DNA of 64,000 bases from Lishizhenia sp. (GCA_007117355.1 SKGS01000044.1:25527-89526), one strand, 5' to 3'. Positions 1 through 64,000 are shown, counted from the first letter of the stretch. Notes: generated from the sequence alone by a model not told the origin. Made by a program: numbers and translations.

Positions 1-1
1 T

Positions 2-766
2 GTTGTTTCAGGTCAGATTATTAAATCTAATTCAGATTTGTTCCTAGGTATTTTTTCCGGAGTAATTAATGAAGCAGAACAAACTGTTGAAACAACAGAA
101 GAAACACTTTTTTCTGAAGAGTTTATTACCAAGTTTTGGGATGAAAAAAGCATTAATAAAATGAAAAGAAAAGGTGCCACAGCAGAGTTAACCAGCAACT
201 ACAAGTTGATTGATAAGTTTGATATGGAAGAAGGTGCCACGGCTTATGTTTTTCAACAGCGATACGTACAGGAAGTAATTCGAAATCAATCAACAGCGAC
301 AGGCATGGTGGCTCCTGTGGTCGATTATTATTTTTATTACTTAGATGTTATGGTCACGAAAATTGACTCTAGTGGAAATATAGTTTGGTTTGAAAAAGTG
401 CCTTTGGAGCAATCAACGTTAAATTATGATCCAGGAAGAGGTTTTTCGGCTAATTTTAACCAAGGGGAAATTTTTTTACTCCACTTATCCTCTGATGCGC
501 GAAAAGAAATGATAAACCAAGGAGGAAAAACCAATCAGCGCAAACCATCGAGAGAAAGAATCCAATCGAGTGTAGCTATTACAAAAATTGATCGTTTTGG
601 TGAGGCACAGTCGAGCGAGGTGATGAACCTGAGGGAGGAGCGTGTTTCTTTTTCTCCAACTTCAGTAGCTGTGGATTTAATAAATAAAAGATTTATCTTT
701 ATAACCACCCCCAGACAAATGTTTGCCGCAGGAAAAAGGTTTTCGGTGTATTCAATTCGGCTTTAA
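2..766 (+). CDS. Hypothetical protein, truncated at the left window edge
   Basis: Frame stays open from base 2 to the TAA near 766; the listed TTG start at 38 is probably internal. No recognised family. Confidence 0.7.
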   Translation, partial: VVSGQIIKSNSDLFLGIFSGVINEAEQTVETTEETLFSEEFITKFWDEKSINKMKRKGATAELTSNYKLIDKFDMEEGATAYVFQQRYVQEVIRNQSTATGMVAPVVDYYFYYLDVMVTKIDSSGNIVWFEKVPLEQSTLNYDPGRGFSANFNQGEIFLLHLSSDARKEMINQGGKTNQRKPSRERIQSSVAITKIDRFGEAQSSEVMNLREERVSFSPTSVAVDLINKRFIFITTPRQMFAAGKRFSVYSIRL

Positions 767-822
767 TCATAAAGAGTGGGGTGCATAAGGGAGTGGTTTA
801 ATATTAACAAATTTAACCTTTC

Positions 823-1470
823 ATGAATCGGGTAAAAAAAATACTAAAATGGTTTTTATTATTCTTGTTAATTCCAATTGCTTATGTTCTTGTCTCTTTA
901 ATTTTGTCATTCATCACCGTTAACAGTTCGAAGATCAATCAAGAAGGAGAAAAAGTTATTTATTTGACATCAAATGGTGTACATTTAAGCATTGTAATTC
1001 CTAGTAAAGAAATGGATAGCACATTAGCTGAAGGTTTGAAATCCAATATCGGTGACAAATATGTTTCTTTCGGTTGGGGCGACGAAAAATTTTATCTTAA
1101 TATCCCAACATGGGACGACTTAACTTTTAAGAAGGCTTTTCGAGCAATGTTTTTAAAAAGCTCAACACTTATGCACGTTACTCGTTACGCATCAAAACGG
1201 AATAATTGGATAGCAATAAATCTAACAAAACAAGAATTTGAAAAACTAAGTTTTTACATTCAAAACACGTTTAAAACCAATGAAAACGAAAAGAAAATTA
1301 TTTTAGAAAACCAAGGCTACGGTTTATTAGACGATTTTTACTTGGCAAAAGGAAGCAATTCAATTTTTAAAACGTGTAATACTTGGGTTAACACTGGATT
1401 TAAAGAAAGTGGTTTAACATCTTGTGTTTGGACTCCTTTTGACTTTGGATTATTAAACAAGTACAAATAA
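823..1470 (+). CDS. DUF2459/TIGR02117-like protein with N-terminal TM segment
   Basis: Motifs 'YLTSNGVHLSIVIP', 'VSFGWGDEKFYLNIPTWDDL', 'CNTWVNTGFKESGL' are typical of the DUF2459 family. Confidence 0.75.
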   Translation: MNRVKKILKWFLLFLLIPIAYVLVSLILSFITVNSSKINQEGEKVIYLTSNGVHLSIVIPSKEMDSTLAEGLKSNIGDKYVSFGWGDEKFYLNIPTWDDLTFKKAFRAMFLKSSTLMHVTRYASKRNNWIAINLTKQEFEKLSFYIQNTFKTNENEKKIILENQGYGLLDDFYLAKGSNSIFKTCNTWVNTGFKESGLTSCVWTPFDFGLLNKYK

Positions 1471-1545
1471 TCAAAAGAGGATTTCCCTTAAACGTCCTAA
1501 TATCTAAAAATCCTCTTAAGTCTGTGATAATATTCTCTTTTAAAC

Positions 1546-1584
1546 CCTTAGCGAACATGTACGGTGTGTTATAATTCGCTAAGG
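1546..1584. repeat. Perfect 10-bp inverted repeat (CCTTAGCGAA / TTCGCTAAGG) between convergent genes
   Basis: Arms 1546-1555 and 1575-1584, 19-nt loop, flanked by degenerate TCTTAA/CCTAA repeats. Confidence 0.7.
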
Positions 1585-1639
1585 AATACAAGCGTCTTAA
1601 AATCTTAATATCCTAAAGTCTTAATGTCTTAAATCCCTC

Positions 1640-2665
1640 CTAAAGAAATCGAGAAATATTTACTTCATCATCTAATTCTGTATTGTGTAATAGATGCTGT
1701 GTAAAATGATGAGCAAAATAAGGGCCTAGCATATACCCTTTTGTTCCCAAGCCATTAAAAATAAAAAGACCTTTATGTGTTTGGTGCTCGCCAATCAATG
1801 GTCTCCTATCGCTAACAGTCGGACGAATTCCCGCCTCATGCTCAATGATGGAAAGAGGAAGCACACAAAGCTTATTGTATTGTTCAAGTAATGTTTGCTT
1901 TCCTTCTTCTGTTGGTTTGGTATTTATGTTTTTCCAAGCAAATGTTGCCCCAACCCGATAAGTACCGTCTTCAGTTGGTAGAATAAAACATTTTCTATTG
2001 ATAATATCTTTATTAGGATAATTAGGAATGGTAACTTTTAAAACCTCTCCCTTTGTTTGGTTAAGTGGCAAATAATTAAAAAACGGATTATCGACTCCAC
2101 TATAACCTTCAGCAAAAACTATTTTATCGAACCGTTCGTTTTTATAAGTTAACGCATTTGTGTTCAGCTCATTGTAATCAAACGACGCTGTGATCAAGTA
2201 TTTTTTATCTTTAAAATAACGGTGGTTTAATCGCATAAAAAGAGTAGCGTCCACATAACCAGGGGAAAACACTGTTCCAACACCAAAAGTGTTATGAATA
2301 AAAGACTGTGGCTCTTCTTTTTCCGATGAGATGTAGTTAGAATAAGAAGAGTCTTTTGTTCTCATTTCCCATAAGTTAGTTTCTTCTTCTGTTGAAAAAT
2401 ACCGTTTTATCTTTCTAGGAAAGAAAAACTTTCCGCCGATTTTTTTTTCCGTTTTGGCATAAAAGTCCACAAGGTATGGTATCACCTCGTCTCCACGCCA
2501 TGTTTTAAGCATACGACGAAAAACCATAGGATTTATCATTCCCGCTGCTATTGCAGAGCTAAAGTTTTCGCCCTTATCTATGATGGTTATGTCGCACCCT
2601 TCATCCTCTAAATGATGCCCTAAACAGATTCCTGCCAAACCACCACCTACGATTAATACTTTCAT
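1640..2665 (-). CDS. FAD-dependent oxidoreductase (DAO family)
   Basis: N-terminal dinucleotide-binding motif 'VLIVGGGLAGICLGHHLEDEGCDITIIDKG'; C-terminal 'GIRPTVSDRRPLIGEH...NGLGTKGYMLGP'. Confidence 0.85.
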   Translation of the reverse strand: MKVLIVGGGLAGICLGHHLEDEGCDITIIDKGENFSSAIAAGMINPMVFRRMLKTWRGDEVIPYLVDFYAKTEKKIGGKFFFPRKIKRYFSTEEETNLWEMRTKDSSYSNYISSEKEEPQSFIHNTFGVGTVFSPGYVDATLFMRLNHRYFKDKKYLITASFDYNELNTNALTYKNERFDKIVFAEGYSGVDNPFFNYLPLNQTKGEVLKVTIPNYPNKDIINRKCFILPTEDGTYRVGATFAWKNINTKPTEEGKQTLLEQYNKLCVLPLSIIEHEAGIRPTVSDRRPLIGEHQTHKGLFIFNGLGTKGYMLGPYFAHHFTQHLLHNTELDDEVNISRFL

Positions 2666-2880
2666 CTCTTTTTACCTTTTAACAAAGAAACATCAAAATT
2701 TATCAAAAGCATTGGTAAATGGAAGACATTTTCTCAATGCGCTTAGAATTCAAAACGTTTTCAAAAAATCTATCTCATTATTATTTCGTAAAAAAACATT
2801 TAACAAACTGTTAAACATAGGCGATTTCTAAAAAGTCATTTAGTTATTTGCTAGTTTCGCTATACAAATAATTAATTGCC

Positions 2881-4290
2881 ATGGATAGAAGGAAGTTTTT
2901 TAAAGCAGGAACCATTATTGGAGCAGGAGGTCTATTGTTATCTCCAACATCATTATTTGGTAATCATTCCTCAGCTAACTGGAAAAAACCAGCTAAAAAA
3001 CCGAAAAACATCATTTTTTTGGTCAGTGACGGAATGAGTTCAGGAACGCTTACCATGGCTGATTTATATAGCCAACGTAAATACGGAAAGAAGACAAACT
3101 GGATAAACCTTTTGGAAAACAACAATGTAAAACGAGCGTTGATGGATACTTCTGCTGCTAATTCTTTGATAACAGACTCCGCTGCTGGTGGTTCTGCTTG
3201 GGGTGGAGGAGTTAAGGTACCAAACGGAAAGCTCAACATGGGTGCAAATGGAGAAGAATATACACCAATTTTGCAAAAATTTAAAGCCGCTGGTAAATCT
3301 GTTGGATGTGTTACTTCTGTGCCGATTACGCACGCTACTCCCGCTTCTTTTTGTGTAACAAAAAAGCACCGATCGCTACAAGAAGAAATAGCGGAAGATT
3401 ATCTGAAACTACGCTTTGATGTGATGCTTGGTAGTGGTAAGGAATACTTTGCATCGGATAAAAGAAAAGATGGTAAAGATTTATTGGAAGAGTTTAAGAA
3501 AGCTGGATATTTTGTTGCAGAATATAGGTCGGACTTAAAGAAAGACGCTAAAAACAAACCTGTTATTGGTGTTTTTGAGGAGGGTTCACTTCCTTATTAT
3601 ATCGACCATAAGACAGGTATCAACGATTTCAAGGAAACACCTAGCCTTGCAGAACTTTCTGTTTTTGCGCTCAATGAACTTAGAAAGAATGAAAACGGTT
3701 TTGTTTTACAAATTGAAGGCGGAAAAGTAGATTGGGCTGCTCATGCGAATGATACGACAGCTATTTTAGAAGACCAAATTGCTTTTGATGAGGCTGTTGG
3801 AGTAGCGTTAGGTTTTGCAGAGTCATCTCCAGAAACATTGGTGATTATTACTACAGATCATGGAAATGCAAACCCTGGATTATTTTATGGTAAAAATGCA
3901 GACAAAAACTTTGAAAAACTTTTATCAGCAAAACATTCTAACGAATGGGTTTTAAGACAAGTAAATAAAGACACTACATCGAGTCAATTAATTGATTTAG
4001 TTGAATTTGCTTCAAACCTTGCTATATCAAAAGAAGAATCAGAGCTAATTTTAACTAAAATTAAAACCGTACAATCTGATGGTTTATACAATCCTTATAA
4101 ACTGCCATTTGGAGATTTAGCAAAAATACAAGCTGAATATTCCAATGTGCATTGGGCGTATAGCAATCACTCAGCGGATTATGTTGAACTTACCATGTTT
4201 GGTGCTGGAAGTGATATTTTGCCATCGTTTATTCAAAATAGTGAGTTACATCACTATATGTTGCACGTCGCAGAGGTGGCGGCTAAATAA
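2881..4290 (+). CDS. Alkaline phosphatase (PhoA-type), probable Tat export
   Basis: Start 'MDRRKFFKAGTIIGAGGLLL' (Tat-like), 'FLVSDGMSSGT', nucleophile region 'LITDSAAGGSAWGGG', 'TTDHGNANPG'. Confidence 0.9.
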   Translation: MDRRKFFKAGTIIGAGGLLLSPTSLFGNHSSANWKKPAKKPKNIIFLVSDGMSSGTLTMADLYSQRKYGKKTNWINLLENNNVKRALMDTSAANSLITDSAAGGSAWGGGVKVPNGKLNMGANGEEYTPILQKFKAAGKSVGCVTSVPITHATPASFCVTKKHRSLQEEIAEDYLKLRFDVMLGSGKEYFASDKRKDGKDLLEEFKKAGYFVAEYRSDLKKDAKNKPVIGVFEEGSLPYYIDHKTGINDFKETPSLAELSVFALNELRKNENGFVLQIEGGKVDWAAHANDTTAILEDQIAFDEAVGVALGFAESSPETLVIITTDHGNANPGLFYGKNADKNFEKLLSAKHSNEWVLRQVNKDTTSSQLIDLVEFASNLAISKEESELILTKIKTVQSDGLYNPYKLPFGDLAKIQAEYSNVHWAYSNHSADYVELTMFGAGSDILPSFIQNSELHHYMLHVAEVAAK

Positions 4291-4342
4291 CCTGGTTTAA
4301 GTGCAGGAATAAGCTTAGTTGATAAACAAGCATTTATTGTTA

Positions 4343-7300
4343 TTACTGTCTTACAAGATGTACAAACCCGTTTTTAATGGAGGTTTCCCCGATTTGATTA
4401 GTATATTCAATCTTATAGAAATACACTCCATCTTGCAAACGTTGACCTGAAGATGTTCCGTTCCACTCGAAAAGAGGTGTGTTATATTGTACTATGTTAT
4501 TTCCCCAACGATTAACTATTACGATGTCAAAAGAACTGATTTGTTCTACACCTTTGAGATTTTTGAGTTTAAAACTATCATTTACACCATCGTTATTAGG
4601 TGTGAACACGTTGGGGACCTCAAATGAAATATCTTCCAAAACTACTATCACTACTTCTTCATGAAAGCCAATACACCCATTGCTTTCAAGAAAAACTTGA
4701 ATTACATAAACTCCAGTGTCGTTGTACGTATGATTGAAAGGAAAGTTATTTTCGTTTGAAGTTGTTCCATCATCGAAATCCCATGAAAAACTCCCTGTTG
4801 AACCAGATGAATTATCAATAGTAACCTCCAAAGGAACTGTCCCAAAATCAGGAGTTACACTAAAGTTTGCATCTGGGCTTTCTATTACAGTCACATCTAC
4901 AGTAGCGGTATTTTGACAACCATTTGCATCTGTTCCTATAACTGTGTAAGTAGTAGTGCCCACAGGTTGTGTAAATGGCTGACCGTTTATAACTCCATTA
5001 TCCCAAACATAGCTAGTTCCACCTGAACCGGTAAGAATAACCTCTTCACCATCACAAACGGTTTGATTTACACCACCACTCACGTTTGGTAAAGGGTTTA
5101 CCGTAGCAGTAAAAGAATCGGATGCTTCACAACCGTTTTCATCCACACCAACTACGGTAAATGTTGTAGTCTCAGAAGGAAGCACGGTTGAATTGTTTGG
5201 CGCACTGACGTCCCAAGTATAGGTTTCACCCCCTGTTGCAGCAAGTATTACATCTTGTCCTTCACAAACTGAAACATCTGAACCAGCAGAAATAGAAGGT
5301 AAATCAAATACTGTAACGAGAACTTCATCTGATGACGTACACCCAAACTCATCTGTTCCAGTAACTGTATATTCGTTTGTTTGCGTTGGCACAAAAGGAA
5401 CACCGTCTTCTACACCATCTGACCACGTGTATGAAACAGCACCATCTCCTGTTAGCGTAACTGACTCACCAGAACAAACAAAAACTGGGTCTCCAGCAGA
5501 AACCGTTGGGTCTCCTTCATTTTCTAAGTTAACTGTAATTTCTTTTTCACAGTCGTTGTTGTCTTTTACAATTAATGTGTATTCTCCGGGAGCTAAATCA
5601 GAAAAAATTGGTGACAACTGAAAAGAATCTCCGTCATCGATGCTGTAACTATAAGTTGGTGTTCCTCCACCAGCGGTAAGTTCTATGGCTCCATCAGCTT
5701 CATTACATTGCGGGTTGGTTAACTCCGCTTCAAGCGTTAATTCATCTGGTTCTGAAATAGAAAATGTTTCTTCAATTTCACAAGACACACAAATTTTAAA
5801 AGAAATATCATCTATACCAAAGTCATTTCCAGCTGGTTCTGTATTTTGATTGACGATACAAATAGTTGCTGTTGTATTTGTGCCTGAATACCAAGTTCCA
5901 AAAAAGCGTTCCCATGTTCCTGTAGTCGATGGTGCAGTAAAGATTGGCCCCAAAGCTTCGCCATTTACAGAAAATTGCAACTCTGCTGGTGAGTCAGCAA
6001 AAATGGACGAAACCCATGAAGAAAAAACATAATAAGTATCTGGTTGTACATCTACCTCTTGACACCAAACATTGGTATTTGCTTGTTCTGCGCCATTAAC
6101 AATTAAAAAATTACCAGAACCACCATTACCTGTTCCAACAAAAGCGTTGTGGTGAACACTGGCGTCATAACCAACAATATAGTCTCCTCCGGGTAAATTA
6201 TTTTGATTGGCTAAACAGTTATCACAATAATTATAGTCTGTAGAAAAGTCCTCGTTACCATTTTCAAAATGTCCATTTACAACCAATTCATTTCCAGAAA
6301 GTTTACAGCTGTCTGAAACCGAAACGGAATAAGAGCCAGGGGATAAGTCAGACACTGACAACTCTTCATCCTCTCCGTTCCACCAAGCATGATTAAAAGG
6401 ACCTCCGTTTCCACCAATTGGGTTTATGGTAGCTGATCCGTCGTCTGCTCCATTGCACGATATTGCATTTGAGGTTAATTGAGCGTCCAGCTCATCGTTG
6501 TTTTCTACAATTACTGTTGTAGAAGCGACACAGTTTTCATTCGAGCGAGCAAAAACAGTATATTCTCCTGGTGCGAGATTTTCAAAAGCTGGAGAACCCG
6601 AAAAAGTTGTTCCGTCAACGGAATACTCGTAAGGTAAATATCCACCATTACCTGCAATATCAATTGCTCCAGTTTCCGTGTCGTTACAAACAACAGGAGA
6701 AGAAGAAGCAGTCACACCAAGTTCTGTTGGGTAAGGATACGGAATAGTTTCGAATTCCGGGTTTCCAACTGCTGTACCATTCCAAGTTGCATTTCCTTGT
6801 ACATTCACAAAGTTGCTTTCGAATTTATAGTACGCCATTAAACCAGTTTGATTTGTTGGGTCTGGTAAATCAAGCATGTTGTTTGCTATTTGTTCTTGCG
6901 TTCTAGCAACATTCCAAATTCTAAGTTCATCAATGTAGCCGCGAAACTGTTCTGTTTCATTTGTTGATTGCTGACCAATAGCCGCATCTATATTGTTTTG
7001 AATCATGTTTCCGCTCCATTCCATCTCACCAGTCAAACAACCGTTAACGTAATAACGCAAAAAGGAACCATTGTAAGTGGCGGCAACGTGATAAGTTCTT
7101 CCCACCTCCAACTGAACGCCAGCCGCCGCTACTCCGCTAAATGCAGCAAAACCTTGTGTTGTAGTTATTTCAAAGCTCCCAATACGAAGTAAGTAATTAA
7201 CATTAGAAGGGTCTGTATGCTTCGATAAAATATTAACTGAAGGACCTGTGTATTGAATGAGCGCCTCAACAGTAAGTTGATTTCCTGGCACATCCAAATC

Positions 7301-7405
7301 TCCTAGATTAACCCAATTTACTGCGTCAGGTAAAAAAAGGGAGTTTTGCGCTGATGCATTAATAGTCATAGTAAGCCCAAAGAAGAAAAATAGTAGTTTT
7401 TTCAT
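4343..7405 (-). CDS. Large secreted protein: LamG-like domain, SprB-type repeats, repeated 'C(S/E)G..V.L.G.G....TW' modules, PKD domain, CHU_C/gliding motility-associated C-terminal domain
   Basis: Signal peptide 'MKKLLFFFFGLTMTINASAQ'; 'CNGADDGSATINPIGGNGGPFNHAWW'; 'FSWDFDDGTTSNENNFPFNHTYNDTGVY'; C-terminal 'VFTPNNDGVNDSFK...NRWGNNIVQY...DGVYFYKIEYTN'. Confidence 0.9.
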   Translation of the reverse strand: MKKLLFFFFGLTMTINASAQNSLFLPDAVNWVNLGDLDVPGNQLTVEALIQYTGPSVNILSKHTDPSNVNYLLRIGSFEITTTQGFAAFSGVAAAGVQLEVGRTYHVAATYNGSFLRYYVNGCLTGEMEWSGNMIQNNIDAAIGQQSTNETEQFRGYIDELRIWNVARTQEQIANNMLDLPDPTNQTGLMAYYKFESNFVNVQGNATWNGTAVGNPEFETIPYPYPTELGVTASSSPVVCNDTETGAIDIAGNGGYLPYEYSVDGTTFSGSPAFENLAPGEYTVFARSNENCVASTTVIVENNDELDAQLTSNAISCNGADDGSATINPIGGNGGPFNHAWWNGEDEELSVSDLSPGSYSVSVSDSCKLSGNELVVNGHFENGNEDFSTDYNYCDNCLANQNNLPGGDYIVGYDASVHHNAFVGTGNGGSGNFLIVNGAEQANTNVWCQEVDVQPDTYYVFSSWVSSIFADSPAELQFSVNGEALGPIFTAPSTTGTWERFFGTWYSGTNTTATICIVNQNTEPAGNDFGIDDISFKICVSCEIEETFSISEPDELTLEAELTNPQCNEADGAIELTAGGGTPTYSYSIDDGDSFQLSPIFSDLAPGEYTLIVKDNNDCEKEITVNLENEGDPTVSAGDPVFVCSGESVTLTGDGAVSYTWSDGVEDGVPFVPTQTNEYTVTGTDEFGCTSSDEVLVTVFDLPSISAGSDVSVCEGQDVILAATGGETYTWDVSAPNNSTVLPSETTTFTVVGVDENGCEASDSFTATVNPLPNVSGGVNQTVCDGEEVILTGSGGTSYVWDNGVINGQPFTQPVGTTTYTVIGTDANGCQNTATVDVTVIESPDANFSVTPDFGTVPLEVTIDNSSGSTGSFSWDFDDGTTSNENNFPFNHTYNDTGVYVIQVFLESNGCIGFHEEVVIVVLEDISFEVPNVFTPNNDGVNDSFKLKNLKGVEQISSFDIVIVNRWGNNIVQYNTPLFEWNGTSSGQRLQDGVYFYKIEYTNQIGETSIKNGFVHLVRQ

Positions 7406-7506
7406 TGTCAGAATTATGAGGTTACTAAAGTATAAAAATTACTACTTTATTTAAAAGTTTAACAGTATTAAATAATTTTCTACCTTTATGGCTACAAATA
7501 AAATCC

Positions 7507-8049
7507 ATGAAGACCTTAATTGCAATACTATTTTTTGTTTTATTCTTTTCAGGAATTCAAGAGCAAGAAAAGGAAGTCGTTCCTTCTGATCTAGAATGGG
7601 AGTTGTATGACATAATAAATAAATACAGAAAACAACGAAAACTGCCAGAAATTCCTTTTTCTAAATCGCTTACCCAAGTAGCGCAAGAGCATTGTAAAGA
7701 TTTATCCGAAAACATTGGAAGTTTAACACATGGATGGAGCGATTGTCCTTACGACACGAAGAAGCGATCTACATACTCCTGCATGTGGGAACAACCAAAA
7801 AACCGTACATCATATCCCGGTTTTGGCTATGAAAATGCTTATATGCATAGCGAAAAAGCATTGCCAAAAGACGCTTTTGAATCGTGGAAAAAAAGTCCCC
7901 CTCATCATGCTGTTATGATTAATTCAGGAGCTTGGAAAGACAGAAAGTGGAACGCTATTGGAGTTGGAATTCATGGTCAATTTGCCTGTATTTGGTTTGG
8001 AGAAGAAATAGACCCTGCGGGAAGTTTTGAACGAAAAGAACAATACTGA
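7507..8049 (+). CDS. CAP/SCP (PR-1-like) domain secreted protein
   Basis: 'LTQVAQEHCKDL', 'LTHGWSDC', 'YENAYMHSEKALPKDAFESWKKSPPHHAVMI', 'NAIGVGIHGQFACIWFG'. Confidence 0.85.
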   Translation: MKTLIAILFFVLFFSGIQEQEKEVVPSDLEWELYDIINKYRKQRKLPEIPFSKSLTQVAQEHCKDLSENIGSLTHGWSDCPYDTKKRSTYSCMWEQPKNRTSYPGFGYENAYMHSEKALPKDAFESWKKSPPHHAVMINSGAWKDRKWNAIGVGIHGQFACIWFGEEIDPAGSFERKEQY

Positions 8050-8665
8050 TTTGAAGCTGATTGTATTTGTTACCTGTTTACTGTTTTTTACTGTGTTTCC
8101 ATTGACAAGTCAAAACGACACATTGCAAAATAATCTAGAGCGTATAGAAGGTTCCAACCATGGTTTTTCATTTAAATTTGAATTCAATTACTGGCCCTTA
8201 CCTGAAAACTTGAATTTAACACGGTTTCATTATGGAGGTGACTTAACTTCTTACTATGTTTATAAGGAAACTTTTGGAATTGGACTTTATTTGTCCCAAA
8301 ATAGAATTCACTCATTGAAAGATGAGCACAGTTTGTTTGCTGTTGGTGGAGAAGTAGAAATTTCTTTCAAAAGGATAACGAAAGACTTTTTTCTAACCCC
8401 CATTTTTATTCAACGCATTGGACATAATAAAGAGCGTTTTGTAAAAGAAAGTTTTACTACTTACAACACGTATTCGCAGCGTGAAGGCTTAAATTATGCA
8501 TTTAAACTCGGACTTCGTTCAAACTTTAGCAGTACAAAAAAATTACAATTTGGTTTAACATTTGGACGTACAGTTTACACAGAAAAGCTCCTCAAAATAT
8601 TTTATTCAGGACAAATATCTACCCGTCAAATTGGTGCTCATGCAGTAATTATGTTGGGAAATTGA
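8027..8665 (+). CDS. Hypothetical exported protein, possible outer-membrane barrel
   Basis: N-terminal hydrophobic segment 'LIVFVTCLLFFTVFPLTSQ', alternating beta-rich sequence; overlaps the end of the preceding CDS. Confidence 0.6.
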   Translation: MNEKNNTDLKLIVFVTCLLFFTVFPLTSQNDTLQNNLERIEGSNHGFSFKFEFNYWPLPENLNLTRFHYGGDLTSYYVYKETFGIGLYLSQNRIHSLKDEHSLFAVGGEVEISFKRITKDFFLTPIFIQRIGHNKERFVKESFTTYNTYSQREGLNYAFKLGLRSNFSSTKKLQFGLTFGRTVYTEKLLKIFYSGQISTRQIGAHAVIMLGN

Positions 8666-8724
8666 ACGAATGATTAATTAAAAAGGGCTTGGAAAACAGA
8701 AGTAAAGAAAGTTTAATTCTCATT

Positions 8725-9897
8725 ATGAAGACTTACCTCAGAAAAGTTAGGGAAAACATTGACGCAAGGGGTATAACGTTTTTCGTCATGTTAATTATCT
8801 TGACCTTGTTTTGGTTAAGAGGGGTAAGTGGTTTGAAGTTTAATATTACGATAGTATTTACTGCAATTATAATAATTCAAAGTTTCTTTCTCAAAAAGTG
8901 GACAATACTTTTTTATTCCCTTAAGGTTGCTCTTGTGGTCATTTTTTTATTTGAAATAGTAGGTTCTAGAATTAACAATACCGCCTTAATCCGAAAGGTT
9001 CAAGACAATTACTTTTTAATGGATTCTGTTCAGGGGTATCGATTTGCACCTAATACATTGGGAGCAAAAAGCGCGTTACTAGTTGATGACCGTGTAGTTT
9101 ACTCTGTTTATTACAGTTCTGATGAGTTCGGAAGAAGAATTTGCAGTAACTCTGATATAGCATCGCTAAACAAAAAAAACAAGCATGTAGTGTTTCTCGG
9201 ATGTTCTTTTACATTTGGTGAAGGCCTCGATTGTGAATATTCAATTCCTTATTTAATTCAGGGAAAAGATGCTAAATTAAACACATATAATTATGCTTTT
9301 CGTGGATATGGTCCACACAATGACCTGCTTAACTTTCAGCCTGGTTTAAATATCATCAACAAAGACATTATTCAAGAGAAAGAAGGGTATGCTATATATA
9401 CCTATATTGACGACCATTTGAATCGGGTTTATGGTGGGGGCGAGTATTTGGCTTACGGTCACGACACACCTGATATTTTCATTGAAGACGATTCGGTACA
9501 AATTAGGAAGCGAGGTAGTTTTAATACGTGGTTAGCATTGAATATTTTCAACAAATCAGAAATACTCAAGTTGTTTAAAATTAATATTACTTACCCAAAA
9601 ACTGAGGAATACTACAAAAGGTTTGCAGAAATAATAAACTACACATCTTCGTTATACCATAGAGAGTTTACGCAAGGTAAGTTTTGCGTTGTGATTTATC
9701 CCAATCAAGATAAAGATTTAACTTGGGTAAAGTACCTTAGTGATAATATATTCTTTTTACATCCAGAAAGCCCCGTTGATTACGACACGAACTTAGAGGC
9801 ATATATTTTGGATACTATTTACGACAATCACCCAACAAGAATTATGAATGAATACTATTCTAACATCATTTATCAATCAATATTAAGTTTAGACTAA
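8725..9897 (+). CDS. SGNH/GDSL-hydrolase-like membrane-anchored protein
   Basis: 'VVFLGCSFTFGEGL' (block I-like) and late 'YDNHPTR' (Asp-x-His-Pro). ATG at 8725 chosen over the TTG at 8689. Confidence 0.6.
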   Translation: MKTYLRKVRENIDARGITFFVMLIILTLFWLRGVSGLKFNITIVFTAIIIIQSFFLKKWTILFYSLKVALVVIFLFEIVGSRINNTALIRKVQDNYFLMDSVQGYRFAPNTLGAKSALLVDDRVVYSVYYSSDEFGRRICSNSDIASLNKKNKHVVFLGCSFTFGEGLDCEYSIPYLIQGKDAKLNTYNYAFRGYGPHNDLLNFQPGLNIINKDIIQEKEGYAIYTYIDDHLNRVYGGGEYLAYGHDTPDIFIEDDSVQIRKRGSFNTWLALNIFNKSEILKLFKINITYPKTEEYYKRFAEIINYTSSLYHREFTQGKFCVVIYPNQDKDLTWVKYLSDNIFFLHPESPVDYDTNLEAYILDTIYDNHPTRIMNEYYSNIIYQSILSLD

Positions 9898-9956
9898 TGA
9901 TTGTGATAGGTAAACAAAGTGATAGTACAAAAAAAGACAAAAAGCTTTTAACTATA

Positions 9957-12134
9957 TCAAAAGCCATTGTCCTCCGTTATCAACTCTAAATCAATTTGTC
10001 GTTTTGCTAAATCTGTTCCAATAATTTTAACTTTTACTTTATCCCCAAAGTTGAACTCCTCTTTATAACGTCTTCCAATAATAGCAAACTTATCAGCGTC
10101 AAAATAATAGTGGTCACCGGGAAGCGATTGCATAGTTACCATCCCTTCACAGTAATTTTCATCCATTCGAACAAATAAACCAAAATCAGCGAGTCCCGAA
10201 ACTGTTCCTGTGTATTCTTCTCCAAGTTTATCTTTTATGAATTTTACTTGAAAAAACTTGTTAGACTCTCGCTCTGCATCCGCTGATTTGCGTTCTTGAG
10301 CTGAAATATGCTTGCATACTTCCTGTAATTTTTTTCCGTAATTTATTTCTTTGTTGTTCAGTTTGTTAAACAAAATGCGATGTACGACTAAATCGGCATA
10401 CCTTCTGATTGGAGAAGTAAAATGCGTGTAAAATGAAAAGGCCAATCCATAATGCCCAATGTTTACCGTTTCATAGGTTGCCTTAGCCATTGATCGAATA
10501 GCCATCGTCTGAATCAAGGAATGCTCAGGAGTGTTTTTCGTTTCTGCAAACAATTGGTTTAATTGTTCAGATACGTTGTCCATCGAAGTAAATTTAACCT
10601 TGTATCCAAACTTATCAATGAACGTAGCAAACGTTTGAATTTTACCACTATCTGGCTTGTCGTGAACACGGTAAATAAAATTGGTGTTTGCTTCTTTCTT
10701 GCCTTTTATCTCTCCCACAAAATGGGCTACACGTCGATTGGCTAGGAGCATAAACTCCTCAATTAGTTTATTAGCATCTTTGGAAACTTTATGTACGACT
10801 TCCATTGGGTTTCCTTCATTGTCTAATTTAAAACGCAATTCGTCCGATTCTATGCTCAAAGCACCTTCTCTCAGACGTTTTTTTCGCAATTTTTTTGCTA
10901 TTTTATCTAGAAGTAACAACTCATTTTTAAGCACATCGCTCTTTCCTTCAATTGTGTCCTGCGCATCTTCATAAGCCAACCGATGGTCCGAATGAATCAC
11001 TGTTTTACCAAACCATTCTTTATGAAGCTTGCCATTGTCATCCAATTCTACCACAACAGAAAAAGTGTATTTATCTTCGTTTGGTCGCAGTGAGCACGCC
11101 ATATTGGATAATTGCTCTGGCAACATGGGTATCACCCGGTCAACAAGGTAAGTAGAGTTTCCTCGTTTCACAGCCTCTTTATCCAAGGCACTTCCTTCTG
11201 TAACATAATGACTTACATCGGCAATATGAATACCGATTTCATAATTTCCATTTTCTAAATAAGTGATAGAAAGCGCGTCATCAAAATCCTTTGCGTCAAA
11301 AGGGTCTATGGTAAAAGTTAAGGCGTCGCGCATATCTCTCCTTTTAGCAATTTCAGTATCATCCAGCTCAATTCCTACTTTTTCCGCAGCAGCAATGACT
11401 TCTTGAGGGAATTTCGACTCTAAGTCATTTTTAAATAAAATCCCAAGCATTTCAACATCATTATTACCAGGTTTTCCAAGTACTTCAACTACTTCACCAT
11501 ACGGATTTTCAACTCCTTTTGGCCAAGATGAAATACGAGCAATAACTTTATCCCCTTCTTGTGCTCCTTTTAATTTATCCAAAGGAATGTATAAATCAAT
11601 TTGTAATTTGGCATTGTCTGTTATCACAAATGCAAACTTTTTACTGATTTTGACTTCACCAACAAATAGTTTTGTTTTGCGGTCTATAACTTCTGAAACT
11701 ACACCCTCCTGACGACCTCTGCGGCTAGAAATAAGCTCTACTTTTACTGTATCACCATGAAGCGCACGGTTTAAGTTTTTGCCTGACACATAAATATCAT
11801 CCTCTCTTCCTTCAATTACAATGTAGGCGCCACCTCGACTTGTACCGTCAACAACACCAACGAGATTTGAGTTTTCAAGATTTAGGACAAAATTACCTCT
11901 GGAAACCTCATTTAAAAACCCTTCAGAAGATAGTTCAATTAAGCATTGAAGAACAAGTTTGCGGGTGTTGCTATCTTTGATTTCAAATCGTTCGCTAACA
12001 TGTTTGTAGGTAAAAGAATCTTCTTCATTATTCTTGAATAACTTTCGAATAGCATCTTTCAACTGTGTTTTAAACTTGGAATTTGGTGAAGATGACTTTT
12101 CTTTTTTATGTTTACCTTTTCTTTTTCTGCCCAT
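9957..12134 (-). CDS. rnr: Ribonuclease R
   Basis: 'TIDPFDAKDFDDALSI', 'GIHIADVSHYVTEGSALDKEAVKRGNSTYLVDRVIPMLPEQLSN', C-terminal S1 domain 'YTGTVSGLADFGLFVRMDEN'. Confidence 0.95.
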   Translation of the reverse strand: MGRKRKGKHKKEKSSSPNSKFKTQLKDAIRKLFKNNEEDSFTYKHVSERFEIKDSNTRKLVLQCLIELSSEGFLNEVSRGNFVLNLENSNLVGVVDGTSRGGAYIVIEGREDDIYVSGKNLNRALHGDTVKVELISSRRGRQEGVVSEVIDRKTKLFVGEVKISKKFAFVITDNAKLQIDLYIPLDKLKGAQEGDKVIARISSWPKGVENPYGEVVEVLGKPGNNDVEMLGILFKNDLESKFPQEVIAAAEKVGIELDDTEIAKRRDMRDALTFTIDPFDAKDFDDALSITYLENGNYEIGIHIADVSHYVTEGSALDKEAVKRGNSTYLVDRVIPMLPEQLSNMACSLRPNEDKYTFSVVVELDDNGKLHKEWFGKTVIHSDHRLAYEDAQDTIEGKSDVLKNELLLLDKIAKKLRKKRLREGALSIESDELRFKLDNEGNPMEVVHKVSKDANKLIEEFMLLANRRVAHFVGEIKGKKEANTNFIYRVHDKPDSGKIQTFATFIDKFGYKVKFTSMDNVSEQLNQLFAETKNTPEHSLIQTMAIRSMAKATYETVNIGHYGLAFSFYTHFTSPIRRYADLVVHRILFNKLNNKEINYGKKLQEVCKHISAQERKSADAERESNKFFQVKFIKDKLGEEYTGTVSGLADFGLFVRMDENYCEGMVTMQSLPGDHYYFDADKFAIIGRRYKEEFNFGDKVKVKIIGTDLAKRQIDLELITEDNGF

Positions 12135-12353
12135 TTATAGCTTGTTCTATAATTACAGGGTTAAAGGTAAGGGATTTTTGGGAGTTATTAGATAAATTGA
12201 AATTCAATTGCATTTAGAACATCTGATTCTGTTTTCAAATAAAACATCTATTCTTAAGCGATTTTTAAACCGTTTTTAAACATTTTCAAACCTTATTGAA
12301 ACCTTTTTAAAACGGATGCGTAGCATAACAACCAACCAAATAAAACAAAGCTT

Positions 12354-12716
12354 ATGCGATCAAAGACATGTATTCAATGTGGAACGATTTTTCAAGGAAG
12401 AGCTAATAAAAAGTTTTGTTCTTCTTCTTGCAAAAATGAATATCACAATGAACAGTATCGAAATCAGAACCAAGTTTTAATGCGCTTGGACAAAATTCTG
12501 CACAAAAACAGAACAGTGCTCAAAGATATGTATGCAGTTTACAGAAGTACGCCTGTGAGTTTGGAAGTTCTAAAAGCTAGAGGATTTCATCCTGATTTTC
12601 ATACGCATATTTTTACATCTCCAGCAGGGGGTAAATTTACAATGGTTTACGATGTAGGGTACAAGCAGCATTTTGATAATCAGATTCAAATTGTTGAACA
12701 TGATGTTGAAGCATAA
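12354..12716 (+). CDS. Zinc-ribbon protein (N-terminal CxxC...CxxxC)
   Basis: 'KTCIQCGTIFQGRANKKFCSSSCKNEYHNEQYR' treble-clef/zinc-ribbon type motif. Confidence 0.7.
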   Translation: MRSKTCIQCGTIFQGRANKKFCSSSCKNEYHNEQYRNQNQVLMRLDKILHKNRTVLKDMYAVYRSTPVSLEVLKARGFHPDFHTHIFTSPAGGKFTMVYDVGYKQHFDNQIQIVEHDVEA

Positions 12717-12752
12717 ACCAAAAACGATTTAGTCACAGTTTAGATTTAATTT

Positions 12753-13790
12753 ATGTCAGAATTAAAAAGTGTTTTAGTAACAGGTGGGGCTGGGTACATT
12801 GGTTCTCACACAGTAATCGCTCTAATTGAACAAGGATTTAACCCAATCATTATTGATGATTTGAGAAATGCAAAGGAGGATGTTGTCCCAAGAGTAGAAG
12901 AAATTACTGGTAAAAAAATTCTTCATTTCCCTATTGCTTGTCAGGACAAAGCAGCTGTGGATAAAATAGTAAAAGAACATCCTATTTGGGGGGTTATTCA
13001 TTTTGCAGCAGATAAAGCTGTAGGTGAGTCCGTTGAAAATCCGTTAAAGTATTTCGATAATAACCTTGGAGGTTTAGTTGCTTTGTTAGAGGTTCTTAAA
13101 GATAATGGTGTTAGCCGCTTAGTTTTCTCTTCATCTTGTACTGTTTATGGTATTGCAAAATCCATTCCCGTAGATGAAAGCAACCCTGTGTCTTACAATT
13201 CTCCGTATGGTTTCACAAAGTTGGTTAACGAACAAATGTTAGAGCAATTTAATGCTGCACATCCAGAATTCAAAATGGTTTTATTGCGCTATTTTAATCC
13301 AGTAGGTGCTCATCCATCTACCATTATTGGAGAAGAACCACAAGGTGTACCTTCGAACTTGTTGCCATTTTTAACACAAACTGCTGCAGGAATTAGACCG
13401 GTTTTAACAGTTTATGGAGATGATTACGATACTCCAGATGGTACTTGTATCAGAGATTATATTCATGTTTCCGATTTGGCAGAAGCACATGTTGCTGCTC
13501 TAGAATACATGGAAAAAGAAGACAGTCCTTCGTTTGATGTAATTAATATTGGCACAGGAAAAGGAACAAGTGTAAAAGAAATGATTGATTGCTTTGAAGA
13601 GAATTGTGGCACAAAACTTAATTGGCAAGTGGGTCCACGCAGACCAGGTGATGTTCCTGCAATTTATGCCGATGCAACAAGAGCTGAAGAAAAATTAGGA
13701 TGGAAAGCTCGCTTTTCTGTAAAAGATGCAGTAACTTCGGCGTGGAATTACCAGCAAAAACGTCTGGAAAAATTGAAAAGCAATTCGTGA
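12753..13790 (+). CDS. galE: UDP-glucose 4-epimerase
   Basis: 'VLVTGGAGYIGSHTVIALIEQG', 'YNSPYGFTKLVNE', 'LLRYFNPVGAH', 'DGTCIRDYIHVSDLAEAHVAAL'. Confidence 0.95.
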   Translation: MSELKSVLVTGGAGYIGSHTVIALIEQGFNPIIIDDLRNAKEDVVPRVEEITGKKILHFPIACQDKAAVDKIVKEHPIWGVIHFAADKAVGESVENPLKYFDNNLGGLVALLEVLKDNGVSRLVFSSSCTVYGIAKSIPVDESNPVSYNSPYGFTKLVNEQMLEQFNAAHPEFKMVLLRYFNPVGAHPSTIIGEEPQGVPSNLLPFLTQTAAGIRPVLTVYGDDYDTPDGTCIRDYIHVSDLAEAHVAALEYMEKEDSPSFDVINIGTGKGTSVKEMIDCFEENCGTKLNWQVGPRRPGDVPAIYADATRAEEKLGWKARFSVKDAVTSAWNYQQKRLEKLKSNS

Positions 13791-14551
13791 AAAAAACAAG
13801 TCTCTTTTTTGTTCTAGTATTCTTTTTTAGTAGTCTAAGTTTAGGGCAATACATTGCTAAACAAGAAAACCTCGTCTCCCGATACAAACCTGGTGTTGGT
13901 TGGTTTTTTTCTGGCGCAAAGCCTTATGAAGAAGGTAAACTAAGAAAGTACGATAGGTTAATGATAGACATTACCTACGATGACTGGCACGGAGATAGGG
14001 ATTACTTTACTAGCCCCTGGAATTCTATAGGTTTTAGTGTAAGCTGGATGAACAACATTGTCTTGACCAAAGCAAATACATTTAGCATTGGTTGGGGTTT
14101 AGGTTACAGTAGATTCAACAACCGAAGTCTGTTAAATATTTTTCACAACGATGAGGAAGGGTTCACACAAGCGGTTGTTATTGACCCGGATGATTTCCCA
14201 AATGAAAAGAGAAGTTTTCATGCCAATTACATTGAACTACCAATTGAGTTCCGTTTTAGAACGAAAGGCTACCAGCACTTTAAGTTTATGGTAGGTGGAA
14301 AAATAGGTTATCAGTTAAGTGCAATTCGTAGAACTACATTTTTCGCTAATCAAGAAGGAAGCGGCACAAAATACACGAATAAATTGTCTGGCTTTCCAGA
14401 CAATAATCCTCTGCGATATGGGGTTACAGCGAGAATTGGAATTCGAAACTATGCTTTGTTTGCAGCCTATTATTTTTCGCCTATTTTTCAAAACGAACAA
14501 AGTATTCAATTAACACCGCTTTCCGTTGGGCTTACGATTTCATTGTTTTAA
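13787..14551 (+). CDS. Outer-membrane beta-barrel protein (PorT-like fold)
   Basis: GTG start at 13787 overlaps the galE stop (GTGA); signal peptide 'KKTSLFFVLVFFFSSLSLGQ', beta-rich, C-terminal 'VGLTISLF'. Confidence 0.7.
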   Translation: MKKTSLFFVLVFFFSSLSLGQYIAKQENLVSRYKPGVGWFFSGAKPYEEGKLRKYDRLMIDITYDDWHGDRDYFTSPWNSIGFSVSWMNNIVLTKANTFSIGWGLGYSRFNNRSLLNIFHNDEEGFTQAVVIDPDDFPNEKRSFHANYIELPIEFRFRTKGYQHFKFMVGGKIGYQLSAIRRTTFFANQEGSGTKYTNKLSGFPDNNPLRYGVTARIGIRNYALFAAYYFSPIFQNEQSIQLTPLSVGLTISLF

Positions 14552-14767
14552 TATAAAGAAATAAAAAGGGGTATACCTTGATTAAACTGGTTGTTTTAAC
14601 TTGTTTGTTTATTACCATTAAAACAAAAGAAGAACTTGTAAATGTTAATCAAATCTGTAATTACCTTATACATTTCCTTTTAAAAAATCAATTAAGACAA
14701 GGTTAAGCTTAAAATAAAACACTAAATTCGTTTCACGACTTTCTTAAACTTTAAATTAGAAACGAAT

Positions 14768-14953
14768 ATGAGCGAGCAAGAAGTATTAGATAAAATCAAG
14801 TCTTTAAAGTCAAATTTGACAGGTAATATTTTTGAAGACGGTGAAGTGCAACAAGAGATTTATGAACTTAAGAAAAAGCTTCGTCCCGAAATAGAGTCTA
14901 ATCCCGAATTGGATGATTTCGACGATGAAGATTGCTTATATTGTGGAAGCTAA
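14768..14953 (+). CDS. Small acidic protein with C-terminal CxxC
   Basis: 61 aa, ends 'DDFDDEDCLYCGS'; directly upstream of a lipoprotein gene. Confidence 0.6.
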   Translation: MSEQEVLDKIKSLKSNLTGNIFEDGEVQQEIYELKKKLRPEIESNPELDDFDDEDCLYCGS

Positions 14954-14955
14954 CC

Positions 14956-15624
14956 ATGCCTTTTATTAAAGCAATCATACTGTTTTGTTTATCTGCAATT
15001 GTAGCTACAGGCTGTATTGAGTTAATTGAAGACGTTTCATTAAACGAAGATGGCGGTGGGGTTTATAAACTAACAATCAATCTTAATAGCAGTCAGGTTA
15101 AAATCAATTCTATTTTAGCCATGGACAGCATAAAAGGAAGAAAAGTACCCAATAAAATGGATATTGAAAAATCCATTTTAGAATTTAAGACCGCACTTCA
15201 ATCAGAAAAAGGAATAAGCGATGTGAAATTGGAAGCAAACTTAGATGATTACATTTTTAAACTAACCTGTTCTTTCGATGATTACAACTCTTTGTATCCT
15301 TCTATTCAAAATGCTGGAAATAATATACAAAAAAGAGAAAATAATAAGGAAGCGATTGTCACACCTTGGTTGTTGTCTAAGGCTAGTTTTACTAAAAAAC
15401 CACTCTTTATTGAAGATGAATGGCGCAGCAAACTAGCAGCAGAAGAAGATAACCAACTACTAAAAAAAGGAAAATATACTTTTATTTTGCGCCCTATTAA
15501 AGCGATAAGCACTGCTTCACCCGAAACCATTAAAATAGCTAAAAATAATCGTGCAGCACTATGGCAAACCTCTGTTTACGATTTAATTTTTAAAGAACAA
15601 GAAAAACTTCAAATAGAGTGGTAA
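14956..15624 (+). CDS. Hypothetical lipoprotein
   Basis: ATG at 14956 gives 'MPFIKAIILFCLSAIVATGCIE' (lipobox-like ATGC). Confidence 0.65.
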   Translation: MPFIKAIILFCLSAIVATGCIELIEDVSLNEDGGGVYKLTINLNSSQVKINSILAMDSIKGRKVPNKMDIEKSILEFKTALQSEKGISDVKLEANLDDYIFKLTCSFDDYNSLYPSIQNAGNNIQKRENNKEAIVTPWLLSKASFTKKPLFIEDEWRSKLAAEEDNQLLKKGKYTFILRPIKAISTASPETIKIAKNNRAALWQTSVYDLIFKEQEKLQIEW

Positions 15625-15636
15625 AAGGGTGGCTAA

Positions 15637-16176
15637 TTAATGCCTTCCTGCGGCGAAAAAATGCCTTTTGTAATAAGGGTCAGATATATCACTAATTACC
15701 ACTCCTTGACTTCTAGATGCATGAACAAACTTTCCGTTTTGCAAATAGATTCCAACATGGGAAACATACGACTTGTTTATCTTGAAAAATATCAAATCCC
15801 CCTCTTGCAATTCGCTTTTTTCAATTTTCTTGCATTGTCTGTAAATGGAGGATGCGGTGCCAACTATCGGGTCAAAATAAATCGCCTTGGAGAGCTGCAT
15901 AACAAGTCGAGAGCAATCAACACCTTTTTTTGTTCCATGTCCGTATTTGTAAGGAACACCAAACCAATCGTTGATTTCACAATATAAATCTTCACAAACA
16001 ATAGCAGAAGAGTTAATTCCATACTGTTCAAAAAGGTCAAAAGAAGCACTGTCTAAACAATTAAAATGTTCAATATTTATACTTTCTGAGTGGACAGTAT
16101 CATGATAGTTGTTGCCTAATACGAAGCTTTGAAAAAGCACTACAACAAATATCAAAAAGAGAAAACGAATGGACAT
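15637..16176 (-). CDS. NlpC/P60 family cell-wall hydrolase
   Basis: 'WFGVPYKYGHGTKKGVDCSRLVMQL' (catalytic Cys), 'LQEGDLIFFKINKSYVSHVGIYLQNGKFVHAS' (catalytic His). Confidence 0.9.
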   Translation of the reverse strand: MSIRFLFLIFVVVLFQSFVLGNNYHDTVHSESINIEHFNCLDSASFDLFEQYGINSSAIVCEDLYCEINDWFGVPYKYGHGTKKGVDCSRLVMQLSKAIYFDPIVGTASSIYRQCKKIEKSELQEGDLIFFKINKSYVSHVGIYLQNGKFVHASRSQGVVISDISDPYYKRHFFAAGRH

Positions 16177-16282
16177 ACCTTTTTCTATTTGGCTGCGAAA
16201 TTACACAAGTTGAATCAGAATGTATAATTACAAATACAAAAAAAGGTTAACAACAAAATGTTAGTTTACTGTTTTAGAAGAA

Positions 16283-16549
16283 CTAAGCGTTACGACCATT
16301 ACGTAACGAAGAAAAGCCAAACAAGTGGTAAATAGGACAAAATTTGGTTAAACTACTGGTGAAGAAAATTATTCCAAAAATCAACAACACTAATGCTGTT
16401 GAAGTATTTACAATATTGAAAAGGTATAGTAGCGTAAAAATAACAGTTAAACTTAAACGAATAATACTATCTATGGGGCCAAGGTTTTTTCTCATAATTT
16501 TCAAATGAGCCACAAAAGTAATGACTTTATTCGAATAACAATGTAACAA
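16283..16549 (-). CDS. DUF2892 (YgaP-like transmembrane) protein
   Basis: 'NLGPIDSIIRLSLTVIFTLLYLFNIV...SLTKFCPIYHLFGFSS'; internal ATG start after 'HLKI' is also possible. Confidence 0.75.
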   Translation of the reverse strand: MLHCYSNKVITFVAHLKIMRKNLGPIDSIIRLSLTVIFTLLYLFNIVNTSTALVLLIFGIIFFTSSLTKFCPIYHLFGFSSLRNGRNA

Positions 16550-16680
16550 AAGTGCTATTGTATATTTGGTTTTACTATTTTATTAGTGGTTTTAATAGTT
16601 TACCGATATGCGATGTATCGAATTTGTAGAGATAAAGTTAATAGAATACGGGTTAGCAAATAATAACGCTGTTTTTCCCT

Positions 16681-17328
16681 TTAATTCTGAACAAAATCGC
16701 TCAAAAGTTTGATTTGATTTCGGTACAACAATAGAAGTTTATCGTTCTCCATTTTTTTCAATAAACGAGAAATTACTACACGAGAAGTTGCCATGTCTGT
16801 TGCTATTTGCTCATGGGACAGATTAATGAGTGAAGAGCCAGAAGTTGAAGCCTTTAGCTTTAAATAATTTATCAAGCGTTCATCTAGTTTTTGAAAAGCT
16901 ATTTGGTCAATTGTATGAAGCATTTCATTAAAACGATTTCTAATGGTGGTCATTACAAAGCTTTTCCAAGTAGGATACGTCATTAACCATTCATCCATTA
17001 CCGCAATTGGAATAGTCAACATTTCAACATCTTGTTCGGCCACGGCTTTTATTTCGCTTGGAAATTGTTCCATACAGCAAGTAAATGTCATGGCGCAACT
17101 CTCTTTAGCATTTACAAAATAGAGCAAAATCTCTCGGCCTTCTTCGTCCATTCTAGAAACCTTAACAATTCCAGAAACAATAACTGGCATAACTCGAACG
17201 ATTTGACCATAATCTAAAATCGTATCACCAGCTTTAATTTCAGCATAAGAAGATTTTTCTCTCAGCTCATTTAAAAGCTCTGGCTCAAATACATGTTTAA
17301 AATGTTCTAAAACATCCATTTCCTTCAT
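16681..17328 (-). CDS. Crp/Fnr-family transcriptional regulator
   Basis: cNMP-like domain plus HTH 'LSHEQIATDMATSRVVISRLLKKMEND'; Cys cluster 'ESCAMTFTCCM'. Confidence 0.85.
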   Translation of the reverse strand: MKEMDVLEHFKHVFEPELLNELREKSSYAEIKAGDTILDYGQIVRVMPVIVSGIVKVSRMDEEGREILLYFVNAKESCAMTFTCCMEQFPSEIKAVAEQDVEMLTIPIAVMDEWLMTYPTWKSFVMTTIRNRFNEMLHTIDQIAFQKLDERLINYLKLKASTSGSSLINLSHEQIATDMATSRVVISRLLKKMENDKLLLLYRNQIKLLSDFVQN

Positions 17329-17449
17329 TATTAAAAGTCATAAAAATAGTAAATCCTTTTTTATAGGAAAATGCTTTCACTGCTTGTCAAAGCATGTTTT
17401 TAAACAGAGCCAGAACAATGAAAGTCCTGGCTTTAGTATAAATTTGTTC

Positions 17450-17863
17450 TTAACAATAAGCTTTGTAAGCTTCTTGCAAGTTTTCAGCAATCATCTGAGC
17501 CGAACCACCTTCAATATGATGGCGCTCTAGAAAGTGCACCAATTTACCATCTTTAAAAAGTGCAATAGATGGAGAAGAAGGAGGGTATGGCAAAAAGTAC
17601 TTTCTTGCCTGTGCAGTCGCTTCCGAATCAACACCAGCGAAAACCGTTGCCAATCTATTTGGTTTTAAATCACCATTTAACGATAACTTTACACCAGGAC
17701 GCATATTTCCAGCTGCACACCCACAAACGGAATTAACTACAACTAATAAACTTCCTTCTTTTTGGTTGATTGCCGAATCTACTTCTTCAGCACTAACTAA
17801 TTGTTCAAATCCTACTGAAACTAAATCTTGTTTCATAGGAGCTACTAATTCTGGAGGGTACAT
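17450..17863 (-). CDS. BrxA/BrxB (YphP/YqiW) family bacilliredoxin
   Basis: 'LLVVVNSVCGCAAGNMRPGV' CGC active site, 'FLPYPPSSPSIALFKDGKLVHFLERHHIEG'. Confidence 0.92.
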   Translation of the reverse strand: MYPPELVAPMKQDLVSVGFEQLVSAEEVDSAINQKEGSLLVVVNSVCGCAAGNMRPGVKLSLNGDLKPNRLATVFAGVDSEATAQARKYFLPYPPSSPSIALFKDGKLVHFLERHHIEGGSAQMIAENLQEAYKAYC

Positions 17864-18103
17864 ATCTTTTAAAATTTTAATTCATTATTACTACTGCAAA
17901 TTTAATAAGACAAAATAAAAATAAGGTCTTGATTTTACATTTAATACGTTTTAACCATAGTTTTATCACTGAATTTTTTATTATAAGCCTACTTTACATT
18001 TTTGGCATGATAAATGTTTTAGTTTGGTTTTTTTTTGCAACTTCTTGATATGCATAGGAAATGATAAATATTAACTATTTTTGAACTTTCAAAAAATTCG
18101 TTT

Positions 18104-21100
18104 ATGAAACAGATATATATTCTCTCAGTATTGTTCTTGTTGACAGCACTTTCCGCAATAGGTCAGCGTATTCGTTATGAAGAAAAATCTAATGTGTTTT
18201 TTGGAATAAACGGTGGAAATACTTGGCACACCTCCGATGTTCAAAATGTTGATGCCGGTTTAAGAGGGGTTGGCTTTCTTTTTGGTACATCGCTAAATCA
18301 TGATTATGGTAGGTTGTTTTCATATGACATTAGGTTAAGAGGGCTATATGGAGTCTGGTATGGAATGGACAATGAAACAACAGACCTAATAGAACAAAAT
18401 GCTGCTGTAAATGCAATATACGGAGACTTAGGCCATGGTGTTGTACAAAACTTTCGCTCTACACAATTTCGTGCAGCACTAGAACTTGCTATTCATGCTA
18501 ATCGTTTCAGAGAAAGAACACGTATAGACCCATATATTTTTGCTGGAATTGGCTATACAGGCACAAGAACAATGGGTGACTTGCTAGATTCAGATGGTAT
18601 TCCTTATGATTATGCAAATAATCCAACAGGGGGTATTACTAATGGAACGTATGAAACACTCTTAGATATAAACGGAGCTGGTGATTCATACAGTGATTCA
18701 AGAAGAAGCGTGAATCTTTTGCCAAGCCTTGGTGTTGGATTGGGGTATTACCTGACCAACCGTTTCGCGTTTGGTTTTGAACATAAAACAACTTTTTTTA
18801 ACTCCAATTATTTTGATGGTACAATAGTAGATCAAAGTTCCGCCATCTCTTCTTCTAATGATTTATATCATTATTCGGGAGTTTATTTTCGTTGGTACTT
18901 AAAACCATATGATCCAGATAGGACTGCCAAAACAAGACCGCATACTCCGCCTCGTCCTCACACTCCTCCGCCACCACCGAGACAGCCTTCTGATGTTGGA
19001 ACTATTAAAACTCCAACACCACCATCTGTAAGGTTTACTCAACCGTCAAATACAATTCAAGTTGTTTCTGATCCATCTTTTGTGTTGAGGGCAGAAATAA
19101 TGAATGTACCCACTTCGCAAAATGTAGTATTTAGACAAGATGGAATTGAAAACCACCAGTTTACTTATAATGGATTAACCGGAAGTTTTCAAAGCACCGT
19201 TCAATTAAAACCTGGTCAAAACATTTTTAGACTTAGAGGAACAAATGAGTATGGTTCAGATGAGGCTAGTGTCACAATTATTTACGAACAAGAACAGGGA
19301 TTGCCTCCTGTAGTAAAAATTAACGACCCGTCTAATAACCCGCATAATACAACAAACACTAATAGAAACGTGACAGCAAATATTCAAAACGTTTCTCAGA
19401 AAAATCAGGTAATAGCGACCTTGAACGGTCAGTCTATTGGCAGTGATTTTAATTTTTCCGCATCAGGCTGGAATAACTTCTCTAAAAACTTCCCTTTAGA
19501 ACTCGGAGCAAATACCATAAAAATTACTGCAACTAATGAATTTGGAACAGATTCAGATCAAGTCACAATAATTTATTCACGTAAACCAGAGGAGTCGATT
19601 GACCCTATTGTGCCACCTTCTGTTACATTTACGAATCCAATATTTAGTTCCGTAACTGTTACTTCACCAAATTTCCAACTTCGAGGAAATGTTTTTGAAG
19701 TGGATAGTAGAAATAATGTAACGTTCATTCAGAATGGAATTACTAATTCTAATTTCTCTTATTCGGTTACAAACAAGCAGTTTTCGAGTAATGTAGTGTT
19801 GCAGCCTGGTCCAAATGTTTTCCAATTGATTGGAACCAACGCAGCAGGATCAGATCAAAAGACAGTCGTTATCACTTATGATATTCCAAGTCCTACTCCA
19901 CCAATTGTAACTATTACTCAACCTTTTGATAATCCATTTACTACAACAAACTCAACGACTAATGTTCGAGCAACTGTATTAAATGTCAATCAAAAGAATC
20001 AAATAACAGTTCGAATAAATGGTACCGCAACATCCAACTTTACGTTTAATGCATCAACTTCTCAAGTAAACTTAACTGTTCCGCTTCAAGAAGGAAACAA
20101 TACGGTGAGAATTAGCGCAACGAATACAGATGGCTCAGATAGCAAACAAACCTCAATTATTTACCGTAAACCTGTCGTTGAATTACCTCCTGTAGTTGAG
20201 TTTGTTTCGCCAGCTTATTCGCCATATAACACAGAAGAAGAGACCGAAACAGTTACAGCTTCTGTCTATAATGTGAACACTAAAGAACAAGTCACAGTTC
20301 TTCTTAATGGAACAAGTATTTCGAATTTCAATTTTGCTGCCAATACAAACACCAATGCAACGGTTAGTATTCCAGCAAGCTGGATTGAAGGTGTTAACGT
20401 TGTTACTGTAACAGCTACAAACAATGCTGGAGTAGATTCTAAAAACACAACGATTATTTACAAAAAACCAGAGCGTTTGCTTCCACCAGTAGTTGCTTTT
20501 GTTAATCCTGTAGAAAACCCTAAAACTGTTTTTGTTTCTTCTTATCCAGTGCAAGCTACGGTAAAACATGTTTCTTCTAGTAATCAGATTCAATTGCGCA
20601 TCAATGGGGTTAGTACTTCAAACTTCACTTACAACCCAGTGTCAGAGCAAATGAACTTCACAACCAGTTTGTTGTCTGGTGCAAATACCATAGAAATAAC
20701 AGCGACGAACAATCAAGGTCAGGATACAGAAACAACTACAATCATTTACAGAAAACAAAACCCTGTTTTGCCTCCAGTCGTTACCATCGTATATCCATTT
20801 ACGCAAAATTACACGGTTAATACTTCAACAGTATCCATTAATGCAACACTTCTAAATGTTGCCACTGCAAACGATATTACGGTAACAGTAAATGGGTCTA
20901 GTGTAAGTAATTTTGTTTTTAACACACAGACAAAAACCCTAAACTACACGATGCCTTTGAATGAAGGGTCTAATTCTATTACCATTGTTGGAATAAACAA
21001 CGCAGGAAGCGATAGTGATACAAGAAATATCATTTATAACAAGGAGCAAACGCTTGAGCCTCCAATTGTAACATTTATTAATCCAGCAAACGCAGGTCTT

Positions 21101-24100
21101 CAGGTTACACATCCAACCTATATTATGAAAGCGACAGTGGAAAATGTTCAAACTAAAAATGATATCAGAGTTAGATTTAATGGACAAACAATTAGTCCTT
21201 CCAACTTCTCGTTCAACCCTGCTTCAAAAGAAGTGACTTACACTTCTAGCTTGTCGTTAGGTAATAATATGTTTGAAGTTCGAGGTACAAATTCTGCTGG
21301 CGTTCATGAATCAGCGATAAACATCATGTACGTTGAGCCAGCACCAGAATGTGAAGCACCAACAGTAACATATGTTCAGCCAGCTGCTAGCAACCTAACA
21401 GTTGAAAACGATGAGTTTATGATTCGTGCTTTAGTTAACCATGTTAATTCAGCAAGTGATATAATATTAAAAGTTAACGGCGATAATATCGGAAACTTCA
21501 ATTATTCAACCTCTTCGAAAATTCTAAGTAGAAAGGTAAATTTAATGGAAGGAAATAATGTAATTGAGATAATTGCACAAACTTCATGTGGTAGAGCGGA
21601 TGTTACAACTACGTTAGTGTATCAGCCACCTTATGTTCCATGTGATGAGCCTATTGTTTCTATCTTGGAGCCAGATGCTTATGGATACTCAACAACAAAG
21701 AGTCAAATTGAACTTACTGCAACGGTATCAAATGTTCAAAATGCTCAAGAGTTGCAATTAATTGTTAATGGTACTTCTCGAAACTTTAGTTTTGACTTAG
21801 GAACACACATAGTAACAGCTTCTATTCCTTTAAATTTAGGAAACAATAGTATAGTGTTATCTGCAACCACAGATTGTGGAACCGATGCGGAAAGTTGGAA
21901 TATTAAAAGAGAAGCTTGCCGACCACCAGTAATTACAGTAGATGCTTCCCCTGCACCTGAAAACGGGGTGGTTACTACAAGTCAAATTTCGCTATCAGGA
22001 ACTATAACCGACGTGGTGCAGAGTGCAATTACGGTAAGTGTAAACGGGCAGCCAAGAAACTTTGTTTACCAAACATCTACTCAACAATTTACATCTTCGG
22101 TTTCACTAAACGAAGGTTCTAATACGATTGTAATACAAGCAAATAATTCTTGTATGGCAGTTTCGGAAACAATCGAAATCTCTTACGAGCCAATTGTTGT
22201 TCCCGACCCTCCAACAGTTACGATTACAAACCCGGCTAGTTCTCCTCAAACTGTTTTTACAGGGGTTTACAATGTAGAAGCTACAGTAACAAACGTTCAA
22301 AATGCTCAACAAGTTAGTGTTCAAGTTAATGGTGCTTCTCGCAGCTTCCAATTTCAAGCTAGCACAGGAAAGGTAAGTTTTAACCAAACGCTGTCAAGCG
22401 GAATGAACACTATTGTAATTAGTGCTGTAAATGAAGCTGGAAGTGCCTCAGACGAAGCAGCAATTGTTTACAGAGTTCCTGTAACAATTAATCCTCCAGT
22501 GGTTACATTTACACAACCGAATACACCAACTACGGTTGTAACAGAAGACGGAACAATTCAAGTAACAGGAACAGCAAGTAACTTGGTTAGCGAAAACCAA
22601 TTTGAATTGTTAGTAAACGACGAACCTTATTCAAACTTCACAAGCTCATTGTCTTCTGACGGTTTGTTATCGTTTAGTTTACCCATTGCTATAAGCCCTA
22701 CTCACCCTATTTATGTTATCACTGCGATAGCAACAAATAGCGCAGGGTCTGATCAAGATCAAATTGAAATAATTAGAGATGTAGAAGAGGAAGAAGACGA
22801 TTGTGAAGCTCAAATACAGGTTAGCTTTGATTCCGATCATAAAGGAGCAAGTGTCACCAGTACTCAACCAATAACGAGTGTTGTGTTTAAATACACCGAA
22901 GGCACCCTTCAATCATTTAGTGGTTTAAATAGCTCTTCTGTTAACCTTAGAGCCTCCACAAATAACATGGATAAATGTCTAGAAGGATTATGGGTTATGT
23001 CTGGATGTTTAGACGACCGTTTAACTTCTGGTTATGGTAGATGGTTCGAGCACGAAGGATATGACGGAAGTTGTGAGGCTCCTGCTTGTGACCCGCCGTC
23101 AATTCAATTAATTAGCGCATTGGAAACGCAAGAATCAACCTACTTATTCGAATTCACAGCAACTAATGTGAACTCTAATGAGGTAGGAGTAACATACAAT
23201 GGTCAGCCAGTAAACTGCAATTACAATAGTTCAACTGGCAAGTTTAGTTGCTCCATTAAACTCCAAGGCACTGCAAACACTTTTGTTGTGACAGCAAACG
23301 GTTGTGAAACAGTTACTGAAGTTTTCGAAGTTACTTTTGAAAAAGAATGTAATGAGATAACTTACAGTCTAGGTTATCCTTCCACTAATAATTTAACAGT
23401 GGAAGAGTCAGGTATATCACTGTTTTTAACAGTTAATCACGCCGACCCAAGTGCCACTCAAGCGACGTTGAATGGAAACCCTGTTGCTTCTCAATACACT
23501 GGAACAACACTAAGCGTTTCAGACTTAAAACTTCAAGAAGGTGCGAATCAGATTAGTATTCAACTTAGAAATGATTGTAGTAATAAAAATGTTAATTACA
23601 CGATTACATACAATGTACCAGCTTCATGCGGCCCAGCAATTAATTTAGGAAATTCTGAATGGGAGTTTTGTTTAGTTACACCGTCTGGAAGATTCAATAG
23701 CAACTACTTGAAAGCAAACCCGAATTTCTCTTATTCAGGTACAGCTTCTAGCCTATATTTTTTACCAATGTCAGGGGGGTCAAATGTAACAGTTAATGGA
23801 AAAGACTATCCAATCCAAGCCGGTATGTATTATTTGTTCCAAGGTAATTTAAGTGTTAGCATTAGCAGAAATGGAAATTGGGAAGTATGTGTTCAAGCAA
23901 GTACTAATCCGTTGTTTGGAAATGGAGCAAGAAGACCTTCTAGTCCTTGTGAAATATCGACACCTCCTGCGCCGATACGTCCTGGCACTGTCGCACCTTC
24001 TGGAACACCTGGTACAACAACTCCAACTGGGGGTACCATAAGAAATCCAACAACAACAAGAAGGGTGACTATCCCAACGAGAACACCGTCTTCTAACGAG

Positions 24101-24271
24101 CCATCTACTCCAACATCGACAGGGGGTAAAGTAAATAGAACAATTACAAGACCAACAAATCAGAGGCAAACTCGCACACCTTCGGCAAACAGCCCGACGC
24201 CAGCACCTTCGGCAACGGAAGGAACGATTAGACAACCAAGTAATAATGTTCGAAGAAGAGGAGGTAATTAG
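18104..24271 (+). CDS. Giant protein: N-terminal outer-membrane-barrel-like region, Pro-rich linker, ~15 tandem Ig-like modules, Thr/Pro/Ser-rich tail
   Basis: Signal peptide 'MKQIYILSVLFLLTALSAIGQ'; linker 'RPHTPPRPHTPPPPPRQPS'; repeated 'PPxVTFxxP...V.ATV.NV....I.V..NG....NF.F........L..G.NTI.ITATN..GSDS..T.IIY'. Confidence 0.9.
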   Translation: MKQIYILSVLFLLTALSAIGQRIRYEEKSNVFFGINGGNTWHTSDVQNVDAGLRGVGFLFGTSLNHDYGRLFSYDIRLRGLYGVWYGMDNETTDLIEQNAAVNAIYGDLGHGVVQNFRSTQFRAALELAIHANRFRERTRIDPYIFAGIGYTGTRTMGDLLDSDGIPYDYANNPTGGITNGTYETLLDINGAGDSYSDSRRSVNLLPSLGVGLGYYLTNRFAFGFEHKTTFFNSNYFDGTIVDQSSAISSSNDLYHYSGVYFRWYLKPYDPDRTAKTRPHTPPRPHTPPPPPRQPSDVGTIKTPTPPSVRFTQPSNTIQVVSDPSFVLRAEIMNVPTSQNVVFRQDGIENHQFTYNGLTGSFQSTVQLKPGQNIFRLRGTNEYGSDEASVTIIYEQEQGLPPVVKINDPSNNPHNTTNTNRNVTANIQNVSQKNQVIATLNGQSIGSDFNFSASGWNNFSKNFPLELGANTIKITATNEFGTDSDQVTIIYSRKPEESIDPIVPPSVTFTNPIFSSVTVTSPNFQLRGNVFEVDSRNNVTFIQNGITNSNFSYSVTNKQFSSNVVLQPGPNVFQLIGTNAAGSDQKTVVITYDIPSPTPPIVTITQPFDNPFTTTNSTTNVRATVLNVNQKNQITVRINGTATSNFTFNASTSQVNLTVPLQEGNNTVRISATNTDGSDSKQTSIIYRKPVVELPPVVEFVSPAYSPYNTEEETETVTASVYNVNTKEQVTVLLNGTSISNFNFAANTNTNATVSIPASWIEGVNVVTVTATNNAGVDSKNTTIIYKKPERLLPPVVAFVNPVENPKTVFVSSYPVQATVKHVSSSNQIQLRINGVSTSNFTYNPVSEQMNFTTSLLSGANTIEITATNNQGQDTETTTIIYRKQNPVLPPVVTIVYPFTQNYTVNTSTVSINATLLNVATANDITVTVNGSSVSNFVFNTQTKTLNYTMPLNEGSNSITIVGINNAGSDSDTRNIIYNKEQTLEPPIVTFINPANAGLQVTHPTYIMKATVENVQTKNDIRVRFNGQTISPSNFSFNPASKEVTYTSSLSLGNNMFEVRGTNSAGVHESAINIMYVEPAPECEAPTVTYVQPAASNLTVENDEFMIRALVNHVNSASDIILKVNGDNIGNFNYSTSSKILSRKVNLMEGNNVIEIIAQTSCGRADVTTTLVYQPPYVPCDEPIVSILEPDAYGYSTTKSQIELTATVSNVQNAQELQLIVNGTSRNFSFDLGTHIVTASIPLNLGNNSIVLSATTDCGTDAESWNIKREACRPPVITVDASPAPENGVVTTSQISLSGTITDVVQSAITVSVNGQPRNFVYQTSTQQFTSSVSLNEGSNTIVIQANNSCMAVSETIEISYEPIVVPDPPTVTITNPASSPQTVFTGVYNVEATVTNVQNAQQVSVQVNGASRSFQFQASTGKVSFNQTLSSGMNTIVISAVNEAGSASDEAAIVYRVPVTINPPVVTFTQPNTPTTVVTEDGTIQVTGTASNLVSENQFELLVNDEPYSNFTSSLSSDGLLSFSLPIAISPTHPIYVITAIATNSAGSDQDQIEIIRDVEEEEDDCEAQIQVSFDSDHKGASVTSTQPITSVVFKYTEGTLQSFSGLNSSSVNLRASTNNMDKCLEGLWVMSGCLDDRLTSGYGRWFEHEGYDGSCEAPACDPPSIQLISALETQESTYLFEFTATNVNSNEVGVTYNGQPVNCNYNSSTGKFSCSIKLQGTANTFVVTANGCETVTEVFEVTFEKECNEITYSLGYPSTNNLTVEESGISLFLTVNHADPSATQATLNGNPVASQYTGTTLSVSDLKLQEGANQISIQLRNDCSNKNVNYTITYNVPASCGPAINLGNSEWEFCLVTPSGRFNSNYLKANPNFSYSGTASSLYFLPMSGGSNVTVNGKDYPIQAGMYYLFQGNLSVSISRNGNWEVCVQASTNPLFGNGARRPSSPCEISTPPAPIRPGTVAPSGTPGTTTPTGGTIRNPTTTRRVTIPTRTPSSNEPSTPTSTGGKVNRTITRPTNQRQTRTPSANSPTPAPSATEGTIRQPSNNVRRRGGN

Positions 24272-24287
24272 TAGAGCTATAATAGAT

Positions 24288-24325
24288 AAAAAACACGTTG
24301 TGGGTTTTCCATAACGTGTTTTTTT
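24288..24325. terminator. Rho-independent terminator, probably bidirectional
   Basis: AAAAAACACGTTGTGG-GTTTT-CCATAACGTGTTTTTT: 16-bp stem with one G-U pair, 5-nt loop, T tract. Confidence 0.85.
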
Positions 24326-24368
24326 ATGAAAAAATTGAAAAAGTCTATAAAATGTCTATGATTTATTC

Positions 24369-24399
24369 TTTGTAAATGAATATTTTATGCATAATTTTG
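24369..24399 (+). promoter_or_regulatory. Bacteroidota-type promoter (TTTG -33, TAnnTTTG -7)
   Basis: TTTG at 24369-24372, 19-bp spacer, TAATTTTG at 24392-24399, 30 bp upstream of the 24430 CDS. Confidence 0.55.
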
Positions 24400-24429
24400 T
24401 TGTTTTTCTGACCCCAAAACAACCCCTAG

Positions 24430-24999
24430 ATGCGAAACAGTTTCGGAATCTTGTTCCCGTTTAAATCTTTTTCTTGGAAGAGAGAATTCTGGAGTAATTA
24501 CAATTATTTCAAGAATAAAGTGGCATTATATCAAATGAATCCAAGTGATTTTTTTTCGTTTCAAGTGATAGAAAACCTATTACCTATAAATGTTGAAAGG
24601 GAAATTACTTTATTCGACGGTATTCCGCTGTCATCGACAACACAAAATGCAATTGAAAATAAGTTTGGACAACCTATTTTTACCTATCCGCTAAAAGTTA
24701 ACGATAAAAACCTGAAGCTTCATGTGTATCGTTTCCTTCTTGCAGGACATAAAACAGAACTAAGCATTTTTACGAATAAAGAAATAGTTTTTCAATTTTC
24801 GTATCACTTTCCAGGTCTTAACAAACAGCAAAAGGATGGTATAACAAAGTTAATTGTATCTAAATTTGGATATAATGCTACATTGAATAGAAATCAGAAT
24901 TATCTTGAGTGCAGTAAAGGGAGTGTTTTGTTGTTTAAAGAAGAAGAAAAAGAAATTCTATGTACTGTTAAACGCAGGGATGTGGTTGTGCTGTCGTGA
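24430..24999 (+). CDS. Hypothetical protein
   Basis: 189-aa ORF with a consensus promoter; no family recognised. Confidence 0.65.
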   Translation: MRNSFGILFPFKSFSWKREFWSNYNYFKNKVALYQMNPSDFFSFQVIENLLPINVEREITLFDGIPLSSTTQNAIENKFGQPIFTYPLKVNDKNLKLHVYRFLLAGHKTELSIFTNKEIVFQFSYHFPGLNKQQKDGITKLIVSKFGYNATLNRNQNYLECSKGSVLLFKEEEKEILCTVKRRDVVVLS

Positions 25000-25030
25000 T
25001 ATTAACGATGGATAGGAAAGTAGGATGCTC

Positions 25031-25046
25031 TTCAATACGTATTGAA
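25031..25046. promoter_or_regulatory. 16-bp perfect palindrome TTCAATACGTATTGAA, candidate operator
   Basis: Self-reverse-complementary; ~95 bp upstream of a Fur-family regulator start. Confidence 0.45.
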
Positions 25047-25141
25047 TTCTTTGCTGTTCTAACTGTATTTAAAACAAATTTTACTCCCTTATTTTATTAT
25101 CACTAATAATTGCTTATTTTTGCCTTTTAACTGAGCAGTCG

Positions 25142-25594
25142 ATGGAAAACGTACAAGAAACGGTAAAGAACATTTTCTCAGCCTACCTTGAAAAAAATGG
25201 TCACCGAAAAACACCGGAACGCTTCGCCATACTTGAAGAAATCTACAATTATGACGGTCATTTCGATGTTGAATCGCTGTATATCAAAATGAAAAACCAA
25301 AACTATCGTGTTTCCAGGGCTACTTTATACAATACAATAGAATTATTGCTTGCTTGTAATTTGGTAAGAAAACATCAGTTTGGTAAAAACATAGCTCAGT
25401 TTGAAAAAGCACATGGATTTAAGCAACATGACCACATGATTTGCACGGACACAGGTGAACTGATAGAGTTTTGTGACCCGAGAATTCAAAATATTAAAGC
25501 AACAATCGAAGAGGTTTTTGGCGTAAAAATTCATCACCATTCGCTTTACTTTTATGGTGTAAGAAAAGAAAAATCCGAATCCAAAGAAGCGTGA
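25142..25594 (+). CDS. Fur-family transcriptional regulator
   Basis: '[33 protein letters not shown]...[25 protein letters not shown]', '[23 protein letters not shown]'. Confidence 0.92.
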
Positions 25595-25950
25595 GCATGT
25601 CAATTAAAATAGAAAAGCACCATAATGGTGTTGTGGTTTGTTATTTGGCAGGAAGACTTACAAATGAAAACACCTCTCAAGAAGGTGAAAATGCAATTGT
25701 TAACCAACTTGAAGCTGGCGCTATTATGCTTGTTGTTGACTTAACAGAGGTGGATTATATGAACAGCAGTGGATTAAACTGGCTTTTAAGAATGTTTACA
25801 AAGGTCAGAAATAAAGGAGGGGATTTAGTTATTGCTTCTCCATCTGGTGCTGTTACAAAGATTTTAGAAGTTTCAAAACTCAATTCAATATTTAGTATTT
25901 ACGCGGACGTTAACACCGCAATTAATCATTTTAATGCACATGAGGCATGA
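25591..25950 (+). CDS. STAS-domain protein (anti-sigma factor antagonist-like)
   Basis: '[39 protein letters not shown]': SpoIIAA-like motif with Ser phosphosite. GTG start overlaps the fur stop; ATG at 25597 is an alternative. Confidence 0.85.
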
Positions 25951-27224
25951 ATAAAGTAGATGTATTATTAGGTTTACAATGGGGAGACGAAGGAAAAGGT
26001 AAAATCGTCGATGTTTTAACTCCCAAATACGACATTATTGCTCGTTTTCAAGGCGGGCCAAATGCTGGGCACACGCTAGAGTTTGATGGCATAAAGCACG
26101 TTTTACACACCATTCCTTCTGGGATATTCAGAAAGGACACGCTCAACGTTGTAGGTAACGGAGTTGTAATTGACCCAGTAATCTTCAAAAAAGAAATTGA
26201 CGCGCTTCAACCTTTCAATGTAGATATAAAAAACGTGTTGTTGATTTCCAACAAAGCTCATTTAATTTTACCAACCCACCGTTTGTTAGACGCAGCATCT
26301 GAACAAGCGAAAGGAAATAAAAAAATTGGCTCTACCTTGAAAGGAATTGGACCAACGTACATGGACAAAACAGGAAGAAATGGTCTTCGTGTTGGGGATT
26401 TATTCTCACCTAACTTCCAAGAAAAGTACTATGCTCTTGTTGAAAAACACAAAGGAATGCTGAATCACTATCCAAGTTTTGAATATGATTTATCAGAGCT
26501 TGAACCAGCGTTTTTTGAAGGGATTGAACTTCTAAAAACACTTACCACAATTGATAGTGAACACTATTTAAATAATGCGCTCAAAGAAGGAAAGACCATT
26601 CTAGCAGAAGGAGCACAGGGAACTTTATTAGATATCGACTTTGGAAGTTACCCATTTGTTACTTCTTCTAATACAGTAACGGCTGGAACATGCACAGGGC
26701 TTGGTGTTGCACCAACAAGAATTGGAAACGTTTTAGGTATATTCAAAGCGTATTGCACCCGAGTTGGTAGTGGACCATTCCCTACGGAATTAGAAAATGA
26801 AGTTGGGGAGAAAATAAGAAAGCATGGTTTCGAATTTGGAGCTACAACTGGACGACCTCGCCGTTGTGGTTGGATAGACATCCCAGCATTAAAATATGCG
26901 ATAATGATTAATGGTGTTTCTGAGTTGGCAATGATGAAATCAGATGTGTTAGATTCTTTTGATACTATTCATGTTTGCACACATTACAAAATCGATGGCA
27001 AGATTATTGATTATTTACCGTTTGATATAAACGATTTGGAAATAGAACCGGTTTATGAGGAAATAAAAGGTTGGAATTGTGATTTAACAAAACTAACTTC
27101 TTATGATGATGCTCCAGCTGAACTAAAAGCGTATGTTCAGTATCTTGAAGAGAAGCTTGAAGTTCCAATTACTACCGTTTCTGTTGGGCCAGATAGATTG
27201 CAAACGCTAAGTACAAAACAATAA
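25947..27224 (+). CDS. purA: Adenylosuccinate synthase
   Basis: 'VLLGLQWGDEGKGKIVDVL', 'FQGGPNAGHTLEFDG', 'EGAQGTLLDIDFGSYPFVTSSNT', 'TTGRPRRCGWID'. Confidence 0.97.
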   Translation: MNKVDVLLGLQWGDEGKGKIVDVLTPKYDIIARFQGGPNAGHTLEFDGIKHVLHTIPSGIFRKDTLNVVGNGVVIDPVIFKKEIDALQPFNVDIKNVLLISNKAHLILPTHRLLDAASEQAKGNKKIGSTLKGIGPTYMDKTGRNGLRVGDLFSPNFQEKYYALVEKHKGMLNHYPSFEYDLSELEPAFFEGIELLKTLTTIDSEHYLNNALKEGKTILAEGAQGTLLDIDFGSYPFVTSSNTVTAGTCTGLGVAPTRIGNVLGIFKAYCTRVGSGPFPTELENEVGEKIRKHGFEFGATTGRPRRCGWIDIPALKYAIMINGVSELAMMKSDVLDSFDTIHVCTHYKIDGKIIDYLPFDINDLEIEPVYEEIKGWNCDLTKLTSYDDAPAELKAYVQYLEEKLEVPITTVSVGPDRLQTLSTKQ

Positions 27225-29657
27225 GTGACTAGAACATATCACATAGTACGAATTGCGCTTTTATTATTAAGCGCAATTTTTTTACAACCTAGTTTTGGTT
27301 TTTCCCAAAGTAAGAATCCTTTGCAGTTAATTGAGGGCTCTGACGATATTCGACTTGATGGAAAAACAGGAAACTATATCGTACGTGGGAATGTTCGTTT
27401 AGTCCAAGATGGAACAAAAATGTTCTGTGACTCTGCTTATTACAACGCTAAAAAGCAAACCGTAAGAGCTTACGGTCATGTGCATATTAACAAAAATGAT
27501 TCACTTAACTTGTTTTGCGACTCGCTATATTACGAGACAGTTACAGAGTTTGCAAAACTTTGGGGAAATGTGCGAGTCAGAGATTTAGAATATAAGCTCA
27601 CAACAGACTCTTTGGATTTTTACGGAAATGAAAACAAAGGCGTGTATCGCAATAAAGGAAAAATAACGAGTATTCTTTCTCCAGAAACACTTACCAGTAA
27701 AGTTGGGTACTTTTATACGGATGAAAACCGTTTCTTTTTCAGGGGCGATGTTGTTTATACAAGTGAAGAAAACACCATAACAACTGACACTTTGAAGTAT
27801 GATGGTAATAGTAAAAGAGCTCACTTCTTTGGCCCAACAACAATTACAAATCCAGACGGAGTAATGTATTGCGAAAAAGGTTGGTACGACATGAGTCTTG
27901 AAGAAGGTGTTTTTCAGCACAATGCTTTTATAGACAGACCAAAAGAATACATTGAAGCAGACAGTTTGTATTATAATGGTAAAATCGGGAAATATATCGC
28001 AAAAGGAGAGGTGCTGTTACGAGACACCACTAATGCTATTGAATTTACAGGAGACTTTGCAAAAAGTAACGAAGAAGATCGTTTTGGTTTTATAACAGGT
28101 CATGCCCTAGCGAAACAATACGATGAAAAAAACGATACGCTTTACATTCATGCTGACACCTTATTTAACTTTCTTGACTCCCTAAATGAAAGCAGGTTGA
28201 TGTTGGCTTATTATGGTGTAAAATTATTTAAAACCGATATGCAAGGCGTTTGTGATTCCATGAGTTACGACAAAGAGCTAAGTGAAATGAATATGTATAT
28301 AAACCCTGTTTTATGGGCAAAGAATGCTCAACTTTCTGGAGACACGATTACTGTTTATCAAGAAAATAACGAAATCAAAAAAGCACGTGTTCGGTTAAGT
28401 GCTTTGGTAGTAACAGAAGTTGACACAGGAAAGTACTATAATCAAATATCTTCGAAATCTCTTACGGCTTATTTTGATAGCACGCAGATTCGTCGAGTTG
28501 ATATGCAAGGAAATGCAAAAACAGTTTATTTCATGGAAGATGAAAAGGATGAAGACACCATAATTGCTGTTGAACGAAGCGGAATGAACCGAATTTATGC
28601 ATCGGATATTTCTATGTATTTTGAAGGGGGAGATATTGAAGCTGCTACATACCGGGAGGCGCCAGATGGCAAAATGTATCCCATGGATCAGCTAAATGAA
28701 AGCGAGCAAAAAGTTGAAAACTTCAAATGGGATAACACTCGAAGACCCCTTTCTTGGCAAACAATGATTATGACCCCTGAAGAATTCAAAAAATGGGAGA
28801 TTAAAGAAGAAAAAAAGAAATCTTTGCGGAAGCTCAAGCCAATATTAAATACGGTTGCGGAAGAAGATATGCTTCTTTATTCAAAATGGATTAGTTTTTT
28901 CAAGGAACAAAACATTGATTTTTACTGTGATTCGCTCAAACCATTACTAGAGGATTCACTAAATATTTCGTTATATGACCTTGATTGCGTTTTAGATTCG
29001 TTAGAGCAGTTCACTAGAGCGCTAAATGAAACCACCTTGAAGATGCAACAAGAATTAATTACGAGCAAAAATGGGCACTTAGTGGACGATAGTTCTTCAG
29101 TTACTTTTGAATTTATTCTTGAGAGAAAAGATTCATTATTACAAACTGTTCATACGGATACTATTTTAGATAGCTTGCATACAGTTATTTCGGGTCAGTT
29201 TGTCGAATATACTACATTTATGAAAAAGCATTTCGATTTTTGGAAACAACCCAAGCCAATAGTGCTTGATTCAATTGCGAGTGACTCACTTAATCAAGTC
29301 GTTTCAGACACTATTCCAAGCGATACGCTTGTTAGCGAGCCAGCGTTGATAGATAGCATTCAAGTAAGTGAAATGACAGATTCTTTGGATATGAATAATT
29401 CTATTACAGAAACGATTGATTCTGTTAAAACCATCACTCCTAAAACACACCCTGTAGTTACTTTAATTGAACGGTGTGAAAGCTTTTTAGCAGACTCCCT
29501 TTTGAGTGAGGTCGTAATAGTTGAATTACTCATAGAACTTGAACGCTTTGCGTTAGAGATAAGAAATTTAGAGCGTTTTTTGATACTTCAAATTAATAGA
29601 AATGCTGTTCTTCGAAAACAGTTAAATGATAGAGCGGAAAACAGCGAGAGAGACTAA
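27225..29657 (+). CDS. OstA/LptA-like protein with long C-terminal extension
   Basis: GTG start immediately after the purA stop; signal peptide; repeated 'F.CDSLYY.....F....GNV.V......L..D.L.Y' OstA-type repeats. Confidence 0.8.
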   Translation: MTRTYHIVRIALLLLSAIFLQPSFGFSQSKNPLQLIEGSDDIRLDGKTGNYIVRGNVRLVQDGTKMFCDSAYYNAKKQTVRAYGHVHINKNDSLNLFCDSLYYETVTEFAKLWGNVRVRDLEYKLTTDSLDFYGNENKGVYRNKGKITSILSPETLTSKVGYFYTDENRFFFRGDVVYTSEENTITTDTLKYDGNSKRAHFFGPTTITNPDGVMYCEKGWYDMSLEEGVFQHNAFIDRPKEYIEADSLYYNGKIGKYIAKGEVLLRDTTNAIEFTGDFAKSNEEDRFGFITGHALAKQYDEKNDTLYIHADTLFNFLDSLNESRLMLAYYGVKLFKTDMQGVCDSMSYDKELSEMNMYINPVLWAKNAQLSGDTITVYQENNEIKKARVRLSALVVTEVDTGKYYNQISSKSLTAYFDSTQIRRVDMQGNAKTVYFMEDEKDEDTIIAVERSGMNRIYASDISMYFEGGDIEAATYREAPDGKMYPMDQLNESEQKVENFKWDNTRRPLSWQTMIMTPEEFKKWEIKEEKKKSLRKLKPILNTVAEEDMLLYSKWISFFKEQNIDFYCDSLKPLLEDSLNISLYDLDCVLDSLEQFTRALNETTLKMQQELITSKNGHLVDDSSSVTFEFILERKDSLLQTVHTDTILDSLHTVISGQFVEYTTFMKKHFDFWKQPKPIVLDSIASDSLNQVVSDTIPSDTLVSEPALIDSIQVSEMTDSLDMNNSITETIDSVKTITPKTHPVVTLIERCESFLADSLLSEVVIVELLIELERFALEIRNLERFLILQINRNAVLRKQLNDRAENSERD

Positions 29658-29740
29658 ATCTGTGAAAACGTATAATTTGTGCAATTAAACTTTTCTTTAG
29701 ACTGATTCTATTCTATATAAATCGCTAAACAATCCGTGTT

Positions 29741-29756
29741 TAATTTTGTAAATTTG
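29741..29756 (+). promoter_or_regulatory. Tandem TAnnTTTG -7-like motifs upstream of ferritin
   Basis: TAATTTTG TAAATTTG directly abutting, ~16 bp before ATG 29772; no clear TTTG at -33. Confidence 0.35.
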
Positions 29757-29771
29757 TAAAAAGGAAAAATT

Positions 29772-30290
29772 ATGAAAGCAAGAATAGAAGAAGCGTTAAA
29801 CGAACAAATTAAGAAAGAAGCATCATCAAGCCATTTTTACTTATCAATGGCTTCTTGGGCAGAAACTAAAGGATTAAACGGTACAGCAAAGTTTTTATAT
29901 CAACATAGTGATGAAGAGCGTTTTCACATGCTTAAACTTGTTAAGTTTGTGAATGAAAGAGGAGGAAAAGCTGATATTCCATCGGTTGATAAGCCACAAA
30001 AAAGTTTTGAAAGCTTAGAGAATATATTTGAACTTTTATTGGAGCATGAAATGCAAGTTACAGAAAGCATCAATAATTTGGTGGACATCTGTCTTCAAGA
30101 AAAGGACTATACAACCCATAATTTTATACAGTGGTATGTATCCGAGCAGTTAGAAGAGGAAGCACTTGCCCGAACAATTCTGGATAAGTTGAAAATGATT
30201 GGGACAGATAAAGGTGGTCTTTATCTATTTGACAGAGATCTAGAAAACTCTGCTATTTCCCCTGATCCAGCGGCAGAGCAACAAGCATAA
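29772..30290 (+). CDS. Ferritin
   Basis: 'EALNEQIKKEASSSHFYLSMASWAETKGLNGTAKFLYQHSDEERFHMLKLVKFVNERGGKADIP', 'WYVSEQLEEEALARTILDKLKMIG'. Confidence 0.95.
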   Translation: MKARIEEALNEQIKKEASSSHFYLSMASWAETKGLNGTAKFLYQHSDEERFHMLKLVKFVNERGGKADIPSVDKPQKSFESLENIFELLLEHEMQVTESINNLVDICLQEKDYTTHNFIQWYVSEQLEEEALARTILDKLKMIGTDKGGLYLFDRDLENSAISPDPAAEQQA

Positions 30291-30298
30291 AACGAAAG

Positions 30299-33200
30299 AT
30301 GCGTTTGCATAGAAATACACTGTTAGTAATAACTTTGATTATATGGTCTTGTGTAAGTTTTACGCAAGACCATATTCAGTTTAAAAGCTATACTATCAAT
30401 GATGGTCTCTCACAAAGTGTAATTTCAAGTGTAGCGCAAGATGATTTAGGTGCTTTATGGATAGGAACACAAGATGGAATAAATAGGTTCAACGGAAAAG
30501 AATTTGATGTTTTCACTACTGATGCTTTTGAGGGAATTGCAAATGAATACATCTTTGACGTTAAGAAAGATAGCGATGGCAAGGTTTGGTTTGGAACAAA
30601 TAAAGGTTTAGTTAGCTATGACCCAAAACTAGAATCATTTAACTCTTATTTTAACACCATTAATAATCAGAATGCTTTTCGGTCAATTGGGATTGATAGA
30701 GTGGGAACAATTTGGGCTGGAACGCTATCTGGTTCGCTTGTAACGTTCAACCCAAAAACAGAAACTTTTAATTTAATTGAAGAAATTAATTCTAAATCGG
30801 CTATTATATCCGTTTTCTGTGACTATAATACCATAATAGTAGCAACGGAATATGACGGTGTGTTTTCTTTCAATAGTTCCACTAAAGAGTACCAAAACTA
30901 CTCCATTAACCCTTTGTCAAACGCAGAGATTATTGTAAACAAACTATTAAAATCACCAAACGAGGGAATTGTTTTACTTACCTCTCTTGGCGTTTTTGAA
31001 TTAGATAAAGAGAGCAAAGAGTTTCGCCCTTCGAAATCGAACTTCTTTTTACCTTTCCAACAAATTAGTATTACAGATTTACTATTCATTCCAGATGACA
31101 GGTACTTTGTGGCTTCTGAAAATAAAGGGCTTTATCAAGTATTAATTTTAGAAGATTCATTAGATGTAATCAACCATACTGCCGATCACTTTCAAAAAGG
31201 GGCACTCAGCTCAGACAGAATAAACTCGTTATATCAAGATAAGAAAGGAGTTGTTTGGATAAGTACACAAAGGGGATTAAATAGTTTTGACCCTAATAGT
31301 GAGGGTTTTAAAGGAGTTGGTTTTTCAGTAAATCTTGACAAAGGACTTCCAACGAAAAACGTTTGGCGGTTTAGAGAAGATTCTTCAGGTAACTACTTAT
31401 TTATTGCTGGTGACCACGGTATAACAAGGTTTAATAGAAAAACACATTACTATGAACATTTCTATCGGATATCAGGAAGTAACAATGAAGATATTACCAC
31501 TCTTGACATGCACGTCATATCTAAAAACAAACTTATTGTTGCTTGTTTTGACGGTTTATTCGAATTAACGATAGACAGGGAAAACCCAAAAAATCACAAC
31601 TATCGACCACTCATTAACTACACAAACAAAGAAAGAGATTTTGAAAAAACATACTCCATATTGCCGTACAAAAAAGAAAACACATTTCTTGTTGGTACAA
31701 AAGCTGGGGTAATACTATATAATCACAATTCAGGAAAAGTAACCTTTTTTAAAAGTGATGATAAACATCAAAACTGGTTGGGCTCAGGGCCTGTTCGCTA
31801 TATGTTTAAAACATCAGAAAACCGATTTTTTTTATGCCCGAGCACAGGCGGAATATTTGAATTCATTGAAACGCAAGAAGGGTTTCAAATCGAACTGTCA
31901 AGTTTGTTTCGCAAAGTTTCTGAAAAATCAAATGATTACATTACAAGTAGTTACGAGACTAAAGAAGGTGCTTTTTGGTTTGGAACGATGGGTGATGGAT
32001 TGTATTTCTTCAATCCTTTAGAAAATGAAATAAAACACTATAACAAGCAAAGTGGATTGCCAAACAATGTAATTTATGGCGTTCAGAAATCTCCAAAAGA
32101 TCCAATCTTGTGGTTATCAACGAACAGAGGATTGGTTAAATATAGAATTTCACAAGAACGATTTACTAATTTTTCTGAGGCAGATGGACTTAAAAGCGAT
32201 GAGTTGAATTTTGGAGCCTTATTTCAGTCACTTAAAGGTAACCTATACATTGGCGGGATTATGGGTTACAACTTTTTTAATCCTGCTGAGTCACTCACCA
32301 AAACTTCGAAACTAAACGTTTTCTTCTCAAAGCTGGAGGTGGATAATGAGGAGATAAGACCAAATCAAAAAAATAGTTTTATTGAAACGAGCATAGCGTT
32401 TACGAATTCAATAGCTCTACCTTATACTAAAAGGAACATCAATTTACATTTCTATGCAGATGATTTGAGCAACCCTGACCGTATTGAATACCGCTTCACG
32501 TTAAAAGGAAGTTCAGAAGTGGATGAATTTTTGGGTGCTACCAATCAACTGCGTTTTACAAGTTTAGCTCCTGGAAAATATACCCTACACGTTTACGCTC
32601 GTCACTTCAATGGAGAATGGACCATCAACCCAGCAAAATTAACGATAACTATTGAGAGTCCGTTTTGGCTTTCGTGGTGGTTTTATGTTATTATAACAGG
32701 TGTAGTTGCTCTAATGGTATTAATAATTGTAAAACGCAGCATTGAGAAAGAACGAAGGCAACAAGTGAAACTAGAGTTGAAAATTGCAGAGAGAACCAGA
32801 GAAATCAGAGAGAAATCGCTTCAAATTGAGCGTCAAAAAGAACGGTTAGAAAAGCAAAAAGTAGCCCTTGAAATGGAAAAAGAGAAGTCAGAGAGGCTAC
32901 TGAACAATATTCTTCCTGAAGACACTGCAACACAACTAAAAAAAGACGGTCGTTCTGCCGCTAGAGACTTTAGTTTAGTCACGGTTATGTTTACCGATTT
33001 CGTTGGTTTCACACAAGTAGCGGAAAAAATGAATGCAAAAGACTTGGTTGCAATTCTCGACCGCTTTTTCCGTAAATTTGATGAAATCATTGATGCCTAT
33101 GATTTAGAAAAAATCAAAACGATTGGCGATTCTTACATGTGTGCTGGTGGTGTTCCAATTAGAAGCAAAACAAACCCAATTAATACCGTATTAGCTGCAA

Positions 33201-34195
33201 TTCAGATCCAGGAATACATGCGTGAAAGAGAAGCTGAGGCAATAAAAAATGGCGAAATAGTTTGGAAATTACGCATCGGAATTAATACTGGGCCAGTTTC
33301 TGCTGGCGTGATAGGAAGCAAACGTTATGCTTATGATATTTGGGGTAGAACAGTTAACAGAGCACAACGAATGGAGCAAATGTGCACACCTGGTAGTATT
33401 GCTATTTCTGAAGATACATACGAACACGTACAGCCGTATTTTGAGTTTGTGAATAAAGGAAAAGTGCAAACGAAAAGCGGACTAAAAATACACATGCTTG
33501 AGGTTACCTCAATTAAAAAGGAATTGTCTGTAAATGGGGAAGGTGTTCTATCAAATGATGCATTTCACAAACTTGTTCAGCTTCATGTTTTTAGTAAAAT
33601 CAATTATTCGAAGGCTGAACGATATATAATGCACAAGCTACAAAAAGAACTGAGCAAAAAACTCCATTATCACAGTATTTGGCACACCAAGGATGTTACG
33701 CGTCAAGTAGAAAGAATTGCCTTAGGTGAAGGGATAACAGATGAAGATTTATTTTTATTGAAAACAGCTGCATCTTACCACGATGCTGGATTTATCACTC
33801 AGTATGAGAAAAACGAACCAGTTGGAGCTCAATTAGCGCAAGAAATACTGCCTAACTTTGGTTATACCCAAGACCATATTGACCGAATTAAAGAGTTAAT
33901 TTATGCCACACAGGTACCTCATCAACCGAAAAATAAACTAGAGGAAATCATTTGTGACGCCGACTTAGATTATTTGGGTAGAGATGATTTTCATGAAATA
34001 GCAGATAAACTGCGCGTTGAATTGCGTGAACACGGAAAACTTAACAGCGACCGAAAATGGGATGAAACACAAGTAAGCTTTTTAACGCAGCATCGCTATT
34101 TCACTCGAACATCGATACAAACCAGAAGAATGAAAAAAACGCAAAATTTAGCGGAAATTAAAAAGCGGTTAGAAGAGAATAATTATAAGGATTAG
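30299..34195 (+). CDS. Sensor propeller (Reg_prop/Y_Y_Y) + TM + class III adenylyl cyclase + HD-domain phosphohydrolase
   Basis: 'NDGLSQSVISSVAQDDLGALWIGTQDGINRFNG' propeller repeats; 'VTVMFTDFVGFTQVAEKM', 'KIKTIGDSYMCAGG', 'YDIWGRTVNRAQRME'; HD 'HYHSIWHTKDV...AASYHDAGF...ICDADLDYLG'. Confidence 0.92.
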   Translation: MRLHRNTLLVITLIIWSCVSFTQDHIQFKSYTINDGLSQSVISSVAQDDLGALWIGTQDGINRFNGKEFDVFTTDAFEGIANEYIFDVKKDSDGKVWFGTNKGLVSYDPKLESFNSYFNTINNQNAFRSIGIDRVGTIWAGTLSGSLVTFNPKTETFNLIEEINSKSAIISVFCDYNTIIVATEYDGVFSFNSSTKEYQNYSINPLSNAEIIVNKLLKSPNEGIVLLTSLGVFELDKESKEFRPSKSNFFLPFQQISITDLLFIPDDRYFVASENKGLYQVLILEDSLDVINHTADHFQKGALSSDRINSLYQDKKGVVWISTQRGLNSFDPNSEGFKGVGFSVNLDKGLPTKNVWRFREDSSGNYLFIAGDHGITRFNRKTHYYEHFYRISGSNNEDITTLDMHVISKNKLIVACFDGLFELTIDRENPKNHNYRPLINYTNKERDFEKTYSILPYKKENTFLVGTKAGVILYNHNSGKVTFFKSDDKHQNWLGSGPVRYMFKTSENRFFLCPSTGGIFEFIETQEGFQIELSSLFRKVSEKSNDYITSSYETKEGAFWFGTMGDGLYFFNPLENEIKHYNKQSGLPNNVIYGVQKSPKDPILWLSTNRGLVKYRISQERFTNFSEADGLKSDELNFGALFQSLKGNLYIGGIMGYNFFNPAESLTKTSKLNVFFSKLEVDNEEIRPNQKNSFIETSIAFTNSIALPYTKRNINLHFYADDLSNPDRIEYRFTLKGSSEVDEFLGATNQLRFTSLAPGKYTLHVYARHFNGEWTINPAKLTITIESPFWLSWWFYVIITGVVALMVLIIVKRSIEKERRQQVKLELKIAERTREIREKSLQIERQKERLEKQKVALEMEKEKSERLLNNILPEDTATQLKKDGRSAARDFSLVTVMFTDFVGFTQVAEKMNAKDLVAILDRFFRKFDEIIDAYDLEKIKTIGDSYMCAGGVPIRSKTNPINTVLAAIQIQEYMREREAEAIKNGEIVWKLRIGINTGPVSAGVIGSKRYAYDIWGRTVNRAQRMEQMCTPGSIAISEDTYEHVQPYFEFVNKGKVQTKSGLKIHMLEVTSIKKELSVNGEGVLSNDAFHKLVQLHVFSKINYSKAERYIMHKLQKELSKKLHYHSIWHTKDVTRQVERIALGEGITDEDLFLLKTAASYHDAGFITQYEKNEPVGAQLAQEILPNFGYTQDHIDRIKELIYATQVPHQPKNKLEEIICDADLDYLGRDDFHEIADKLRVELREHGKLNSDRKWDETQVSFLTQHRYFTRTSIQTRRMKKTQNLAEIKKRLEENNYKD

Positions 34196-34218
34196 CAATT
34201 ATAAGATCGAATTAATTT

Positions 34219-35892
34219 TCACTGAACATAAACTTTTCGTTTGACATCTATCACAACAGCTCTGTTTTTTGCATGCTCTTTTTCTTTGCACCCATCATTA
34301 CAATCATATAAGGGGTCGTTTTTTCCTTTTGACGTTAATTGAATTTGAGTATTCGAAACACCAATAGAAAGGAGTTTGTCTTTAACAGATTGAGCACGTT
34401 TTAAACCTAATTTATAATTATACTTCGTTGGCCCTCTATTATCAGTATGACCGGTAAGAATTATTTCATAATCCTGATTATCTGACAAAAAAGCAATCAT
34501 TTCTCTTACCTCCTTTGAATTTTCTTTCAACTTGAATTTGTCAAAGTCAAAATATACAATAAACTTTTCCCATTTATCGAAAAACTCCTGAATTTTTTTG
34601 TTCTTTTCTTTTTCCTCTTCAGTAAGCTCTTTTTCCTCATAAGCAACGAATTCACCAAACTTAATTCCAAAAATGTTATCGTCTTCAAAATCAGAAAACC
34701 TGTTTGTGCTATAAATTGCAGAATCTAGTTGCATATTATAATAAAATGAAAAATCGTCTTTAGGGCTATTTATCGGTGCTAACCAATGTACAATATCCTC
34801 AAACTTGCCATTCTTGAAAAACGCAGTGTAAATATCTAAGCCTCCGTAACCTACTCTGCCATTTGATGCAAAAGACATTAAGGTGTCAGAAATAAAAAGC
34901 GGATACATTTCATCCTCATCTGTATTAATTGAACTTATCGCTTGTGGTTCAGACCATTCATCTCCAACACTGTAGGTTGCCATTAAATTTGATGTGCCTA
35001 GGTTTTCATCCATTTGTGCAAAAACCACCAAATTTCCTTTTGGATGATATGTAGGCATGTTCACACTTACTTTAGTATGTTTGGTTGGCTGCCATTCGTC
35101 GGTTAACATAAAAGTTAGAGAGCTTGGGTTAAATGAGGCTTCAAAAATTCGTTGAATTTGTTCATTTGAAGATTTAGCCAAAGGGTTAGAAATAGCAACT
35201 AAAGCAAGGTCTTTAGTTGGATGAATTGAAATTGCCGACACAGACAGATGTGTTTCTAAATTGGAGAATATCATAGGTTTAAGAGAGTCTTTTTCCAAAA
35301 GATATGGTCGTAAAACAAAAAACTCAGCTTGTTGGGTTTCATTTTTGGCTAGCACTCGTTTTTTTGCATCTAATCCAATTTCTTGTAAAACAACGAGTCC
35401 ATGTGCCGACTGATGGCATATTATAGTAGCTTTATTTTGATTAAACCAAAAAGGAATATTTTCTTTTACTATTAAACTTCCCCAAGTAAATGCTTCTAGA
35501 CAAGATAGTTTATACATGGTCATATCTATACTTCCATCTGTTTTTTCAAACTTTTCATACCATTCGAGAGCACTTTCATAAAAGCCCAACGCTCTATCTA
35601 CCTCACCCTTGATAAAAAAGAAATAAGGCTCAATTTCATTTGAATTCAGTAGCCATTCCAAAGGTTCTTTGGCAGCAGGGAAATTGCCGATTACATAATT
35701 GGAGTAAATAAGTTGCTTTCGCTCATCCGAATTCATTGATGTCGGAGTTTCTTCCCAAGCTTGGTTTAGTATTTCAGCGGCTTTATGGTATTCAAATCTT
35801 TGGAAATAATTATTAGCAAGTTCTAAATCAGATTGACAAAAAACCCAACTAAAAACAAACAATAAGACACAAGATAAGAATAACTTAATCAT
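34219..35892 (-). CDS. OmpA-family protein with TPR/PD40-like N-terminal region
   Basis: 'IILTGHTDNRGPTKYNYKLGLKRAQSVKDKLLSIGVSNTQIQLTSKGKNDPL...KNRAVVIDV' OmpA C-like domain; 'YGGLDIYTAFFKNGKF' PD40-like. Confidence 0.9.
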   Translation of the reverse strand: MIKLFLSCVLLFVFSWVFCQSDLELANNYFQRFEYHKAAEILNQAWEETPTSMNSDERKQLIYSNYVIGNFPAAKEPLEWLLNSNEIEPYFFFIKGEVDRALGFYESALEWYEKFEKTDGSIDMTMYKLSCLEAFTWGSLIVKENIPFWFNQNKATIICHQSAHGLVVLQEIGLDAKKRVLAKNETQQAEFFVLRPYLLEKDSLKPMIFSNLETHLSVSAISIHPTKDLALVAISNPLAKSSNEQIQRIFEASFNPSSLTFMLTDEWQPTKHTKVSVNMPTYHPKGNLVVFAQMDENLGTSNLMATYSVGDEWSEPQAISSINTDEDEMYPLFISDTLMSFASNGRVGYGGLDIYTAFFKNGKFEDIVHWLAPINSPKDDFSFYYNMQLDSAIYSTNRFSDFEDDNIFGIKFGEFVAYEEKELTEEEKEKNKKIQEFFDKWEKFIVYFDFDKFKLKENSKEVREMIAFLSDNQDYEIILTGHTDNRGPTKYNYKLGLKRAQSVKDKLLSIGVSNTQIQLTSKGKNDPLYDCNDGCKEKEHAKNRAVVIDVKRKVYVQ

Positions 35893-36842
35893 ATTTTGGG
35901 AGAATAAATTCTATTTCGTTTTAACCAAGGAACGTCTATAGTTTGACTATTTTTAGGGAAAATTTGAATTTCAACAAAAACCTCGTGAGAACCTGTAGCG
36001 TGATTCATTAGTTCAGAACGAGTAAAATCATAAGCGTAGCCCACTTTTAGTGCACCAAGTTGAATCCCCCCCAGAAAAACAATTGCATCCTGATGACGAT
36101 AAGATGCTCCTAGCCACATTAAGTCTTTGATTATTAGCAGCCCTGTTGCATCTACTTGATAGTTCAATGTTTCAATAGCTTGACCAAGAGCCATTGCCCT
36201 AAACTTGAAGTTATTTCCAATGTTAAATGTATATCCTCCAGCAACATAATATGTTCTCACAAGCGGATTGTAAACTATTTCATCGAAACGATATAAGTCT
36301 TTGCGTGATTCAACCAAATTATGTGCAGATATTCCAAAAAATGCTTTATTCGTGTTGTAGTAATATAATCCCGCATTTAAATCTGGAACCATTTGATTGT
36401 TAAAACCTCTTGCAACTGCTGGGTCATCTGGTAAATATGTATTTATCTTATTTACATCAATAGTATTTTGAGATAAGGACATGCTCAAGCCCATTCCTAA
36501 TCTGTTTTTATCCTCTTTATCTAAACGAAGGTGATAACTTGTGTTAATTTGGATTCCGGACCTTCTGCTTGGGCCAGCCACATCGTTGTAAAGCACACCA
36601 CCAATTCCCATCCTTTTTCCTGCATATCCGTGAGCCGTAACGGTCTGCATGGTTGGTGCATCGGCTAATCCAGCCCATTGTCTTCGGAAACTGGTATGAA
36701 TGGGAATGTATTCTTTTGATCCTGCTGCCGCTGGGTTTATTATCGTCTCATTGAATAAGTACAATGAGTTTAGTGTTAATTGTTGTGTGTATCCAAACAC
36801 AGCAACAAAAAACAGACCAGTTAACAATAGTATATTCTTCAT
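35889..36842 (-). CDS. PorP/SprF family type IX secretion membrane protein
   Basis: 'NSLYLFNETIINPAAAGSKEYIPIHTSFRRQWAGLADAPTMQTVTAHGYAGKRMGIGGVLYND', 'VGYAYDFTRSEL'. Confidence 0.93.
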   Translation of the reverse strand: MKNILLLTGLFFVAVFGYTQQLTLNSLYLFNETIINPAAAGSKEYIPIHTSFRRQWAGLADAPTMQTVTAHGYAGKRMGIGGVLYNDVAGPSRRSGIQINTSYHLRLDKEDKNRLGMGLSMSLSQNTIDVNKINTYLPDDPAVARGFNNQMVPDLNAGLYYYNTNKAFFGISAHNLVESRKDLYRFDEIVYNPLVRTYYVAGGYTFNIGNNFKFRAMALGQAIETLNYQVDATGLLIIKDLMWLGASYRHQDAIVFLGGIQLGALKVGYAYDFTRSELMNHATGSHEVFVEIQIFPKNSQTIDVPWLKRNRIYSPKI

Positions 36843-36844
36843 AA

Positions 36845-39800
36845 TTAACGTATTATAGAGATGGTTCCCTTAAGGATATCTTGATTATCATTATTCAGTT
36901 TTATTATCCAATAGTAAACTGAAGCAGGAAGAGGTTCGTCATTAAACGTTCCATCCCATGGTTCATATTCACCAATAGATTCGTAAATTTTATTTCCCCA
37001 TTTGTTAAACACTTGAAGTTCTAATGACGGATATAAATCGGTATTATCAATTACCCAAGTATCGTTATAATTATCTCCATTCGGGGTAAAAGCATTTACT
37101 GGGTCAATACATCCTATTGGTTCTTTGCCAACTTCTACAGAGCCAGAAGTATTACAACCTAAAAAATCTGTTGCTGTTACAGTATATGTCCCTTCTGAAA
37201 GATTGTTGTTTTCCGAAGTAATGGCACCGTTGCTCCATAAATATGTAAACCCCCCATTTCCACCGGATGCTGTAACCCAAGCAATTCCATCAGTTTGATC
37301 GCTACAACTTACTAATTGGGTTTCAAAAGATAGTTCAATAGGTTGTGGTTCAATCAAGGAAGCTTCTATACTTGCGACACAACCATTTGAATCAGTAACA
37401 GTTACATTGTAAAACCCAAAAGGTAGATTTTCTAAATCCTGTGTAGATGCGCCGTTCGACCAATCAAAATTATAGGGTTCTGTTCCTCCATTTACATCCA
37501 ATAATATACTTCCTAAAGTTCCACCAGCACAGCTTACATCGGTAACAGAATAATCCAACAACAAAGAGTCTGGTTCGGTTAACTCTATGAAGTGATTCGA
37601 TAGACAACCATTACTATCTGAAACTTCTAATTGATATATTTCTGCTGGAAATCCGATTAAATCCTTTTCTTGTGTTGCTAAGGCAAATAATGAATTAAAC
37701 CAACTGTAACTGTAAGGACTTGTTCCGCCAGTTGGGTTGATAATTATTTCCCCATCGCTTAATCCTTTGCAAGATATTGATAAAACATCTTCATTTAGCA
37801 CAATTGGTTCTGGTTCAGTAAGGGTAAATGTTTCATTTAGAAAACAACCATTGTTATCTGTTACATTAGCCACATAAACACCAGCTGTCAAGTTTTGAAT
37901 TGTTGGGTTAGACCCACCGTTAGACCATTGATATGTGTAATTTGGTGTTCCGCCTGTCACAAGAATAGTAATTTCTCCATTTGTTCCATCATTACACGTA
38001 ACATTTCTTTCAATAGAAGAAAACTGCATTTCACTATCTGGTTGGTTAATAACAGTTGACGCCTGAACATTGCATCCGTTTCCATCTGAAACAGTTAGGT
38101 TATAATTGCCTGCTGGAATATCTTGAAGTGAGCTACTAACGTCATTAGTATTCCATAAATATGAATAAGTACCTGTTCCACCTGAAACAGAAGAAGAAAT
38201 CGTCCCATTAGACTGACCAAAACACAAGACGTCAGATTTTTCAAGCGAAACAGTAAGTATTTCTGGAGAATCTATCGAAATCTGACCATTTTGTTTGCAG
38301 CCATTTGCATCAGTCACTTCGTACATGTATTCATCAGAAGGAAAGCCAGTTAAATTATTAGAAGTAACACTAAGTAAAAACTCACTATTTGACCAACTAA
38401 AATTATATCCAGGAGTTCCTCCAGAAACAGAAAGGTTTACAGAACCTGTGCTTTCTCCGAAACAAAGAACATCTTGTTTCGTCGCAATGACATTCACAGG
38501 ACTAGAAGGCTCAGTAATGGTTACATTTCCCCCAAAACTACAACCACTTTGGTCAGTTATCAAATAATTGTAAGTCCCTGCGGTTAAATTTGTTAACACA
38601 TTACTTGTTTCACCTGTTTGCCAATTATAACTGTAAGGAACTGAACCTCCTGTAACAATTAGTTCTATTTCGCCTGTTGTTCCTCCGGTACAAAGAACAT
38701 TTTTGCGATCAACTTGAACAGAAATTGGAAGGTCTGGTTGTGAGATATTACCGGTGAGAGCAAGTAAACAGTTATTTTGATCTTTTATATTAAGCTTGTA
38801 AACTCCAGCGCCAACGTTAGACAAACTGGAAGATGAAGCTATCTGGTCGCCAGCGTTATTTGTCCACTCAAAATCGTATGGTGGAACTCCTCCTGAGTTA
38901 GTAAGGTTTAACGCTCCATTAGTTTGTCCAAAACACAAGATGTTTTCAGCTGTTAATGATCCAGTCATTTTAGAAGGCTCAGAAATAACTTCACTTAATG
39001 AAAAACTACAGTCGTTTTGATCTGTAACTACTAATTGATAATTATCAGCGGGTAAATTTGATAATGTTGAAACGTTTTGTGGAATTACAATAGAAGAATT
39101 ACTCCAAGCGTAATCATATGGTTGAACACCTCCACTAACAGTTGCTGATATTTCACCACTATTTTCACCATGACATAAAATATTCGATGTAGTAACACTT
39201 ACAGTCAATGGGTTAGGCTGAATAATGTTAAAACCTAAATTTTGATTACAACCATTTGCATCTGTGACAACAACATTATAATTGCCAACAGTAAGGGTGT
39301 TTAAATCTTTTGAAATGGCTCCATTACTCCAAAGGTACGAATAAGGGGGAGTGCCTCCTAAAACAGCTAATGTTATGGAACCGTTATTTCCACCGAAGCA
39401 GTCAATATTTTGAGAAATACCAGATGCAGAAAGGCTATTGACAGGTTCAGTAATGGTAAATGACCTTGAAATAGAACACGCTGAATTTGGTGCATTAACG
39501 GTTACAGTGTAGGTTCCAGCCACAACGTTTTGTAAGTTTTGACTGTTTGAAACAATGTTATTATCTTCATTTCTCCACGTAAAGCCGTAAGGTTGTTTAC
39601 CTCCATTGACTTGAATTTCAACACCGCCAGTAGATTGCCCTTTACATCCAATAGCAAATACCGTTCCTGTTAAGGTTAATGCGCTTGGCGATCCAACAAC
39701 AAATGCACCTGTAACTGTGCAACCTGAAACATTATCTCTTACTGAAACAGTGTAAGTTCCTACACTCAGGAATTGAATTGTACTGCCAGATGGACCAGAG

Positions 39801-39994
39801 TTAGTTGTTCCGTTTGACCAAGTATAGGTATAATTGCCGCTTCCCCCGGGCGAAACACTTACTGAGGCTAACCCGTCTGAAGCCCCATTGCAGGATACAT
39901 CTTGCCCGCTCATTGAAATAGAAGGACAGGCAGCCGAGGCTTTCTGTGAAGCTGTAAAGAAAATAATACACAATAGGATTACAAAAACTCTCAT
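36845..39994 (-). CDS. SprB-repeat protein with CHU_C/gliding-motility-type C-terminal domain
   Basis: ~11 repeats of 'CxGxxxGxIxLxVxGGxxPYxYxWSNGxxxxxLxxLxxGxYxVxVTDxNGC'; C-terminal 'AFTPNGDNYNDTWVIDN...VFNKWGNKIYES.GEYEPWDGTFN'. Confidence 0.92.
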   Translation of the reverse strand: MRVFVILLCIIFFTASQKASAACPSISMSGQDVSCNGASDGLASVSVSPGGSGNYTYTWSNGTTNSGPSGSTIQFLSVGTYTVSVRDNVSGCTVTGAFVVGSPSALTLTGTVFAIGCKGQSTGGVEIQVNGGKQPYGFTWRNEDNNIVSNSQNLQNVVAGTYTVTVNAPNSACSISRSFTITEPVNSLSASGISQNIDCFGGNNGSITLAVLGGTPPYSYLWSNGAISKDLNTLTVGNYNVVVTDANGCNQNLGFNIIQPNPLTVSVTTSNILCHGENSGEISATVSGGVQPYDYAWSNSSIVIPQNVSTLSNLPADNYQLVVTDQNDCSFSLSEVISEPSKMTGSLTAENILCFGQTNGALNLTNSGGVPPYDFEWTNNAGDQIASSSSLSNVGAGVYKLNIKDQNNCLLALTGNISQPDLPISVQVDRKNVLCTGGTTGEIELIVTGGSVPYSYNWQTGETSNVLTNLTAGTYNYLITDQSGCSFGGNVTITEPSSPVNVIATKQDVLCFGESTGSVNLSVSGGTPGYNFSWSNSEFLLSVTSNNLTGFPSDEYMYEVTDANGCKQNGQISIDSPEILTVSLEKSDVLCFGQSNGTISSSVSGGTGTYSYLWNTNDVSSSLQDIPAGNYNLTVSDGNGCNVQASTVINQPDSEMQFSSIERNVTCNDGTNGEITILVTGGTPNYTYQWSNGGSNPTIQNLTAGVYVANVTDNNGCFLNETFTLTEPEPIVLNEDVLSISCKGLSDGEIIINPTGGTSPYSYSWFNSLFALATQEKDLIGFPAEIYQLEVSDSNGCLSNHFIELTEPDSLLLDYSVTDVSCAGGTLGSILLDVNGGTEPYNFDWSNGASTQDLENLPFGFYNVTVTDSNGCVASIEASLIEPQPIELSFETQLVSCSDQTDGIAWVTASGGNGGFTYLWSNGAITSENNNLSEGTYTVTATDFLGCNTSGSVEVGKEPIGCIDPVNAFTPNGDNYNDTWVIDNTDLYPSLELQVFNKWGNKIYESIGEYEPWDGTFNDEPLPASVYYWIIKLNNDNQDILKGTISIIR

Positions 39995-39997
39995 AAT

Positions 39998-42900
39998 TTA
40001 TCGAATAATTGTTATTGACCCTGTAAACTTTGTGTTTTCAGCATCTCTTAAATAAATAACATAATAATATACTCCAGCTGGTAATGGAGAACCTTTAAAT
40101 GTACCATCCCAAGGCTCATATTCCCCTTTAGAAGTAAAAATTTCTTCTCCCCATTTGTTAAACACGTGAACCTCTAAGTCATCATAAAATTCGGCATCAC
40201 CAATTATCCATGTATCGTTGTAGTTATCGCCATTTGGAGTAAATGTATTTGGTATCACCAAGCATTCTTCTTGATTAAATGGAATAGTAAAATCTAAAGA
40301 TAGCTGACATCCATTATCGTCTTCAATAAAAACGGTGTAGTTTCCTGACTCCAATTGGTCTATTTGACTTGTATTTTGACCACTGCTCCACGTAAAACTG
40401 AATGGGAAAGTTCCACCACTTGCAGAAACCACAATTTGGCCATCTGATTTATCAGCGCATGAAGTTTCAAAAACTTGACCTTCCCCAACTAATGCATTTG
40501 GTTCTCCAATAATCGCTTGACCTCTATTAGTACAACCCTGATTGTCTTCTACGAGGTATGAGTAAGTTCCTTTAGGATAACTAGAGATACTGAAATCAGA
40601 ATTTCCATCATCCCAAGTGATGGAATAAGGTGCGACACCCCCTTCTACTTCTACTGTCGCGCCTCCGTCAGAAAAGTCTTTGCAACTAGTGTTTTCAATA
40701 GTAACGCTAGAAGTAAATATGTCTGGTTGGTTAATGAAAATGGTTTCAGACTTAACACAATTATTATTGTCCCTAACCCTAACAAGATACTCTGCTGCTC
40801 TAAGTTCAGAAATAGTCTCACTTGGATTATTCAATAAAATACTATTTTCATTGCCCCAAGCAAAAAAGTAAGGTAGTTTTCCTCCTTCAACATTAACCAC
40901 AATTTGACCGTCTTCATAATTAAAACAGGATACATCCTCAGATGTTACATCAATAAAAAGTTCGGAAGGTTGTCCAATTACTGCACCGGAAAAGGCTTGA
41001 CAGCCATTAGCATCAGTTAATTGTAAGGAATATACACCAACTGGTAAGTTTTGTATAGTTGGTGTTGAAGCACCGTTCGACCAGTCAAATTGGTATGGTG
41101 CTGTTCCCCCTGATACAAAACTATTGACTGAACCGTTATTATCGCCAAAACACTTTACATCTTGGCCAAAGGTTGAGGCTATTAAAGGGGCTGAAGGCTG
41201 AGTAACTACTGCTTGGCTTGAAATGGCGCAATCATTCGCGTCTGTTACTAAAACACTATACGCTCCAGCGGGTAATGATGCTAAATTCTGACTTAATTCA
41301 CCTGTTGACCATTCAAAGCTATAAGGAATAGTACCTCCGGAAACATCCAAAGTTATTGTTCCATTTTCTTCATTAAAACAAGTTACATTAGTTGAACTTA
41401 CAGATGAGGTTAAAGGTTCTTGTGGTTGTTGAATTTCGAAAAAAGATATACTCTCACAATTGTTTTCATCTTTTATGTTTACACCATAACTTCCAGCTGA
41501 CAATCCATTTAGCTGACTGCCAGATGCTGAAAGGAAAACATTGTTTTCGTTTTCCCATTGGTAAGTAAAACTACCTGTCCCTCCAGTAACGACTAATTCT
41601 ATCGCTCCTGTTGATTCACCATAACAAAGAACATTCGTTATTGCAGAAGTGAGCTGAATATTCTCCGCAGGTTCTTCAATAATTACTATTGATTCAGTTT
41701 CGCAATTATTCGCGTCTTTAACTAAAACGCTATAACTTCCAGCATGTAAATTTTCCAATTCAGCTGTGTTTGCTCCATTTGCCCACTCAATATCATACGA
41801 TGGTGTGCCTCCATCTATAGTAACACTTATATTTCCTGTATTATCTCCTTTACAAAGTACGTCTGTTTTTAAAGCATCAATGGTTAATACTTTTTCAGGA
41901 CTTTCAATAAAATAATCAAACGATGTGGAACAATTATTAAAGTCTAAAACATCCAATGTAACTGCCCCGCCTGAAAGATTGCTTATTATTGAAGAACTTA
42001 TACCTGTTGACCAATTGAATTGATAAGGCTCTGTTCCTCCAGAGATATTAGGATTAATATTTCCGTCATTGATTCCAAAACAATTAACATGTTGCACCAC
42101 TTCGTTGGATGTTATTGGAAATGCTGGTTGGTTGATAGTTATGCTTTGTGTTGAAGTACAATTGTTTTTATCTTTAACCTCTAAAGTATAAAGTCCATCT
42201 TGTTTATTAGAAAGAATAGTACTAGTTTCTGCTAATACTCCTTGGTTAAGTGATGACCACCTTAAGGTGAAAGGAGCTTCTCCACCACTAATTTCTGCGG
42301 AGCAAGAACCTGTATTTTCTCCATAACAAAGCACATCACTCTTTGAAAGAGTCACATTCAGCGGGGCGCTTGGTTGAATAATTTCTATACTTCCATCTTT
42401 AGAGCAACCTTGACTATCAGAAAGCGTGAACTCATAAGTTCCCGCTTCTAAGTTGTTCAATGAGTTTCCAGACGCGGAAGTATTCCAATTAACAGAATAT
42501 GGGGGCAAACCACCAATTTCTTGAATAAGAATTTCACCTGTTGCGTCTCCGTGACAAAGAACATCATGCTTATTACTTACGTAAGTTAATTGAGGAGGAG
42601 ATATAATTTCAAAAGACATTGTTTTTTCGCAGTCATTTAAATCGCGAATAGTAACATCATATTGACCAGCATCTAGGTTGTAAATACTGCTACTTGATGC
42701 ACCATTAGACCAGAAGTAACTGTACGGGGGCGTTCCTCCCGAAACGACCAATTCAATGAACCCATCGTTAACTCCATCGAAACATGATTTATTATTTACG
42801 TATTGTTCCACAACTATATTTTCTGGTTCCATGATAGTTTCACCTGTTATGAGTTGACAATTATTAGCGTCAATAACGGATAGAAAATAAGGTCCTGCTT

Positions 42901-44524
42901 CGAGATTTTCAAGTGTTTCAGAACTTGAGCTGTTTTGAATATTTACCCCATTCGTCCAACTGTAGTGATAAGGTAAAGCGTGAGAAACCGCATTGATAGT
43001 AACATCTATTTTACCATTTGATTCGCCAAAACAAGTTAAATCTTCTTTGGAAGAACTAATTTGTAGTTTATTTGGCTTCATGTAAAAAGGAGCAAAAGTT
43101 TGTTCACCAAAACCATCGAGCATCCATTCATCCTTGAACCAATCGTATTTTTTCTGACCAGCCGGAATATGTTTTTGGTATTTCGGCCCTTGAGTAATGT
43201 TTAGTCCATTATAACCGATGCCAGGTATTTTAACTTCAGGCGTACATTTTTTTTCCCATTTTATTTTCGGTTTTATTCCACTCCAACTTAGCTTGGGTAC
43301 ACTAATACAAATCGGAGCGATAGTTTTAGGTTCTAACAGTGTCTTGGCTGGCACATGAATTCCAAATTTCAAAGCTCGTATATCTAGTGCAAAAGTCAAA
43401 CTGTCGTAGGTATGATTAGAAAAAAGCCCTTCTATGTTATAGGATGGTGTTATTGCCAAAGAATCAGAATGACAAGGAAACTTATAGCGTATAGTTTGTC
43501 CTAAATCAAAATGTATGATTGCACTTCTGTCAGTTGAAACAATCTGACTTGTGCTTGGGTTTATGATTTCATAATCAACAGGCATGGGGAATTCAAATTT
43601 CCCAAACAGACTTGGCTCAAATTTGAACACTTGTTTATTGTAAATATTCGTATTAAATTCTGCCGTTAGAAAAGTCCAATCAACCGTTGCAAGTCCGAGG
43701 CTTTGTTCGCCTTTTAATTTATCTAATTGCTCGCCTACTGGAGTAAACTGTAATAATTTACCCAACAATTTAAAGAGTTCAACTGAAGTAGAAAAATAAT
43801 TATCCTTTCCTACTGCTCTAAGTTTCCCATTCGATGCATTGTAGGTGGTGTTGACATTAACTTCAGGCATTTTCACATTTCCAGTTATTTCTAAAGCGTC
43901 TAAGGATAAGTCAGCGACATTCGAATCAATTGTAAATATATTTACACGTTGTGTTCCTGTATTGAAAGAAGGGATAAGGGTAAACGATTGGCAACCAAAA
44001 AAACAAAGGCTTGAAGATGCCGATGCTGCTAATTGAAAAAACACACCCCATACAATTTCACCATTTTGAGGGAATTCTGATAAGATATCCCAATCGTCGC
44101 CTATGGTGTAAGATGTTTCAACTTCGACAATATCACCTTGGTCATATGTCTCATCTAAAGGCATTTGGAGTTCAACATCTATCGGATACTTTACTTCAAC
44201 GGAACCACTATTAAAAAAGTCTCTAATTTTTAAATCACTGCCTAATCTTCCAGAAAAACTACCATTAAACCCTCCGCCGAAAGACATGTTTTGACCTAAT
44301 ACATTAAACGAAGAAATACCTGAGTTACCAGTGTTAGCATTCGTTAACCAAGGTTCGTTAAAAAGCGTAACCTCAGCAATTTTAGAATTCGGGTTTAGTG
44401 CAGCTCCCCACATATATTGTTGCCCTGATGAAAAGTTAACATTGTGGTTAATTATTTTTTGAGCCCAAGAAAAGGACGTAAAAATGATGAATGGTATGAC
44501 AATTAACAGTTTATTCATCATCAT
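39998..44524 (-). CDS. SprB-repeat protein with ~480-aa unassigned N-terminal domain and CHU_C-type C-terminal domain
   Basis: SprB repeats from ~'SSSKEDLTCFGESNG' onward; C-terminal 'TFTPNGDNYNDTWIIGDAEFYDDLEVHVFNKWGEEIFTSKGEYEPWDGTFKGSPLPAGVYYYVI'. Confidence 0.92.
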   Translation of the reverse strand: MMMNKLLIVIPFIIFTSFSWAQKIINHNVNFSSGQQYMWGAALNPNSKIAEVTLFNEPWLTNANTGNSGISSFNVLGQNMSFGGGFNGSFSGRLGSDLKIRDFFNSGSVEVKYPIDVELQMPLDETYDQGDIVEVETSYTIGDDWDILSEFPQNGEIVWGVFFQLAASASSSLCFFGCQSFTLIPSFNTGTQRVNIFTIDSNVADLSLDALEITGNVKMPEVNVNTTYNASNGKLRAVGKDNYFSTSVELFKLLGKLLQFTPVGEQLDKLKGEQSLGLATVDWTFLTAEFNTNIYNKQVFKFEPSLFGKFEFPMPVDYEIINPSTSQIVSTDRSAIIHFDLGQTIRYKFPCHSDSLAITPSYNIEGLFSNHTYDSLTFALDIRALKFGIHVPAKTLLEPKTIAPICISVPKLSWSGIKPKIKWEKKCTPEVKIPGIGYNGLNITQGPKYQKHIPAGQKKYDWFKDEWMLDGFGEQTFAPFYMKPNKLQISSSKEDLTCFGESNGKIDVTINAVSHALPYHYSWTNGVNIQNSSSSETLENLEAGPYFLSVIDANNCQLITGETIMEPENIVVEQYVNNKSCFDGVNDGFIELVVSGGTPPYSYFWSNGASSSSIYNLDAGQYDVTIRDLNDCEKTMSFEIISPPQLTYVSNKHDVLCHGDATGEILIQEIGGLPPYSVNWNTSASGNSLNNLEAGTYEFTLSDSQGCSKDGSIEIIQPSAPLNVTLSKSDVLCYGENTGSCSAEISGGEAPFTLRWSSLNQGVLAETSTILSNKQDGLYTLEVKDKNNCTSTQSITINQPAFPITSNEVVQHVNCFGINDGNINPNISGGTEPYQFNWSTGISSSIISNLSGGAVTLDVLDFNNCSTSFDYFIESPEKVLTIDALKTDVLCKGDNTGNISVTIDGGTPSYDIEWANGANTAELENLHAGSYSVLVKDANNCETESIVIIEEPAENIQLTSAITNVLCYGESTGAIELVVTGGTGSFTYQWENENNVFLSASGSQLNGLSAGSYGVNIKDENNCESISFFEIQQPQEPLTSSVSSTNVTCFNEENGTITLDVSGGTIPYSFEWSTGELSQNLASLPAGAYSVLVTDANDCAISSQAVVTQPSAPLIASTFGQDVKCFGDNNGSVNSFVSGGTAPYQFDWSNGASTPTIQNLPVGVYSLQLTDANGCQAFSGAVIGQPSELFIDVTSEDVSCFNYEDGQIVVNVEGGKLPYFFAWGNENSILLNNPSETISELRAAEYLVRVRDNNNCVKSETIFINQPDIFTSSVTIENTSCKDFSDGGATVEVEGGVAPYSITWDDGNSDFSISSYPKGTYSYLVEDNQGCTNRGQAIIGEPNALVGEGQVFETSCADKSDGQIVVSASGGTFPFSFTWSSGQNTSQIDQLESGNYTVFIEDDNGCQLSLDFTIPFNQEECLVIPNTFTPNGDNYNDTWIIGDAEFYDDLEVHVFNKWGEEIFTSKGEYEPWDGTFKGSPLPAGVYYYVIYLRDAENTKFTGSITIIR

Positions 44525-45056
44525 TTCGATTTAAGTCTATACTTTGAAAAGATTGAATCAAACCATATTCAATTTCCTCTTCAACCAAGGCAGGGTAATA
44601 GGCTTGTAAAAAAAGCGACTGAGTTTCATCTCCAACAATTACAACGTATAGGTTAAACATAGTTTCATCCACAAGCCGTTGGCATTTAAAATATTTTCCC
44701 TCAAAACCATGGCTCGTTGTAAAAGGTAAATCATATATAGGTGTTAGTTGATTTTCTAGGTAAAATGTATCCCCTATTGATTCTATAAAAAGTGGAGTTG
44801 GAGCATGTTTGAAAAGTTGAAATTGAATTACACTTGCATAGCTAGTATCAATAAATCCATGAAAGTCTTGAGCTCGAACAAAACTTGTTGGAGGAGTTAA
44901 AATAGTCAAACTAGGAAAAACAGTTTCTATATCAGGATAGTAAGCGGATGAATCAACATAAATAGTATCCTCCACAGCATTATTCAACTGAGCTTGTAGT
45001 CCTATTGAAAAGAACAAGATTACAACTATTTTAATCATTTCGTTTAAATATCGCAT
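44511..45056 (-). CDS. Hypothetical exported protein within the SprB operon
   Basis: N-terminal 'MIKIVVILFFSIGLQAQ' signal-like segment; overlaps neighbours on both sides. Confidence 0.7.
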   Translation of the reverse strand: MRYLNEMIKIVVILFFSIGLQAQLNNAVEDTIYVDSSAYYPDIETVFPSLTILTPPTSFVRAQDFHGFIDTSYASVIQFQLFKHAPTPLFIESIGDTFYLENQLTPIYDLPFTTSHGFEGKYFKCQRLVDETMFNLYVVIVGDETQSLFLQAYYPALVEEEIEYGLIQSFQSIDLNRNDDE

Positions 45057-48000
45057 CAGGGGTTATTATGTTTAACTATTTTAAAATGCTCTTTAAAAGT
45101 GTTATCTATGTTGATTTCTAGAATATAAATACCAGCAGATAAATTTGAAATATCTATTTCAGAATCATAAAGTTCGATATTTTCATTGAAAAAAACCATT
45201 TTTCCAAGCTGATTTATCATGGTCACTTGGGCTATTGATGATTGATTTTCATCCCAATTACTAGTTATTTTTAGCTTATCTGTTGCTGGATTTGGATAAA
45301 CAGAAATGTTGAACAACTCATTTTTTTGGATCGAAAGCACTTCTACAAAAACATCCTCTGAGCTGGCAACACAGCCGTTGTCATAGGTTACCGTAACACT
45401 GTAGTTTCCATTATTAAATGCTTGAATAGTTTGTGACGTTCCAAGAGGAATGATATTATTTTGGAAAAACCACTGATAGCTATCTGCATTAGAAGAGGTT
45501 AAAAACTCATCATCAACAGTAATTATCGGTTTAGGAGCTGGTAAAACAATAGTTTCAAATTCATTAGAAATACATGTTTTTGAATTTCCAAAGATAAAAT
45601 GAGTAGCGTGTTGACTTGCTGTAATGGCAGTTATACCATCTAATTGGTCTATAAAAATTGGGGTTAATATGTTATTTGTTGAACTATTAGCAATTTGCTT
45701 TTCGGCATTATACCCAAAACCATAAACAAAACCATCGTTTCTTAGTGCTAAAGACGTAAATGGTCCAGCTGCAATTTGACTTACCGATGAAAGATTAGTT
45801 CTAAACAAATTACTGGATGCTTGAGTTGTACCATTACCTAATTGTCCGAAGTTATTGCCTCCAGAGGTGTAAACCTTTCCGTTTTGAAGTAAAAAAAGAC
45901 TGTGGTTTGCTCCACCTGTCGCTGATTTTACATTCTTCAAAGAGGATAGCACAGGCGCTAATCTATTGTTATTATCATTTAACCCGAGTTGACCCGAACT
46001 ATTGTTTCCCCAAACAAAAAGCTCTCCATCTGCAGAAATAGCGAAAGAACTATATTCACTCGCACCAACCCGGATTATATTTGAAAGTTCTTGTACTTGG
46101 ATAAACTCCGAGGAAGAAACCAGTGAATTATTACCAAGTTGTCCAAAACTATTGTCTCCAACGGTCCATACGGTTCCATCAGTATGCAACAGAACAAAAT
46201 GGCTTCGGCCTCCTGCGACAGAGTCTATGTCTTGAATTGAAGGATTCAAAAATGGAAAGTTAATCATGTTTTGATTCCCTGTGCCAAGTTGTCCAAAATT
46301 ATTAGCTCCCCAAACGTGAATCGATCCATTATTTGCAACAGCCATAACACTGTTTTCTGTTGCAGCAACAGCTTTTATATTGCTCAAGTTCAACTCTATG
46401 GGTGTATTAAAAGCTGTAAAATTACCATTTCCGAGTTGACCAGCGTTATTCATTCCCCAAGTAAAAACTTCTCCACTTTCAGATAAACCAACAATAAACT
46501 CAAAACCGCCTACTATTGAATGAAATGATTCATTTGACTTGGCTTTCTGCAAGGAAATAGCATTTAAGTTCATCCCATTTCCGATAATTCCTGATGCGTT
46601 TTTTCCCCTAGCCCAAACATCCCCTAGCCCTCCTTTAGTTATTTCTAAATTATAAACCCCTTCTTCTAACGTAGTTAACGATGGAGTATTTGCACCTATA
46701 ATTTCTTCGTTATTCATAAACCATTGGTGGCCATAACTTGCACTGTTTGTTAAAATAACAGAATCCCCTTCACAAAAAGTTAAATCGCCTGATACTTCTA
46801 TTTCTGGAATATCGACAACGTTAATGAAAATAGAAGTTTCAGATGGCTGAAAACAGTTAGTGTTGGTATTCCAGGCCATAAAACTCACCTCATCTCCTTT
46901 GGTTAAATTACTGCTAATCCAAGTATTTGTAGGAGATAAAAGTTGTACAGAGTTGCCATTCACTTGAAACTCGTAATGTGATGCACCAGAAGCAGTGAAT
47001 ATAAGCTCATCTCCAGAACAGATAAAAGGATTATTATTACTGATTAAGTCTAAATCCATAGTATTTACTGTAAATTCAAAACTTATCGTGTCCGCAACAC
47101 ATGAACCATTTGCTCCTAGAATATTGATTACATCATTATTTTGTAGTTCATTTGTTTCAAATATGTTTAAAACACCATCTTGAAGCAAAATGTCGTTTAT
47201 GAAAAATGAATACGTTTCTGCTCCTGATGCTTCAAAAGTTAGGGTGTCACCAAAACAAATTTCATTAGAGCTTTCCGAAGATTGTGCTAGCAAATCAGGA
47301 TAGTCTATTATTTCAAATTCGACAGAGGGTGATAAAGAAGAGCAACCGTTGGTTTCACCAACTACAGTTACAAAATCACCATTTTCCAAAAGACTTGTGA
47401 AGCTTGCATCAGCAGAAGCTGTTCCTACAGGGGTGTTGTTTACAAACCACTGATAATTAGTCGCTCCAAACGCTTCTAACTCAGCCATTTCGCCCTCACA
47501 CAAAGTATTAGAGTTTATTGAATTTATACTCACAATGGGCAACCCAAACACAGTAAATAAAATAGGGTCGGATAGCGCATTACACTGACCTAAAGTACCC
47601 AACACACTAATTTGTTCTCCATTGGTTAAGTTCGAAATAAATGTTTGATTACTAGTTGAAGGTGGAGCAATAGAAATTCCATTTCTTAAAAATTCATACT
47701 GATTTGCTCCCGACGCTTCTAAAAACACCACATTTCCAGCACAGATTGAACTTCCTGCATTGGAACTGTTTAATTGCAAGTTTGGTGTTGGGTTCACAAT
47801 TGTTTCGGTCATTTGAGCTTCGCTTTTACATCCTGCACTTGATGTTACCAATACACTTACTTGGTCTCCATTGTTCAAAGCAGTTGATATGAATGAAGGG
47901 TTTGGAGTTAAGTTTCCTTGCAAGTTGTTATTTATAAAAAACTCATACTCAACACCACCTGAAGCAATAAACTCAATTGCTTCACCTTGACAAATTTCAT

Positions 48001-51000
48001 TGTCGCCAACTGAGGTTATCGTTGCTGATGGAAGCTCATGTAAAAATAAACTAACTTGATTTTGGTTCGAACATCCGTTGCTTGTCCCTTCAACCATTAA
48101 ATTTACATTTCCAGTTGGTAAAGTTAAAGAAGATATGGTGGTTTCATTGGGGTTGTTTTGTTGATTAACACCATTTACGAAAAAGGTATATTCATCTGCT
48201 CCATCAGCTGTATAAACCACTTCAAGGTCTTCGCAATAAGTAGTCAAACCTATTGAACCAGTAAGTGAAACATTTGGTGAAGGTAATACTTCAAACAATA
48301 AGCTATTTGAAAAAGAAGTACAGCCTTGAATTTCACCCAATACGGAAACGGCTTGATTGTTTTGAAGGCTAGAAGTAGAGAACACATCATTGGAAGTTAA
48401 CGTGGTTTGGGGAATTCCATCAATTAAAAATTGATAATTAACTGCTCCTGATGCCTCAAAATCAATCTCTGTTCCTGAACAAATAGACAAGGGCAAGGAA
48501 GAAATTAAATTAGTTTGTGGAACAATTTTAGATTCAACGGAAATCTCGTTACTCAACGAAGAGCAACCATTTGGCGCTGTGCCAATTACGGAAATCGTGT
48601 TGATGCCAATATCTAGCATAGGGTTATTAAATTCACTGTTTGAAGTTACTCCTTGAGCACTTATTCCGTTAACAAGAAAGTCATAATTTGACGCACCTGC
48701 GCTAACAAAAGAAATAGGGTCGCCTTCGCAAATAATGTTTGTCGGATGCTGCGAAAACAACTGAGTTGAAGGGCTAGAAAGAATGTTGAATTGCTGTTGC
48801 ATCGAAGCAGAACAATCACCAATTTTACCTACAACCGAAATAATTTGATTTGTAACTAAATCTCCTGTGGTAAAGACATTTAGAGAGCTTTCACTCGTTT
48901 GAGGATTTCCATTGCTAAAAAATTGATACGTATCTGCCCCACCTGCCGTAAAAACCAGCGTTTCATTATCACAAACTGTCGTGGTACCAAGGTTGTTTTC
49001 CAAAGTGAGCTGGGGGCTAGGGTTGACTAAAAAGGATTGTTCTAATGACTCTTTAGCACAATCACCACTTTTTCCAATTACTTTTACTACATCACCGTTA
49101 GCTAGCGAATTCGTTTCTAGCACAGAGACTAATGAAGGGCCTTGAACGATCTGATTATTAATTAAAAACTCGTAAATTGTTGCGTTTGAGGCTTGAAAAA
49201 TAACTTGCTCCCCTTCACAAATTTCATTTGAAGTTAAGTTACTCGTCAGTTCCGTATCAGGTGATGGGCTAATGATATATGTGAATTTATCATCAGAAAA
49301 TCTTGAACACCCTTCATTTGTAAACCCTAGAACCTTAACTGTGTCGCCTTGAGATAAGGTGTTGCTAATAAATGTAGCCATTGTGCTTTGAGGTTGGATT
49401 AAAGAGTTATTGATATAAAATGCGTACTCTTCTGCACCAGAGGCTTCAAAGGTGATGCTTTCACCTGAACAAATAACATTTCCAATTGCGCTAGAAATTA
49501 AATTGGTCTCTGTAAAATCGTTTACTGTTATTATTACTGATGAGGTGTCTCTGCAACCATTGACATCCAGAACGATTAAACTAATTTCATCTTGGTTTTG
49601 TAATTGACTTGTTTCATAGGTTCCGATTCCAACTTGAAAGGATGTAGTGGGTATTCCATTCCTAAAAAAACGATAACTATGTTGGTTTAAATTATCAGAA
49701 GCTTCAAATATCACTTCTTCCCCTTCGCAAATAGCATTTGCTGTTGTATTATTATAAAAACTATAAACGGGTTCTTGAAATATATCAGGACTGAATGTGT
49801 ATGATTGGTTGGCCTCACAGCCGTTGAGATAGGCTTTTACCTCAACATCGTCACCATCTTCGAATGGAAAAACTTGAAAAGATGTGTTTTGTTGAGAAGG
49901 TGGAGCGGTACTAACACCATTAAAGAAGAATTCAAACTCAGTTAAGTCATTTGCGCTAACAGACTCAAAACTAACTTGCTGATTATAACAGATTTCACTA
50001 TCTCCAGAAAAACTAGAAAAAACAGAAAAGGTAGGATTTGTAATTTTTATTCTTAATGTATCAAAATCGCTACAGCCTTGATATTGTGACTCCAAAACAA
50101 CGTCAATGGAATCAAAAGCTTGAAAAATGTGTGCGTTTGTATCCGGTACAAAAGAAATAAAAACCGTGTCGAGTGGTGGGTCCAAAAAGTAACCTGTACC
50201 ATCATTGAAATACCAAAACGAAGTAACACCGGTCATTCCCCCTTCGAAGCTTTCGGAGTTATTGGTAAGATGAACTGTATCACCAAAACAAAAAGAGCCG
50301 GTAGCCTCAAGGCTTGCGACAATTGAAGGGGTTGGGTCAAATTCCCAGCCCATTGCATTTCCAGAGCCTTTGGAAAATCGAGCGTTTAAAGGGCTTCCTG
50401 TAACTTCAATATTCTTAACATTTAAACACGTAATATCTTGTGCATTGATATTTCCGCTTTTCTCTATAAATGCTGCTGCCCCTGTTAGGGTATCCAAACT
50501 ATTTATCCAAATAGAGTCTGAGCAAGTTCCAGCAATAATTAGACTATCAAAAACCGTTTGTGTTTCTCCATCTTGAAAAAATAACCGAGAACCCTTTTCG
50601 ATTTTTAAACGATTAAAACTGTTACTTCCTTCAATCAGTTGAGGGTTTAAAAGAGGCTGGAAATCTATTGTTACGTCATGAAAATCAATACCTGCGGTTA
50701 GGATTCCTCTTCTAAAATTAGAATCATTTTGAACTAGAATGTGGGATGTTCCGGGGTCAAATGTAAAACTTGGGTCAAAATAGGATTCAAAACGCATAAA
50801 TAACTGAACATCAGAAGAACCAAAATTAGCATGACGTCCTGAGCTCAACGCATCTAATGTAGGAAAAACCTGAAAAACACCTGTAGTGAAAGGATAATCA
50901 TTGGTTGAAAATGTCCCGTTGGAAAGGATAAGTGTTGACCTGATGTCCATAGTCAATGCGCTACCAAGTGTTACTGTTTGACTGGATTCTTCAGTACTTA

Positions 51001-52444
51001 GGATTATACTTGCGTTAACTTCAGCGTCACTTGCTGTGAGAAATGCATTGTCTTTGAAAATCAAAAACCCTGTTGAAGAAGTATCTCCTAGAACCAGTTT
51101 TTGATTTAAAGTAACATCGCCATAAACATATAATGAGGAGTCAAGTTGTAACTTTTGGGTTTCAGTAATGTTTTCCCAAGTCATTGTTTTGATGGAAGTT
51201 GAATCATCTAAAACAACAATGTTGTTAGGTGCTAAAAATGAGTTTTCATCAAAGACAACATGGTCACTTGAGCCAGGAAGGCAGCCTATGGAGCTTCCTC
51301 CGCTATTCGAAGCCCAGTTATTGGAGTTTAGCCATTCACCACTATTTCCTATCCAATAAAAAGTACTAGAAACGACATTCCATCCATCTGAATTTTGGAC
51401 TCCAGAAAAGGTTAGTTCATAATTACCTACTGGACTTATATCCACATCTCGAATTGTTAAGCCTGTTAAGCTAAGGTTGAAGTTATCCGTTTTAGTCAAA
51501 AATGCTTTTTCATTAGGATTTGATGAACGAATAGACACCTTGGAACTGCACGTTCCATTGATAATTAACTCTGAAAATGAGGTTGTTTGAGTACTTTCTA
51601 ATTCCCAATATTCATCTACATCTATTTGTAGGTTCTCAAAATTATTACTCCCGACGAAAACTGCTGATGCAGCGTTGATTTTTAGATTTTTATAGTTATG
51701 GCTGCCTCCAAAAAAGGAAACTTCGTTGCCTAGGTTTGTAATTTCTATTTCACTATCGCTAAAGTCAACTGTGGTATTTAGCTCACTAATACCAAATCCT
51801 CCGTTAGTTATTAATATTTCTGAATTGTTACAATTTATTGTTTTCTCAAAAGCAGTATTAGCATTAAAATATGTTAACTCTAGCTTCCTATTAGTTGCCT
51901 CAATTTGGGCATTATTGATTGTTAACTCTAGTCCGTTAAAATCATCTAAGAAGTGTACTGTTCCTTGTTGAAGAATAAAATCTAGTTCCCAAACTATAGC
52001 ACCTGAAGTTATAAAATGGTCGTTTGCACTAGTGATGAGAACATGTTGCCAAGTGCCGTCGAAAGATAGATTATGAACTCCTCCCAGAATACTCCCTCCA
52101 AGTTGAATGCTTACCTCTGACAATGCACTGAAAGTAAAGAATGTATTTACGTTTGAAAGGTCGATAGAGTGAACATTTATATTCGCATTTACAGAAATTA
52201 TGGAAGCAGCATTTAAGTTAGAGGAGGCATCAAAATAAATAGTATCTGTTTCTCCTGGCAAAACCGTTGATGCTGCACCCCCAGAAGTAAGTGACCAATT
52301 TGTTATCGTATGAAAACTACCTGAACCGCCAACCCAATAAAACTTTCCCGCAACTCCAAAAAGTGGCATTATTATAAATGCAGTTAATAGAAGAATTATA
52401 TTTTTCGTTAGTTTCAAAATATTTGACCTAATAGTTGGTTTCAA
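45056..52444 (-). CDS. Giant T9SS-secreted repeat protein with RCC1-type propeller and type A sorting domain
   Basis: N-terminal 'KFYWVGGSGSFHTITNWS'; many ~80-aa repeats 'CxGExVxFxASGAxxYEFxxNG....L.NGDxVxVxG'; RCC1 repeats 'VFTWGMNNAGQLGNGN', 'IHVWGANNFGQLGTGN', 'LFVWGNNSSGQLGLND'; C-terminal 'ISVYPNPATDKLKI...LSAGIYILEINID'. Confidence 0.93.
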   Translation of the reverse strand: MKPTIRSNILKLTKNIILLLTAFIIMPLFGVAGKFYWVGGSGSFHTITNWSLTSGGAASTVLPGETDTIYFDASSNLNAASIISVNANINVHSIDLSNVNTFFTFSALSEVSIQLGGSILGGVHNLSFDGTWQHVLITSANDHFITSGAIVWELDFILQQGTVHFLDDFNGLELTINNAQIEATNRKLELTYFNANTAFEKTINCNNSEILITNGGFGISELNTTVDFSDSEIEITNLGNEVSFFGGSHNYKNLKINAASAVFVGSNNFENLQIDVDEYWELESTQTTSFSELIINGTCSSKVSIRSSNPNEKAFLTKTDNFNLSLTGLTIRDVDISPVGNYELTFSGVQNSDGWNVVSSTFYWIGNSGEWLNSNNWASNSGGSSIGCLPGSSDHVVFDENSFLAPNNIVVLDDSTSIKTMTWENITETQKLQLDSSLYVYGDVTLNQKLVLGDTSSTGFLIFKDNAFLTASDAEVNASIILSTEESSQTVTLGSALTMDIRSTLILSNGTFSTNDYPFTTGVFQVFPTLDALSSGRHANFGSSDVQLFMRFESYFDPSFTFDPGTSHILVQNDSNFRRGILTAGIDFHDVTIDFQPLLNPQLIEGSNSFNRLKIEKGSRLFFQDGETQTVFDSLIIAGTCSDSIWINSLDTLTGAAAFIEKSGNINAQDITCLNVKNIEVTGSPLNARFSKGSGNAMGWEFDPTPSIVASLEATGSFCFGDTVHLTNNSESFEGGMTGVTSFWYFNDGTGYFLDPPLDTVFISFVPDTNAHIFQAFDSIDVVLESQYQGCSDFDTLRIKITNPTFSVFSSFSGDSEICYNQQVSFESVSANDLTEFEFFFNGVSTAPPSQQNTSFQVFPFEDGDDVEVKAYLNGCEANQSYTFSPDIFQEPVYSFYNNTTANAICEGEEVIFEASDNLNQHSYRFFRNGIPTTSFQVGIGTYETSQLQNQDEISLIVLDVNGCRDTSSVIITVNDFTETNLISSAIGNVICSGESITFEASGAEEYAFYINNSLIQPQSTMATFISNTLSQGDTVKVLGFTNEGCSRFSDDKFTYIISPSPDTELTSNLTSNEICEGEQVIFQASNATIYEFLINNQIVQGPSLVSVLETNSLANGDVVKVIGKSGDCAKESLEQSFLVNPSPQLTLENNLGTTTVCDNETLVFTAGGADTYQFFSNGNPQTSESSLNVFTTGDLVTNQIISVVGKIGDCSASMQQQFNILSSPSTQLFSQHPTNIICEGDPISFVSAGASNYDFLVNGISAQGVTSNSEFNNPMLDIGINTISVIGTAPNGCSSLSNEISVESKIVPQTNLISSLPLSICSGTEIDFEASGAVNYQFLIDGIPQTTLTSNDVFSTSSLQNNQAVSVLGEIQGCTSFSNSLLFEVLPSPNVSLTGSIGLTTYCEDLEVVYTADGADEYTFFVNGVNQQNNPNETTISSLTLPTGNVNLMVEGTSNGCSNQNQVSLFLHELPSATITSVGDNEICQGEAIEFIASGGVEYEFFINNNLQGNLTPNPSFISTALNNGDQVSVLVTSSAGCKSEAQMTETIVNPTPNLQLNSSNAGSSICAGNVVFLEASGANQYEFLRNGISIAPPSTSNQTFISNLTNGEQISVLGTLGQCNALSDPILFTVFGLPIVSINSINSNTLCEGEMAELEAFGATNYQWFVNNTPVGTASADASFTSLLENGDFVTVVGETNGCSSLSPSVEFEIIDYPDLLAQSSESSNEICFGDTLTFEASGAETYSFFINDILLQDGVLNIFETNELQNNDVINILGANGSCVADTISFEFTVNTMDLDLISNNNPFICSGDELIFTASGASHYEFQVNGNSVQLLSPTNTWISSNLTKGDEVSFMAWNTNTNCFQPSETSIFINVVDIPEIEVSGDLTFCEGDSVILTNSASYGHQWFMNNEEIIGANTPSLTTLEEGVYNLEITKGGLGDVWARGKNASGIIGNGMNLNAISLQKAKSNESFHSIVGGFEFIVGLSESGEVFTWGMNNAGQLGNGNFTAFNTPIELNLSNIKAVAATENSVMAVANNGSIHVWGANNFGQLGTGNQNMINFPFLNPSIQDIDSVAGGRSHFVLLHTDGTVWTVGDNSFGQLGNNSLVSSSEFIQVQELSNIIRVGASEYSSFAISADGELFVWGNNSSGQLGLNDNNNRLAPVLSSLKNVKSATGGANHSLFLLQNGKVYTSGGNNFGQLGNGTTQASSNLFRTNLSSVSQIAAGPFTSLALRNDGFVYGFGYNAEKQIANSSTNNILTPIFIDQLDGITAITASQHATHFIFGNSKTCISNEFETIVLPAPKPIITVDDEFLTSSNADSYQWFFQNNIIPLGTSQTIQAFNNGNYSVTVTYDNGCVASSEDVFVEVLSIQKNELFNISVYPNPATDKLKITSNWDENQSSIAQVTMINQLGKMVFFNENIELYDSEIDISNLSAGIYILEINIDNTFKEHFKIVKHNNP

Positions 52445-52519
52445 TTATGTTGAGTTGCTTGTTACGTGATTTATAGTAAATAGTTACAAGGCACTTGTAA
52501 AAATAAGGCATTAATCATA

Positions 52520-52542
52520 TTTAACACAATAATAGTGTTAAA
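52520..52542. promoter_or_regulatory. 8-bp inverted repeat TTTAACAC-N7-GTGTTAAA upstream of the giant operon
   Basis: Perfect arms 52520-52527 and 52535-52542; ~80 bp upstream of the minus-strand start at 52444. Confidence 0.35.
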
Positions 52543-52650
52543 AATGTCATATATTTAACAGTTTGCCAAGACTGAAGTGATTGAAGCTCCTTTTATTAGG
52601 GAGCTGATTAGAAAATCATACATATTTTAGCAATATCAAAACATTGTAGT

Positions 52651-53283
52651 TTAATAGATTAATAAGTCTAATCGTTGCCAACCTTCATCACACATTTTAG
52701 ATTCAAACCAATAATCAATAATATCGCTATTTTTATTTATGTGGTATTGTATTGAGGTAGAAAACACCCCGTCTTCGACATATAAATCTAAGTTGGCATT
52801 AAAATTGGGTAGCGAATCTATAAATTGTCCTTCAACAAAAGGCCCAGGAACTTTGTTCCACACACCACTATTGATTTTGTAATATAACGTGTCTTGCGAT
52901 GTGTATGGGTTTGCCACGGTTAATAGAATAAAAAAATCAAATTTGAATGCTGGTACAACCTTGCCTAAATTCAAATTTCTTCTAAATGGAATATTGTCCA
53001 TGGTTATACTGTTGCCCCTTAAAGAAACGTGTGCCGCTGTACGCGTTTCAAATGTGTGGTCAAATATCCCTTCAGAATCTGTCATGAAAGAACCACCATA
53101 ACCACTTAAAATCAAACCAGGCATTTGTCTAATGGAGATGCGTTCATTCGATATTGGTGTTTCACAATCTAGCATTAACCGTCCTGTTATTCGTGCTTCT
53201 TTTTTGCAACCAAAAAGTGTTACCAATAGAAGAAAAAAGAACCACCTAATAAGGGGAAAATTAGCTGTTAATTTCGTGTCCAT
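52651..53283 (-). CDS. Hypothetical lipoprotein with carboxypeptidase-regulatory-like domain
   Basis: 'LLVTLFGCKKEARITGRLMLDCETPISNERISIRQ...FMTDSEGIFDHTFETRT'. Confidence 0.65.
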   Translation of the reverse strand: MDTKLTANFPLIRWFFFLLLVTLFGCKKEARITGRLMLDCETPISNERISIRQMPGLILSGYGGSFMTDSEGIFDHTFETRTAAHVSLRGNSITMDNIPFRRNLNLGKVVPAFKFDFFILLTVANPYTSQDTLYYKINSGVWNKVPGPFVEGQFIDSLPNFNANLDLYVEDGVFSTSIQYHINKNSDIIDYWFESKMCDEGWQRLDLLIY

Positions 53284-54239
53284 ATTCTCGTGTTTAAGTT
53301 TAATTCTTCTACTAAAGATACAACTAATTTTATTTCTTCAAAATAATGAGTCAATGAAGTGTCTGCATATACTGACTCTCTAAAACTAGGCGTAAACAAA
53401 TCATCATCGTTTGAAATTGCGACAAATACATGATTATGCACAAATGAAAAATATATGTCATCCTTCGGGTAGTTCTTTTTGAACTCTACGATTGCATTTT
53501 GAATTTTATAAGTTAAGATGTAGCGAGCTGTCACATCATTTGTAGAAAGGCAAACAAAGTTTTTATTTAGCTGTTGGCTTTCCAGATGAACCACGTGGTT
53601 TTTTCTCCTGAATAGTTTGTTTTTTAACAAGTTCCACTCAGCATATTTTCTTGGTACGAGTAGTGTTTGACCTTGAAAGTCTTTATGAAAGTCAGCAATA
53701 AAAAAAAGACCTTGAAAAACAACGTTTCCATCTGTGGATCCGTTTCTACCAACAAGAGTACTATTGGTGACGAATAATTCAGAAAAATGGAACGAGGTTT
53801 TATCAATTTTACCTTCTACAAAATCATTTCCAGAATATTTGCTAATCCTATCTCTAAAGATTTTACTTGCTAAGAAATTCCGAGAAGGAACACACCTTAG
53901 TGGGTGATAAAATAAATCTTGAGAAATAAATTTAATTGTCGGAGCAAGTAAATCAAACTTAAATTTTCTAGTAAAATTCAACTTTCTAAGTTTATACGAA
54001 TAATGAGATATCCCATAAACATAAGTGATAAAATACAACACACTGAAAACTATTATTAACCAAGCATATAAGCCACTAATTAAAAGAACAAAAACAAAGA
54101 AGCCAAAAAAACCAAAAACACCAATGTAGTATTGCAGTTTAATGTAACTCAATCCTTTCAGGCGAATAGCTTCTAGCTTTTTCATCTGTTCCGATAAATG
54201 AGTTTTTTGAAAAAGTAAAAATTCCTCTGTGGTTTTCAT
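53268..54239 (-). CDS. DUF3137 family membrane protein
   Basis: Two TM segments then 'GKIDKTSFHFSELFVTNS...VVFQGLFFIADFHKDFQGQTLLVPR'. Confidence 0.75.
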   Translation of the reverse strand: MKTTEEFLLFQKTHLSEQMKKLEAIRLKGLSYIKLQYYIGVFGFFGFFVFVLLISGLYAWLIIVFSVLYFITYVYGISHYSYKLRKLNFTRKFKFDLLAPTIKFISQDLFYHPLRCVPSRNFLASKIFRDRISKYSGNDFVEGKIDKTSFHFSELFVTNSTLVGRNGSTDGNVVFQGLFFIADFHKDFQGQTLLVPRKYAEWNLLKNKLFRRKNHVVHLESQQLNKNFVCLSTNDVTARYILTYKIQNAIVEFKKNYPKDDIYFSFVHNHVFVAISNDDDLFTPSFRESVYADTSLTHYFEEIKLVVSLVEELNLNTRIWTRN

Positions 54240-54242
54240 TTG

Positions 54243-54893
54243 TTATTGATTAGGGAGCAAAAAGTAGCCCTCAGGTGGTTCAATAGAAAATATATGAGCC
54301 TTATTTTCCAAATTGAAACTTATATCTGTTAACTTGTAAATAAACTTAAAGTTGTTTTCTATAACAGAAAACTCTAACGGAATGTATGGTAATCGTGGGT
54401 TAATCAAGCCTTTGACTTCGTTAGTTAATTCGATTTCTGAAGTACACCAGTAAATAATATTTTTACCTTGATGATGTAAAATGTATTTTTGACAATTGTA
54501 TCCAAGTATTTTTTTAAACTCTGGAAGAGCCATAACCTCTCCTTCTAATTGTTGAAGTTTACCTGATTCTGAATTCAACATCAATTGTTTGATAGAAGCC
54601 TTTTGTGCAAATCTTCCTTCTGTATTTGCGATTAAGGAAATTCCTTTGTCTTTTTTAAAATCTATACGCATAGATGTTGCTGAATAATTTCCTAATTTAA
54701 AATCAACCCTTGACCGATTTTCATCAAAAAAAAGCATCATTCTACTATCGCGCATAAGTTTTGCTGTTTGCAGTGAAAGAAATGCTGTGTCTAAAGATAT
54801 CACCTCCACGTCAAACCTAAGGTAACCTTCTTTAATTTGACTATTTAGAGGAAAGAAGCAGAAGTAAGTTAAAACAAAAAATATCCATCTCAT
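54243..54893 (-). CDS. GLPGLI-family-like exported protein
   Basis: 'KKILGYNCQKYILHHQGKNIIYWCTSEIE...LINPRLPYIPLEFSV' resembles the GLPGLI core; motif is degenerate. Confidence 0.5.
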   Translation of the reverse strand: MRWIFFVLTYFCFFPLNSQIKEGYLRFDVEVISLDTAFLSLQTAKLMRDSRMMLFFDENRSRVDFKLGNYSATSMRIDFKKDKGISLIANTEGRFAQKASIKQLMLNSESGKLQQLEGEVMALPEFKKILGYNCQKYILHHQGKNIIYWCTSEIELTNEVKGLINPRLPYIPLEFSVIENNFKFIYKLTDISFNLENKAHIFSIEPPEGYFLLPNQ

Positions 54894-55060
54894 GAGGTAA
54901 AATTAAACAATTGCACAGAAATATTTTAACTAGTGGACATTACATTTAGTAAGAACCGAAATATGAAAAATAGTAAAACTGACTAAAATCAGCCTTTAGA
55001 CTAACAAATGTCATTTAAAAAACAGTTCTTTATCGGTTCTTTTGCCTAAAAAAATAAGTC

Positions 55061-55354
55061 ATGCAAACAGTAACAAATCAAACGGGTTTTTGGGCAAATC
55101 TTTTCGGAGGAGAATTAGAAGAAAATAGATTTGCAATAATTAGTGCAGCTTTACTTATTGTTGGCTGCCTTGGAGGGGTAACAGTTGGTTTAGGAGCAAT
55201 AAATTATACTTGGCAGCTTATTGCTATAGTAATTCCTACAATGACAACGTTATCGTTATTACTTGCAGTCGCTCCGCTTAATTGGATTTTAAATATGACC
55301 GTAGTGTCATCATTAATAAACGTTATAATTCTAATCGTTAATTTGTTAGGTTAA
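55061..55354 (+). CDS. Small membrane protein (three predicted TM segments)
   Basis: 97 aa, strongly hydrophobic, followed by a strong terminator. Confidence 0.75.
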   Translation: MQTVTNQTGFWANLFGGELEENRFAIISAALLIVGCLGGVTVGLGAINYTWQLIAIVIPTMTTLSLLLAVAPLNWILNMTVVSSLINVIILIVNLLG

Positions 55355-55389
55355 TCAACGTATAACCTTAATAAGGAATGCATTGGTTA

Positions 55390-55426
55390 AAATCCTTTTC
55401 AGTTCACTAACTGAAAGGGATTTTTT
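55390..55426. terminator. Rho-independent terminator
   Basis: AAATCCTTTTCAGTT-CACT-AACTGAAAGGGATTT then TTT; 15-bp stem with one G-U pair. Confidence 0.85.
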
Positions 55427-55488
55427 AATTTGGTTATTTCATAAAAACGCAATATTTTTTGTAAAAAACTAATAATCAACTTGTTTAT

Positions 55489-56004
55489 ATGAAAATCAAG
55501 CTGCTTTCTTATGTTCTGTTTCTCGTTATTATAACAGGCAACACCTTTTTTCCATTATATGGAATCTCGCAAACAGAAACACTTACGATAAAAACGATTT
55601 CGTTTCATCAAGTTGAAGAAAAGTCAGCCCATCTTCTTTGTGACTCTTCTTGGGTAGAGGATGAGATTGTTCTTTTTGTTACAGCTATTTCTAAGGACTT
55701 CCCTTGTGATTTTGCATTTAGTGAAGGAGAAGTAGCACTATACCCTGCAAAACTGGTGGTGCAACTTGATAGCATTTTGTCTAATAATCTTAGATGGATA
55801 ACCTTCGATATTGAAGATCACTGTGGAGAAGCATGCTCAATAGTTACCTTATTTGATGAATCGGATCAAGCTTTTGAAACTCTTTATAACTCGCAAATTG
55901 GCGATCCAGAAACACTTCGTTATCAAAAAAAAGGAACTACGAACATTGTTAAAGTGACCTTTGAATCTATGGAAGGTGTGTTAAGGCAAATAAGGTTTTA
56001 TTAA
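55489..56004 (+). CDS. Hypothetical exported protein
   Basis: N-terminal hydrophobic segment; ORF 171 aa; no family recognised. Confidence 0.65.
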   Translation: MKIKLLSYVLFLVIITGNTFFPLYGISQTETLTIKTISFHQVEEKSAHLLCDSSWVEDEIVLFVTAISKDFPCDFAFSEGEVALYPAKLVVQLDSILSNNLRWITFDIEDHCGEACSIVTLFDESDQAFETLYNSQIGDPETLRYQKKGTTNIVKVTFESMEGVLRQIRFY

Positions 56005-56038
56005 CTTTGTAGCAATACGAATGTAAATAAATCCAATA

Positions 56039-56893
56039 ATGACAAAACATTTTCTATTCTTGTTCTTGTGTGCTTTTTTTGTTGGCTCTTTATTTGCACA
56101 ACGAAAATCAAAGCTAAATACCAACGGGAAAGGAACATTATTTGCTTATGCGGGGCTTACTAAGGTCGGTTACGCTAATAGCACCATTTCATTTTTTGGC
56201 GAAGACTTCAATTTCGATTTAGCGAATACAACCTTACAAGACACGGAAAATAACGAAACGTTTTTCGATTTTAATTCTGAAAATGCGACATTACAGTTTT
56301 CTGCACATCTTGGATATTACATTTTGCCCAAATGGGCTTTAACCATCGGTGTTGACAAGATGAATGTTTTTATGTCAGAAGAACAAAACACACGCATTTC
56401 TGGTTCTTTTGCTCCTGAGTCACATAGCAGTTTTGAAGGAAATTACGACAATGTTGCGCTAAGTCCTTCACGTGAAGAATTATATTATCGTCAGTCTTTG
56501 GGGACACATTACGTTCGGCTAGGGTTTTTAAAAAGTGGCCAACATTCAAAAACATCAAATGCTTCTTTCGAACTATTGTCGCATGTTGGAGCTGGTGTAG
56601 GATTTCTATTTTCTAATGCTGATTTTACGTTTGATGGTCTTACATCCCAACAAAACAGGTCGATAAGTGGTTTTGGCATCAATGGAATAGCTGGAGTAAG
56701 AGCTGTTTTTGCACAACATGTTTTTCTGCAATTTAATCTTTCTGGCGGATTATTGAGTCATCGCTCCATCGTTTTACACCCGATATTGCCAAGAAACGCA
56801 CAGTATAATTCTTTTTATTTGGCGCCAGAATTGAGTTTGGGAATTAGCTTGTTTGTGCGACCCACAGATTGTGGGACTTGTCCGAAATGGTGA
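56039..56893 (+). CDS. Outer-membrane beta-barrel protein
   Basis: Signal peptide 'MTKHFLFLFLCAFFVGSLFAQ', beta-rich repeats typical of Bacteroidota barrels. Confidence 0.7.
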   Translation: MTKHFLFLFLCAFFVGSLFAQRKSKLNTNGKGTLFAYAGLTKVGYANSTISFFGEDFNFDLANTTLQDTENNETFFDFNSENATLQFSAHLGYYILPKWALTIGVDKMNVFMSEEQNTRISGSFAPESHSSFEGNYDNVALSPSREELYYRQSLGTHYVRLGFLKSGQHSKTSNASFELLSHVGAGVGFLFSNADFTFDGLTSQQNRSISGFGINGIAGVRAVFAQHVFLQFNLSGGLLSHRSIVLHPILPRNAQYNSFYLAPELSLGISLFVRPTDCGTCPKW

Positions 56894-56907
56894 TATAAGA
56901 CAAGCCA

Positions 56908-58224
56908 TCACTTCTTATTTCTATACTTTTCATATAACTCATGCTGATGGTGCTTAATTGCTGCAAACTTTCCATCTACTAGAATCAAAGTAACATCGTG
57001 CGTTCGCATATCTAAAGCATCTCCTTTGCTTACAAAAAGTGTAGCCTTTTTACCAACCTCAATACTTCCATATTTTTTTTCAACTCCGATGATTTCTGCA
57101 GCGTTGAGTGTTACAGATTGAACAGCCTGTTCTTCTGTTAAACCATAAGCTCTTGCTGTCCCAGCTAAAAAAGGAATGTTTCTAGACTGCATTGCCTCCA
57201 TATCTCCAGCATTTTCAAGACAAAACTTTACGCCGCCATCTTGAAGCAATTTTGGAAGTCTATACACCAAATCCATTGGGTCGTCTTCGCTATCGGGAAG
57301 TCTATGGAGACGGGTTAGCATAACAGGGATTTCTCCATCACGAAGTAACTCTGTGATTTTGTAACTGTCATATCCTCCAACGATTACAGGGAATTTAAAT
57401 TTAAATTCTTGTACCAACGAAACAACGTCTAGTAATTGACGTAGTTCATTAGCGTGAAAATAAATTCTTTGACGGCCTTCAAAAACACCTTTCATTGCCT
57501 CGTATCTTGGGTCAAAAACGGCTTTACTTCCTTGCTCTTGGTATGCTGCCGCTGCGTGCAGAAAAGACACTAAAGCATGTTTTTCTTCTATGTATTTTTT
57601 ATTAGGTGTTTTTGGTTTTGGCTCTGCCCACCAACCGCCTCCTTGCATTGTTTTTGGCCAGTTGACATGTATTCCTTCATCTTTTTTAACCACTGCATCT
57701 TCCCAATTGTAGCCATCTAAGTGCATTAAGGATGAGGTTCCAGAAATCACACCACCCCTAGGAGTGGCTTGAGCGAATAATACCCCATTACTGCGCACGG
57801 TTGAAATAATCCGCGACTCAACATTAAATGCAATCAAAGAGCGTATGTGTGGGTTGTATTCTCCAACTTCTTTAAAGTCAACTGTTGCACGAACTGCATC
57901 TATTTCTGTTAAACCAAGCGTGGAGTTCATAGCGAAAAACCCGGGATAAAGGTGCTGGTTGGAAAGCTCAATTATTGTATCCCATTCTGCTGCTTCAACG
58001 GGATAGGTTAGCGCATTTTTAACCAAGGTGATTTCTCCGTTTTCTATACCAACCAAACCTTGCTCAATAACTGTTCCGTCGCCAACATGCACTTTCGCTT
58101 TAGTGATTAGAATTTTTTGACCCCAACTTGCAGTTGAAAGGAGAAAAATCCAGCCAATAAGAACTAAAATCGCTTTAATACTGTATGTTTTATTATTCTT
58201 CTCCATGTTCTCCAATTGTATCAC
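56908..58224 (-). CDS. Amidohydrolase-family protein, HxH motif absent
   Basis: 'LYPGFFAMNSTLGLTEIDAVRAT' where HxH is expected; C-terminal 'SVTLNAAEIIGVEKKYGSIEVGKKATLFVSKGDALD'. Confidence 0.85.
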   Translation of the reverse strand: MIQLENMEKNNKTYSIKAILVLIGWIFLLSTASWGQKILITKAKVHVGDGTVIEQGLVGIENGEITLVKNALTYPVEAAEWDTIIELSNQHLYPGFFAMNSTLGLTEIDAVRATVDFKEVGEYNPHIRSLIAFNVESRIISTVRSNGVLFAQATPRGGVISGTSSLMHLDGYNWEDAVVKKDEGIHVNWPKTMQGGGWWAEPKPKTPNKKYIEEKHALVSFLHAAAAYQEQGSKAVFDPRYEAMKGVFEGRQRIYFHANELRQLLDVVSLVQEFKFKFPVIVGGYDSYKITELLRDGEIPVMLTRLHRLPDSEDDPMDLVYRLPKLLQDGGVKFCLENAGDMEAMQSRNIPFLAGTARAYGLTEEQAVQSVTLNAAEIIGVEKKYGSIEVGKKATLFVSKGDALDMRTHDVTLILVDGKFAAIKHHQHELYEKYRNKK

Positions 58225-61200
58225 AATGCCAGTGTTTTTCTTCTTTTTTTATGAAAGGTTTACTAGGGTTTCCTTTTTTGTTGTCTTCTAACATTTTGGC
58301 AATTATTCTAGCTCTTTCCGATTGGTTTCGAGATTGTGCTCGTTGGTCGTCTTTGTAATTATATACCAACTCGCCATCAATAAACACAGAAACTACTTTA
58401 GCGTGAATCGATAGTGGGTTATCTGTCCAAATTACGACATCAGCGTCTTTGCCAACTTTTAAACTACCCATTCTATCGTCTAAATGTAATAGTTTTGCTG
58501 GGTTGAGCGTTATCATTTTCCAAGCATCTTCTTGACTCATTCCACCGTATTTAACCGATTTGGCAGCTTCTTGATTTAGTCTTCTTCCCATTTCTGCATC
58601 ATCGGAATTGATAGCAACTAAAACGCCTCTTTCCTTTAGTAAGGAAGCATTAAAAGGGATAGCATCATTCACTTCAAATTTGTAGCCCCACCAATCTGCG
58701 AAAGTACTAGCTCCTGCGCCATGTTCACGCATTTGGTCTGCCAACTTATATCCTTCCAAAATATGGGTGAATGTGTTGACAACGAAACCTAAAGAGTCCG
58801 CAACGTGCATGAGCATATTTATTTCACTTTGTACATAAGAATGACAAGTTATAAATCGTTCTTTGTCTAAAATTTCAACCAGTGCTTCGAGTTCTAAATT
58901 TCTAGCAGGCGGAAGTGTAGAAGGCTTATTTTTTCTGCTTGAATCTTGTGTTAAATTATACTTTTCCCATGCAGATTTATATTCCTTTGCTCTTCTAAAG
59001 TCATTGTAGAATAGTTGCTCTACTCCCATGCGTGTTTGCGGAAAGCGTACCTTTTGGAAGTCTCCCCAGTTAGCTTGTTTTACATTTTCCCCTAAAGCAA
59101 ACTTGATGAATTTTGGAGCGTTTGGAATTAGCATTTCTAGCGGAGAGTATCCCCACTTTAATTTAACTAAAGCGGATTGACCGCCAATAGCATTTGCCGA
59201 ACCATGAAGCAACTGAGCAACAGTAACCCCTCCGCTTAATTGTCGATAGATGTTAATGTCGTCATTTCTTACAACGTCACCAATTCTTACTTCTGCTGAG
59301 TTGGATTGACCAGCCTCATTTACCCCTTTACTAATTGCAATGTGGGAGTGTTCGTCGATTATTCCACTTGTGATATGAAGACCTTTAGCATCAATTTCTA
59401 TTGCATCGCCAGGAATTAAATAATTGCCTGTACCTACGAATTGTATCTTGCCATTTTGTAAAATCACCGTTCCTTCTTTGATGATTCCTTGTTCTTCATT
59501 CGTCCAAACGGTGGCATTTCGGAGTACATACATTTTTTTCTCTGGAAGCTGCTCGAAACCATAGGCCATGTTTGGAAACCAAGTCTTTACAGTTTCAATA
59601 GAATCGATTTCTAAACGTTTTCCAACCGTTTTTTCGTTGTGTTTTTTGTTTTTTATTGCCGCCCACTTTACCCAAGAGCCATCTGCAACAAATCCTTGCC
59701 CTTCCATTATTCCAAGTTTCTCGTTGTATTTACCTTGAAGGGTGAGCGGTCCTTTATTTTCTCCTTTTGATAAAAGGGCAAACAACTGAATAGAGTTGCC
59801 TTCCAACGAAACAGAAAGCTTTACGAAAGAACTATCTTTTGTGTTCGTTGAGTCTGCCTTGGTAATTTCTTTATAATAAAGTTTTCCTGATGGTTTATTT
59901 CGCTTTCCATCAATAACTATCGGGTAGGTATGAACTCCATTAATGGTAAGGTTAAATGTTCCTCTAAAGTCAGCGTCGGGTGTTGGAACAAATACCTCTT
60001 GTTTTCCTTTAGTCCATGCTTCTTCTAAGGTAGCGTCAGTAAATACAAACGGGTCCAAATCAAAAACGGAAAACGATGCAATCATTCCTTCTTCTAGCGT
60101 TCCAAGCTGATTGGAAAGATTAAACAATTTAGCTGGAGTAGTAGTTAGCGCAGCGATGGCATCTTTTGGAGAAAGTCCTCTTTCCATTGCAGCATGAAGG
60201 TTTTTCCAAAATTCTTCGGCTTTCTTAATACCTTTTGAAGTAATAGCGACAGGGATTCTTTTTTTGTTTAGATAATACAAATTGGAAGGCGCTTGTTCCC
60301 AATGTTTCAGGTCTCTTAATGGGATTTGCCGAGCAACAAATGGGTCTTTCACATCATAAGCCTCTGGAAAAGTTATTGGAACAACCAGCGGAAATTTATA
60401 TTCAGAAAACTGTTTTATGCTTAAATATTCATTCCCTGCTCCAATTGCGATTAAAGGAAAGTTAAATTCTTTACTTATTTCATTTGCTCGTAAAATCTCA
60501 AGGTGATGGTCAACATCAAAAATAATTGGATAACTTCGTTTGTTATTCAGCGCTTTAAGCGAAATATTTGTAGGAAGCTGACTTTCATATTTACTGTAGT
60601 AATCAGCGTCATAAAGCGTTTGTCTAATCAATGCAATTGCACCCATTTGAGAAGAAGGGTAAGTTTGTTTAGAGCTGCCTTTTTTAAAGGAAAAGAACAA
60701 TCCGCTTTCATCAGCTATTACGGCTTTTCTAGGGTCTTTTTCGCCTAATACTATTGTTGCTCCTGAACCACGAATAATTCCATCTTGTGGATGAGTTATC
60801 GCAAAACCAAAACCCATTTCACGCAGCTTTTTAGTTTCTTTTTCATCGGTTTTATATAATTCAGCTGCACTAACTTCTGGTTTTATTGCTTCATTCCAAT
60901 AAAACGGACCTTCTTTAGAACTTTCCAATTGTGGAACAGGAGTCCAAGGTTTTTTAACTGTTTCAGGCAACCCAATAGACGAATAGCTTTCTATAAATGC
61001 AGGAACGATAGTTTTACCATCTAAATCATGAACTACCGCACCTTTTGGAATGTTTACCATAGCTCCAACCGATTTTACTTTTCCATTTTCGATGAGAAGC
61101 ACGCCTTTTTCAATGATTTTTTCTGGTGAAACAATGATTTTGGCATTTTTTAAAGCCACCAAACGAGGTAAGGATGGTTCGGGTCCATTAGAAGGAACTG

Positions 61201-61267
61201 GAACCTGCGCAAAAAAATGTATAATTGAGAAAAAAACTAGTAAAATCGTTAGCTTTATAGAATGCAT
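58193..61267 (-). CDS. Duplicated amidohydrolase protein (degenerate N-terminal copy, complete-looking C-terminal copy)
   Basis: First copy 'KTIVPAFIESYSSIGLPET' without HxH; second copy 'LHITSGIIDEHSHIAISKGVNEAG', 'NSDDAEMGRRLNQEA', 'ITLNPAKLLHLDDRMGSLKVGKDADVVIWTDNPL'. Confidence 0.9.
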   Translation of the reverse strand: MHSIKLTILLVFFSIIHFFAQVPVPSNGPEPSLPRLVALKNAKIIVSPEKIIEKGVLLIENGKVKSVGAMVNIPKGAVVHDLDGKTIVPAFIESYSSIGLPETVKKPWTPVPQLESSKEGPFYWNEAIKPEVSAAELYKTDEKETKKLREMGFGFAITHPQDGIIRGSGATIVLGEKDPRKAVIADESGLFFSFKKGSSKQTYPSSQMGAIALIRQTLYDADYYSKYESQLPTNISLKALNNKRSYPIIFDVDHHLEILRANEISKEFNFPLIAIGAGNEYLSIKQFSEYKFPLVVPITFPEAYDVKDPFVARQIPLRDLKHWEQAPSNLYYLNKKRIPVAITSKGIKKAEEFWKNLHAAMERGLSPKDAIAALTTTPAKLFNLSNQLGTLEEGMIASFSVFDLDPFVFTDATLEEAWTKGKQEVFVPTPDADFRGTFNLTINGVHTYPIVIDGKRNKPSGKLYYKEITKADSTNTKDSSFVKLSVSLEGNSIQLFALLSKGENKGPLTLQGKYNEKLGIMEGQGFVADGSWVKWAAIKNKKHNEKTVGKRLEIDSIETVKTWFPNMAYGFEQLPEKKMYVLRNATVWTNEEQGIIKEGTVILQNGKIQFVGTGNYLIPGDAIEIDAKGLHITSGIIDEHSHIAISKGVNEAGQSNSAEVRIGDVVRNDDINIYRQLSGGVTVAQLLHGSANAIGGQSALVKLKWGYSPLEMLIPNAPKFIKFALGENVKQANWGDFQKVRFPQTRMGVEQLFYNDFRRAKEYKSAWEKYNLTQDSSRKNKPSTLPPARNLELEALVEILDKERFITCHSYVQSEINMLMHVADSLGFVVNTFTHILEGYKLADQMREHGAGASTFADWWGYKFEVNDAIPFNASLLKERGVLVAINSDDAEMGRRLNQEAAKSVKYGGMSQEDAWKMITLNPAKLLHLDDRMGSLKVGKDADVVIWTDNPLSIHAKVVSVFIDGELVYNYKDDQRAQSRNQSERARIIAKMLEDNKKGNPSKPFIKKEEKHWHCDTIGEHGEE

Positions 61268-61367
61268 TAATTTTATTTTGGGTCGAAATTAAGAAAATTT
61301 AAAGTGAAAATTCACCGTAAGCTTTGTTCGAAGATATTTTAGAACAATTCTTGCAATTTTTTGGACC

Positions 61368-61688
61368 TTATTCTTTTACAAAACCGTATTGCAAAAGTAC
61401 ATCTTGTTCATCTTTGTGCACTTGAGCACGAATTGCATTTCCTGTTAAACAGGCACAAGCTAAGCAGTCTTGTGCAGAACCCACTTTTTCAATTTTAATA
61501 TCACGTATGGTTACGCCTAAATCAAAGAAAAAATTTTCGATTGCTAAGAAAAGCTGTTGATCTGATTCATGTTCTCCCCAAGGGTCAGCACATTGCGTTT
61601 GTGGATAATCTAGCCAAACTAAATTTCTTTTTTCGCAAGCGGGTAAGATGAGTAGAGTTAATAGTGCAAAAAGTAAAAGCTTTTTCAT
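61368..61688 (-). CDS. Small Cys-rich lipoprotein
   Basis: Lipobox 'LLILPACEK'; 'AQDCLACACLTGNAIRAQV'. Confidence 0.7.
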   Translation of the reverse strand: MKKLLLFALLTLLILPACEKRNLVWLDYPQTQCADPWGEHESDQQLFLAIENFFFDLGVTIRDIKIEKVGSAQDCLACACLTGNAIRAQVHKDEQDVLLQYGFVKE

Positions 61689-61815
61689 CGTTAATTTAAA
61701 TTTACAACAACAATTTTACAACAAAGAAATGAGAAAGCAAAGGTTCAGAACGGAATATTCGATGTGTTGTCAAAATTTTAAAGATGGTTTTATGTTATCC
61801 CTATTGTTAGACAAC

Positions 61816-62778
61816 TTATAATACCTTCGAAAAAACAGCATTTAAGATGAGTACTGGTAATAACAAGGTAATTATTAGCAACAGAAAAGTATAGGCACCA
61901 TCAGCAAAAGAAGGTGCTGGACGCTGTATCACTGGTTCTCGTTTCATTTTTGCTAAAAACGCTTTCCTCATATACTTCTGAATAAGTAGAAATATAAATG
62001 GCAACATTAAAGATATGTAGAACGCACGGTTGTTTATAACGTAGAGAATTCCCATACTCGAAAGAATTAACATAAATCCAAAACTAAAAATGAGGGAATA
62101 CCATTGCTGCTTACTATTTTGTAACATTTTATAATCAGCAAATAACCATAGATAAATAATAAATGCTAAAAATGCCCCAAATCTTTCTGTAGTTTGATTA
62201 TCGGTAGTAAATAATACCAATAAACTTACCAAAGCAAAACTCCAAAGGAATTTAAAACGACTCAAAGAAAAACCAACAGCTTGATTTTTCATTTTTTGAG
62301 CCTTGGTATTTTGTTTTACCTTTATTACCTCAGAATTAGTAAGTTCAACAGGTTCGTATTTGGAATACGGAGTTGTTTTATCTTGCTTTGTAATCCTTCC
62401 TCCAAAATCAACTTTAAAGGTTTGGTTGTCGCTAGTTGTTACAAAAACATTATCAAACTCTTTACAATCAGGCGATATAAAAACCATTAATTTTTTATTT
62501 ATCAAAGCCTTGAAATGTTGTTCAACACAATAACCACGAATGTTAACCTGGTAATTTATTCCCTCGGGAAAATGAAGGTAGTTTACCAAAAAATAAAACA
62601 AAAACTCTGGTAAAGGTTTGTTGATACGAATTAATTGCTTGTTATTTTTAAGTTCAAATATTTCGAAACTGTATGTGGTGTCTAATCGCTCTTGATAGAG
62701 ACTGATCCAATTTTCAAGTGCAGTTTTTACTTTTTCATAAGGCGCACCATCTAAAACCACAAAATCTTTATGTTGCAT
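61816..62778 (-). CDS. Hypothetical membrane protein
   Basis: 320 aa, soluble N-terminal half and several TM segments in the C-terminal half. Confidence 0.7.
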   Translation of the reverse strand: MQHKDFVVLDGAPYEKVKTALENWISLYQERLDTTYSFEIFELKNNKQLIRINKPLPEFLFYFLVNYLHFPEGINYQVNIRGYCVEQHFKALINKKLMVFISPDCKEFDNVFVTTSDNQTFKVDFGGRITKQDKTTPYSKYEPVELTNSEVIKVKQNTKAQKMKNQAVGFSLSRFKFLWSFALVSLLVLFTTDNQTTERFGAFLAFIIYLWLFADYKMLQNSKQQWYSLIFSFGFMLILSSMGILYVINNRAFYISLMLPFIFLLIQKYMRKAFLAKMKREPVIQRPAPSFADGAYTFLLLIITLLLPVLILNAVFSKVL

Positions 62779-62786
62779 TAATCCAA

Positions 62787-63119
62787 TTACTCTGGTATAA
62801 TCCCGCTAATGGAAATTAATTCGAAAGAAATTGAAGTTGCCTTTGAATCGAAAACCTCATCGTTTAGTTTCACTTCAATACTTGCGCTTCCAATAGGTGC
62901 TGTTACCATCGCTGTTAAATAAATTTGACTACCGATGTTGCCACGAAATGATTTATTCCAAGAACCAGAAACACTTTCTGTAGTGACTAATCCTCCGTTC
63001 ATAGAATAACTTACTTCACAACCCCCGTTACATTGAACCCGATACCGCACGGTAGGGTTATCTCCTTTATTGCAAGCGAATAAAAGCGGAAGTAATAAAA
63101 CGAACAACAGGTTTTTCAT
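62787..63119 (-). CDS. Small lipoprotein with Ig-like core
   Basis: 'MKNLLFVLLLPLLFACNKGDNPTVRYRVQCNGGCEVSYSMNGG'. Confidence 0.7.
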   Translation of the reverse strand: MKNLLFVLLLPLLFACNKGDNPTVRYRVQCNGGCEVSYSMNGGLVTTESVSGSWNKSFRGNIGSQIYLTAMVTAPIGSASIEVKLNDEVFDSKATSISFELISISGIIPE

Positions 63120-63272
63120 AGTGTCATTTTTAGGGTTTACTAATTAAGGTTTAGTAAATATATGAAATTTTGATGTGAATTTCACTTTCTATTGGATTTT
63201 ATGATTTTTATTCTGGTATATATAGTTTTTATTCTGTGTGAAATTCTTCACGAAGATATCGTCTAACGGTTA

Positions 63273-63383
63273 GCGGCTATGGCTAGTGCGGGATTCCAAG
63301 GCACTTACTTATCCGATTGGCAGTTAGTTTATTTTGTGTAATTACTTTCATTTTAGCTCTTTAGCCCGCATTAGCTATAGCCG
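63273..63383. repeat. Long inverted repeat, 19-bp stem with ~70-nt spacer
   Basis: CGGCTATGGCTAGTGCGGG ... CCCGCATTAGCTATAGCCG; the two differences are G-U compatible. Flanked on the left by the short palindrome CTAAC-G-GTTAG. Confidence 0.7.
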
Positions 63384-63530
63384 ATGTTCAAGCGAAATTC
63401 TCCTATCGTCGAATCAGTTGATATCCCGTATTTTATACTCAATATCATGGGTTAAATTTAGCATAAAGTTTACTTTCACGGCTCATTTTAAATCAAATAA
63501 CATGAAAAAAAAGTAGAAGAACACACCACG

Positions 63531-63834
63531 GTGAGTGTGTTGAGTGATGAAGCTGTTGCGGGACTTTTGCAGCTGGAAAGAATAATGATAGCTGGGAAAT
63601 TACAAACGAAAGGAACGTTTAAAAGCCATTTTAGCGTTGTTTGATGTGCCTGAACATCCTGAAAAACGCAATGTCCCCACCAGTATTGCCAATTTATGTC
63701 GTTTTGGTAGTTCGCAAGTGATCTGCCCAAAATGCAAAAAAGGAAAACTTATTTTGCTAGACGTTCTGTTGCCACGCCCTAGAGACGGACCCTCAAAAGC
63801 CATTGAAAAGCAGGGTTTTGGAGTTTTAAATTAA
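63531..63834 (+). pseudogene. Decayed transposase-like C-terminal fragment (IS91/Y2-type suspected)
   Basis: 'VSVLSDEAVAGLLQL' in one frame, then '(LLG)NYKRKERLKAILALFDVPEHPEKRNVPTSIANLCRFGSSQVICPKCKKGKLILLD' in another; no start codon, frame break near 63590. Confidence 0.45.
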
Positions 63835-64000
63835 AGATGCCGTTGTTTGCGAACAATAGGTACAGCCACAACTATGCTCAAAAACGACCGAAAACAACAG
63901 AAAATTGAATAATTTGAATAAAAAACGCATAAAAATGACGCAAAATGGATGGAATAATGACAAAATTGGTGAAAAAAGAAATTTACACGTACAACCATTG

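Follow-up and report, generated by a model that had tools for sequence, protein, structure and literature searches.

A receptor-linked adenylyl cyclase fused to a putative cyclic-nucleotide phosphodiesterase in Flavobacteriales

Gene organization and domain layout

The window, a 64,000 nt stretch of DNA from Lishizhenia sp. (GCA_007117355.1, SKGS01000044.1:25527-89526), is part of contig C80 of a 3.09 Mb genome in 280 contigs; the named organisms closest to it are Lishizhenia, Brumimicrobium, Fluviicola, and other Crocinitomicaceae. One uninterrupted ORF with an ATG start and no internal stop occupies window positions 30299-34195 (+) and encodes a protein of 1298 aa, in which the Pfam domains follow each other in the order Reg_prop, Y_Y_Y, Guanylate_cyc, and HD. 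An earlier note on this DNA had described a propeller sensor, transmembrane segment, coiled coil, cyclase, and HD domain in a single protein, and both Pfam and hydropathy agree with this description.

All segments lie on the + strand. The protein starts with a signal-peptide-like segment (residues 1-22, positions 30299-30364; hydropathy peak at residues 8-26), followed by a periplasmic Reg_prop double beta-propeller (residues 23-723, 30365-32467), which was assigned by Pfam (PF07494, E-value 5e-25) and structure homology, and by a Y_Y_Y domain (residues 724-785, 32468-32653; PF07495, E-value 3.6e-13). A single strong hydropathy peak (mean 2.57) marks one transmembrane helix (residues 793-811, 32675-32731). 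The coiled coil and cyclase-transducing segment LLNNILPEDTATQLK (residues 815-886, 32741-32956), recognized from the sequence, is helical in the AF2 model; an HNOBA-like linker was matched at this place in relatives, and the LLNNILP segment after the coiled coil is of the kind found ahead of class III cyclases. The cyclase domain (residues 890-1063, 32966-33487), a linker of fixed length (residues 1064-1111, 33488-33631), and the HD phosphohydrolase domain (residues 1112-1298, 33632-34192) complete the protein.

For the ectodomain (residues 1-804), the best structural matches are hybrid two-component sensors (4a2l, E-value 2e-76; 3v9f, E-value 2e-51; 3ott), which bears out, together with the Pfam propeller and Y_Y_Y domain, the previous view of a sensor of this type. 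These Bacteroidota sensors likewise have a signal peptide, a double Reg_prop propeller, Y_Y_Y, and one transmembrane helix. Their output, however, is a histidine kinase plus receiver, neither of which was detected in the window protein by the Pfam scan; here the output is a cyclase and an HD domain instead.

The stop codon of a gene encoding a ferritin of 172 aa (29772-30290, +; Pfam Ferritin, E-value 1e-41) lies 8 bases before the ATG of the sensor gene. In at least 28 of the 55 full-length named species loci with room for it, ferritin is the gene directly upstream (same strand, gap of at most 150 bases); in nine more it lies farther upstream, and three more have an overlapping ferritin ORF. 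This tight pair recurs across many genera, which suggests a link of the sensor to iron or redox state. The genes ahead of ferritin in the window (adenylosuccinate synthetase, an LptA-like gene, and two small ORFs) are not seen again around the loci of relatives. In some relatives, YfiR-like, TPR, and SpoIIE-phosphatase genes intervene between ferritin and sensor; thus L112 (774-4716), as well as L108, L116, and L129, has on one strand ferritin, a YfiR/HmsC-like gene, a TPR gene, a SpoIIE-phosphatase sensor, and then the propeller-cyclase-HD gene. Upstream of the ferritin gene, TAAATTTG (29749-29756, +) is a candidate -7 element of the Bacteroidota type (TAnnTTTG), a consensus match with no TTG at the usual spacing in a pattern scan, and possibly represents the promoter of a ferritin-sensor operon. 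A sigma-70 scan gave no enrichment.

The five window neighbours that were scanned are ferritin, the LptA-like gene, adenylosuccinate synthetase, OmpA, and PorP/SprF, of which the last two are located downstream of the sensor gene in convergent orientation. In five other loci (L123, L139, L146, L149, and L151), OmpA-like and PorP/SprF-like genes are situated upstream of the cyclase-HD gene on the same strand, the OmpA-like gene at a distance of 2-84 bases. The window also encodes a CRP/FNR-type regulator (16681-17328, -) in which no obvious cAMP-pocket motif is seen; the genome has four cNMP-binding proteins, this one included. According to a crude pattern, none of the four CRP-like genes of this genome has a clear cAMP-pocket signature.

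Catalytic residues of the cyclase and HD domains

The cyclase domain matches Guanylate_cyc (PF00211) with an E-value of 5.7e-45 and 153.6 bits (gathering score 21.9) and is homologous to the solved adenylyl cyclases AC9, mycobacterial Rv1625c, and 5o5k. The previously quoted motifs FTDFVGFT (D900), KIKTIGDSYM (K940, D944), and YDIWG (D1013) were all found, and the window protein has a complete ATP-type set, consisting of the metal residues D900/D944, the purine pair K940/D1013, and the transition-state residues N1020/R1024. The ATP-specifying Lys, placed by the earlier note in KIKTIGD, is present and can be refined to the second Lys, K940, at the position occupied by Glu in guanylyl cyclases.

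We compared 111 distinct fused modules of the propeller, propeller-less, and receiver forms, from which exact duplicates had been removed, though one genome may sit in both the named and the unnamed set. K940, D944, and N1020 are constant in all 111, D900 is kept in 108 of the 109 modules read, and D1013 in 110 of 111. R1024 is kept in 103 modules; eight differ, six of them with Gln (L048, L078, L108, L114, L117, and L127), while the other cyclase and HD residues are kept in these six, and their cyclases may possibly have low activity. The cyclase of L065 is without D900 and D1013. Hence, not every cyclase of the family need be active. For the window protein, Pfam, the homology to adenylyl cyclases, and these residue counts uphold the assignment to the ATP-type class III cyclases; the residues point to ATP as the substrate, and synthesis of cAMP is a well-supported prediction.

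The HD domain was assigned from Pfam, AF2, Foldseek, and residue invariance. The Pfam HD match (PF01966) covers residues 1129-1222 (E-value 2.5e-5; 25.0 bits vs a gathering cut-off of 22). Here, too, the motifs noticed earlier are in place: YHSIWH (H1125/H1129), YHDAGF (H1161-D1162), and CDADLDYL (D1220/D1222). H1125, H1129, H1161, D1162, E1173, D1220, D1222, E1241, and W1254 are invariant in 111 of 111 modules, and the mean identity to the window protein is higher for the HD domain (0.64) than for the cyclase (0.54). The motifs of both domains, invariant or almost so, are thus far beyond chance. The AF2 models, calculated for monomers, reached a pLDDT of 94.9 for the HD domain alone and 90.8 for cyclase plus HD (pTM 0.82).

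As best PDB matches of the HD model, Foldseek places 2pq7, YpgQ, and human PDE4/PDE5 together; the PDE4/5 matches (TMq about 0.58-0.67, TMt about 0.4) are no better than those of other HD hydrolases. The predicted fold is compatible with a cyclic-nucleotide phosphodiesterase and equally with other HD hydrolases. A sequence-profile search against the PDB gave bacterial HD proteins first (2pq7, 2e-7) and PDE9 at only 0.15. No match to PDEase_I (PF00233) was obtained in the window protein at E≤1, and relatives gave only weak motif-level matches (0.0047 and 0.068). In length, the domain falls short of a class I PDE. A true class I PDE finds no support in Pfam or the PDB sequence search, and the HxxxH motif was rejected as proof of a PDE, since it is common to HD proteins of the 2pq7/YedJ type. 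2pq7 and Bacillus YpgQ (5dqv/5dqw) have the fold and the HxxxH/HD/D motif in common with the window HD but differ from it in sequence, with about 14-19% identity in the fold alignment. We know of no link of these small bacterial HD hydrolases to cyclases. In a search for class II PDEs (PF02112), none was found in 20 genomes including that of the window; another PDE, for example a class III (metallophosphoesterase) cAMP PDE, may exist.

Conservation and modularity of the cyclase-HD unit

An HD relative is present in 55 of 59 genomes of relatives, mostly as orthologues of ~1300 aa. Among the best 80 named loci, 79 encode cyclase-HD fusions, and the remaining one is cut by a contig end; in L145, a masked stretch breaks the ORF. 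Same-length orthologues in many genomes led us to reject a one-off fusion or an assembly artefact. The arrangement is conserved across the order Flavobacteriales. The spacing between the two domains is kept as well: from residue 1063 to H1125 there are 62 aa in 99 of 111 modules. No such fusion was found among the phage records searched.

Four kinds of input are connected to this unit: the propeller (1300 aa in total), a bare transmembrane helix plus coiled coil (~520 aa), a response-regulator receiver (~570 aa), and, in L167, a kinase/AAA/GAF array. In L122, L125, L130, L131, L135, L140-L143, L151, and L152 the whole propeller is lost, and transmembrane helix, coiled coil, cyclase, and HD are left. 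In the HD tree the receiver group forms one clade (100/99), whereas propeller and TM-only forms are interspersed, a pattern that repeated loss of the propeller would produce. The window genome itself encodes a second cyclase, a receiver-cyclase (L002, 3-656, -) whose sequence breaks off where contig C74 ends, short of any readable HD domain, and which is probably the receiver-cyclase-HD paralogue.

Genomic association with class III cyclases and PycTM

Outside the order, the HD domain is mostly unfused to a cyclase. For the non-fused HD relatives in genomes with a PF00211 cyclase, we determined the distance to the nearest such gene on the same contig and computed the expected number from the number of cyclases and the genome size. 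Sixteen of 47 were within 6 kb of a PF00211 gene vs 0.55 expected (P about 6e-21, ignoring kinship). These cases span eight bacterial families; when only the first-listed case per family was counted, the association was 4 of 13 (P 3e-6). The profile matches of HD and cyclase are only 35-44 bases apart in G178, G202, and G075, the last with the consecutive order cyclase-cyclase-HD on one strand (L179). The neighbours include receiver-cyclases; these separate genes thus encode the parts that are joined in one protein in the order to which the window belongs. On an Adhaeribacter plasmid, a distant HD is encoded without a neighbouring cyclase.

Other HD relatives have YitT-DUF2179 membrane or TPR partners, and HD-YitT-DUF2179 fusions occur next to a cyclase gene in L168 (5350-6810) and L170 (4153-5610), which were both checked, and in L171 (4379-5839). 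A large group of HD ORFs of ~400-450 aa proved, where checked, to be HD-PycTM, i.e., fused to the Pycsar effector domain (PF18967); this combination looks common across Bacteroidota (L072, 4302-5498; L172; L173). Four of 21 presumed HD-PycTM proteins are encoded within 6 kb of a cyclase. No PF00211 gene was found in 10 of 30 genomes with HD-PycTM, so that part of the HD family probably has another target, and activity on cAMP should not be presumed for all of its members.

Proposed function and alternatives

We consider it reasonably probable that the window protein senses the periplasm and works as both adenylyl cyclase and cyclic-nucleotide phosphodiesterase, probably in the form of a homodimer. 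The double propeller and Y_Y_Y receptor would bind a periplasmic ligand, and the transmembrane helix and coiled coil would relay the signal to the class III cyclase, which as a homodimer would form 3',5'-cAMP from ATP. The C-terminal HD domain on its fixed-length linker would act as a metal-dependent phosphodiesterase and hydrolyse the product cAMP to AMP, so that the balance of synthesis and hydrolysis, probably switched by dimer conformation, sets a local, fast-resetting cAMP signal. Dimerization, ATP specificity, reciprocal control, and the ligand belong to the inferred parts of this scheme, and degradation of a cyclic nucleotide by the HD domain is suggested by association. We favour a bifunctional receptor because both active sites are complete and kept by selection across the order, because sensors were swapped or lost while the cyclase-HD pair was retained, and because unfused HD and cyclase are often gene neighbours. 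These observations also speak for the earlier idea that one polypeptide makes and removes a cyclic nucleotide; against it stands that the HD substrate is fixed neither by sequence nor by fold.

The fallback offered by the earlier note was an HD domain acting on another nucleotide. It could hydrolyse a nucleoside triphosphate, 5'-AMP, or an alarmone and thereby shape the substrate or the by-products of the cyclase rather than cAMP. The top fold matches mix small bacterial HD hydrolases of different or uncharacterized function with class I PDEs, YpgQ and 2pq7 are among the best hits by sequence as well as by fold, such small bacterial enzymes have the HxxxH...HD...D signature, too, and HD relatives do occur in genomes without PF00211 cyclases. 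Yet in eight families HD and class III cyclase are repeatedly fused or encoded close together, which points to a cyclic nucleotide as the common molecule, as does the association with the PycTM effector, and we regard this reading as less likely, with a modest chance of being correct. A regulatory module that binds a cNMP or metal, controls the cyclase allosterically, and is catalytically irrelevant would suit the fixed linker, but pure binding domains normally lose some of their metal ligands, whereas here every module keeps all of them as well as the putative general acid, which makes this possibility rather improbable.

Very improbable in our view is a Pycsar-like defence enzyme, in which, upon phage infection, a pyrimidine or other cNMP would be produced by the cyclase and cleared by the HD domain. 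PADLOC PycC models do match the cyclase (best 3.9e-14), though weakly, as for distant cyclase relatives, and HD-PycTM relatives exist, some of them beside cyclases. However, the ATP-type K940/D1013 are conserved, there is no PycTM among the five scanned neighbours, and the gene, with its periplasmic sensor, is found throughout the order, whereas a defence gene would be patchy. Compared with Pycsar (PycC plus PycTM), the window protein shares a class III cyclase and an HD type whose relatives are fused to PycTM (PF18967), but it lacks this effector, has ATP-type residues, and is receptor-linked.

Comparison with known bifunctional systems

The nearest functional analogue of the predicted bifunctional receptor is CAPE (combined adenylyl cyclase with phosphodiesterase), which is found in Marchantia and other streptophytes, with CAPE-like proteins in oomycetes; MpCAPE has both cyclase and phosphodiesterase activities (PMC8115329). 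Both proteins join a class III cyclase and an HD-superfamily domain in one membrane polypeptide, and that of CAPE hydrolyses cAMP. In contrast to the window protein, in which the cyclase precedes the HD domain, CAPE is eukaryotic, with an N-terminal PDE of true class I and a C-terminal cyclase; the window HD, of a short bacterial type, escapes the Pfam PDEase_I model, and a fused periplasmic receptor sets the window protein apart as well. We infer that the two combinations are of independent origin. By analogy, GGDEF-EAL and GGDEF-HD-GYP proteins of c-di-GMP signalling also unite synthesis and degradation domains for one messenger in one sensor, but with another messenger and other enzyme families. 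GGDEF-EAL proteins often have one degenerate half, whereas the cyclase-HD unit of the window protein keeps both catalytic residue sets intact.

In the open-access literature, we found neither a description nor a test of a bacterial cyclase-HD or cyclase-PDE fusion. Little work exists on cAMP signalling in Bacteroidota; among the four Bacteroidetes genomes available at the time, an early census counted no adenylyl cyclase (PMC1183210).

At about even chances, we propose that the short HD family widespread in Bacteroidota is a hitherto unrecognized bacterial class of cyclic-nucleotide phosphodiesterases that was joined time and again, by fusion or as a gene partner, to class III cyclases and the Pycsar effector domain, and that the window protein is a receptor with both activities intact, switched by one periplasmic signal and encoded in a conserved ferritin operon. 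If this is true, one enzyme with intact opposing activities would lend itself as a simple genetic model for the local control of a messenger. It would also define a new bacterial cyclic-nucleotide phosphodiesterase family, recognizable by its fusions, and would tie the widespread HD-PycTM proteins to messenger clearance.
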